A stretch of DNA of 38,786 nt, from positions 1-38,786 of the forward strand of contig PLDK01000010.1 of the NCBI GenBank assembly GCA_003135135.1. Reading direction: 5' to 3'. Under the pieces are notes generated by a model. It was not told the DNA's origin, ran no database searches, and saw only the letters and a list, made by a program, of their open reading frames with translations. This DNA comes from Deltaproteobacteria bacterium. GTDB taxonomy: Bacteria; Desulfobacterota; Binatia; Binatales; Binataceae. Made by a program: the position numbers and the translations under genes. Positions 1 to 38,786 of this stretch are shown here, in pieces. Numbering within the stretch: the first letter of the stretch is position 1; every line of letters starts with the position of its first letter.

Positions 1-467
1 AGTTTTCGGGGTGCAGGCCAGACAGTATGAACCGTGGTAACACCGACATATACTGAAAGCGGCAACAACGAAGCCCAAAGCGCCAACATGAACTGGGCTT
101 TGCGATATGACCAGCCTTCGAAAAGTTTCCCACCCACATACCTCAGTACCCGCTCCGGGACCATCCTAAGGAGACGACTCTGGGCCGAAACTCGAACTCT
201 TGGCCAGAATCTTCCTCTAGGAGCGAGAATGGCTCTAAATAGTAGTTTCCTCGGGCTGCCGAGAAGCGCCATTACTTGTCGGATTGGTGGTTTTTGGACC
301 GCACCTGCGCCGGCGGTTTGCTGATCAACTAGGCTTTCTTGGTCTGCGATTCTCGCCCCTACGGCGAGAATCGTCAGTGCTGTTACCGCTTCTAACCTTT
401 GTTTTTGGAGAGCCTCTGAGTCCGCTTTGTTTTCAAGTTCGCTCGTCGATCGAGCTGATCCTGCCAT
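1..467 (-). CDS. Partial gene, unknown protein with N-terminal helical region and one probable membrane segment
   Basis: A minus-strand reading frame is open from an ATG at 467 to the left edge (155 codons, no stop inside the window), so only the N-terminal part is seen. A GGGAG ribosome binding site lies 7 bases before the ATG (475-479). The first 50 residues are polar and rich in Glu, Gln and Ala, with helix-forming character (SELENKADSEALQKQ). A basic stretch follows (about residues 70-110). Near the left edge is a hydrophobic segment, FMLALWASLLPLSVYVGV, that looks membrane-spanning. I do not recognise the family. The uninterrupted frame, good ribosome binding site and sensible amino-acid composition argue that it is real. 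The competing plus-strand frames here give no protein-like sequence. Confidence 0.6.
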   Translation of the reverse strand, partial: MAGSARSTSELENKADSEALQKQRLEAVTALTILAVGARIADQESLVDQQTAGAGAVQKPPIRQVMALLGSPRKLLFRAILAPRGRFWPRVRVSAQSRLLRMVPERVLRYVGGKLFEGWSYRKAQFMLALWASLLPLSVYVGVTTVHTVWPAPRK

Positions 468-727
468 CACCACACTCCCGGATCGCCAAGGCCTGTCAAA
501 CTGCGCTTGATGTTGTGTTCGTTTACTAAGGCGACCAATTCGAAATTATTTCTACCCCCTTCTTGCACAACTCGGCAGATCGATTTTGCGGACTCATCGA
601 TCCATAATGCGCACGGATATTATAGCAACGGCCGACAACGCGTTCACGCTCGACAGGTTCGGCAGCTGTGTGCCGACCATTTGCGAGCGGATCGATGCGA
701 GCGGTTGTTGGCGCTTAGCGGAGCGCG

Positions 728-1225
728 TTACTTCTGACCGTGGGCGGTTCCGAAGTAATCGCGGCCTTTTAGGTGATGGTCGGCCTTCACTTGGAGCTTG
801 ACCAGGCAGGGGGGGCCGTCTTCGCCGTAGCAGAGGTTGCTCAGTTCGCCTAGTTTCGAATCGCGGTCGTCGTGCGTGTAATCGGGACAGATCCAATGGC
901 CGCCCGATCCCCGGTAAAGAGCGACCGCGAAATATCTGCCCGCTGCGAGATTCCCGGCCACCGGATCGCCGCGCGTCGCGATATCGCGCGAGTTGACGAT
1001 ATCGAATCCGTCATGCGCCGCGTCGGGCGAGTACTGCATGAAGAAAATCTGCCAATCCCGTCCGGGCCGCGCGGTCACCTGATATTCCATCGGGCGATCG
1101 GACGAGAACACCGGCTTGTCGCGGCATAGCCACGGCCGCGCCTCTGCCGCGAAGGCAGGGCGTGCGAGCAGCATCGCGAGCGCCGCTGCGATCGAGAAGT
1201 ATCGTCCAATTCTCAAAATGCTCAT
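728..1225 (-). CDS. Small secreted protein of unknown function
   Basis: The 165-residue product begins with a clear Sec signal peptide: basic start, hydrophobic core SIAAALAMLL, and an AFA-A type cleavage site near residue 26. The mature part carries four cysteines (CRDKPV, WICPDY, NLCYG, PPCLV), which would suit disulfide bonds in the periplasm. I do not recognise the family. Its ATG overlaps the stop of the acyl-CoA mutase (ATGA at 1222-1225), so it is probably translated from the same message. Being last in the fabF-fabH-ATPase-mutase run suggests co-expression but does not reveal its role. Confidence 0.75.
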   Translation of the reverse strand: MSILRIGRYFSIAAALAMLLARPAFAAEARPWLCRDKPVFSSDRPMEYQVTARPGRDWQIFFMQYSPDAAHDGFDIVNSRDIATRGDPVAGNLAAGRYFAVALYRGSGGHWICPDYTHDDRDSKLGELSNLCYGEDGPPCLVKLQVKADHHLKGRDYFGTAHGQK

Positions 1226-3171
1226 GACTTATTCCGGTTTGCGATCGCGATGATGCGGCCGACGATCTCGGCGAGGTTGGAGTCCTTGGGCGTGAAGACC
1301 GCTTTGACGCCAAGCTGGAGCAGCGCGGTGCGGTCGGCCTCGGGAATGATTCCGCCCATCACGAGCGACACGTCGGCGGCGCCACGACTTTTCAGCAGGT
1401 CGATCGTCTCGCGCGCGATGGACATGTGGGCGCCGGCGAGGCTCGAGATCGCGAGCACGTCGACGTCTTCCTCGAGGGCAGTCGCAACCATCTGCTCCGG
1501 CGTCTGCTTGAATCCCGCGAGGACTACTTCCATCCCGGCTTGCATGCAGGCGTGGGCGAGCAGCTTGATCGCGTTGATATGTCCGTCGAGGCCGGCCTTG
1601 CCGAGCGCGATGCGTATTTTGCGTGTCGATCCCGCAGTCGGCACGTTGAGCGCGCCGACGCTGACGCTGGTTTCAAGAATCGGCGGCGTGTAGCGGCCGC
1701 GGCTGACGCGCACGAGCGAGTCGGTCCATTCGCCGACGGTGCCGCCGGCGCGGGCGAGCTCGATGGCCGCCTCGATGAGTCCGCGGTCGCTGTCGTTGTT
1801 ATTAGCGGCGGCGCGTTCGAGCGCCTCGCGGGCTTTGGCCACGGCGGCCTGGTCGCGGGCCGCGCGCCATTTTTTGATGGACTCGATGCGTTCTTTTTCC
1901 TTGAGCGCATCCGCTGCGTGATCCGCATTCTGGCTGGGCCAGGGCGTGAGTCCGATTTCGCCGGTGAATGCGTTGACGCCGATTTGCACGATCTCGCCGG
2001 ACTCGACTTTCCGGTAACGCTCCGCAAGCTGACGCGTCAGTTCGCCGCTGACGATTGAAATGGCGCGCGAGTAGCCGGCCTGGCGCAGCCGGATGGCGAT
2101 TTCGCGCGCGCGCGCCGCGGTCTCGGCGGTAAGCTGCTCGATAACTTTGCTGCCCTCGAAAATATCGCCATAGCCGGCGATTCCCGTCTCGTGCATCAGG
2201 ACCTGTTGCGTGCGCAAGCTGAGCGTCTGCTCGGACTGGTCGGGGATGGCGAGCGCCTCGCGAAAGCCCGGCAACTGGAGTGCGTTGACGCGGGCGTCGG
2301 CCGAGATGACGACCGGGAGCGCCTCGTACGCAATGCGGATGATATTAACTTCGGGCTGCGGCTCGGTGAGCGTGAGCGAGCGCACCTGGCATCCGGCGCG
2401 GAAGGCGACGTTATCGACGCCGTACTCGGAAGAGCAAAGCTCCCGCCAGAGTTTGAAGTACGCGCGAATCTTGCAGATCTCGGGGACCAGCTCGATGCCG
2501 CTGTTGATAAAAAATGAAATGCGGCGGACGGTCTGCTCGAAGGCGGCCGCGTCGAGCTTGGGGCGGATCGCGTCGAGAATCAGCAGCGCGTTGCCGAATG
2601 CGTAGCCGATTTCCTCGGCCGGACCGGCGCCGCTTTCCATGTAGTGGTAGCCGCAACAGTTAATCGGATTCCAGTTGGGCACGCGCTCGACGGTGAATCG
2701 AATCAAGCCGGTGGAGAGGCGAAACGATAATTCAGGGTGAAAAATCGAGGTGCCCCGCGCGACGAATTCCTTGAGCAGATCGTTCTGCGTCGTGCCGCGC
2801 AGTTCAGTCCACGGCACGCCGTGCTTTTCCGCGACGACGAGGTAAAGCGCCAGGATGAACGGCGCGGTCGCATTGATCGTCATCGAGGTGTTGATCGACT
2901 CGAGCGGGATTCCCTCGAAGAGCCGCTCCATGTCGTTCCAGTGGCAAATCGAGACGCCAGCCTCGCCGACTTCGCCGCGGGCGACCGGGGCGTCGGGGTC
3001 GTAGCCGTTTTGGGTGGGCAGATCGAACGCGATCGAAAGCCCGCGCTGGCCCTGCTTCAAGTTTGCCAGGAAGCGCTCGTTGGCCTGGCGCGCGTCGCCG
3101 AAGCCCGCATAGGTGCGGATGATCCATGGTTCACGGGCCTTGGGGCGAGCTTTTTTTCCGCTGTCGGGCAT
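1222..3171 (-). CDS. B12-dependent acyl-CoA mutase, catalytic and cobalamin-binding domains fused (methylmalonyl-CoA mutase family)
   Basis: The 649-residue protein has the TIM-barrel mutase domain (about 10-430), a linker, and a C-terminal cobalamin-binding domain (about 515-649). Established family residues align without gaps to Propionibacterium methylmalonyl-CoA mutase at a constant offset of 68: Y21 (Tyr89), Q129 (Gln197), R139 (Arg207) and H176 (His244). Tyr89 and Arg207 mark carboxylated substrates such as methylmalonyl-CoA; isobutyryl-CoA mutases have Phe and Gln. The cobalamin motif is DGHINA (529-534): Asp and the axial His531 are kept but the usual Gly of DxHxxG is Ala. The SSL and GG motifs are present. 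The barrel around residues 240-300 diverges from classical mutases, so the true substrate is open. I chose the ATG at 3171 because a start at 3288 would overlap the upstream ATPase gene and adds unconserved sequence. No MeaB-type GTPase is visible nearby. Confidence 0.88.
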   Translation of the reverse strand: MPDSGKKARPKAREPWIIRTYAGFGDARQANERFLANLKQGQRGLSIAFDLPTQNGYDPDAPVARGEVGEAGVSICHWNDMERLFEGIPLESINTSMTINATAPFILALYLVVAEKHGVPWTELRGTTQNDLLKEFVARGTSIFHPELSFRLSTGLIRFTVERVPNWNPINCCGYHYMESGAGPAEEIGYAFGNALLILDAIRPKLDAAAFEQTVRRISFFINSGIELVPEICKIRAYFKLWRELCSSEYGVDNVAFRAGCQVRSLTLTEPQPEVNIIRIAYEALPVVISADARVNALQLPGFREALAIPDQSEQTLSLRTQQVLMHETGIAGYGDIFEGSKVIEQLTAETAARAREIAIRLRQAGYSRAISIVSGELTRQLAERYRKVESGEIVQIGVNAFTGEIGLTPWPSQNADHAADALKEKERIESIKKWRAARDQAAVAKAREALERAAANNNDSDRGLIEAAIELARAGGTVGEWTDSLVRVSRGRYTPPILETSVSVGALNVPTAGSTRKIRIALGKAGLDGHINAIKLLAHACMQAGMEVVLAGFKQTPEQMVATALEEDVDVLAISSLAGAHMSIARETIDLLKSRGAADVSLVMGGIIPEADRTALLQLGVKAVFTPKDSNLAEIVGRIIAIANRNKS

Positions 3172-3229
3172 CGACACAAGGTTAGTTGTCAAAGCGCCGC
3201 GATTCCAGCCGCTATGCGACGGCTCGCGA

Positions 3230-4195
3230 TCAGCGCCGGGGCATCGCGCGGGCCGCGGGTTCGTTTTCACGATTCCGGGCAAGCGCAAGCTCGGCGGCGA
3301 TGCGATCGATCAGGTCGATTCCCGAGAGATCGCCATGCTCGGCGATCTCGAGCACCGGATCGCCAGTCTCGGCGCGGATTTTTGCGATCGCCTTGCGCGC
3401 GTCCGACACGCGACCCAGCTCCGACCTGGCCAGCTCGGCGAGATGCTCGAGATCTTTCTTGCGCAGATGGGGTCCGCGGCGGTTCGCCAGCGCCGATATG
3501 TCATCGGCGTCGAATTCGGATCGCGGCATTCGATTGAAAAGCACGGCCGCCGGGGCGAGATGAATGCGGCTCAAGCTGGCGTGAGTCTCGATCGTCTCCG
3601 AAATCGAAAGGCTGTCCGCGGTCGTGACCTGGACGATTGCGCTGCTGCGCCGGTCACGCATCATCCGCGAAATGTTGCCGGCTTCCTTACCGACCACGCT
3701 GTCGCCGAATGTCGAGCGCGCGGCCGTCGGCATCTTGAGCAGGCTCATCGCCTGGCCGCTGGCGGGCGCATCGACGATTATAATGCGGCGGTCAGGCAGC
3801 TTGGCGTCGGTCCGTCGAGCTTCATGGTAAACCTTGCCGAGCATCATCAGTTCGCGCAGCCCCGGCGCCGCTTGGACGAAAAATTGATAGAGGCGGCTGG
3901 CGAACACCGCTTTCAGCAGCATCCGGCCCGGCACCACCAGCCGCAGATATTCCTCGAGCGCGGCGCGCCCGTCGAGCGTCATCAGCTCGAGATTGGGCGC
4001 GACCTCAGCGGGCACGAACGACGGCGCGACGCCAAACGTCGCGGCCAGGGGAGCACGCGCGTCGCATTCCATAATCAGCGCGCGCGCACCCGACATTGCC
4101 GCGAGCCTGGCGAGAGCGGCGCTCACGGTAGATTTGCCGACACCGCCCTTGCCGAGCACGATGAGCACGCGTCGTGCGAGGATTTCGTTTAGCAT
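3230..4195 (-). CDS. ArsA/GET3-family P-loop ATPase
   Basis: The 321-residue protein starts MLNEILARRVLIVLGKGG and has the deviant Walker A motif GKGGVGKST at residues 15-23, as in ArsA, GET3 and MinD (SIMIBI class). A switch-like motif VDAPASGQ stands where ArsA/GET3 proteins carry DTAPTGH. It is a single ATPase unit, not the duplicated ArsA of arsenite pumps, and no arsB or arsD is adjacent, so arsenite export is unlikely. It lies 26 bases after fabH and 58 bases before the mutase on the same strand. One speculative role is an ATP-driven chaperone for a neighbour, since mutases normally need a SIMIBI-class chaperone (MeaB). The start at 4195 was chosen because a longer start at 4267 overlaps fabH and adds an unconserved leader. 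Confidence 0.8.
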   Translation of the reverse strand: MLNEILARRVLIVLGKGGVGKSTVSAALARLAAMSGARALIMECDARAPLAATFGVAPSFVPAEVAPNLELMTLDGRAALEEYLRLVVPGRMLLKAVFASRLYQFFVQAAPGLRELMMLGKVYHEARRTDAKLPDRRIIIVDAPASGQAMSLLKMPTAARSTFGDSVVGKEAGNISRMMRDRRSSAIVQVTTADSLSISETIETHASLSRIHLAPAAVLFNRMPRSEFDADDISALANRRGPHLRKKDLEHLAELARSELGRVSDARKAIAKIRAETGDPVLEIAEHGDLSGIDLIDRIAAELALARNRENEPAARAMPRR

Positions 4196-4221
4196 TTGAG
4201 GGAAGAGGAACCAGCCAGAAG

Positions 4222-5199
4222 TTACCAGCGGATCAGGTTCGCTCCCCAGGTGAGTCCGCCGCCGCATGCGTTCAGCATCACTATATCGCCGTCGTGAATT
4301 CGTCCCTGCTCGAGAGCCTCGTCGAGCGCGATGGGCACGGACGCGGCTGAGGTGTTGCCGTAACGCTCGATGTTGGTGAAGACTTTTTCCGGCGGCAGGC
4401 CGAGCCGCTCGGCGACTGCGGAAATAATTCGCATATTGGCCTGATGCGGCACGAACAGGTCGATTTCTTCGAGCTTGACGCCGGCGCGCTCGGCCACCAG
4501 CCGGCTGATTTCTTCCATGCTCCGGACGGCTATTTTGAACAGCTCGGGGCCTTTCATCTGAATCGCGTCATCGGCGCATCGGCGCACTTCGGAATCAATC
4601 GTGCTGCGGGTTCCAGTGGAGCGGACCGAGAGCAGGTTCCAATATTCGCCCCCGGAGCGCAGCAGGCTCGACAGCACTCCGCGATTTCCCGGCTCGGTGA
4701 CCATCACGCACGCGCCCGCGCCGTCGCCAAACAGCACCGCGGTCCGGCGATCGGTCCAATCCACCATCGTCGAGAGCGCGTCGGCCCCGACCACCAGTAC
4801 GCGCTTGAAGTCGCCGGCGCGCATCTGTGCGTCTGCGATTTGAAGCGCATAGACGAAGCCCGAGCAGGCGGCGGCGACGTCGAAGGCCGGTATCGACGAA
4901 ATGCTTAAGCCGCTCTGAATCTGGCACGCCAGCGACGGAAACGCGTACTCCGAGGAAACAGTGCCGACTATGATCGCGTCGAGATCGCCGGGCTTGACGC
5001 CGGCGCGCTCGAGCGCCGTGCGGCCGGCGTCGGTCGCGATATCCGCCAGCGACTCACCCTGGCGCATCGCGTAGCGGCTGCCGATTCCGGTGCGCGAGCG
5101 TATCCATTGGTCGGAGGTGTCCATGTACCGCTCGAGATCCTTGTTGGTCAGAGCGGTGAGCGGGACGGCCCGTCCGGTGGCGACAATTCTGGAACCCAT
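4222..5199 (-). CDS. fabH: Beta-ketoacyl-ACP synthase III (FabH)
   Basis: FabH condenses acetyl-CoA (or another acyl-CoA starter) with malonyl-ACP to start fatty acid synthesis in the cytoplasm. At 325 residues it is normal length, and the full Cys-His-Asn triad is visible: C112 in AACSGF, H252 in VPHQAN and N282 in YGNTSAAS. The glycine-rich C-terminal end (NACGGGLTWGANLIRW) is typical. It starts 10 bases after the fabF stop and runs in the same direction. The usual partners fabD, fabG and acpP are absent; the next genes are an ATPase and an acyl-CoA mutase. This protein may be the main FabH or a second copy using branched or unusual starters. The sequence alone does not decide. Confidence 0.93.
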   Translation of the reverse strand: MGSRIVATGRAVPLTALTNKDLERYMDTSDQWIRSRTGIGSRYAMRQGESLADIATDAGRTALERAGVKPGDLDAIIVGTVSSEYAFPSLACQIQSGLSISSIPAFDVAAACSGFVYALQIADAQMRAGDFKRVLVVGADALSTMVDWTDRRTAVLFGDGAGACVMVTEPGNRGVLSSLLRSGGEYWNLLSVRSTGTRSTIDSEVRRCADDAIQMKGPELFKIAVRSMEEISRLVAERAGVKLEEIDLFVPHQANMRIISAVAERLGLPPEKVFTNIERYGNTSAASVPIALDEALEQGRIHDGDIVMLNACGGGLTWGANLIRW

Positions 5200-5209
5200 G
5201 ATGAACCGG

Positions 5210-6466
5210 TCAACTCTCGCCGGCGGCCCTGAAAGCCAGGGTAGTGTTGGTGCCGCCGAACCCGAATGAATTGTTGAGCGCGATCCGAATTTTGGCGGGG
5301 CGCGCGTGATTGGGCACGTAATCGAGGTCGCATTCGGGGTCGGGAAATTCCTGGTTGATGGTCGGCGGCATCATCCCGCGATCGATGGCGAGGACCGTGT
5401 ACACCGACTCGATTGCGCCGGCCGCGCCGAGCGTGTGCCCGGTCATCGACTTGGTGGAACTAATCGCAACTTTCGCGGCTCGCTCGCCGAAGACGCGCTT
5501 TACCGCTTGAGTCTCGGCGATATCGCCTTGCTCGGTCGAAGTGCCATGCGCGTTGATATAATCGACTTCGTTGGGATCGAGATCGCTGTCTTCGAGGCAC
5601 ATCCGCATGCACTTGGCGGCGCCGCGTCCCTCGGGCGCAGGAGACGTGATGTGGTAGGCGTCGCTGTTGGCGGCGTAACCGCAGACCTCAGCTATGATCC
5701 TGGCGCCGCGCGCGATGGCGGCGTCGCGTTCCTCGAGGATCAGCGCCGCCGATCCCTCGGCCATCACGAATCCGTCGCGCTCCTTGTCGAATGGACGGCT
5801 GGCCTTCTCCGGCTCGTCGTTGTGGGTCGAAAGCGCGCGCATCGCGGCGAATCCGCCCACCCCGAGCGAGGTGATTGCCGCCTCCGCGCCGCCGGTGATC
5901 GCGGCGTCGAGGTAGCCGAGCCTGATCATCCGGTAGGCCTCGCCGATCGCATGGCTGCCCGACGCGCAGGCGCTGGTAGTCGTAAAGTTGGCGCCGCGCG
6001 CTCCGTAGCGAATCGAGATTTGGCCGGGCGCAAGGTTGCCGATCAGCTTGGGGATGAAGAACGGCGTGATGTGACGCAGCCCGGTCTCCATGAAGACCTT
6101 GTGGTACTCCTCGATGGTGCACAGGCCGCCGATGCCGACGCCGATCAACACGCCAACCTGGTCGGCGTTGTCTTCGGTGATCTTGAACCCCGACTGGCGC
6201 ATCGCCTGCTCGGCGGACGCGACGGCATACTGGATGAAAGGGTCCATTTTTTTGACGTCGCGCTTTTCGATCCAGTCTTCCGGATTAAAATCCTTCACCT
6301 CGCCGGCGATCCGGACGGGAAATCCCGCGGCGTCAAAGCGCGTAATCGGGCCAATACCGGACCGCCCCGCCATCAGGGCTTCCCAGTTCTTGTCCACTCC
6401 GACTCCGAGCGGGGTCACCAGTCCTACTCCGGTGACCACCACGCGGCGCTCAAGCATCGGTCTCAT
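5210..6466 (-). CDS. fabF: Beta-ketoacyl-ACP synthase II (FabF)
   Basis: FabF elongates acyl-ACP by condensation with malonyl-ACP in the cytoplasm. The 418-residue length is normal. The Cys-His-His catalytic set is complete: C167 in [10 protein letters not shown]307 in NAHGTST and H344 in [12 protein letters not shown], with K339 preceding. The closing [12 protein letters not shown] motif of the family is intact. The ATG at 6466 is favoured by a GAGGGG ribosome binding site 5 bases upstream; a second ATG at 6457 lacks one. It is the first gene of the minus-strand run continuing through fabH, the ArsA-type ATPase, the mutase and a secreted protein. Some orphan FabF paralogues serve secondary lipid pathways, so a dedicated role is possible. 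Confidence 0.93.
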
Positions 6467-6625
6467 CAGGGCCCCTCATCCTCCATCGAGTTCGCGACTT
6501 AATAATCTACCAAAAGACAGCGCCGGTCGAGAATCCGGGCCCGCGGGTAGTGCATCAGTTTGAAATTCCGACAGATGAAACGCGCCAGCCGTTCGGGCGC
6601 GACCGCGGCGGGATTGCGCCCCATG

Positions 6626-7390
6626 TTAGGGTCCAAAAGTCAGTTGATAGGCGAAATATCCCTGGAGTTGGTTCGGTCCTCCGAAAGCGGGACCGGCCGA
6701 GAACATGATGTGCTGAAGGTTGCTAAGGTCCCACACCATCCCGAGATTAAACCCGGTCTGCGCCGACTGACCCGCCTGTTGCGAGGTCCCGTGAAAGAGC
6801 TCCACACCAGGGGTGAGGTTCGGAAGGACTTGACATTGGATGACCAACCCGCTGAACCACCAGTTGCGGTTGTTAGCGCCTGGATTGATCCAGTAACCGC
6901 CTCCTCCGTACGCAGTCCACTTGCCCGTGCTCTTTTGGAGCCAAATCGGCAGGAACGTCTGAAGGTGCCCGCTCCCGAGATTCCTATTGGATTCAGTCGG
7001 CACCTCCAACAGCGGAAACGTTCCAATCTGCGGCAGCCAGTCGCTCTCTTGAACGAAACGGAACTTGATCCCCAGCTCGGTAACGCCGTATCCGTAGCTC
7101 GAGGCGCCTTCGCCTGGCGCGTAAAGGGTGAGCGGAGCGATCACGTGGAGCTGAACGTTGGGGATCGGCCCGTAATTCACTTCGACGTGGGGAGCTGTGC
7201 TGGTCCAGGCGTCCGGCTGTTTGGCGAATATCGACGCGAAGTAAACCTCCCAGTGCTGATACTCGACCGGCTCCGGGTCGTCGGTGATGTACGGGGGTCC
7301 CGCGAACGCTTTAGGCGAAGCGATCAGCACAAGAAGAATTAGCGTAAGAGGAAATACCGCCGTAAGCATCGGACGTGAGGCGGTCCTCAT
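6626..7390 (-). CDS. Outer-membrane beta-barrel-like protein, possible transporter
   Basis: The 254-residue product has a Sec signal peptide (TAVFPLTLILLVLIASPKAFA) and then a mature chain of alternating polar and aromatic strands. It is rich in Gly, Tyr and Trp and ends in aromatic-Gly residues (YFAYQLTFGP), as expected for an outer-membrane barrel. The mature N-terminus, GPPYITDDPEPVEYQHWEVY, resembles proteins loosely grouped with the phenol-degradation MetA-like transporters; I recall this only at family level. Its ATG overlaps the chrA stop (ATGA at 7387-7390), indicating translational coupling. A longer in-frame start to 8287 is rejected because that part is antisense-like sequence inside chrA. 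A role in moving the ChrA substrate across the outer membrane is inference. Confidence 0.75.
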   Translation of the reverse strand: MRTASRPMLTAVFPLTLILLVLIASPKAFAGPPYITDDPEPVEYQHWEVYFASIFAKQPDAWTSTAPHVEVNYGPIPNVQLHVIAPLTLYAPGEGASSYGYGVTELGIKFRFVQESDWLPQIGTFPLLEVPTESNRNLGSGHLQTFLPIWLQKSTGKWTAYGGGGYWINPGANNRNWWFSGLVIQCQVLPNLTPGVELFHGTSQQAGQSAQTGFNLGMVWDLSNLQHIMFSAGPAFGGPNQLQGYFAYQLTFGP

Positions 7391-8604
7391 GCGCCAAGCC
7401 ATCGCGTTGCAACCAGTCCGACTAACCCGCCCGCGAAGATCAGCCATGCAGAGTTTATTCGAAAATAGATCAGGACGACTGCGCTGAGCGCGGCGATAGC
7501 TACGGTCGGGAAATCCACCAGCGCAGCGCGGCTCAATTGCCAGGTAACCGCGATCATCAGAGCGACAGCGCCCACATTTACACCGTCGAGAAAGGCAGCG
7601 GCGATCTTCGAGCGACGAATCCGCGGAATTAACGGACGGCTGGCGGCAACGAAGAGGAAGCCCGGAAGGAAAATGCCGACGGTCGCGACCACTGCGCCGC
7701 GAACGCCTCCGAGCAGGTAGCCGATGAACGTCGCAGTCGTGAATACGGGTCCGGGCGTCACCTGACCCACGGCGACCGCGTCGAGCAGTTGTGCCTGGGT
7801 CAGCCAATGCAATCGATCGACGAGATCGGCCTGAAGAAACGCCAGCAAGACGTACCCGCTGCCGAAGATGACGGCGCCAAATTTCAGAAAGAGCAGGAAC
7901 AGCGCCGACAGGGTTATCGGGACCGTGGCGGCCAACATCCCCGTTGCCACGATCAAAGGTTTGATGGGCATCGGTAGCGCGAAGGAATTGGCGGAGAGAC
8001 GACGCTCCTTGATCCACGCCTGGAATACAGTCACCAGACCAGCGGCCAAAAGTATCACCAACACATTTCCGCCGGCGATCCCGGCTGCCGTGCCTAGCAG
8101 ACCGACCGCTAACAGGAAGCTGCTCTTGATCGCGGTACGTCCGAGTCCCCAGAGCGCCCGCAGCACAACGGCGATGATGACGGGTTTGACCCCGTAGAGA
8201 ACGCTCTGCACCTGAGGAAGCGAACCGAAGGCCACATACGCCCACGCACAGGCCATCACGATCAACATCGCCGGCAGGATGAAGCACACGCCCGCGACGA
8301 CCAGTCCCCTCCAGCCCGCACGTTGATGGCCGATATGAATGGCCATTTCGGTCGAACTCGGACCCGGAACCAGGTTGGACGCCCCGAGCATGTCGAGGAA
8401 ATCAGCATGGGAAACCCAGCCGCGCCGCCGAACGAACTCCTCTTCCATCATCGCGATATGGGCTGCCGGACCGCCGAAGGCGGTCGTGCCTAATCGCAGG
8501 AACGAGAGCGCAATCTGCCTGAGCGCTGTGCCGGAAGCGTCGCGAGCCACGGTTGCCGTGTCGGTGGTAGTCTCTTGCGGCGGTAGCAGGACGTCCTCAC
8601 TCAT
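7387..8604 (-). CDS. chrA: ChrA-family chromate ion transporter, two-domain form
   Basis: The 405-residue inner-membrane protein carries two homologous CHR domains in tandem. The first has FLRLGTTAFGGPAAHIA and the SNLVPGPSST motif; the second has FLKFGAVIFGSGYV and GQVTPGPVFT. The GGP and PGP motifs and about a dozen hydrophobic segments fit the family. Characterised members export chromate using membrane energy; the natural substrate of many homologues is unproven. The ATG at 8604 overlaps the padR stop by 8 bases (ATGAGTGA at 8597-8604), so PadR and ChrA are translationally coupled. A start 50 codons further upstream would lie wholly inside padR and is unlikely. The next gene is an outer-membrane-like protein, also coupled. 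Confidence 0.9.
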   Translation of the reverse strand: MSEDVLLPPQETTTDTATVARDASGTALRQIALSFLRLGTTAFGGPAAHIAMMEEEFVRRRGWVSHADFLDMLGASNLVPGPSSTEMAIHIGHQRAGWRGLVVAGVCFILPAMLIVMACAWAYVAFGSLPQVQSVLYGVKPVIIAVVLRALWGLGRTAIKSSFLLAVGLLGTAAGIAGGNVLVILLAAGLVTVFQAWIKERRLSANSFALPMPIKPLIVATGMLAATVPITLSALFLLFLKFGAVIFGSGYVLLAFLQADLVDRLHWLTQAQLLDAVAVGQVTPGPVFTTATFIGYLLGGVRGAVVATVGIFLPGFLFVAASRPLIPRIRRSKIAAAFLDGVNVGAVALMIAVTWQLSRAALVDFPTVAIAALSAVVLIYFRINSAWLIFAGGLVGLVATRWLGA

Positions 8605-8905
8605 CTTCGAACAGTTCGGAGAACAACTCGCGGACCCTGCTCTTCGCCTCGCGCAACGCCTGGCGGCCCTTCGAAGTTGCTTTGTAGAGACGGCGGGCAT
8701 GCTGGCCTTTCCTTTTCTCGAAGGAGCGCAGATAGCCTTCGCGTTCCAATCCATGCAGCAGGGGATATAGGGTCCCAGCGCTCAGCCGGTAACCATGGCG
8801 CCCCAGCTCTTCGATAATCCCCAAGCCGAAGATCGGCTCTTTCGACGCATGGTGAAGGATGTGCAGCCGGATCAGACCCGAATAGATTGCGTTAGATGCC
8901 GCCAC
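8597..8905 (-). CDS. PadR-family transcriptional regulator
   Basis: The 102-residue protein is a compact PadR winged helix. It has an N-terminal helical segment, the GLGIIEEL region, the recognition-helix motif LSAGTLYPLLHGLEREGYL, and a wing with RRLYKATSKGRQAL. PadR proteins are mostly repressors whose DNA binding is relieved by a ligand. It is the first gene of the unit with chrA and an outer-membrane-like gene, so it most likely autoregulates that unit. A perfect 12-bp palindrome just upstream (8918-8929) is a candidate operator. The inducer is unknown. Linkage to chrA suggests chromate or oxidative stress, but the protein itself does not show this. Confidence 0.9.
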   Translation of the reverse strand: MAASNAIYSGLIRLHILHHASKEPIFGLGIIEELGRHGYRLSAGTLYPLLHGLEREGYLRSFEKRKGQHARRLYKATSKGRQALREAKSRVRELFSELFEDE

Positions 8906-8917
8906 GTACTATCGTCT

Positions 8918-8929
8918 TTCGATATCGAA
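8918..8929. promoter_or_regulatory. Perfect 12-bp palindrome TTCGATATCGAA, candidate PadR operator
   Basis: The palindrome lies 12 bases upstream of the padR ATG, in the 159-bp gap between padR (minus) and the DoxX gene (plus). A perfect inverted repeat so close to an autoregulated repressor gene is a natural operator candidate. It does not match the ATGT/ACAT arms known for some PadR proteins, so the assignment is inference. Confidence 0.4.
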
Positions 8930-8950
8930 TTAAGCTAACAATGCCAGGCA

Positions 8951-8998
8951 GAGAGCGCAAGTCCGGCGCGCCGGACTTTGCAGACTGTCGGCGCTCTC
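8951..8998. repeat. Nested inverted repeats with a 20-bp perfect palindrome
   Basis: Positions 8959-8978 form a perfect 20-bp palindrome (AAGTCCGGCGCGCCGGACTT). It is enclosed by outer arms GAGAGCGC (8951-8958) and GCGCTCTC (8991-8998), which are also exact complements, so the whole 48 bp can fold as a cruciform or stem. It sits between the divergent padR and DoxX genes, in the 5' leader or promoter of the DoxX gene. A tract of seven T's lies 15 bases beyond (9014-9020), so an attenuator is possible. Confidence 0.6.
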
Positions 8999-9064
8999 CG
9001 CCGCCGCGCAGGAGTTTTTTTGCACGAATAGCTGATGCAGGTGTGGACGGTATCTGGAGTGACC

Positions 9065-9511
9065 ATGAACAAGTTTTTGGTTTCCAGCCGGAATGCCGGG
9101 AGCGTGATTTTCATCCGACTGGCTGTGGGGCTGATCTTCCTGACCCAGGGCATCCTCAAATACATCGACCCTCACATGGGCGTTCTTCGGTTTGCCAAAG
9201 TCGGATTTCCGTACCCCGGATACACGGCGCATTTCGTGGGAACCTTCGAGATTGCTTGCGGCCTGCTGGTCTTGTTCGGTCTGTTCACGAGCGTCGCCAG
9301 CATTCCACTCCTGATCGTAATCCTGACGGCGATCGCGACGACCAAGATCCCGGAACTGTTCCACTCCGGCCAGGGCTTCTGGTTCATGGTAAGCGACGCA
9401 CGGACGGACTTCGCGATGACGATGAGCTTGCTTTTCCTAATGAGTGCTGGAGCCGGGTCATGGTCTCTCGACGCGTGGTTGCGGGAAGAAACCTCGCACG
9501 AAGCAAGTTAG
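9065..9511 (+). CDS. DoxX-family membrane protein
   Basis: The 148-residue protein has four hydrophobic segments and the DoxX pattern: IRLAVGLIFLTQGILKY in the first helix, FVGTFEIACGLLVLFGL in the second, then ASIPLLIVILTAIATTK. DoxX relatives are small inner-membrane proteins linked to redox or thiosulfate-quinone chemistry and to oxidative-stress tolerance; the activity of this subgroup is not known. The ATG at 9065 is chosen over an upstream one at 9035 because GGAG (9056-9059) stands 5 bases before it. It is divergent from padR-chrA, and the shared intergenic region holds two palindromes. Co-regulation with the chrA unit is plausible but unproven. Confidence 0.85.
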   Translation: MNKFLVSSRNAGSVIFIRLAVGLIFLTQGILKYIDPHMGVLRFAKVGFPYPGYTAHFVGTFEIACGLLVLFGLFTSVASIPLLIVILTAIATTKIPELFHSGQGFWFMVSDARTDFAMTMSLLFLMSAGAGSWSLDAWLREETSHEAS

Positions 9512-9609
9512 CCGTGGTCGAGAATCCGCGCCCGCCCCGCCGCTGGCGATTGCGGCGGTGCGATACGGCGGACTTGCATCCAAACTTGAACGGATGAAAC
9601 AATCCAGCC

Positions 9610-9975
9610 GTGCCGCTCAGCAATCCCGCAGACGATCCGTTCACAAAACTCGCGCAAAACCTTGGCGAACTCGAGATTGTGATCGGCGAGCGCGCGCGGC
9701 CTGCGATTGCCGGGGTGCGCGAGGGGCTGCGCGACGCGCTCGCATGCCGCGAGCGTGGCGACATGCCCGGGTCGATCGCGGCGATTCGTATCGCGATGGA
9801 ACGGCTGGCTAATCTCGGCAGCACGCTCGATCCGGAAGAGGGCGCGATGATGCGGGTTATCGCGGAACGATTCACCGCCGCGCTCGGCGCCGGCCACAAG
9901 GGTGACGCGAAGAGCGTCGTGGACGTGATGCGTCGCAAGGCCGGCGACACCAAGGACGACGACAAGGATTGGTGA
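9610..9975 (+). CDS. Hypothetical helical protein
   Basis: The 121-residue product starts at a GTG (9610); no in-frame ATG is available and the ribosome binding site is weak. The chain is almost wholly helical and ends in a very acidic tail (DTKDDDKDW). I do not recognise the family and see no catalytic motif or membrane segment. Third codon positions are strongly G or C, like the surrounding genes, which supports coding on this strand over the long antisense frame. A predicted promoter for transketolase follows, so this gene is probably a separate unit. Confidence 0.55.
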   Translation: MPLSNPADDPFTKLAQNLGELEIVIGERARPAIAGVREGLRDALACRERGDMPGSIAAIRIAMERLANLGSTLDPEEGAMMRVIAERFTAALGAGHKGDAKSVVDVMRRKAGDTKDDDKDW

Positions 9976-10019
9976 CCGCGGCCCCGGAATTGGCGTCCGC
10001 GCGCGTCGCGCAGGCGGAT

Positions 10020-10047
10020 TTGACAACATCCGCCACTAAAGTAAAAA
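10020..10047 (+). promoter_or_regulatory. Predicted sigma-70 promoter of tkt
   Basis: TTGACA at 10020-10025 and TAAAAA at 10042-10047 are separated by 16 bases, close to the sigma-70 consensus. The tkt start codon is 27 bases downstream of the -10 box. The -35 box lies in the loop of a small hairpin (GGCGGAT and ATCCGCC arms). Confidence 0.5.
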
Positions 10048-10074
10048 AGTGAAGGACTAAAAGCGGCGGATTCG

Positions 10075-12138
10075 ATGACCGCCCCAAAACCACACGGTGG
10101 GGACATCTTGGCGATTGCAGCGCAAAACAAAGTGAACTGGTCCGGCCTGGACCAAACCTGTATCAACGCGATTCGCGTGCTGACTATCGACGCGGTCCAA
10201 AAAGCCAACTCAGGGCATTGCGGATTGCCGATGGCAATGGCGCCGGTCGGCTATCTGCTCTATACGCGGTTCATGCGCCACAACCCGAAAAATCCGGAGT
10301 GGTTCGGGCGCGATCGTTTTGTGCTGTCGGCCGGCCACGGCTCGATGCTCCTCTACAGCCTGCTCCATCTGACCGGCTACGACGTTTCGCTCGACGACAT
10401 CAAGCAATTTCGCCAGCTCGGAAGCAAAACGCCCGGACATCCCGAGTACGGCGTGACCGAAGGCGTCGAGACAACCACCGGCCCGCTCGGCCAAGGCTTC
10501 GGCAACGGGGTTGGAATGGCGATGGCGGCGAAGCATCTCGAAGCACGCTTCGAGCGCGACAAATCGGGGCTGTTCGATCATCGCATCTTCGGCATTTGCA
10601 GCGATGGCGACTTGATGGAAGGTGTCGCCAGCGAGGCGGCGTCGATCGCGGGTCATCTCGGGCTGGGCAACATCGTCTATATCTACGACGACAACCACGT
10701 GACCATCGACGGCCATACCGAGCTCAGCTTCGACGAGGACGTGTGCAAACGATTCGACGCTTACAAATGGCATACGCAGGTCGTCGAGGATGCGAACGAT
10801 CTCGCGGCGCTGTCGAAGGCGATCGAAAAAGCAATCAAGGAGACGAGCCGGCCGTCGCTGATTCGGGTCCGCTCGATCATCGGCTACGGCAGCCCGCATA
10901 AGCAGGGGACCTCGGCCGCGCACAGCAATCCGCTCGGCGTCGAAGAGGTGAAGCTGACCAAGGAATTCTACGGATATCCGACTGAGCCGCCATTCTTCGT
11001 TGCCGACGATGTGCTGGCGCATTTCCACGAATGCGTCGAGCGTGGCGAGGACCTGGAGCACGCGTGGAACGCGAAGTTCGCGGCATACTCAAAAAAAAAT
11101 TCCGCCGAGGCCGCCGAATTCCAGGCGGCGCTGGCGAAAGATCTGCCGACAGGATGGGACGCCGAGCTGCCGGTCTTCACGCCCAAGGACAGCCTCGCAA
11201 CCCGAGTATCGGCCTCGCAGGCCGAGGCGGCGATCGGGAAAAAAGTCTGGAACCTGTTCGGCGGCTCCGCCGACCTGAACGAGTCCACCTTCACCGACGT
11301 CAAGGATGGCGGCGACTTCGAGCGCGGGCATTTCGAAGGCCGCAATCCGCATTTCGGAATCCGCGAGCACGGCATGTGCGCGATCCTCAACGGCATCGCG
11401 GTGCACGGCGGCTTCATCCCCTACGGTTCGAGCTTCCTGTGCTTTACCGACTACGCTCGGCCGTCGATTCGGCTGGCGGCGATGATGGAACTCCAGGTGG
11501 TGTTCGTCTTCACTCATGATTCAATCGGCGTGGGCGAGGACGGCCCGACTCACGAACCAATCGAGCATCTATCGTCGCTGCGCGCGATTCCCCATCTCAC
11601 CGTGATTCGCCCCGGCGATGCGAACGAGGCGGTCGAGGCCTGGCGCACCGTCATGACTCACACGCATGGCCCGGTGCTGCTCGCGCTCTCGCGCCAGAAG
11701 GTTCCGACGCTCGATCGCACGAAGCTGGCGCCCGCCAGCGGCGTCCGGCGCGGCGCGTACGTGCTGAGCGAGAGCGCCGGACGGCCCCCGGAAATCATTC
11801 TGATTGGGTCCGGGTCGGAACTGTCGCTGGTCGTCGATGCGAAAGCGAAGCTTGAAGAGAAGGGCAAGTCGGTCCGGGTGGTAAGCATGCCCAGCGAGAA
11901 TATTTTCGAGAAGCAGGACCAGGCCTATCGCGACTCGGTTCTGCCGCCGGGCATTCGCCGCCGGCTCGCGGTCGAAGCGGGCGCGCCGATGTCATGGTAC
12001 CGATGGGTCGGACTCGACGGCGAGATTATCGGGATGACGACTTTCGGCGCGTCGGGCAAGTACGAAGAAGTGATGAAGCATTTCGGCTTCAGCGTGGACA
12101 ACGTCGTCGAGCGCGCGCTGAAATTGCTCGCGCGCTAG
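10075..12138 (+). CDS. tkt: Transketolase
   Basis: Transketolase moves two-carbon ketol units between sugar phosphates in the non-oxidative pentose phosphate pathway, using thiamine diphosphate and a divalent metal. The 687-residue length is normal. The N-terminal domain has [11 protein letters not shown], the [14 protein letters not shown] motif and the cofactor/metal motif SDGDLMEG ending in YDDN. The pyrimidine domain has the catalytic glutamate region [14 protein letters not shown] and the phosphate-binding [14 protein letters not shown]. The C-terminal domain is complete. The next gene, 82 bases downstream, encodes 6-phosphogluconolactonase, so the two form a pentose phosphate cluster. 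A near-consensus promoter lies just upstream. Confidence 0.97.
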
Positions 12139-12220
12139 CGGGCAAAGCGCAACGATCTGGCGCGGACCGGGCGTCATCGGCTAACTTTGCGTTCTCGACT
12201 CCATTGCCGGACGGACTGGT

Positions 12221-12964
12221 ATGCCTCAACCGAAATTGATCATTCTGAACGACGCGCAGGAACTCTACATCCGTGCCGCCGAAGAAACGGCGCACATCAC
12301 CGGCGAGGCGATCTGCACTCACGGCGAGTTCATGCTCTGTCTCTCGGGCGGTTCGACGCCCGCGGCCACCTACGATTTGCTTGCGACGCGGTTTCATCTG
12401 AGCGTCGATTGGAAGGAAGTGCAATTTTTCTGGGGCGACGAACGATGCGTCCCGCCCGATCACGCCGAGAGCAATTACGCGATGGCGAATCGCATGATGC
12501 TGAGCAAGCTGGCGCTGCGGCCGGACCAGGTGCATCGGATGCGCGGCGAAGACCCGCCGGCGTCGGCGGCTGCCGCTTACGAAGATGAATTGCGAAAACG
12601 GTTCGGCCTTGGCGACGGTGAATTCCCGCGCTTCGACCTCGTGATGCTGGGGCTTGGCGACAATCGCCATACTGCATCGCTGTTTCCGGGTGACTCTGCG
12701 ATTCACGAAACGCAGCGCCTGGTGGTCGCCGTGGAGGTTGACGCCGAGCCGCGCAAGCGCCTCACGATCACGCCGCCGGTGATCAACAATGCGCAGCGCG
12801 TGATGTTCCTGGTGGCGGGGCAGAGCAAGGCGGCGGCGGTGAAAGATATCCTGGAAGGACCGCGCGACCCGGACAAGTTCCCCGCGCAGATCGTTGCGCC
12901 GCAAGACGGCGAGGTCATTTGGCTTCTCGACAAGGCCGCCGCCAGTCTGCTTTCGCCGCGCTGA
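12221..12964 (+). CDS. pgl: 6-phosphogluconolactonase
   Basis: This enzyme hydrolyses 6-phosphogluconolactone in the oxidative pentose phosphate pathway. The 247-residue product shows the family signatures: LCLSGGSTPAATYDLL, QFFWGDERCVPPDHAESNY, and the active-site segment LGLGDNRHTASLFPG. The segment normally reads GxGxDGHTASLFPG. The catalytic His and ASLFPG are kept but the preceding DG is NR here, an unusual substitution. The C-terminal NNAQRVMFLVAGQSKA region is typical. Close linkage to tkt supports the role. Glucosamine-6-phosphate deaminases are related, but SGGSTP with ASLFPG points to the lactonase. Confidence 0.92.
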   Translation: MPQPKLIILNDAQELYIRAAEETAHITGEAICTHGEFMLCLSGGSTPAATYDLLATRFHLSVDWKEVQFFWGDERCVPPDHAESNYAMANRMMLSKLALRPDQVHRMRGEDPPASAAAAYEDELRKRFGLGDGEFPRFDLVMLGLGDNRHTASLFPGDSAIHETQRLVVAVEVDAEPRKRLTITPPVINNAQRVMFLVAGQSKAAAVKDILEGPRDPDKFPAQIVAPQDGEVIWLLDKAAASLLSPR

Positions 12965-13007
12965 CCCAGGCAGGCCGCGTGCCGCGCGGCGTCAAAGGAT
13001 AGTAGCG

Positions 13008-13556
13008 ATGTTTCGATTCGTATTGCGCCACTTCACCGCGGTTCTCATCGTCGCCGCAGTCGCCGGCTGGGCGCTGTTTTACCTGCCGCGGACTCCGAGC
13101 TGGACCGTGCTCCGGATGAAGCAGGCCATCGACGCGCGCGACGGCGACGGCGCTTCCCGATACGTCGATTTTGAAAGCGTCGTGAAGCATGCGGGTTACG
13201 AGATGGTGCGCAAGCAGGGCGCGAGCGACCCGCTAAGCGCGATGATCGGTACCGCGGCGATCGATCTTTTTGCCAAGCCGATGGCGCAGATAACGCAGGC
13301 GTGGGCGGTCAAGAAAGTCGATGACGGTGCGCGCGAAGTGCAGATGCCCGGCGCGGCCGTGGCGGCCTCGATCGTGCTCCTGCATCGAAACGGCGACACC
13401 GCGTTCACGGACTTCAAGGACAACAAGGGGCAGGAGTGGGAAATCCACATGGCGCGCGGTGAGGACGGCGAATGGCGCGTTACTGAAATCAAAAACATCG
13501 AGCAACTGCTCCAGAAGCTCCAGCGCGACCAGGCAAAGCATCTCAACGCGCCGTAG
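13008..13556 (+). CDS. DUF2939 family membrane-anchored protein
   Basis: The 182-residue protein has one N-terminal membrane anchor ([18 protein letters not shown]), then SPSW-like [27 protein letters not shown]. That pattern is characteristic of DUF2939: a short helix-turn domain with repeated 'ai..rD...l..yVDF'. The function of the family is unknown. The ATG at 13008 is preceded by AAGGA (12994-12999 region) at good distance; a longer in-frame start overlaps pgl and lacks a site. It lies between pgl and typA, and a separate promoter serves typA, so it may be the last gene of the tkt-pgl unit. Confidence 0.8.
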
Positions 13557-13600
13557 CCGGGGCGTTACGGGAATGTTGCGCCGTGGTGCGCGCGCCTGCG

Positions 13601-13629
13601 TTTACTCCGCGCCCAGCGACAGGTACAAT
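13601..13629 (+). promoter_or_regulatory. Predicted sigma-70 promoter of typA
   Basis: TTTACT at 13601-13606 and TACAAT at 13624-13629 are separated by exactly 17 bases. The typA ATG is 58 bases beyond the -10 box. Spacing and match are good for a sigma-70 promoter in GC-rich DNA. Confidence 0.6.
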
Positions 13630-13687
13630 AGAGCACACACGCGGGCGAACCCATGAGGCTCGGCCGCGCTTTAGCATCCGGAACAAA

Positions 13688-15535
13688 ATGAGACGTCCAG
13701 ACATAAGAAATTTAGCAATCGTCGCCCATGTCGATCACGGTAAAACCACTTTGGTCGATGCGATGCTGCGGCAGTCGGGCGTGTTCCGCGCCAACGAGCA
13801 GGTGATCGATCGCGTGATGGATTCCAACGCGCTCGAGCGCGAACGCGGCATCACGATCATGGCCAAGAACACCTCGATCCTGTGGGGTGAAACGCGCATC
13901 AACATCGTCGATACTCCCGGTCACTCGGATTTCGGCGGCGAGGTCGAGCGCACTCTGTCGATGGTGGACGGCATATTGCTGTTGGTCGATGCGTGCGAGG
14001 GGCCGCTGCCGCAGACGCGGTTCGTGCTCAAGAAGGCGCTCGAGTCGAACCTGCCCGCGATCGTCTGCATCAACAAAATAGATCGTGCCGACGCGCGCGC
14101 GCCCGAGGTTCTCGACGAGGTGTACGATCTGTTCATCGATCTCGGCGCCAACGAAAGCCAGCTCGATTTCCCGGTGCTCTATACGCAGGCCCGCGCCGGC
14201 ACCGCATCGCTCAGGCTCGACGTCCCGAGCGAAAACCTGGTCCCGCTGTTCGACGCGATCGTCGCGCACCTGCCCGGCCCCGAAGTCGATCCCGAAGCGA
14301 CGCTGCAATTCCAGGTCAATAATATCGACTACGACGATTACGTCGGCCGCCTCGCGGTCGGCAGAATCATCGCCGGCTCGATGACGGTGGCGCAGAACTA
14401 TTCGCTGTGCCGGCGCGACGGCAAGACGGTGGTCTGCAAGGTCGCACACATCTACGGATGGCAGGGGCTCACGCGCGTCGAGCGTGAAACCGCCCGCGCG
14501 GGCGAGATAGTGATCGTGGCGGGCGTCGAGGACATCGCGATCGGCGAAACGATCGCCGACCTCGAGAACCCGCGTCCGCTGCCGCCGATTCGCATCGACG
14601 AGCCGACCGTGGCGATGACTTTCTCGGTGAACAATTCGCCATGGGCGGGCCGCGAAGGAGATTTCGTCACCTCGCGCAAGCTGGGCGAACGGATCGAATT
14701 CGAAGCGCGGCGCAACGTCAGCACTCGCGTCGAGCAACTGACGCCCGACGCCTGGCGTGTGATGGGCCGCGGCGAATTGCAGCTCGCGGTGATTGTCGAG
14801 ACCATGCGCCGCGAAGGCTTCGAGATGCAGGTCTCGAAGCCCACCGTCATCACCAAGCAGACCGGCGGCGAGATACTCGAGCCGATGGAGATGCTGGTGA
14901 TCGACATCCCGGCGGAATGTATCGGCGTGGTCACGCAGATGCTCTCGGCGCGCAAGGGCAAGATGCGCACGATGGTCACCCATGCGAGCAGCCGCGTACG
15001 CCTTGAATACGACATTCCCGCGCGCGGCCTGATCGGGTTTCGCGGCCGATTTCTCGAAAACACCCGCGGCAACGGCCTGATGAATACGTTGTTCAACGGC
15101 TACGCGCCGTGGTCGGGAACGATTCGCTCGCGCGCCAACGGGGCGATGATTTCCGATCGCGAGGGCGCCACCACGGCTTACGCGATCTTTCATTTGCAGG
15201 AGCGCGGGATATTCTTCGTCGGACCCGGCGAGCCGGTATACGAAGGGATGATCGTCGGCGAGTATGCCCGTGAGATAAACTTGCCCGTCAATGCTTGCCG
15301 TGAAAAAAAGCTAAGCAACATGCGCGCGTCGGGCCATGATGAAGCGATTCGGCTTTCGCCGCCACGCATTCCGACGCTGGATGCGGCGCTGGAATGGATC
15401 GACGAGGAAGAGCTGGTCGAGGTCACGCCGAAGTCGGTGCGGCTGCGCAACCGCGTGCTCAAGACGGCGCTCAGGAACAAGCATCGTGCGGGATACATCG
15501 ACGCGCCGCCGGCGGAGATGGCCGAAAGCAACTGA
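13688..15535 (+). CDS. typA: Ribosome-associated GTPase TypA/BipA
   Basis: TypA is a translational GTPase related to EF-G and LepA that acts on the ribosome, with roles in 50S assembly and stress adaptation. The 615-residue length is normal. All G motifs are present: AHVDHGKTT (13-21), the switch I segment [19 protein letters not shown], and NKIDR. Domain II, the EF-G-like domains and the TypA-specific C-terminal domain follow ([27 protein letters not shown]). The ATG at 13688 directly precedes the conserved [17 protein letters not shown]; a longer reading from 13583 covers the promoter and leader and is rejected. An AsmA-like gene follows after 60 bases. Confidence 0.97.
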
Positions 15536-15595
15536 CCGCTTCATGAGCCAGGCGGACGGCGCCACAGCGGACGTGCGGAGCGCGTCACGGCAATC

Positions 15596-18500
15596 ATGAG
15601 ACTGGTCCGAATCGCCGCGCTTTGCGCGCTCATCGTGGCAGTCGTACTCGGCGCTTCGGCGGCGCTGATTGCAGCCAACCAGTCGCGCATCGTCGTTTAC
15701 GTTCTGGCCTCGGTCCGCAAGCGCACCGGCGTCGATATCATCCCGCGCGCCAGCTCGGTTCATCTCGGCACTCACCTGATAGTCGTCCTCGACCAGCCGC
15801 AGGTCATCGCCAACGGCCATGAGATCGTCAAGCTGAAGTCGCTGCGCGCGCTGGTCTCGTACCATTCGATTCTCGTGCGCAGCGGGCTTCCGCTCTACCG
15901 GCTGACCGCGACCAGTCCCGAAATCACGCTGCCGGTAGCCTCCTCCAACGCGGCCGCGGTCCCCATGCCGCGTCCTGGGGCGCAAACCATAAGCGCGCTG
16001 CAAGACGTGCTGCATGCGCTGGCGCGGATCGCGTGGCGCGTCGACGCGATCGACGCCACGGTGCGCTACGCCGACGGCGCCGAGCTTGCCAACCATGTTG
16101 GAATCGTCGCGTACCGCACCCACCGGGAGCCTTCCCTGTGGCTGCTCGGGTTCAGCGGCTCGGTGCTTGGATCGCCGGTTTCCGGAGCGCAGATAAGCGG
16201 GAAGATCGGTCTTGGCATCGGGAAAAATTCGCGGCCCGGCGAATTTGCGCATGGCCAGTTGTGGACCTGGGACGTTCCGCTGGACGGAATAGAGGCGGAG
16301 GGTTTCGGATTGGCCGGCGCGATACAGGGCAGCCTCAAGTTTTCACTTCATGACGATGGTTCGGTGACCGGCGAGACCGATGCGAGTGCGCAGAAGCTGC
16401 TGCTCAAGAGCCAGCGGCTCGCCGCGCCAGTCGATCTGGGCGACTACTCACTCCATACCGGCTTCGACATCACCGGCGGCAAGTATGCCGTCACGAAGAT
16501 CGTTTTGCGCAAGATCAACACGGCGGTGCTTTCCGGCTATACCGAGCTTCTGGGTCCTCAAAGCGGGAAACCGGAGTTGGGAATCCACGTTGGCGGGTTT
16601 AATTTCGACGCCGCTGCGGCCAAACAGACACTGCTGTCGGTCCGCCATCTGCCCGCCGACCTCGTGGATATGCTCAACCGGATCACACCCGGCAAGGTCA
16701 CCGTCGGCGACGCGACGCTCAGCGCCGCCCTCAGTGAAATTGAGACGGCGCCGCTCGATGCGATTCGCAGGAATCTGGTGGTCACCGGGACCATCGAGAA
16801 CGTCGGTTTCACAATTCCAACGGATACGAAGCTGCCACCGGTCGAAAATCTCAGCGCCCAGCTTGGGTACTCGAAAGGCTTGCTCACGATCTCGCAAGGC
16901 ACTGCGAAGTTTGGAAACTCTGCGCTCCACGACCTCGTCGCCAACGCCAACCTCGGCAATGGAATCGAGGGCGCGGACTATAAGACCAGCGTGGACGTTG
17001 ACGCAGACCTCGCCGAGCTCTATCCGGCCATCGCCAAGTCGCTCGATTTGTATCAACTGAAGGAACGCGATCGTCTCGAACGTCTGGGCGGCCGCGTCGA
17101 AATGGTTGCTAGCGCATCTGGAAAGCTGAGCGCGAAGACCCTGGATGCGCCCAAAGACTATCAGGTCCGCGCAGACGCAATAGGCGCCGTTCTCACTATC
17201 AAGGGTTCGCCCGGACCGCTCAAGGTTTCACGCGGCACCGTCACCATCAACCCAAGTTCGATCAAGTTCGACCATCTGATGCTGGCCGCGACCGGCGGCG
17301 ATGCGACGCTGGACGGCGCCGTGAATTTCGCAAAGCAGGGCATCGCGGTGCATGATCTGACGCTGGGACTTCATGATTTCCCGTCGGAAACATGGTTGGC
17401 GCTGCTGGTTGATCCGTCCGACTTCGCCGTGAGCGGGCCGATTGGCGGCAAGGTCGTTGTCAACAGCGATCCCGGCAATCCCGGCGCGATGACGCCCGAG
17501 GGCAAGCTGACGCTCGCAAAGGGCGGCGTGAAATTCAACTTCCTGCGCTCGCCAATCATGGTTCAAGGCGCGACGCTCACTATGCGCCGCAAGCAGCTGC
17601 TCTTGTCGATGCCGGGCTCGAAGCTCGAGGACCAGGCGATCGATTTCCGCATCACCGTACCCGACTACACGCATCCGTCGATTCGTATCGACGCCACCGT
17701 GCAGAAACTCGATCTCGAGGTGATGAACTTCGTGCGAATGCCGTGGTCGCCGGCCGCGCCGCCGATCCATTTTGAGGTTCCTTGCAGCGGGCATATCGAA
17801 GCGCGGGCGGGAAATCTCGCCGCCTTTGAGATGACCGACCTCAAGACCGATTTTACGCGCTCCCCGGCCGGCGATTGGCACGTTTATAACATGAGCGCGA
17901 CCTCTTATCGCGGAAAGATGAAGCTGGATCTCACCGGCCGTGCTCCGGACAACTGGATCCACGTGACGGGCAGCGCCACCGACATGGACCCTGCGCCGCT
18001 CTTCATGCTGGGCGGCAAGAACACCCAGTCGCCATTGCTGGGTCATCTTTTCCTCGGCATCGATCTGTGGGCCAACACCGACACAAACTTTTTCGAAACG
18101 CTTGCCGGCGACATGTCGGTGACGGTCAGAGACGGAACCCTCGACAAGTTTACGCTGCTTTCGCGCCTGCTCAGTTTTATCGACATCAAGAATTGGCTGA
18201 GCGCGCAGATTCCTGACCCGCGTGTCAATGGAATCCCGTTCAAAACGATCATCACCGATTTCAAGGGCGAGGGCGGGCTCTTCTACACGGATAATTTTGT
18301 GCTGCAGGGTCCCGTGATGGATATCACGGCGAACGGCAGCATTCAGTTCGGCGCGAGCGCGCTCGATATGCAGGTCGGCATGTTTCCGTTCGACACGGTG
18401 GATTGGGTGGTGAACCATATTCCACTGATCGGAAAACGCATCGGTGCGGGCACGGGTAAACTGCTCGCGGCGTACTTTCACGTTAGCGGCCAGGTGAGCG

Positions 18501-18601
18501 ATCCGTCGATCACGCCGCAGCCAATCACGTCGGTGGCGGAGTTCGTCAAGAAAACCCTCGGGATGCCGATAAATATCATTCGTCCGAACACGATCAAGTG
18601 A
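15596..18601 (+). CDS. AsmA-like envelope protein (AsmA/YhdP/TamB superfamily)
   Basis: The 1001-residue protein has an N-terminal membrane anchor (LVRIAALCALIVAVVLGASAALIAA) and a very long periplasmic part of repeated beta-rich segments. The C-terminal region around residues 860-1000 has the AsmA-like pattern: low-complexity 'GSIQFGASALDMQVGMFPFDTVDWVV', then IPLIGKRIG and FHVSGQVSDPSITP. Such proteins form long hydrophobic grooves and are implicated in phospholipid transport between inner and outer membranes; this member's cargo is not known. It lies between typA and a DUF2064 gene, whose GTG start overlaps its stop (GTGA, 18598-18601). The last is a coupled pair, so a link between the glycosyltransferase-like enzyme and envelope biogenesis is possible. 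Confidence 0.85.
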   Translation: MRLVRIAALCALIVAVVLGASAALIAANQSRIVVYVLASVRKRTGVDIIPRASSVHLGTHLIVVLDQPQVIANGHEIVKLKSLRALVSYHSILVRSGLPLYRLTATSPEITLPVASSNAAAVPMPRPGAQTISALQDVLHALARIAWRVDAIDATVRYADGAELANHVGIVAYRTHREPSLWLLGFSGSVLGSPVSGAQISGKIGLGIGKNSRPGEFAHGQLWTWDVPLDGIEAEGFGLAGAIQGSLKFSLHDDGSVTGETDASAQKLLLKSQRLAAPVDLGDYSLHTGFDITGGKYAVTKIVLRKINTAVLSGYTELLGPQSGKPELGIHVGGFNFDAAAAKQTLLSVRHLPADLVDMLNRITPGKVTVGDATLSAALSEIETAPLDAIRRNLVVTGTIENVGFTIPTDTKLPPVENLSAQLGYSKGLLTISQGTAKFGNSALHDLVANANLGNGIEGADYKTSVDVDADLAELYPAIAKSLDLYQLKERDRLERLGGRVEMVASASGKLSAKTLDAPKDYQVRADAIGAVLTIKGSPGPLKVSRGTVTINPSSIKFDHLMLAATGGDATLDGAVNFAKQGIAVHDLTLGLHDFPSETWLALLVDPSDFAVSGPIGGKVVVNSDPGNPGAMTPEGKLTLAKGGVKFNFLRSPIMVQGATLTMRRKQLLLSMPGSKLEDQAIDFRITVPDYTHPSIRIDATVQKLDLEVMNFVRMPWSPAAPPIHFEVPCSGHIEARAGNLAAFEMTDLKTDFTRSPAGDWHVYNMSATSYRGKMKLDLTGRAPDNWIHVTGSATDMDPAPLFMLGGKNTQSPLLGHLFLGIDLWANTDTNFFETLAGDMSVTVRDGTLDKFTLLSRLLSFIDIKNWLSAQIPDPRVNGIPFKTIITDFKGEGGLFYTDNFVLQGPVMDITANGSIQFGASALDMQVGMFPFDTVDWVVNHIPLIGKRIGAGTGKLLAAYFHVSGQVSDPSITPQPITSVAEFVKKTLGMPINIIRPNTIK

Positions 18602-19308
18602 GCCCGTCGCGGCCAGCGCTGATCGTATTTTGCCGCGAGCCCGTCGCGCATCGGGCCAAGACCCGATTGATCGGAGCAATGACCGCCGCCGCGGCGGCAG
18701 CATTGTCCGACGCGTTCATTCGCGACGCGATCGCCAAAGCAGTCTCGATCGGCCCCTCCCGGATCGTTATCGCGGCGAGTGCAGCGGGTGGCGCCGAGCG
18801 CAGCAAATACTTCCGGCGGCTCGCGCGGCGATTCGGCGCCGAACTGATCGATCAGGGAGATGGGTCGTTGGGCAAGCGGATGGCGCGGGCGCTCGAACCC
18901 TTCTCACCTTCCGGCGCGCTGCTAATAGGCACCGATACACCTTCGCTTCCGATTCCCCTGCTCGCAGCCAGCGTCGAAGCGCTTCGCCGCAACCGCGTCG
19001 TGCTGGCGCCGAGTCTCGATGGCGGCTACTACGCACTCGGCGTCCGCGGCGCGATGCCCCCGATCTTCACCGCGATCCGATGGGGCAGCGGCGGCGTGTT
19101 CGATTCAACCATAAAGCGTCTCGAACGCGCCGGCATTCGGTATGCGTTGGGTCCGGCGTGGTATGACGTCGATCGATGGACCGACGTGATGCTGTTGGCG
19201 GCGCATCTGCGACTGTTGGCGCGAGCGCGCCGTCGCCCGGGCGCGTCGCCGTGCCCCGCGACCGAGTCCGTTCTCAAGCAGCTTGGAGTCCTGCGCCACG
19301 ATCGCTAG
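18598..19308 (+). CDS. DUF2064 / TIGR04282-type glycosyltransferase-like protein
   Basis: The 236-residue protein starts with GTG at 18598, overlapping the AsmA-like gene by four bases. It has a nucleotidyl-sugar transferase-like fold: N-terminal LIVFCREPVAHRAKTRL (a P-loop-like KTRL segment), then ALLIGTDTPSLP, then APSLDGGYYALGV and WGSGGVFDST. These match DUF2064, named TIGR04282 for its occurrence with arsenosugar-synthesis genes. An ArsM enzyme does occur in this window (36117-36938) but far away, and the arsenosugar radical-SAM gene is not seen, so the arsenosugar link is inference. Molybdopterin cytidylyltransferase-like activity is a weaker alternative. Confidence 0.85.
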   Translation: MSPSRPALIVFCREPVAHRAKTRLIGAMTAAAAAALSDAFIRDAIAKAVSIGPSRIVIAASAAGGAERSKYFRRLARRFGAELIDQGDGSLGKRMARALEPFSPSGALLIGTDTPSLPIPLLAASVEALRRNRVVLAPSLDGGYYALGVRGAMPPIFTAIRWGSGGVFDSTIKRLERAGIRYALGPAWYDVDRWTDVMLLAAHLRLLARARRRPGASPCPATESVLKQLGVLRHDR

Positions 19309-19343
19309 AGTACCCCGATGCGCGGCAAGACGACCGCCGATTC

Positions 19344-19592
19344 ATGATCGAGCTGATTCTTTACACACGAAACGAGTGCGGATTGTGCCGCGAGATGGAA
19401 GAGATGATTGCGGCCGAACTGCCGAAATTCGACGCGCGTCTCCAGCGGATCGAGATCGACGGCGACCCCGGCCTCGAGGCTCGCTTCGGAGTCGAAGTGC
19501 CGGTTCTGTTCGTGAACGATCGCAAGGCGTTCAAGTATCGATGCACTCCGCGCGAGTTGCGCAAACGCCTGGCACGCGAGGAGCGGGGTTGA
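19344..19592 (+). CDS. Glutaredoxin-like thioredoxin-fold protein
   Basis: The 82-residue product is a minimal thioredoxin fold. It has ELILYTRNECGLCREME with a CxxC redox pair (C12, C15), a middle strand with RIEIDGDP, and the cis-proline motif EVPVLFVN. This fits the glutaredoxin family 2 (DUF836-like) group of small thiol-disulfide enzymes. The ATG at 19344 gives the expected start right before the first strand; the frame upstream overlaps the DUF2064 gene. CutA starts one base after its stop, so both are probably translated from one message. Its substrate is unknown. Confidence 0.85.
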   Translation: MIELILYTRNECGLCREMEEMIAAELPKFDARLQRIEIDGDPGLEARFGVEVPVLFVNDRKAFKYRCTPRELRKRLAREERG

Positions 19593-19593
19593 G

Positions 19594-19992
19594 ATGGCGC
19601 TTCGAACGCCGCATCGTCTGAAAGTGGTGCTCGTGACCATGGGCCGCGAGGAGCAGGCCGTCTCCATCGCGCGTGTGCTGGTGGGCGAAAGGCTCGCGGC
19701 CTGCGTCAACGTCGTCGGACCGGTTCGATCCATTTATAGATGGCGCGATGCGATCGAAGACGATCGCGAATACCTGCTGATTATCAAGACTCGTGCGACT
19801 CTCTACATCAAACTGGAGAAGCGGGTGCGCGAGCTGCATACCTACGAGGTGCCGGAAGTCCTGGCGCTGAATGCGGATCGCGGCTCGCCACCGTACGTCA
19901 AGTGGCTGCTCGATTCGACCGGCCCGCTGCGCGCACTTGGGAAGCAGTGTCCGCGGAAACGCGCAACGGCGCTTCGCCGACGGTCCCAATGA
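19594..19992 (+). CDS. cutA: Divalent cation tolerance protein CutA1
   Basis: CutA1 proteins are small trimers that bind divalent metals such as copper and are linked to cation tolerance. The 132-residue sequence has VVLVTMGREEQAVSIARVL, then RLAACVNVVGPVRSIYRW, then HTYEVPEVLAL, the family signature (HPYEVPE with Pro to Thr). A basic C-terminal tail (GKQCPRKRATALRRRSQ) extends beyond the usual end near residue 107. The start is one base after the glutaredoxin stop, and its TGA overlaps the next gene's ATG (ATGA at 19989-19992). Confidence 0.92.
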   Translation: MALRTPHRLKVVLVTMGREEQAVSIARVLVGERLAACVNVVGPVRSIYRWRDAIEDDREYLLIIKTRATLYIKLEKRVRELHTYEVPEVLALNADRGSPPYVKWLLDSTGPLRALGKQCPRKRATALRRRSQ

Positions 19993-21032
19993 TCAAGATT
20001 GCGATTGCGGGCGCTGGTGCGATTACCGAACGCGCGCATATTCCGGCGCTGCGGAGCGTCGCCGACGCTCAAATCGTCGCGATACAGAGCCGCACCGCTG
20101 AAAAGGCCGAGCGCGTAGCGCGGGCGATTTGGCCGGACGACGCAGGCCGGCCGAACGTCTATTCCGATTTCGACGAGATGTTGGCGCGCGAGCGTCCCGA
20201 CGCGGTCGGTATTTTCACGCCGAACTATTTGCATTGCGAATTTACCGTTAAGGCGCTCAGCGCGGGCGCGCACGTGCTCGTTGAAAAGCCGATGGCGCCG
20301 ACTGCGGCCGCCGCGCACAGGATGGCCGATGCGGCGGCGAAGGCTCGGCGGGTGCTGATGGTCGCGATGCAGCAGCGCTACGGCGGAATCGAGCGCGCGA
20401 TCAAGGATGCAGTCACGAGCGGGGCGATTGGCCGGCCCCATTCCATTCGCGCGCGCCTTTCGCATGGCGGACCCGAGTCCTGGGCGCCGGGACAGAAGTG
20501 GTTCACGACGGCTTCGGAAGCAGGCGGGGGCGCGATGCTCGATCTTGGCGTTCATGTCGCCGATCTTGCAATCTGGATCATGGGCGAGGTCGATTCCGTG
20601 TCGGGACAGGTCGGCATCCTGGCCAAACAGATCGAAGTCGAGGACACGGGCGCGATGATTATGCAGTTCAAGTCGGGTGCGATCGGCGTCATCGAGGCGA
20701 GTTGGAGCAGCATGCCGCCGCTGTCGGCGATCGAGATTTACGGCAATGAGGGCAGGGTGATGGCGGGTTATCCACGCCAGGACATTTCGATTCTGAAGGC
20801 CGACGGCAGTCCGGCGCCGGGGTTCTCGCGCGACGAGGTGATGAGCCGTTTCGATCCGCGCGATCTGCTAGCTCCGTTTCGCGCACTCGCGGCAAACTTC
20901 GTGGGCGCGATTCAAGGCCGGGTGAAACCCTCGCCCGACGGGAACGACGGACTGCGCGCGGTCGAGGCGGTCGAGGCTTGCTATCGTTCGTCGCAGACCG
21001 GCACTCGAATCAGGCTGCCGCTCGATTCATAA
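19989..21032 (+). CDS. Gfo/Idh/MocA family NAD(P)-dependent oxidoreductase
   Basis: The 347-residue enzyme has an N-terminal Rossmann domain (IKIAIAGAGAITERAHIPAL, GAGAIT dinucleotide loop) and the signature VLVEKPMAPTAAAA with the conserved Lys-Pro. A C-terminal domain follows with GGGAMLDLGVHVADLAIW, where the GG..D.G.H motif carries the catalytic-site His. Members oxidise or reduce sugars, inositols and related substrates; the substrate here cannot be read from sequence. The ATG at 19989 overlaps the cutA stop by four bases. HisC follows after only 7 bases. A link to either neighbour's metabolism is only suggested by order. Confidence 0.92.
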   Translation: MIKIAIAGAGAITERAHIPALRSVADAQIVAIQSRTAEKAERVARAIWPDDAGRPNVYSDFDEMLARERPDAVGIFTPNYLHCEFTVKALSAGAHVLVEKPMAPTAAAAHRMADAAAKARRVLMVAMQQRYGGIERAIKDAVTSGAIGRPHSIRARLSHGGPESWAPGQKWFTTASEAGGGAMLDLGVHVADLAIWIMGEVDSVSGQVGILAKQIEVEDTGAMIMQFKSGAIGVIEASWSSMPPLSAIEIYGNEGRVMAGYPRQDISILKADGSPAPGFSRDEVMSRFDPRDLLAPFRALAANFVGAIQGRVKPSPDGNDGLRAVEAVEACYRSSQTGTRIRLPLDS

Positions 21033-21039
21033 TTCACCC

Positions 21040-22125
21040 ATGTTTCGCGAATCGATCAAAAAGATGGCGGCGTATCGGCCCGGCGAGCAGCCGCACCCGG
21101 GCCAGCGCTTAATCAAGCTCAACACCAATGAAAACCCGTATCCGCCGTCGCCGCGGGTGCGCCGCGCGGTTGCGAAAGCGATGGCAGGGTCGGCGATCCG
21201 CCTGTATCCGGCGCCGCGCGCCGACGAATTCGTGGCGAGCGCCGCGCGAATCTACTCGATACCGCAACGCATGATCATCGCGGGCAACGGCTCCGACGAA
21301 CTGCTCGCGATGGTGTTTCGCGCGACGCTCGGAAGCGGCGACACTGTGGCATATCCGGTCCCGACGTATTCGCTGTACGACACGTTGGCGCTGGTGCAGG
21401 AGGCGCGAATTATTCATTGCCCGGTCGGCGCCGGCTTCGAGCTGCCGCTCGACGCGCTCGCTCAGGCGCGCGCCAATCTCACGATCGTGTGCAGTCCCAA
21501 TTCGCCGTCGGGCACCTCGACTCCCGCCCGCAGCCTGGGCGCGCTGGCAAAACGGCTGGATGGCAGATTGCTGGTGATCGACGAAGCGTACGCGGACTTT
21601 GCCGGCGAGAATGCGCTCGGCCTGATCCGGCGTTATCGCAACGTTGTAGTTCTGCGCACGCTGTCGAAGTCCTATTCACTGGCCGGAATGCGGCTGGGCC
21701 TGTGTTTTGCGCATCCTCCGGTGATCGACGCGCTGCTGAAGGTCAAGGATTCTTACAACTTGAGCCGGGTCGCGCTGGCCGCGGGGGCCGAAGCGCTGCG
21801 CGACTCGGGTTGGATGCGCCGCAATGTCGCGAAAGTAATTCGGACGCGCGCCCTGACCGAGGCGCGGCTGCGCAAGCTCGGCTTCGTGGTGCCGCCGTCG
21901 CAGGCCAATTTCGTGCTCGCGCGAATGCCGGGCCGCGACCTGGCGCCTGTCACGCGAGGGCTGCGCCGGGCCGGAATCCTGGTCCGGCATTTCGCGACGC
22001 CGTTGCTTCAGGACGCCATCCGAATCTCGATTGGAACTCCGGCCGAGATGGCCGCGCTATTCAAGGCGCTCGCGCCGCTGGTCCGCGCAACTCACGCGAA
22101 GCCGAAGCGCCGCATTGGTACGTGA
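21040..22125 (+). CDS. hisC: Histidinol-phosphate aminotransferase
   Basis: HisC is the PLP-dependent transaminase that converts imidazole acetol phosphate to histidinol phosphate. The 361-residue protein has KLNTNENPYPPSP at the start, AGNGSDELLA for cofactor binding, NSPSGT, DEAYADF, and the PLP lysine K210 in TLSKSYSLAGMRLG. Arg in RISIGTP near the end binds substrate. No other his genes are nearby, so related aminotransferases for aromatic amino acids remain possible, but the residues match HisC well. Its TGA overlaps a possible GTG start of pth (22122-22125). Confidence 0.93.
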   Translation: MFRESIKKMAAYRPGEQPHPGQRLIKLNTNENPYPPSPRVRRAVAKAMAGSAIRLYPAPRADEFVASAARIYSIPQRMIIAGNGSDELLAMVFRATLGSGDTVAYPVPTYSLYDTLALVQEARIIHCPVGAGFELPLDALAQARANLTIVCSPNSPSGTSTPARSLGALAKRLDGRLLVIDEAYADFAGENALGLIRRYRNVVVLRTLSKSYSLAGMRLGLCFAHPPVIDALLKVKDSYNLSRVALAAGAEALRDSGWMRRNVAKVIRTRALTEARLRKLGFVVPPSQANFVLARMPGRDLAPVTRGLRRAGILVRHFATPLLQDAIRISIGTPAEMAALFKALAPLVRATHAKPKRRIGT

Positions 22126-22139
22126 GCCGGTTGAATTTG

Positions 22140-22829
22140 ATGGCGGCGATCAAGCGTCTGTTCGGGAATTTCCGCTTGTCCCGCCATTCCGGGAAGAAGT
22201 CCGAATCCGAATCGCGTCCATCCATTCAATGGGTGGTGGCCGGGCTCGGGAATCCGGGCGAGGACTACTCGCGCGCGCGCCACAACGCCGGATTCATGAC
22301 GATCGATCGAATCGTAAAAGCTAAAAACGCCGAACCGAGCCGGCGCAGATTCAAAGGCGTCACCGCTGAAGTCGGGCTTGCCGGAAAGCCGGCGATACTC
22401 GTCAAGCCGCAGACTTTTTACAATCTGAGCGGTGAATGCATTTCGGCGCTGCTCGGATATTTCAAAATTGCTCCCGAGCACTTGATCGTGGTGCATGACG
22501 AACTCGACCTCGAAGCGGGCCGGCTCAGGATCAAACAGGGGGGCGGCGATGCCGGCAACCGCGGCGTTCGTTCGATCGCGGAGTCGCTTGGAACCACGGA
22601 CTTCATCCGGGTCAGAATAGGAATCGGCCGGCCGCCCGGTTTCACTATTGAAATGGAACCCGGCCGGCAGCCGAAGACCGAAGAAAACAAGGACTACCTG
22701 CTCCGTCCGATGACCGCCGCCGAAAGACAGGCACTCGCGCCGATTCTCGAGCGTGCAGCGAGCGCGGTCGAGGCGATCGCGGAGCACGGACTCGAAGCCG
22801 CGATGAATCGCTACAACCAGCGCGGCTAG
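22140..22829 (+). CDS. pth: Peptidyl-tRNA hydrolase, N-terminally extended
   Basis: Pth releases peptides from peptidyl-tRNA that has dropped off the ribosome. The core shows VAGLGNPGEDYSRARHNAGF with the catalytic Asn and His, VVHDELDLEAGRLRIK with the catalytic Asp, and GGGDAGNRGVRSI. About 30 basic and Ser-rich residues precede the core (MAAIKRLFGNFRLS, then KKSESES), unlike typical Pth, which starts directly at the first strand. The ATG at 22140 is taken as the start. A GTG at 22122 in the same frame overlaps the hisC stop as GTGA, a pattern used elsewhere in this window, and is almost as likely. Neither has a strong ribosome binding site. Confidence 0.92.
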   Translation: MAAIKRLFGNFRLSRHSGKKSESESRPSIQWVVAGLGNPGEDYSRARHNAGFMTIDRIVKAKNAEPSRRRFKGVTAEVGLAGKPAILVKPQTFYNLSGECISALLGYFKIAPEHLIVVHDELDLEAGRLRIKQGGGDAGNRGVRSIAESLGTTDFIRVRIGIGRPPGFTIEMEPGRQPKTEENKDYLLRPMTAAERQALAPILERAASAVEAIAEHGLEAAMNRYNQRG

Positions 22830-22870
22830 AAGTTCGTCAGCGGCCACTCGAATAACAAATTGTCTGGTAG

Positions 22871-22876
22871 TATAAT
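22871..22876 (+). promoter_or_regulatory. Possible promoter -10 box TATAAT upstream of the 23074 gene
   Basis: The 244-bp gap after pth contains a perfect TATAAT in an AT-rich patch, with no good -35 box at 17 bases upstream. A TTGACT occurs at 22884-22889. A transcript from here would have a leader of nearly 200 bases with a GGGGC/GCCCC hairpin at 22998-23015. Confidence 0.3.
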
Positions 22877-23073
22877 CATTGTGTTGACTTGGCGACTGAC
22901 GCCGCGCTAGAGCAATCAAAGATAGGAGCCCTCGTCGCGTTGGCGGGTGAATTTCGCGTCCCGTTCGGATGGCTGCGCTATTCGTGCAGATGCGAGAGGG
23001 GCCTGGGTTAGCCCCCGTCGGCCACACGCTGCGTGCGGTCTCATAATTTGACATCCAGGGATAGGGGCTGCCC

Positions 23074-23565
23074 ATGTCTGATGAAACCAAGACCCGCTTC
23101 AGAAGAGCGGAGGAAGCTCTGCGCTTTTATTTCCGCTTGCGCGAGCTGCTTCACAGCGGACGAACGAGACGGTTGGTGGCGGACGAATTGCCGGCGGATG
23201 CGTGCATGGTGGCTGCCAACGCGATCGACGACTACCAATGTATCGGATGGTGCATGCGAGGTCTCGACGAGATCTCGCTGTGGCTGCTCAGCGAACTCTA
23301 CGGGCCGACCTGCTTCGGCGTGCGCCGGCGCACATTTTCGCACGCCTGCAAGGCAGGCAGGATCGAGTTCCCGGACCGCGAGTTCCGGCTGCGCGAAGTC
23401 GGCATCGTCCACGAGCATGCACTCGGCGTGGTGAAACGAGGGTTGCGCAGGCTGGGCATGATCCCCGGTTGCCAGCGGCAAAGCGCGCATGACCGTCGCC
23501 GCCGCATCCGGACCGTGGGCAAGCGAGCGCACCTGCAGGGGAGCAGGGCAGCGAATCGCGGCTAA
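23074..23565 (+). CDS. Unrecognised basic protein, possible DNA- or RNA-binding
   Basis: The 163-residue product has a helical first half (RRAEEALRFYFRLRELLHSG), a central acidic/aromatic part (IDDYQCIGWCMRGLDEISLWLL), a segment with RRRTFSHACKAGRIEFPDR, and a strongly Arg-rich C-terminus. Three cysteines lie in the middle, one in ELYGPTCFG. A helix-turn-helix or nucleic-acid role is a guess from composition; I do not recognise the family. The ATG follows AGGGG at a 7-base distance. An AT-rich gap with a TATAAT box upstream and a palindromic repeat downstream suggest it is transcribed alone. It is not clearly viral or insertion-related. Confidence 0.65.
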   Translation: MSDETKTRFRRAEEALRFYFRLRELLHSGRTRRLVADELPADACMVAANAIDDYQCIGWCMRGLDEISLWLLSELYGPTCFGVRRRTFSHACKAGRIEFPDREFRLREVGIVHEHALGVVKRGLRRLGMIPGCQRQSAHDRRRRIRTVGKRAHLQGSRAANRG

Positions 23566-23600
23566 TCGGCGCGGGAGAAGCGCAAATCGCTTTATTGAAT

Positions 23601-23671
23601 GCGGAACCCAGCGCATTAAACCCGGAACCCACCGTGGGTTCCGCACCTCCTTGGGCAGGGGTAACCCCTGC
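23601..23671. repeat. Interspersed palindromic repeat, copy A (two hairpins)
   Basis: Hairpin 1 is GGAACCCAC - C - GTGGGTTCC (23624-23642); a third matching arm GCGGAACCCA occurs at 23601-23610. Hairpin 2 is GCAGGGGT - A - ACCCCTGC (23655-23671). Copy C at 35242-35293 is nearly identical on the opposite strand, including the spacer that joins the hairpins. It lies downstream of the 23074 gene and 120 bases before tyrS, so it may also act as a terminator. Confidence 0.8.
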
Positions 23672-23791
23672 ACCCAATGTTAAAACAAAGGTGCGGCCTG
23701 ACGGCCTGCTAGAAGGGGTAAGGGGGGAGCTAAAGAAAAAGAGCCGGGGTTTCTTCGGCCTCGCGCAAAATTCCTATACGCTGGAGAGTCA

Positions 23792-25012
23792 TTGAAACTC
23801 CGGCGAACGGAATTGACGAAGCGGGACGTGAACGAAAATCAGGCAAACGAACAGGCTGCCGCGCTGGCCCAGGGCAGCATCGAGACCATTTCCGCCGCCG
23901 AGCTCGCGGCCAAAGTCGCGCTGGGCCGGCCGCTCAGGATCAAGCTCGGGATGGATCCGACGGCACCCGATCTGCATCTGGGCCATAGCCTGACGCTCAA
24001 GAAGCTGCGCGACTTTCAGGATGCGGGACACACCGTAATTTTCCTGGTCGGCGACTTCACGGCGATGATCGGCGATCCCACCGGACGCTCCGAGACGCGC
24101 AAGCCGCTGTCGCGCGAGCAGATCGAGCGCAACGCGGAAACCTATCGCGCGCAGGCGTTCAAGATTCTCGATCGCGAACGCACCGAGGTCCGCTTCAACA
24201 GCGAGTGGATGAATGAATTGGGCGTGCGCCGCCTGATCGAGATTGCGGCGAAGGTGAGCGTGGCCCGACTATTGGAGCGTGACGACTTCGAGAAGCGGCT
24301 CGCGGCCCAGGAGCCGCTGTTCCTGCACGAACTGCTCTATCCCGTGATCCAGGGTTACGATTCGGTCGCGCTGGAAGCGGACCTCGAGATTGGCGGTACC
24401 GATCAGAAGTTCAACATGCTGGTCGGCCGCGAGCTGCAAAGGCATTTCGGACAGACGCCGCAAGCGGTGATGACGATGCCGCTGCTCGAAGGTCTCGACG
24501 GCGTGCGCAAAATGTCCAAGTCGTACGGGAACTACGTCGGGCTGACCGACAAGCCCGAGGACATGTACGGCAAGCTGATGTCGGCGCCCGATAAACTGAT
24601 GGTTCGATACTACGAGCTGCTGACGAAGGCCACGCCGGAAGAGATCGCGGCGGTGAAGTCGGGCGGATTGCATCCGATGGAAGCGAAAAAACGCCTCGCC
24701 CGCGCGATCGTCGCCGAATACCACGGCGCGCGCGCCGCAGATCGCGCCGAGCAATACTTCGAGAGCAAGCATCAGCGCCGGGAAATTCCCGCCAGCACGC
24801 AGGTGTATCGAATCGCCGAGGATCTGTGGATTTGCGAACTGATGAAGCAGTTGCAGTTCACGCCTTCGACCAGCGAGGCGCGGCGCCTGGTGAGCCAAGG
24901 GGCGGTGCGGGTGGACGGCCGCACGATAACCGATGTGAATTTTCGCTTCGTGCCGGGCGAGCACAAGGTGCTCGAAGTGGGCAAGCGCCGAGTGGCGCGG
25001 ATCGAGCCCTGA
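23792..25012 (+). CDS. tyrS: Tyrosyl-tRNA synthetase
   Basis: TyrS charges tRNA-Tyr with tyrosine. The 406-residue class I enzyme has the HIGH-type motif HLGH (62-65) in DPTAPDLHLGHSL, KMSKS at 240-244, the tyrosine-site GGTDQKFN, and a C-terminal S4 RNA-binding domain (SEARRLVSQGAVRVDG). The spacing of the motifs fits the TyrZ-like branch rather than the E. coli TyrS branch. The start is TTG at 23792, supported by GGAG (23783-23786) a few bases upstream; a GTG at 23828 is an alternative that would drop 12 residues. No T-box leader is evident. Repeat copy A lies upstream. It converges with the 25030 gene. Confidence 0.95.
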   Translation: MKLRRTELTKRDVNENQANEQAAALAQGSIETISAAELAAKVALGRPLRIKLGMDPTAPDLHLGHSLTLKKLRDFQDAGHTVIFLVGDFTAMIGDPTGRSETRKPLSREQIERNAETYRAQAFKILDRERTEVRFNSEWMNELGVRRLIEIAAKVSVARLLERDDFEKRLAAQEPLFLHELLYPVIQGYDSVALEADLEIGGTDQKFNMLVGRELQRHFGQTPQAVMTMPLLEGLDGVRKMSKSYGNYVGLTDKPEDMYGKLMSAPDKLMVRYYELLTKATPEEIAAVKSGGLHPMEAKKRLARAIVAEYHGARAADRAEQYFESKHQRREIPASTQVYRIAEDLWICELMKQLQFTPSTSEARRLVSQGAVRVDGRTITDVNFRFVPGEHKVLEVGKRRVARIEP

Positions 25013-25029
25013 CGGGCGCACTCAAGCGC

Positions 25030-25293
25030 TCAGTCCTGCTTGTTCTTCTCAGCCAGGGCCACTGCTTCGCGGAGCTTTTCCATGGTGCGGGCGAGAGCCT
25101 TGGTGTAGCGCTGCTTGGTCCAGGTCTCCTTGGTCCGCATCTTGAGCCATCCAAGCTTGACCGCGTCGGGCTTGACCCCCATCTCGCCGGTGGAAACCTC
25201 GATGATCGTGCGTTCTTCGAGATTGAGCGAATCGAGCACTTCGCGCTTGAGGTTCTGCAGAAATCCGGACTTGAGGTCGATATCGATTTTCAT
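25030..25293 (-). CDS. Small hypothetical protein
   Basis: The 87-residue product starts at 25293 behind a GGAG site 5-6 bases before the ATG. It begins with two short strands (MKIDIDLKSGFLQNLK, TIIEVSTGEMG) and ends in a long charged helix (KALARTMEKLREAVALAEKNKQD). I do not recognise the family. No cysteine or membrane segment is present. It is convergent with tyrS and separated from the XRE gene by the B repeat and a terminator, so it is probably its own unit. Confidence 0.7.
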   Translation of the reverse strand: MKIDIDLKSGFLQNLKREVLDSLNLEERTIIEVSTGEMGVKPDAVKLGWLKMRTKETWTKQRYTKALARTMEKLREAVALAEKNKQD

Positions 25294-25364
25294 CGAAACT
25301 CCACATCCATCACCTGAGCCTAAACCATCGCATGCGTCGTCTCAACGGGCAGGGCTGAACAGGG

Positions 25365-25491
25365 GCAGGGCTAAGCCCTGCACCCAGTATTAAGGCCGCG
25401 CTCCGTTGTCGCGCGCGGCCTTTGCCAACGGCTTAATACTGCGCTGCCGTCGCCACGGCCAGGGCTCAGCCCTGCCCGTCGCCACGGCCAG
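25365..25491. repeat. Interspersed palindromic repeat, copy B, with long inverted and direct repeats
   Basis: A hairpin GCAGGGCT - A - AGCCCTGC (25365-25381) is a variant of hairpin 2 of copies A and C. It is followed by CAGTATTAA (25385-25393) paired with TTAATACTG (25433-25441), with GGCCGCGC (25394-25401) and GCGCGGCC (25413-25420) extending the stem. Then CAGGGCT - C - AGCCCTG (25460-25474) is flanked by a 16-bp direct repeat, CCGTCGCCACGGCCAG, at 25447-25462 and 25476-25491. The whole sits between two minus-strand genes. It looks like a composite of repeat elements. Confidence 0.75.
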
Positions 25492-25494
25492 TTG

Positions 25495-25525
25495 AAAAGT
25501 GAAGAGCCGAAGCGCGAGTTCGGCT
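25495..25525 (-). terminator. Rho-independent terminator after the XRE gene
   Basis: Read on the minus strand, the stem AGCCGAA / TTCGGCT with a 7-base loop (25505-25525) starts within the XRE stop codon and is followed by CTTCACTTTT. Stem and T-rich tail fit an intrinsic terminator that ends the metallopeptidase-XRE message. Confidence 0.65.
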
Positions 25526-25958
25526 ATTCTTCTTCGACAGCCTGGCGAATCGCGTTCAAGATGAAGAGGAACTGATTGGGCGCCGATATGCGGCCGAGCA
25601 AGCTCACCTTCTGAAGGACTTTGAGCTCCTGATCCGTCACCTTGTGACGCGTCAGCATCGGGCGATCGGCCACAAACTTGCGCCATGCGTTTTCCTGCCG
25701 TTTGGCGGGCGCAGCGTCGCGATCCTTACCGACTATCCAATGCGCCTCAGGATGCGCGAGCAGGAACAGCCGCTGCTTGTCGAGCGCGAGCGTATCGGCC
25801 AGCCGCGCCAGCAGCGACAGGGAAGGGCGGCGCCGTCCGTTTTCGAGATAGGCGACATGGCTGGCCTTGACGCCGAGTTTGCGCGCGAGTTCACGCTGAG
25901 TGAGGGCATAAGCCGCGCGACGCTGTTTGAGGACCTGACCGAGAGTTTCTTTTTTCAT
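25524..25958 (-). CDS. XRE-family helix-turn-helix regulator
   Basis: The 144-residue protein has an N-terminal Cro/CI-type helix-turn-helix at about residues 6-62: GQVLKQRRAAYALTQRELARKLGV, with turn and recognition helix KASHVAYLENGRRRPS. A C-terminal half of unknown fold follows (about 63-144), possibly a sensor or dimer domain. The ATG at 25958 overlaps the stop of the upstream metallopeptidase gene (ATGA, 25955-25958), so the two are translated together. Known partners of this kind include ImmR/ImmA, where a metallopeptidase cleaves the repressor. A terminator follows. Confidence 0.85.
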   Translation of the reverse strand: MKKETLGQVLKQRRAAYALTQRELARKLGVKASHVAYLENGRRRPSLSLLARLADTLALDKQRLFLLAHPEAHWIVGKDRDAAPAKRQENAWRKFVADRPMLTRHKVTDQELKVLQKVSLLGRISAPNQFLFILNAIRQAVEEE

Positions 25959-26791
25959 AGTTCGTATTCCGCCAATAGTGCCCATCGGAGCTTTGCGTAG
26001 TGGATCATTCCGGTCAGATAATTCAAGCTCTGGCCGGTCGGTAGTGAAGCGCCAAAATTAATTCCCAACAATTCCCGAACGTGCTTGCGAATCTGCGCGA
26101 AGGCCTTGTCGGGAAGCTGGTCAGCGCGCGCGACCAACCCCCAATCCCACGGCATCGCAAACATCTTGCGCGCCAGCGGTGCGGGATACGCCGTAAGGCT
26201 GGCGATCACGTCGGCCGCGAGTTCCACCGGGTGCCCTAGATGATTGCGGTGGCCGCCGTAAAAGAAATAGTGAGCTGCGTCGCCGGCGCCGCCGGTAACC
26301 CTCGCCGTCACGTGATGGCCTATTTCATGCACGAAGGTCGCCGAGACCGCGCCTGGATGATGCGCGGTGTTGAGAAAAATGAGCGGATGCTTGAGCATCT
26401 TGCGGGTCTTGTCGACGTAAAAGCCTCGTAGCGCCATGCCTTCGGGTCCCCGATAAGGGGTGGCCTGAAGATGGATGCGCAGGTCCGACGAAATCGCGGC
26501 GAGCTGGTTGAGCGACTTGGGCCGAAACACTTCGCGATTGAACTCCGGCCATATCTTTCTCGTCTCGCGAATAATCGCGCGCAACGTGTGGTAATCGAGC
26601 GTTCGGCGCATGACGCGCACGTAGTCGAGGCGCGCCAATTCGCGCAGCTCACGCTGCGGCCTTCTCCATGCTGCAAGTTCCTTGCGGCCGGCTTTGTGCG
26701 CCCGTCCCAGGATCTCTTCGACCAGTGCATCTACCGCAGAACCTCGCTCAGACTTAAGTGTCACGACCGACAGTCTCCCACCTATGAACAT
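25955..26791 (-). CDS. HExxH zinc metallopeptidase, ImmA/IrrE-like in context
   Basis: The 278-residue protein has HEIGHH (H155, E156, H159) in ATFVHEIGHHVTAR and a downstream ELAAD (E190) that would complete a gluzincin-type zinc site. No signal peptide is present, so it is cytoplasmic. The motif and the coupled XRE regulator recall the M78/ImmA/IrrE family, but it is longer than most ImmA proteins and an N-terminal region (1-100) is unrecognised. In those systems the peptidase cuts the repressor to induce stress or mobile-element genes. The target here is not proven. The ATG at 26791 has a weak ribosome binding site; a GTG at 26764 is possible. Confidence 0.75.
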   Translation of the reverse strand: MFIGGRLSVVTLKSERGSAVDALVEEILGRAHKAGRKELAAWRRPQRELRELARLDYVRVMRRTLDYHTLRAIIRETRKIWPEFNREVFRPKSLNQLAAISSDLRIHLQATPYRGPEGMALRGFYVDKTRKMLKHPLIFLNTAHHPGAVSATFVHEIGHHVTARVTGGAGDAAHYFFYGGHRNHLGHPVELAADVIASLTAYPAPLARKMFAMPWDWGLVARADQLPDKAFAQIRKHVRELLGINFGASLPTGQSLNYLTGMIHYAKLRWALLAEYEL

Positions 26792-27202
26792 CGAGTGTAC
26801 GAGGATAGCGGTCCACGATGCAAGTGTCGAAAAAGACCACGGTGAGTTATACTTGCGCTAACTGACTGACTCTGTTAACGAGACTGTAAGTGAGCGAATG
26901 ACCGCAACTTGTGCCGTTTGCGTCACTTAATGACCATCCGTACCGATCACTACCTGCGAACGCTGCCAGGACGGGGGCTTCCCCGAACGCATCCCGGTCC
27001 GGCTCGCATCCAAAGGGGCCCCAAAAGCGAGCGTGACAGAGGGGGACGCCGCTTTTTACCAGGTCACGACCGATTTTCATATAGCTTTTTCAAGCTTTTG
27101 GCGAGGGGCAGGCCTCCTCGCTTCCGGGTCGTCGTCCTAGCCCCAGTTCCATTCGGCTACGACGGGGAGAATCAACTTCCCGCGGCAGGAGGTACGAGGG
27201 TA
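26792..27202. other. 411-bp stretch without a convincing gene; divergent promoter region and leader
   Basis: It lies between the minus-strand metallopeptidase gene and the plus-strand 27203 gene. A possible plus-strand -10 box TATACT occurs at 26848-26853, but no good -35 is seen. Short hairpins include GGGG-CTT-CCCC in the gaacgcatccc region and GCGAGG / CCTCGC near 27100-27122. The plus frame is open back to 26909 but its translation is Arg/Pro-rich and unlike a protein start. No tRNA or known riboswitch was recognised. Confidence 0.4.
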
Positions 27203-27922
27203 ATGGAACTACGGCAACTAACAAGCGAGAGGGAACGACGGATTTTTGGTGAACGGATGGAGGAGGCGCGCGCGAAGAAGGGCGCACGCTACCGGGAGAC
27301 GGGACGGTCCAAGGTCGGGAGGATTCATCTCGAATACGGGCTGCTCTACGGGCTGTTCGAGCACGACGATGGTTTGCCCGAGGAAATGATGTCGGGATTG
27401 CTGATGCACGATCTCGCCAGCTTCCCGCAAAGTTTTCCACAGCCGGACTTGAGCCATCTGCCGGCGCGGTCGGTGCTCGAGGGCGGCGAGCTGTGGTCGT
27501 TCGCCAAGGGCGCCGGTCTGCTGGCGCAGCACGGCGCGCTTATTCTGGCGGGGTTGATGCAGATACGGGCATTGCTGGTTTACCCGACCATCAAGCCAGC
27601 CGACCAGACGGTCGTATATGCACGGAGCAACTTCGTGAAGGCTGGGGATCCAATAGTGTGGCCGTACTGCGAGACGACCGACGGCGGCAAGCTATGGGTG
27701 CAGCCGATGGTGCTCGAGGGAGAGGCGCTGGCCAACGTGGTGGAAGCGGTGTTCGGGCGCGGCTTCACGACGAAGGATTCGATTCGGCGGATTCGGTTTG
27801 AGAATCCATTCCCGATCCAACCGACGTTGTCCCGGCCCGCAATTCCAATCGAGCAGCATCTCGGCACAGTTGCATCGGCGGCTTCCCACGGTCACGAGGT
27901 AAACGGCAACGCGCAAGCGTAA
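27203..27922 (+). CDS. Unrecognised protein, possibly acyltransferase (GNAT-like) fold
   Basis: The 239-residue product starts at an ATG (27203) with AGGAGG 10 bases and GAGGG 2 bases upstream. It has a charged helical start (LTSERERRIFGERMEEARAKKG), mixed alpha/beta middle (GLLYGLFEHDDG, then LMHDLASFPQSFPQPDLSHL), and a hydrophobic strand-helix-strand (GALILAGLMQIRALLVYPTIK). The order of elements is reminiscent of GNAT-type N-acyl transferases such as the FeeM group, but no diagnostic motif is clear and I do not assign a function. A strong hairpin follows the stop. Confidence 0.7.
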   Translation: MELRQLTSERERRIFGERMEEARAKKGARYRETGRSKVGRIHLEYGLLYGLFEHDDGLPEEMMSGLLMHDLASFPQSFPQPDLSHLPARSVLEGGELWSFAKGAGLLAQHGALILAGLMQIRALLVYPTIKPADQTVVYARSNFVKAGDPIVWPYCETTDGGKLWVQPMVLEGEALANVVEAVFGRGFTTKDSIRRIRFENPFPIQPTLSRPAIPIEQHLGTVASAASHGHEVNGNAQA

Positions 27923-27943
27923 ATCAGCGACGCGTCAAAGGAA

Positions 27944-27973
27944 GCGGCGGCCGATCCGACGATCGGCCGCCGC
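27944..27973. terminator. Bidirectional hairpin between convergent genes
   Basis: GCGGCGGCCGATC (27944-27956), loop CGAC, and GATCGGCCGCCGC (27961-27973) form a perfect 13-bp stem. It lies between the convergent 27203 gene (+) and the lipoprotein gene (-). No T-tract follows, so efficiency as an intrinsic terminator is uncertain. Confidence 0.65.
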
Positions 27974-27999
27974 GTCATCTCAGTTCGAGGGACTGCGGA

Positions 28000-28473
28000 C
28001 TAGCCGGCGGAACCCGGCGACGGAAGCTGCGGCTGCTGGCAGGCGCCGCCGCCGACGCAATTGAGACCGGCGCCGAAATAAATCAGGCCGGCCTTGACCG
28101 GAAAGAACAGATAATTGAGCGGCGTCTCGATCGGATCGAACGGCTCCGGCGGCGCCGCCGCCTCGGCCCGAGCCTGCAGCTCGACGCGCTGCTTGGTGTT
28201 GGTCTCGACATCCTGGATGCTTGCGAGGCGCTCGTCGGAACCGAAGATTGCCGCCTTGCCCGGCTCGAGCCAGACGTAGCGCAACACGCTGGCGCCGCTG
28301 TGGTTGGGATCGGCGATACTATCCTTCAGATCAGGCTCACCCATCGCCTGCACCGCCTGAGCGGGCGTCATGCCGGTGGTTAGCGACCCGCTCTTCATTA
28401 CCGAGCATGCGACGGCGAATAGGGCGAGCATCCCAACGGCCGCGCGCGCGAGAAATGTCCGCAGCGTCATCAT
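28000..28473 (-). CDS. Predicted lipoprotein with BamE/SmpA-like motif
   Basis: The 157-residue product has a lipoprotein signal: basic start, hydrophobic core, and lipobox AVAC with the lipidated Cys at residue 23. The first part of the mature chain, LTTGMTPAQAVQAMGEPD, has the 'G-M-t-..V...lG.Pd' pattern found in BamE/SmpA and related small lipoproteins. A central strand region (VLRYVWLEPGKAAIFG) follows, then a hydrophobic Gly/Pro/Gln-rich end with two cysteines. It is an envelope protein of unknown function. GAGG 5 bases upstream supports the first ATG. It is divergent from the 28571 gene. Confidence 0.8.
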   Translation of the reverse strand: MMTLRTFLARAAVGMLALFAVACSVMKSGSLTTGMTPAQAVQAMGEPDLKDSIADPNHSGASVLRYVWLEPGKAAIFGSDERLASIQDVETNTKQRVELQARAEAAAPPEPFDPIETPLNYLFFPVKAGLIYFGAGLNCVGGGACQQPQLPSPGSAG

Positions 28474-28570
28474 CGATACCTCAAGCTTCGTATGGAGCTA
28501 ACATAACGAAGACATCTGCGGCAACCTGGGCTAATTTCATCGGGGTGGCGCAGACCGATGCGTAACGATT

Positions 28571-28903
28571 TTGGATAACGGCGACGAACTGCTTTTCGTG
28601 TACGGCACCCTGATGAACCCCGCCGAGCGCGTGATCCTGCTGGGCCGGCCCGTCGACGCAAGCCCGGGGCGGATTGCGGGCTACGCGCGCGGTCGAAAGC
28701 GCCACTACTTCGTCGCAAAGCAAGCGGGCGCCGTCACGGATGGCGCAATCCTCGAAGGTCTAAGCGCACGCGAGCTGGCGATCATCGACGAATACGAAGA
28801 AGTGCCGGCGCTATATACGCGCGAGCGGATCGAAGTGCTCGCCGCCGACGGGCACAAAATCGAATGCTGGATTTACCTGCCGACGAGCTGGGCGAAGGAC
28901 TAA
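28571..28903 (+). CDS. AIG2-like gamma-glutamylcyclotransferase-fold protein
   Basis: The 110-residue protein has the family opening LLFVYGTLMNPAERV (VYGTLM, 10-15) that binds substrate, and IIDEYEEVPALYTR (73-77) carrying the catalytic Glu. Members cleave gamma-glutamyl amines or amino acids to 5-oxoproline; the true substrate of small bacterial copies is rarely known. The only usable start codon in the frame is the TTG at 28571, since a stop occurs at 28532 with no ATG or GTG between. It converges on the response regulator gene, with only 28 bases between stops. Confidence 0.85.
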   Translation: MDNGDELLFVYGTLMNPAERVILLGRPVDASPGRIAGYARGRKRHYFVAKQAGAVTDGAILEGLSARELAIIDEYEEVPALYTRERIEVLAADGHKIECWIYLPTSWAKD

Positions 28904-28931
28904 TCGCGATAGAGAGCGCTGGGTCGGCCTG

Positions 28932-30321
<1,390 letters not shown>

Positions 30322-30350
<29 letters not shown>

Positions 30351-31821
30351 GATTGTGTCCGTGTGCCGCGCTTGGCGGGAAGGTGAAAGTTACCGTGGTT
30401 CCGGGTCCGTCGGCGTTGGGTCCGATATCGATTGTACCGCCGTGCGTCTCGACAATCGCCCTCGACAGAAACAGCCCCAGGCCGATTCCATCGCGCTTGG
30501 TGGTGAAGAACGGCTCGAAGACGTGATTCACGACTTCAGCTTCGATACCCGCGCCGGTGTCCGAAAAAGTAATCACCATCGAGCCGTCGACGCGCCGGAA
30601 TGTAATACCCATCGTGCCGCCTTCGGGCATCGCCTGGATCGCATTGGCGACCACGTTGATGAAACAGGTGCGGAGTTTCTCGGCGTCCACGTTGAGAATC
30701 GGCGACGGGCCGTTGCATTCCTCGACCAGGTCGATCCCCTGGCTTTTTATTTTCGATTCCGACAGCGCCACGACTTCGTCCACCAGTTGATGCACGTCGG
30801 TGGGCGCCGGGAAAATCTCGATCGGCTTGCCGTAATGCAAAAAGCTTTGCACCAGCTCCGACAGGCGGCGCATCTCGTCCTTCATGATCACGAGCTGCCG
30901 CAGAAACGCTTCGCGATCGTTGGGCTGCTGCGGAGCATAGCGCGTGCGGAGCTGATCGAGCGCCAGGCTGATGAAGTTCAGCGGGTTCTTGATTTCATGC
31001 GCCAGGCCGCCGGCCAATTGGCCAAGCGCGGTGAAGCGTTCGAGCCGGTTTAGTTCCTGCTCGCGCTCACGCGCACGGCGGAGCTGGCCGACCATGTCGT
31101 TGAAGCTGCGCGTGAGCAAGCCGATCTCGTCGCGCCGGTGCGCCTCCGGAACCGGCTCGAGGCCGCGCGCCGCGATATTCTGCGCCGCGTTCGCGACCGC
31201 ATGAATCGGCTTCACGTAGCGATCGGCGAGGATGTAAGCGAAGGCCAGGCCGATTGCGAAAATCGCAAACGCGATCATCAGCTCACGGGTCCGGCTCTGC
31301 GCCAGCGGCTGCGCGAAGTCGCCAAAATTCGCCACCACCTGCACGTAGCCAAGCAGATGATCCTCGACCTCGACCGGAATCAGATAGACCGTGGTCTCCG
31401 GCGCGAGCGGACCGAGCTTGCCGGCCGGAATAGTCACCAGGTCATCGGGATGCTTGAGTTGCTCGGGGGTAAGCCATTCGGCCTGCTTGGGCCGCAAGGC
31501 AGCGCCGATCAGATGCGGATTGGAGCTGTTGAGGATCAGATTTTCGCTCGACGCGATCGATACTTCGAGTCCCTTGGTGTGCAGGTCGCCCACGTAGGTG
31601 TGCAGCAGATCGCGATCGGTGCCGCCCACGGCGGTCAGTTCCTGCACGCTGATCTGGATCACGCGCGCCAGGTCCTTGACCCGCTCCTGCGTGGTCGCGA
31701 CGATTGCCGCCTGCGTGCCCAGGCTCACCCACACCTCAGTGCCCAGGGTAAGCCCGAGCAGGCCCACCATCAGCACGATCAGCTTGGCCTTGAGGTTCAG
31801 CGCGGGAAAGTATGATTCCAT
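30322..31821 (-). CDS. Membrane sensor histidine kinase (NtrB/ZraS-like)
   Basis: The 499-residue kinase has a first membrane helix (about 12-28), a periplasmic sensor domain (about 30-178), a second helix (180-199, LMIAFAIFAIGLAFAYILAD), HAMP (200-252), and a HisKA domain with H275 in GGLAHEIKNPLN. The HATPase domain has NVVANAIQAM, DTGAGIE and GIGLGLFLSRAI. Phosphate from H275 would go to the NtrC-type regulator encoded next. The stimulus is unknown; context with DedA and a PCYCGC protein suggests envelope or metal stress. The ATG at 31821 is preferred; a GTG at 31854 adds 11 unconserved residues. Confidence 0.95.
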
Positions 31822-31867
31822 TTTCGATGTCGCCGGGCAGGCCGGCGCGGCCACGCGATAAATCGAC

Positions 31868-32485
31868 CTATTCGCTCTTGCTCACCGGCTCGTTGGTCTT
31901 GCGCAAAACCAGCAACCGGGTCCCGTACACCGCGGCGCTCAGGATCGCCACGATCACGATCAGTCGCTCGAAGCCGCCGATGTATCTGATCATAATCTCG
32001 ATTTGCCTGCCGAAAACGTAGCCGAGGGTTACGACGATCGGCACCGATATCAGCGCTCCGAGCAGATCGTACAGCAGAAACACCGCCGGGCGCACGCCAA
32101 AAGATCCCGCCGACAAATAGACCAGGGCGCGCAGTCCGGCCAGGAATCGCGCGTAAAAAATCGCGCGAGCTCCATAATGGTGCATGAAACGCTCGATGCG
32201 CTCGATCTGATGCTGCCGGCCCGGCCACGCCAGCACGAAGTAGCGCACCAGTCCCGTGCCGAAGCGCCGGCCCATAAAGAACAGCGAGTTGTCGCCTGCG
32301 ACCACGCCCAGCAGCGAGACCGCCATCGTGATCGGATAGCGCGTGACCCCGCGATGGGCCAAATAGCCGCCCGCGAGCAGCGCCACATCTTCCGGAATCG
32401 GCAGTCCAAGTCCGCACAGCATCAGAACAACGAACAATCCAAGATAAGTGAAGTGTTCGATGTACGCGGAGATCAGCCCGACCAA
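31868..32485 (-). CDS. DedA-family membrane protein
   Basis: The 205-residue protein has the DedA/SNARE-associated pattern. It has a first hydrophobic helix (FTYLGLFVVLMLCGLGLPIPEDVALLAGGYLA, with the GLPIPED turn), the motif FFMGRRFGTGLVRYF, and FYARFLAGLRALVYLSAGSFGV, where the family has an FxRF(x)PG(x)R segment. DedA proteins are implicated in undecaprenyl-phosphate or phospholipid flipping and in proton-motive-force maintenance. The start is TTG at 32485 with GGGAG about 6 bases upstream; longer starts overlap the upstream gene. It is 2 bases after the PCYCGC gene stop, and the kinase gene follows 46 bases later. Confidence 0.9.
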   Translation of the reverse strand: MVGLISAYIEHFTYLGLFVVLMLCGLGLPIPEDVALLAGGYLAHRGVTRYPITMAVSLLGVVAGDNSLFFMGRRFGTGLVRYFVLAWPGRQHQIERIERFMHHYGARAIFYARFLAGLRALVYLSAGSFGVRPAVFLLYDLLGALISVPIVVTLGYVFGRQIEIMIRYIGGFERLIVIVAILSAAVYGTRLLVLRKTNEPVSKSE

Positions 32486-32487
32486 GC

Positions 32488-32910
32488 TCAGCTCCCGTGG
32501 GCGTAACGCGCGCGCAATGCGTCGCGGATTCGTTCGACCGGCACGCCCTGGCTTGTCATCGACGCGGCATCGTGAGCCTCGCCGACGCAGATCGCACACC
32601 TGCTGCCGTGCGTATCACGGTAGCAATCGAGCAGGTTCTTGTGCCCAATCGACTTGTCGCAGCCGCAGTAGCAATGCAGTTGCGCCAGCAACGTGGGATC
32701 GCGCTCGGCGATCTCGTATGCCTCGCGCACATTGCCCTGGAAATTCTTCGGATCGAGGGTTACCCGCAGCTGCGCCGCAGGATCGGAGGCCGCGGCCATC
32801 TGGCCCGCCGGCGGCTGCGCTTGAGTCGAGACATGGCTGGCGTAAGCGATTGCCACCACCACAACCGCGGCGCCCGCCAGTGCGACAATCCCTTTGACGC
32901 CCTTGAACAT
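32488..32910 (-). CDS. Cysteine-rich exported protein with PCYCGC-type motif
   Basis: The 140-residue protein has an N-terminal membrane anchor or signal (GIVALAGAAVVVVAIAYAS) and a C-terminal cysteine cluster. Residues 79-108 contain HCYCGC (C80, C82, C84), C96, and CAIC (C105, C108), spaced as in the PCYCGC family of unknown function. Such CxCxC plus CxxC clusters commonly bind metal. The domain sits just outside the cytoplasmic membrane. It runs directly into dedA and, further, the kinase-regulator pair. Metal or redox sensing in that system is an inference, not shown. Confidence 0.85.
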   Translation of the reverse strand: MFKGVKGIVALAGAAVVVVAIAYASHVSTQAQPPAGQMAAASDPAAQLRVTLDPKNFQGNVREAYEIAERDPTLLAQLHCYCGCDKSIGHKNLLDCYRDTHGSRCAICVGEAHDAASMTSQGVPVERIRDALRARYAHGS

Positions 32911-32931
32911 GAGTCTCCCCGCAGCCGGAAA

Positions 32932-33600
32932 TTATAGCATCTCGATGAATCTTAGGCTTTGATTCGCGAAACTGTATAGAGCGGCTGGGCGATGCGGTCC
33001 GCGACGGGTATGCGGCAGGCGTTTGAGCATGCCCATCGCGAGAATCCGCCGGCGGAAGTTCCGCCGATCCAGCGGACGGCCCAGGATCAGCGCGTATAGT
33101 TCCTCGAACTCGGCGAAGGTGAATTCCCGCGGCAGCAATGCATACGCGATATTCGTGTACTCGAGCTTCGACTTCAGCCGTTTGACCGCATACGCAGCCA
33201 TCAGCGAATGATCGTACGCAAGCTGCGGCAGACGCGTGACTTCGTACCATCCGCCGGTCGCGTATTTGTCGCACGGCGCGCCGATGCCAAGCGCGTCGGG
33301 GATCAACGCCATGTACGCGACCGATACCACATGCGCACGCGGGTCGCGCGACGGATCTCCAAACGTGAACAGCTGCTCGAGATAAGCGCTGCCAAGTCCG
33401 GTCGAATCGTAAAGCTCGCGCCGCGCCGCCTCGTCGAGCAGTTCCCCCACTCGCACCAGCCCGCCCGGAAACGCCCACCGCCCCCGACCCGGTCCGCGGC
33501 GCAGCTCGACCAGGTAGGTCTGCAGGCGCCCGCCGTTGATCGCGAACAACACCGTGTCCACCGCGACCATCGGCCGCGCCAGCCGTTCACCGCGCGCCAC
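32932..33600 (-). CDS. nrtR: NrtR-like Nudix-domain transcriptional regulator of NAD metabolism
   Basis: The 222-residue protein has an N-terminal Nudix domain (about 11-145) and a C-terminal winged helix (about 150-220: LLPREFTFAEFEELYALILGR, then RNFRRRILAMGMLK and RRGPHRPAALYSF). This is the NrtR layout, in which the Nudix domain senses ADP-ribose and releases DNA. The Nudix box (47-69) keeps the first Gly and Glu, and RE-L at 61-63, but the catalytic EE is D65-S66, so it is likely a sensor and not a hydrolase. It follows nadA by 29 bases on the same strand, matching its known role of repressing NAD synthesis genes. The start is GTG at 33600, with ATG at 33570 an alternative. Confidence 0.9.
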   Translation of the reverse strand: MARGERLARPMVAVDTVLFAINGGRLQTYLVELRRGPGRGRWAFPGGLVRVGELLDEAARRELYDSTGLGSAYLEQLFTFGDPSRDPRAHVVSVAYMALIPDALGIGAPCDKYATGGWYEVTRLPQLAYDHSLMAAYAVKRLKSKLEYTNIAYALLPREFTFAEFEELYALILGRPLDRRNFRRRILAMGMLKRLPHTRRGPHRPAALYSFANQSLRFIEML

Positions 33601-33629
33601 ACCGGAGGCGGCGGCTTGTGCGTTCGCGC

Positions 33630-34643
33630 TCAGACGCTCAGCTCGAGCATGCGCTCCAGGGCCCGCTTCGCGCCCACGCGCACGTCCTCGGAAAGTTCGA
33701 TTTCGTGGCGCAGATGGCGCAGCGAATTGAGTGTGCCCTCGAGCGTGATCATCTTCATGAACCGGCATAGCTTGCACACCTTGTAGAAGTGCTTGTCGGG
33801 AATTTCCATCAGCAGGCGGTCCGAGAGACCGCATTCCGTCACCACCAGGAACTTGTCGGCGTCGCTGCTGCGCGCGTAACCGATCATCGCGCTGGTGGAC
33901 AACACCGCGTCGGCCAGCGCGAGCACGTCGTGGCGGCACTCGGGATGCGCAATCACCTTGATCCCGGGGATCGCGCGCTTGACCTTGTTAATCTCGTCGG
34001 GGGTTATCTGGTGATGAACGTAGCAGTTACCGTCCCATGAAATTACCCGCTTGCGCGTCTGCCCCTGCACGTAGTTGGCGAGATTCTGATCCGGCACGAA
34101 CAGGATATTGTCCGAGTCGATCCGCTCGACGATCTTCGCCGCGTTGGATGACGTGCAGCACGCGTCCGACAGCGCTTTGACGTCGGCCGTGCAATTGACG
34201 TACGACACCACCTTGAGGTCGGGATAAATCTTCAGCAGTTCTTCCTTGCGCTCCGCCAGCCGCTCGGCCGTCACGCTGTCGGCCAGCGAGCATCCCGCCT
34301 TCAAATCCGGCAGCAGCACCTTGCGATCGGGGTTGAAGACCTTGGCCGTCTCCGCCATGAAGTGAACGCCGCAAAAGACGATCACGTCGGCGTCGCGCAC
34401 CTCGCGCGCGTTGCGCGCCAGCTCCAGCGAGTCGCCGATAAAATCCGCAACCTCGAAAATCTCCGGCCGCTGATAGTTGTGCGCGAGCACCACCGCGCGC
34501 CGCGCCTTTTTAAGCCTTTTGATTTCCGCGATCATATCCGCGTAGCGCTCGCAGTTGTCCGCCGTGTAGCTCTCGTTGCCGAGCACCCCGAGCTTGTCGC
34601 GCAGCGCGCTCCCGCTAATCGCCGTTCCAACAGATTGGTTCAC
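33630..34643 (-). CDS. nadA: Quinolinate synthase NadA
   Basis: NadA condenses iminoaspartate with dihydroxyacetone phosphate to quinolinate, an early step of de novo NAD synthesis, using a [4Fe-4S] cluster. The 337-residue length fits. Likely cluster ligands are C118 (KAGCS), C207 (GNCYVHH) and C293 (CRFMKM), with neighbouring C290. AHNYQRPEI and FCGVHFMAETA are conserved substrate-site segments. The start is GTG at 34643, preceded by AGAGGA. nadB and nadC are not in the window. An NrtR-like repressor follows. A -35/-10 pair and an overlapping inverted repeat lie just upstream. Confidence 0.96.
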   Translation of the reverse strand: MNQSVGTAISGSALRDKLGVLGNESYTADNCERYADMIAEIKRLKKARRAVVLAHNYQRPEIFEVADFIGDSLELARNAREVRDADVIVFCGVHFMAETAKVFNPDRKVLLPDLKAGCSLADSVTAERLAERKEELLKIYPDLKVVSYVNCTADVKALSDACCTSSNAAKIVERIDSDNILFVPDQNLANYVQGQTRKRVISWDGNCYVHHQITPDEINKVKRAIPGIKVIAHPECRHDVLALADAVLSTSAMIGYARSSDADKFLVVTECGLSDRLLMEIPDKHFYKVCKLCRFMKMITLEGTLNSLRHLRHEIELSEDVRVGAKRALERMLELSV

Positions 34644-34679
34644 CGTGATTCCTCTTTACCGTTGCCGCCATTACTTTGC

Positions 34680-34690
34680 GTCAATCTGAC
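34680..34690. promoter_or_regulatory. Inverted repeat GTCA-ATC-TGAC, candidate NrtR operator
   Basis: The repeat (34680-34690) overlaps the end of the predicted -10 box of the nadA unit. Its position suits repression by the NrtR-like product of the next gene but one. The arms are only four bases, with one further matched pair outward, so it is weak on its own. Confidence 0.35.
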
Positions 34691-34718
34691 ACTTACTCCA
34701 GCCCGGCAATCTTTGCAA
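34690..34718 (-). promoter_or_regulatory. Predicted promoter of the nadA unit
   Basis: On the minus strand, TTGCAA (34713-34718) and TAAGTG (34690-34695) are 17 bases apart, a fair sigma-70 match. The nadA start is 47 bases downstream of the -10 box. A GTCA/TGAC inverted repeat overlaps its 3' end. Confidence 0.45.
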
Positions 34719-34858
34719 GCCGCTCTCCGGCTGGCGATAAGGGGCGCCGCTCTGATAAATCAAGTCACAATGCGCGCGCGGACGGCGAAACGCCGCTTTT
34801 TCAGGAGTTAATGTGATGGATGAAGTATTGGATCGCGAGATTCCGTGAGCGCCCGATC

Positions 34859-35212
34859 ATGAGCCGTCAAATCGCACTCGCGCTTGTCCGCGACTTGTTC
34901 TTCCGCTCGAAGATCGACGCGGTCGCCGCCGCCGTCGGCGCCGAGGTCGGCTACGCCTCGACGCTCGACGCAGTTGCCTCGCGATGCGCCGAATTGAAAC
35001 CGTCCGTCGTCTTCACCGATCTCTCGGACGATGCCTTCCCCGCACTCGAGATCCTGCAACAAATTCGCGCCGCCGCTCCTGGCGCGCGCGTGATCGGATT
35101 CGCCTCGCACGTGGATTTGAAACCCCTGAAGGCCGCCCGCGAAGCAGGCTACGAGCTGACGCTGTCGCGCAGCGAATTCACCGCCCGCCTCCCCGACCTG
35201 CTTCGTTCATAA
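34859..35212 (+). CDS. Degenerate receiver-domain protein
   Basis: The 117-residue product resembles a CheY-like receiver. SVVFTDLSDDAF places D54 where the phosphorylated Asp of receivers lies, followed by ALEILQQIRAAAPGARVIGFASHVD. The acidic pair at the end of the first strand is missing (IALALVRD), and the usual conserved Thr/Ser and Lys are not in place, so phosphorylation is doubtful. It is divergent from nadA. An ATG at 34820 would add 13 residues. GGAG at 34803-34806 is too far for either start. A short frame of 10 codons (ATG 34816) lies in the leader. It could be a stand-alone dimerising adaptor. Confidence 0.65.
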   Translation: MSRQIALALVRDLFFRSKIDAVAAAVGAEVGYASTLDAVASRCAELKPSVVFTDLSDDAFPALEILQQIRAAAPGARVIGFASHVDLKPLKAAREAGYELTLSRSEFTARLPDLLRS

Positions 35213-35241
35213 GCGGGCTTCGGGACACTTGCCCGGGCAAC

Positions 35242-35293
35242 GGGCAGGGGTGACCCCTGCCCAAGGAGGTGCGGAACCCATGGTGGGTTCCGC
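35242..35293. repeat. Interspersed palindromic repeat, copy C (two hairpins)
   Basis: GGGCAGGGGT - G - ACCCCTGCCC (35242-35262) and GCGGAACCCA - TGG - TGGGTTCCGC (35271-35293) are joined by AAGGAGGT. The arrangement and spacer match copy A (23601-23671) read on the opposite strand. It lies between the convergent 34859 gene (+) and the 35317 gene (-). Confidence 0.85.
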
Positions 35294-35316
35294 ATTTAAT
35301 CAAACGAATTTTCTGC

Positions 35317-36120
35317 TCACCCCCGCCGCGCGATAAACCGGGCCTGCGCGATCTTGCCCGCGCGCGCCATCTCGCCGATGAAGCGGAACCCGTCGATGAG
35401 CGCGTCGAGCAGCTCGGTGCTGAACCCGACGATCCGCAGGGCATCATACCTGAGCTGCATCTCGATCATGTCGAGATATAAATCCACATGGCGTGCAAAC
35501 CTCCCGGTGTCTTCGGCGGCGCGCACCTCGCAGCCGCTTCCGGAGAGCAGCTTGACGTAACCCGCAATGTCCTCGACGTTGGCGAACATCATAATGCCGA
35601 GAAAGCGCTGCGCCTCGGAATCGCTCAGTCCCTTAGGCCCCTCGACCCAGTCGGTGAACGCAATCACGCCGCCGGGGCGAACGATGCGCGCGGCCTCCGC
35701 AATCAACTTTGGCTTGTCAGGAACGTAACACCACGCATCTTCGCTCCATATGAAATCCGCGCTGGCCGACGGCAGACCGCTTTCGCAGGCGTCGGCGAGA
35801 ACGAATCGGATTTTATCGTCCAGCCCTTCTTCGTGGGTCAGCCGCCGCCCTCGCTCGACTATCGCTTCGGTTACGTCGACGCCGATCATCGAGGCGACGT
35901 TACGAAACCGCACCAGAAAGCGCATGTCCGCGCCGTTGCAGCAACACAGATCGACCCCCTTCATCCCGGCCTTGATTCCGGCGCGATCCGCCAGATCGAT
36001 GGACGCCTTCATTCCTCCAACGTGAATTTGCTGCCCGAACATAAGTTGAAAGAGGTCGCCCGGCGCACTGCTATACACGGAGACGACATCCGCCACCCCG
36101 ACACCCTTTATAGACTTCAT
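35317..36120 (-). CDS. SAM-dependent methyltransferase linked to arsM
   Basis: The 267-residue protein is a class I methyltransferase. Motif I is VDLCCCNGADMRFL (about 56-69), with three consecutive cysteines where most enzymes have GCG; then IGVDVTEAIVERGRR (motif II), FVLADACESGLP (motif III) and a C-terminal GKIAQARF. The N-terminal LFQLMFGQQIHVGG region is typical of one small-molecule methyltransferase group near the glycine/sarcosine type, but the substrate is unknown. Its ATG overlaps the arsM stop (ATGA, 36117-36120), so it is translated with arsM. It might act on methylated arsenicals or a related product; this is inference. Confidence 0.85.
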   Translation of the reverse strand: MKSIKGVGVADVVSVYSSAPGDLFQLMFGQQIHVGGMKASIDLADRAGIKAGMKGVDLCCCNGADMRFLVRFRNVASMIGVDVTEAIVERGRRLTHEEGLDDKIRFVLADACESGLPSASADFIWSEDAWCYVPDKPKLIAEAARIVRPGGVIAFTDWVEGPKGLSDSEAQRFLGIMMFANVEDIAGYVKLLSGSGCEVRAAEDTGRFARHVDLYLDMIEMQLRYDALRIVGFSTELLDALIDGFRFIGEMARAGKIAQARFIARRG

Positions 36121-36938
36121 GATTTCCTTACGGCGCCCGGCTTGCGGGCACGGACGAAAGCGCTCATGAATTTGCCGTCCGCCATCTGCGCGAATTTCTC
36201 AAGCTCTGGATTTTCCGCAAGAAATCCCTTCGCGTCAGCCGCCGTGTAGATCCGCGTCGGTTCCATTTCGATCTGTTCGAATCCGGCCGCGGCGAGCTTC
36301 GACTGGTATTCCGACTCCTCCAGCGCCCCCGCGATACATCCGGCCCACAACTCGACGCGGCGGCGAATCTCGACGGGCATCTCACCGCGCGTCACGATGT
36401 CCGAAACAGCGAATCGGCCGCCTGGTTTCAGCACGCGAAACGCTTCGCGCAACACGCAATCCTTGTCGGCCGAGAGATTGATCACGCAGTTCGAGATGAT
36501 CACATCAACCGAATTGTCGGGCAGCGGAATATGCTCGATCTCGCCCTTGAGGAATTCGACGTTCTGGACACCCGCTTTGCGCTGGTTATCGCGCGCAAGG
36601 GCGAGCATCTCGTCGGTCATGTCGAGCCCGTACGCCTTGCCCGCCGGTCCCACTCTTCGCGCGGAAAGCAGCACGTCGATGCCGCCGCCGGATCCCAGAT
36701 CGAGCACGGTTTCGCCGGGCTTCAGCTCGGCGAGCGCGGTCGGATTGCCGCATCCCAGCGACGCGGCAAGCGCCTGGGCGGGAATCGATGCGGTCTCGCC
36801 CTCGCGGTAGAGATTCGACGTGATTGGGTTTCCCGCGGGTGCCGCCGCACCGCAGCATGAGCCGCCCTGATTCGCGACACGCCGCGCCGCTTGCGCGTAC
36901 TCCTCCCTGACTTTTTCCCTTATCGATTCATTACTCAT
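36117..36938 (-). CDS. arsM: Arsenite S-adenosylmethionine methyltransferase ArsM
   Basis: ArsM methylates As(III) using SAM, giving methylated arsenicals. The 273-residue protein has SAM motif ETVLDLGSGGGIDVLLSA and VLREAFRVLKPGGRF. Arsenic-site cysteines align with algal ArsM Cys44, 72, 174 and 224 as C28 or C29, C63, C151 (NCVINLS) and C201 (WAGCIAGAL); the last two show a constant offset of 23. A GGAGG site 5 bases before the ATG (36938) supports the start, which overlaps the arsR stop (ATGAGTAA). It lies between arsR and a second methyltransferase. Confidence 0.95.
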   Translation of the reverse strand: MSNESIREKVREEYAQAARRVANQGGSCCGAAAPAGNPITSNLYREGETASIPAQALAASLGCGNPTALAELKPGETVLDLGSGGGIDVLLSARRVGPAGKAYGLDMTDEMLALARDNQRKAGVQNVEFLKGEIEHIPLPDNSVDVIISNCVINLSADKDCVLREAFRVLKPGGRFAVSDIVTRGEMPVEIRRRVELWAGCIAGALEESEYQSKLAAAGFEQIEMEPTRIYTAADAKGFLAENPELEKFAQMADGKFMSAFVRARKPGAVRKS

Positions 36939-37302
36939 AGTGACCTCCGCGCCTGCCCGCTGTTTTACGGGCGAGGCGATTAGTGGATTGCGAAGGATCC
37001 GGCGATGCGCCCAGCGTCTGGTGAAGGTCGGCGCAACAGTCCTCGGTCATGAACCGGATCAACTTTGCGGCTTTGGGCCAATTGACTGCGTAGTAGATGA
37101 ATCGCCCTGCGCGATGCGCCGTCAGCAGCCCGCATCGGGTGAGTGCGTCCAGGTGATGAGACAGCGTGGAGCCCGGCATCTTGACCCGGCGCTTGATCTC
37201 GTCAACGCAGGTTCCATCCGGACCGGCGCGCACCAGCAGGCGGAAGATCTCGAGCCGGCCGGATTGTCCCAGCGCACTCAGTTGCGAGACAAATTCTTTC
37301 AC
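36931..37302 (-). CDS. arsR: ArsR-family metalloregulator
   Basis: The 123-residue protein has the winged helix of ArsR/SmtB: QSGRLEIFRLLVRAG, then KMPGSTLSHHLDALTRCGLL with the recognition helix, and the wing AHRAGRFIYYAV. The classical CVC metal site in the recognition helix is absent. Adjacent C89 and C90 (MTEDCC) near the end recall the C-terminal Cys pair of the Acidithiobacillus-type ArsR, so As(III) binding there is plausible. It represses, by family precedent, the arsM unit it heads. The start is GTG at 37302, in frame with an ATG at 37371 that would add 23 residues covering the promoter. Confidence 0.9.
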   Translation of the reverse strand: MKEFVSQLSALGQSGRLEIFRLLVRAGPDGTCVDEIKRRVKMPGSTLSHHLDALTRCGLLTAHRAGRFIYYAVNWPKAAKLIRFMTEDCCADLHQTLGASPDPSQSTNRLARKTAGRRGGHYE

Positions 37303-37312
37303 TACGACGATT

Positions 37313-37341
37313 CTAGTATCATCGAAATATAGACGGCGCAA
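37313..37341 (-). promoter_or_regulatory. Predicted promoter of the arsR-arsM unit
   Basis: On the minus strand TTGCGC (37336-37341) and TACTAG (37313-37318) are 17 bases apart. The AT-rich spacer TATATTTCGATGA is a plausible ArsR operator zone. arsR starts 10 bases after the -10 box. Confidence 0.45.
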
Positions 37342-37352
37342 GCGTCCGCTCT

Positions 37353-37430
37353 TCATCCCGAGCGCAGCCATTTGTCTGTCATCCCGAGCGAAGCCCTCTT
37401 TCCGTCATCCCGAGCATGCACTCTTGAAGA
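37353..37430. repeat. Three direct repeats of 26-bp period, each starting TCATCCCGAGC
   Basis: The 11-bp core TCATCCCGAGC occurs at 37353-37363, 37379-37389 and 37405-37415, exactly 26 bases apart each time. The rest of each unit is partly conserved between the first two copies (GC-AGCC). It lies directly upstream of the arsR promoter and just before the IS1380-type remnant. Confidence 0.85.
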
Positions 37431-37639
37431 TGACGCGGTTGAGATGCCATCGCTTCCGCTCCAACGAGGCGCGGCTGTGGCTGAGCCTGATCGCCTACAA
37501 TCTCGGCAACCTGTGGCGGCGGCTGGCGCTGCCGACGAGGATCTACCGTTGGTCGCTGACCAGCCCTCAGCAGCGGTTCGTGAAAACCGGTGGGCGGTTG
37601 ATAAAACACGCCCGCTACTACTGGTTGCTGCTGGTCGAA
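37430..37639 (+). pseudogene. IS1380-type transposase C-terminal remnant
   Basis: About 70 codons read MTRLRCHRFRSNEARLWLSL and on through IAYNLGNLWRRLALPTRIYR and LVKTGGRLIKH-like VKTGGRLIKHARYYWLLLVE. The NEARLWLSLIAYNLGNLWRRL segment and TGGRLIKHARYYWLLL are hallmark C-terminal sequence of IS1380-family transposases, recalled at family level. The catalytic N-terminal part is missing and the frame continues to 37720 in unrelated sequence, so it is a decayed fragment. No inverted repeats or target duplication were found. Confidence 0.7.
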
Positions 37640-37770
37640 CCTGTCAAACCTTGCTGGGGCAGGCCGTTCGGTCTAGAAGGCGAGTTGGGACCGGAGAGTC
37701 AAAATGGAAATTCCGGCTGAAATGCTTTCAGTTCGATACGCCCCTGGTCGCCCCCAAGAACGCAGCCAAG

Positions 37771-38586
37771 ATGCAACCCCGATCGGAGCCTAACTCCCGA
37801 ACCAGCCGCCGGCTGCAATCGCTTCCGTTCAGACGTTTGGCAGTCGCCACCCTTTTTGCTGTCATCGCGATCTTCCTTCCCTATTCTCCGATCCTCGCCG
37901 CCGGCCGATCTGTTGGGGCCAAGCACTCGGTGCCCATCGGTGGCTGCGATATAAAGGTCCCTTCCCCAAATCACAAGCTCCTTGCGGAAGTTATTTGCCG
38001 AAACAAAGCAAAAGAAGGAGATATCGATCGATTTCTTAGGGTCACTGACGGAGCCGGCCGCAAGTACGATCTGATATTCGAAGATAGCTTGGATTCGGAT
38101 CTTGGCCTTAAACGCGGCGAGGAACTGCTCTGGTCCCCGAACTCAAACGAGTTCCTCATAAATGGAAGCGAAACGGCGATTTCAGGCTTCTTTGTTGACG
38201 TCTACCAAATAGCGCCAAAGGAAGTGGAGAAGTTCGACGTCACCGACGCCGCCCAGAAAGACATGGTACGCAGCTTTCCACCCTGTAAAGCGAACGTACT
38301 CGATGAGCGGGAATGCCACCGAATGGAAAATCATCCTGATTACAACATGTCCGCTGTCGCTTGGGTCCCGGAAAAATCGGCGATAATCGTGATGGCCCAG
38401 ATTCCGTGCAGTTCCTCGTACGGCGGGATCATGTGCCAGCTCCTCGGCTACGAAATTCAGGTTCCCTCCGGGAAAATCCTTCAGCGTCTAACCGCCAAAG
38501 AGCTGAAGGAGAAATGGCAGCACGACATAGGTTGGCGGGTGTCGATTCCCGATCCGCCCTATTACAAGCCGCCGAAGTCAAAGTGA
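37771..38586 (+). CDS. Secreted protein of unknown function
   Basis: The 271-residue product has a Sec signal peptide (RRLAVATLFAVIAIFLPYSP, then ILAAG) ending near residue 45. The mature part has several cysteines (GGCDIKV, VICRNK, FPPCKAN, ERECHRM, PCSSSYGG, IMCQLL) that may pair in the periplasm, and a repeated strand pattern with DRFLRVTDGAGRKYDLIFEDSLDSD. Its parts recall beta-propeller-like sensor fragments (WSPNSNEFLINGSETAI), as in WD40-like periplasmic proteins. I do not recognise the exact family. The start at 37771 leaves a long basic leader; no strong ribosome binding site is seen, so a later start is possible. Confidence 0.7.
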   Translation: MQPRSEPNSRTSRRLQSLPFRRLAVATLFAVIAIFLPYSPILAAGRSVGAKHSVPIGGCDIKVPSPNHKLLAEVICRNKAKEGDIDRFLRVTDGAGRKYDLIFEDSLDSDLGLKRGEELLWSPNSNEFLINGSETAISGFFVDVYQIAPKEVEKFDVTDAAQKDMVRSFPPCKANVLDERECHRMENHPDYNMSAVAWVPEKSAIIVMAQIPCSSSYGGIMCQLLGYEIQVPSGKILQRLTAKELKEKWQHDIGWRVSIPDPPYYKPPKSK

Positions 38587-38786
38587 CCCCAGTGAGAGAC
38601 GCCGACCAATTCAACGACTTCCGCTCCAGCTGAAATTCGCTTCCCAGGTTTACCGATACAGACCAGAGAAATGGTCTTCCGGTTTCAAACGTCTCGATTC
38701 CTTCCGCTTGGAGCCGTTCAACTGTCTTGCGAATGCCGGTTAAGAAAGGAAAACACGGCGCGCGCGCGGCAGGGGCCGCGCCCGCC

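Follow-up and report, generated by a model that had tools for sequence, protein, structure and literature searches.

Several known systems lie close to the locus described here. In arsenite methyltransferases (ArsM), the As(III)-binding Cys72/Cys61 of the Cyanidioschyzon enzyme has been described (PMC3877260), and fusions of a methyltransferase with an AhpD domain, ArsM_AhpD_UU and MduS, are named among prokaryotic selenoproteins in PMC13188914. On the selenium side, type I mlp clusters hold selenocysteine and Sao genes and those for the double-cubane-cluster protein (DCCP, an iron-sulfur reductase), and are mostly tied to methyl-selenium, according to Kountz and Balskus (PMC10418091); for the Sao genes, PMC10418091 and PMC13188914 both cite Haft and Gwadz (2023). 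The biological function of DCCP is reported as unknown in PMC11971306.

Here we analyse a second SAM-dependent methyltransferase gene, hereafter MT2, which follows arsR and arsM in a stretch of 38,786 nucleotides (the window; contig PLDK01000010.1, assembly GCA_003135135.1) from a deltaproteobacterium of the Binatia. An initial annotation had called the family undescribed with respect to arsenic, and our keyword searches of the open-licence literature indeed returned no description of it. No NCBIfam model scored MT2 above its cut-off in a profile search, and the SAM-binding motif of the family is unlike that of the relatives compared. To our knowledge, no member has been characterized biochemically.

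Organization of the arsR-arsM-MT2 locus

The three genes of the window overlap in series on the minus strand (Table 1), ATGAGTAA joining arsR to arsM and ATGA joining arsM to MT2, just as the initial annotation had read them. With arsM behind arsR and their frames overlapping, the window has the arrangement that defines an arsRM operon. The longest arsR frame (P0003) opens at an in-frame ATG at 37371, with an alternative GTG at 37302, the limit given in the initial annotation, corresponding to residue 24, and a CC pair can be read within TEDCCADLH of its product. The ArsM protein P0002 aligns with 5evj, and its residues C62, C151 and C201 face cysteines of that structure; Cys174 and Cys224 are presumably further As(III)-binding cysteines of Cyanidioschyzon ArsM. 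From this layout we infer that ArsR regulates MT2 as well, with As(III) relieving repression.

Table 1. Features of the arsR-arsM-MT2 locus in window coordinates; counts of other MT2 members leave out L084 (an outlier) and the Nitrospirota copies L078 and L082 (motif DLCSALG).
Feature	Position	Strand	Basis
arsR, ArsR/SmtB repressor (P0003)	36931..37371	-	HTH_5; NF033788 65.4 bits vs cut-off 55
ATGAGTAA, arsM start overlapping arsR stop	36931..36938	-	arsR end at 36931
arsM, arsenite methyltransferase (P0002)	36117..36938	-	NF008823 371 bits vs cut-off 263
ATGA, MT2 start overlapping arsM stop	36117..36120	-	arsM end at 36117
MT2, second SAM-dependent methyltransferase (P0001, 267 aa)	35317..36120	-	Methyltransf_11 1e-17
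C59-C60-C61, motif I of MT2	35938..35946	-	codons TGT TGC TGC; GSG in Plasmodium PMT
C131 of MT2, motif SEDAWCYV	35728..35730	-	invariant: 56/56 other members
C197 of MT2	35530..35532	-	nearly invariant: 55/56 other members

Signature residues and fold of MT2

Motif I of MT2 reads DLCCCNG (locally GVDLCCCNGADM), and its CCC is conserved across the family alignment (A1, 63 rows, without L040, L077, L079, L081, L083 and L085), a conservation that is somewhat favoured because one of the six peptide patterns of the discovery search was CCCNGADM. LCCCNG, singled out in the initial annotation as replacing a more usual GCG, is therefore a signature of the family; the site reads GSG in PMT relatives and in the neighbouring arsM, and GCG in two plant PMTs. 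All cysteines of MT2 lie at positions 59, 60, 61, 112, 131 and 197. C131, W130 and H33 are invariant in the family; when MT2 is aligned with Plasmodium PMT (3uj6), C131 stands opposite the Leu within SRDAILHL. Selenocysteine in MT2 was considered and rejected, since the frame of L040 is interrupted by TAG rather than TGA and hence by no Sec codon.

The structure model (pLDDT 96.7) has the fold of phosphoethanolamine (PMT) and sarcosine/dimethylglycine (SDMT) N-methyltransferases over nearly the whole chain. The best matches among the 50 listed were PMT, AtmM and SDMT, with PMT 4kri at the top (Z 31.8, rmsd 2.1, 255 residues aligned) and 2o57 at Z 30.5 (rmsd 2.2, 251 aligned). The nearest solved relatives in this list of the best 50 act on organic substrates and none on selenium; no ArsM structure appears in it, an absence that carries no weight.

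Arsenic linkage

All five genomes of the window's Binatia genus in which MT2 was found, representing five species and including the window's own, have the order arsR-arsM-MT2, with the arsM/MT2 junction overlapping (ATGA or GTGA) in four and a gap of about 40 bases in the fifth (L017). Comparison of MT2 with four relatives in the genus gave dN/dS values of 0.15-0.25, indicating purifying selection, and the MT2 tree needs arsenic linkage to have arisen only once (SH-aLRT 99), within a clade without HGD-D genes nearby. This single gain, read from an SH-aLRT tree only, would suit an MT2 that is a passenger behind arsM with a function not tied to arsenic; the order kept in all five species, the overlapping frames in four of them and the low dN/dS argue against such a passenger, which we regard as highly improbable.

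The same conserved order points to an arsenic-specific role in this genus, in which MT2 would methylate an ArsM product (e.g. a methylated or thiolated arsenical) further or pass the methyl group to a carrier, its cysteines helping. Acr3-type (SBF) and LMWPc/ArsC-type genes next to arsR-arsM-MT2 in L018 are consistent with this role, as are nine positions of the family at which the arsenic clade uniformly carries a different residue. A further example comes from another Binatia family, where a cut-off MT2 (L016 in G075) adjoins a divergent ArsM-like gene (158 bits vs 263), though the encoded protein is without arsenic cysteines where readable and fits ArsM_AhpD_UU best (171.7 of 510). On the other side, the conserved core residues of the family are identical in the arsenic clade, so that new arsenic chemistry of the MT2 thiols, which the initial annotation had imagined as binding arsenicals, is not indicated, and the three arsenic cysteines of ArsM are absent. 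Among 96 related genomes, 34 carry ArsM, with MT2 beside the ArsM hit in 5, on another contig in 3 and without an MT2 hit in 26; G004, from the window's own genus, has arsR and arsM without MT2. In the class of G113 (Phycisphaerae), the excess of ArsM among genomes with MT2 is weak (13/16 MT2 genomes vs 101/182 without MT2; p 0.06). We consider an arsenic-specific MT2 unlikely, albeit a serious candidate.

Across the family, arsM stood near MT2 in 3 of the 69 loci from the genome scan, all from the window's genus, in a count that took ArsM matches from 150 bits upwards; a recheck of the 69 found no further ArsM match of at least 40 bits that beats its own MT2 score, the one such match being in L016, outside the 69. 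The family does not, then, always follow arsM, as the initial annotation had proposed to check, and an arsenic-related activity for it as a whole is unsupported. Likewise, MT2 acting on ArsM products throughout the family is not supported: the Phycisphaerae trend is weak, and the MT2 genomes G125, G197 and G110 of that class gave no ArsM match at E 1e-50. Of the two observations named beforehand as speaking against an arsenic role, a family common without arsM is what we find, and a known unrelated substrate is not. Overall, the initial annotation's reading of MT2 is partly supported.

Association with DCCP and HGD-D proteins

Neighbouring genes of the MT2 loci were taken from rough, simple gene calls and homology searches (for L104, from a seed search). 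DCCP lies near MT2 in 39/69 loci, any HGD-D protein in 44/69 and an activator in 31/69, chiefly in Planctomycetota; the DCCP protein of L036 scores 427 bits against NF040772 (cut-off 350). DCCP is the genomic partner of MT2, not its relative. Across the 198 genomes of the class of G113, DCCP was detected in 16/16 genomes with MT2 vs 4/182 without (Fisher 3.4e-20, relatedness uncorrected); in 12 of these 16 the two genes lie no more than 2 kb apart. The operons of L099 and L100 read MT2-DCCP-HGD2-HGD3-activator-SelD, beside SelA and SelB, with the same operon in L116, and in L101 a 36%-identical MT2 paralogue also precedes a DCCP. Given that the function of DCCP is reported as unknown, this pairing is the most useful result of our analysis, a lead on the task of DCCP and on the handling of reduced selenium ahead of SelD in Planctomycetota.

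Corrinoid genes occur in 2/69 MT2 loci. L104 and L106 combine MT2 with a corrinoid protein, two URO-D methyltransferases, a RACo activator, two HGD-D-type proteins and an activator, the His-Cys-Cys pattern HxC...C being seen only in the first URO-D of each. Together with the DCCP pairing in Phycisphaerae and the paralogue of L101, these loci could mean that MT2 serves the DCCP/corrinoid machinery, for instance by methylating a corrinoid, cofactor or protein. What speaks against this service is that a search of 23 genomes from Binatia, Myxococcota-like bacteria and Gammaproteobacteria (two of the 23, G003 and G004, being without MT2) gave no DCCP above cut-off and weaker HGD-D hits in seven, and that around the MT2 copy of L105 seed searches for HGD-D and corrinoid genes found nothing in the 14 kb of the locus; we rate it as very unlikely. 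In the window's genus, a DCCP hit was obtained in 0/7 genomes, among them 0/5 with MT2. The window's MT2 belongs to the proposed DCCP-associated methyltransferase grouping by descent, not by context. Exporter genes of the SMR and EamA types adjoin MT2 in 4/69 and 3/69 loci, respectively, and SMR also in L015.

Selenium genes

At least one of SelA, SelB and SelD is encoded near MT2 in 22/69 loci. In the class of G113, SelD is present in 15/16 MT2 genomes vs 51/182 without MT2 (p 2.5e-7, Fisher, relatedness uncorrected). A survey of 50 of the 69 loci plus 11 genomes, without L033, covered 60 genomes, 55 of them distinct (G096-G100 duplicate others in size and SelD coordinates), and found SelD above cut-off in 49 of the 52 distinct genomes with MT2 proper. 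The exceptions G069 (MT2 with neither SelD nor SelA), G126, G141 and G198, together with the general frequency of SelD in Binatia, led us to reject SelD as an obligate partner. It is so common there (80/96 genomes) that its presence in 8/9 Binatia genomes with MT2 vs 72/87 without says nothing, and selenium support for the role of MT2 is absent in Binatia itself. SelD is present in the window's genome and in G001, neither of which gave a SelA match. The SelD of MT2 genomes often carries a C-terminal AhpD-type domain, its nearest NCBIfam models including MduS and ArsM_AhpD_UU, both below cut-off.

Proposed function

The DCCP neighbourhood of most MT2 relatives, often with selenium genes, suggests a metalloid-methylating role that can be tested. 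Our preferred explanation, offered tentatively, is that MT2 may be a chalcogen/metalloid methyltransferase, probably for selenium, that was recruited once into an arsenic-regulated operon. MT2 would represent a separate family among SAM-dependent small-molecule methyltransferases, with a fold akin to phosphoethanolamine and sarcosine/dimethylglycine N-methyltransferases, and its wider role would lie in chalcogen/metalloid metabolism, most likely in methylating reduced selenium (selenide or selenol). In most carriers it would work beside DCCP, two further HGD-D proteins and their ATP-driven activator, which would convert reduced forms to methylated ones and back ahead of SelD; one lineage (Binatota, Myxococcota-like, Gammaproteobacteria) has MT2 without HGD-D nearby, either by itself or next to an exporter gene of the SMR or EamA type. 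Capture downstream of arsR-arsM would have happened once, in the ancestor of the window's Binatia genus, and MT2 would therefore be made when arsenite relieves ArsR, most likely performing the same reaction on metalloid species that appear under arsenic stress. Points that count against this explanation are the high SelD background and missing SelA matches in Binatia, the missing DCCP hit in the window's genus, Fisher values uncorrected for relatedness, solved relatives that act on organic substrates, and exporters that would also fit an organic cation. Operon structure, conservation, the single gain, the DCCP association, the SelD association in Phycisphaerae, the fold and the unchanged core residues were observed, whereas substrate and product, the use of the cysteines, regulation by ArsR and the role of DCCP are what we infer. 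The window's arsenic operon offers a minimal version open to expression and assay, with MT2 as the one enzyme and no DCCP hit in the genome.

A bolder and rather unlikely extension is a metalloid cycle of two steps, in which MT2, with its cysteine-rich SAM loop, methylates and DCCP, driven by ATP, carries out a reduction or cleaves C-Se bonds; the methyltransferase half would have been split off and put under arsenic control in the Binatia genus. If true, this cycle would give DCCP its first physiological role, and arsenic and selenium methylation would share one enzyme family.

Comparison with known systems

L104 and L106 resemble the type I mlp clusters, as described in PMC10418091, in their corrinoid protein, RACo activator, two URO-D and HGD-D-type genes, a likeness of gene content alone, set against the criterion of at least two URO-D Mlps, a corrinoid protein and a RACE activator. 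They differ in MT2, a SAM enzyme, whereas the core named in that paper consists of Mlps, corrinoid protein and RACE activator.

With ArsM (NF008823), MT2 shares the class I SAM methyltransferase type, the operon in the window's genus and an aligned stretch of 114 residues that is 28% identical to P0002. It scores 42.8 bits and so misses the cut-off that P0002 passes, and CCC stands where ArsM has GSG. In the alignment with P0002, which has all three arsenic-binding cysteines, none is found in MT2: nothing can face C62, because no MT2 cysteine precedes motif I, C151 lies opposite D128, and C201 falls outside the alignment, by eye near M176-F179. MT2 as an ArsM or a diverged ArsM was therefore rejected on score and missing cysteines. 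ArsM_AhpD_UU (NF041537) and MduS (NF045649) join a methyltransferase to an AhpD domain, whereas MT2 has neither AhpD domain nor Sec; their AhpD part resembles the C-terminal end of SelD in L098, with scores below cut-off. The best NCBIfam match of MT2 is the DVU_1556 family methyltransferase (NF045667) at 52.6 bits, under the cut-off of 155 and with only residues 32-210 aligned.

The fold matches and two catalytic positions would also fit an ordinary methyltransferase that acts on N, S or O of an exported organic metabolite (an osmolyte, thiol or polyamine-like cation), the metalloid neighbours being incidental or a source of reductant. Y16 and D128 of MT2 align with the Tyr and Asp of Plasmodium PMT, whose catalytic Tyr, Asp and His we take to be Y19, D128 and H132, and the SMR and EamA exporters would suit an organic cation. 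However, the His is replaced by Y132, a residue shared by 56/56 other members (counted as in Table 1), and the GSG of PMT by CCC, the SDMT model (NF041675) gives 43.7 bits vs a cut-off of 550, and an organic substrate would leave the DCCP and SelD associations unexplained; we hold such an activity to be rather unlikely. Compared with PMT and SDMT, the MT2 family stands apart by its CCC motif I and by its setting among DCCP and selenium genes.

The arsR-arsM-MT2 operon and its kin

As proposed in the initial annotation, arsR, arsM and the second methyltransferase gene (MT2) overlap in the window, arsR and arsM by ATGAGTAA and arsM and MT2 by ATGA. No NCBIfam model matched MT2 over its cut-off (best match 52.6 of 155 bits), and an assignment as ArsM was ruled out by NCBIfam score and cysteines. 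A keyword literature search, covering mainly open-licence papers, led to no description of the MT2 family, in line with the earlier remark that an arsenic-related activity is undescribed. Just 5' of the arsR GTG start lies an FDDTR-like peptide also encoded in some kin (loci L091 and L096), perhaps owing to an overlapping operator.

Features in the window and at related loci (L, contig stretches; G, genomes)
Feature	Location	Strand	Assignment
arsR	window, 36931-37371 (alternative GTG start at 37302)	minus	NCBIfam metalloregulator, 65.4 bits (cut-off 55)
arsM	window, 36117-36938	minus	NCBIfam arsenite methyltransferase, 371 bits (cut-off 263)
MT2	window, 35317-36120	minus	general methyltransferase models in Pfam only
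FDDTR-like peptide	window, 37312-37329		
ArsM-like methyltransferase, G075	L016:584-1579		NF008823, 158 of 263 bits; best model ArsM_AhpD_UU, 171.7 of 510, below cut-off
SMR exporter, G069	L015:2320-2622		
NMT1-like protein	L039:1608-2786		
NMT1-like protein	L044:1100-2302		
In-frame TAG in MT2, Binatota MAG	L040:5292-5294		
SelD-AhpD/CMD protein	L098:266-2026		Pfam
MT2 paralogue, G125	L101:4580-5371		

Of 96 related genomes, counting the window's own, nine gave an MT2 match (E up to 1e-25). Five of the nine are among the seven genomes of the window's genus, and in all five arsR and arsM precede MT2; the arsM/MT2 junction overlaps in four, while in L017 about 40 bases separate the two genes. 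The dN/dS of MT2 between the window and the four other members was 0.15 to 0.25. arsM was found in 34 of the 96 genomes (E up to 1e-45), with MT2 adjoining in 5, on another contig in 3 (G042, G069, G075) and without a match in 26. G004, of the same genus, carries arsR and arsM without MT2, and G049 carries MT2 with no arsM match (E up to 1e-45). In G075, an MT2 cut by the contig end adjoins a divergently oriented ArsM-like gene, whose product has GVGNP and SNGVVNL in place of the GCGNP and SNCVINL of ArsM and lacks the arsenic cysteines at the positions that can be read. An SMR exporter gene follows MT2 directly in G069, and the in-frame TAG inside MT2 of a Binatota MAG reflects a broken gene or an assembly error.

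Fold and active site of MT2

The AlphaFold model of MT2 (63-row alignment, pLDDT 96.7) best matched phosphoethanolamine N-methyltransferase (PMT) 4kri (Z 31.8, rmsd 2.1, 255 aligned), with AtmM 6uv6 (Z 31.7, rmsd 1.9, 247 aligned) and sarcosine/dimethylglycine N-methyltransferase 2o57 (Z 30.5, rmsd 2.2, 251 aligned) as further matches. In a profile alignment with Plasmodium PMT 3uj6, Y16 and D128 of MT2 stand opposite Tyr and the Asp of SRDAILHL, whereas Leu/His of this motif are replaced by C131/Y132 and GSG by CCC. In PMT, the Tyr, Asp and His that face Y16, D128 and Y132 are catalytic residues. The CCC already noticed in SAM motif I turned out to be a family trait: among 56 other members (three outlying rows left out), C59, C131, H33, Y16, D128, W130 and Y132 are invariant, C60 and C197 are shared by 55 each and C61 by 54.

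A quick IQ-TREE tree of 63 family sequences (SH-aLRT support only; some placements unsure because of the long branches L084, L073, L075 and L074) united the four arsenic-linked sequences in a single clade (SH-aLRT 99), indicating one gain of arsenic linkage. This clade is nested in 19 Binatota, Myxococcota-like and proteobacterial sequences with no HGD-D protein (the type including the double-cubane-cluster proteins, DCCPs, HGD2 and HGD3) nearby (SH-aLRT 95); most remaining branches show HGD-D linkage. Nine other positions, at least 75% conserved in the family, are uniformly altered in the arsenic clade, including T95 for C95. As all the above core residues, the five cysteines among them, are retained, the chemistry of the clade is probably the family's own and not new.

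Gene neighbourhoods and co-occurrence

Scanning genome contigs gave 69 MT2 loci, two of them outliers (L084, L085), whose neighbours were sought with seed proteins in six-frame ORFs of the available flank (up to 5 kb, shorter at contig ends; gene calls made here). The initial annotation had asked whether the family always follows arsM; arsM and arsR lie near MT2 in only three loci (L017, L018, L019), all from the window's genus, absences near contig ends being soft because the MAG contigs are fragmented. The commonest partners are DCCP (39/69) and other HGD-D proteins (any HGD-D, 44/69), then selenium genes (SelA 15, SelD 15, SelB 11, any of the three 22); the ATP-driven HGD-D activator occurs in 31 and DUF3034 in 10. 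Transporter genes near MT2 comprised an SMR exporter (4), EamA (3) and a taurine/sulfonate-type ABC ATPase (4). Neighbours were named by searching example proteins against Pfam and NCBIfam, with NCBIfam bits (cut-off) of 427 (350) for the L036 DCCP, 255.9 (125.4) for the activator, 544 (268) for SelA, 349 (242) for SelB and 368.7 (125) for SelD (selenophosphate synthetase), full length in L098. ABC operons upstream of MT2 in L039, L043 and L044 encode substrate-binding proteins of NMT1-like type that carry the motif GHVGHDHH close to their N-terminus; the closest named transporters of the L044 protein, below cut-off, are SsuA and Sao types.

Association was counted in the class of G113 (Phycisphaerae), represented by 198 genomes, 16 of which carry MT2 (E up to 1e-40) and 20 DCCP (E up to 1e-70; 19 over cut-off). 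Relatedness being ignored in all p-values, DCCP occurs in 16/16 genomes with MT2 vs 4/182 without (Fisher 3.4e-20), SelD in 15/16 (G198 being the exception) vs 51/182 (p 2.5e-7), and ArsM in 13/16 vs 101/182 (E up to 1e-50; p 0.06; over cut-off in 12 and 87). Of the 16 genomes with both, 12 have the two genes no more than 2 kb apart and 4 have DCCP on another contig. DCCP is nearly confined to MT2 genomes in this class (16/20); in each of the four others (G187, G215, G255, G324), SelD is followed by an AhpD-like stretch. Overall, SelD was over cut-off in 49 of 52 distinct MT2 genomes reached. In Binatia, SelD (80/96) is uninformative for MT2, as it is present in 8/9 genomes with MT2 vs 72/87 without. 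DCCP had no match in the seven genomes of the window's genus, SelA none in G000 and G001 (the window's genome among them; SelD present), in which the other five differ, and G069 has MT2 with no match for SelD or SelA; this background and these missing cases limit the selenium reading.

Both contexts are best accounted for if MT2 is a metalloid SAM methyltransferase, with selenium as the favoured putative substrate. The window's lineage alone placed it behind arsR, under the predicted control of an arsenic repressor.

Comparison with known systems

In L099 and L100, SelA and SelB (truncated by the end of L100) adjoin MT2-DCCP-HGD2-HGD3-activator-SelD, and L116 has the identical order from MT2 to SelD. 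Among 20 SelD regions hand-picked from matches in the class of G113, an AhpD/CMD-like stretch follows 3' on the same strand in 9/10 MT2-positive, 9/9 long-frame MT2-negative and 0/1 short-frame control regions (18/20 overall). In L098 a cysteine-rich N-terminus (CICDPKQPCPC), SelD and a C-terminal AhpD/CMD domain form one protein; Pfam found no such domain in the L100 SelD. The G125 paralogue (36% identical, motif DVCSALG) lies directly upstream of another DCCP, with an activator nearby. One report describes archetypical DCCPs as proteins without a known biological function (PMC11971306); in another, the STRING partners given for selenium genes include HGD-D and activase genes (PMC5322559).

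Corrinoid protein, URO-D methyltransferase and RACo occur near MT2 in 2/69 loci. G119 has two MT2 copies, that of L104 with corrinoid and HGD-D-type genes and that of L105 with a DUF3034 gene only. In both L104 and L106, MT2 is accompanied by genes for a corrinoid protein, a RACo activator, a pair of URO-D proteins, a pair of HGD-D-type proteins and an activator, L106 having an additional cysteine-desulfurase-like gene truncated by the contig end. Both gene sets resemble type I mlp clusters, which were linked to methyl-selenium by Kountz and Balskus (PMC10418091).
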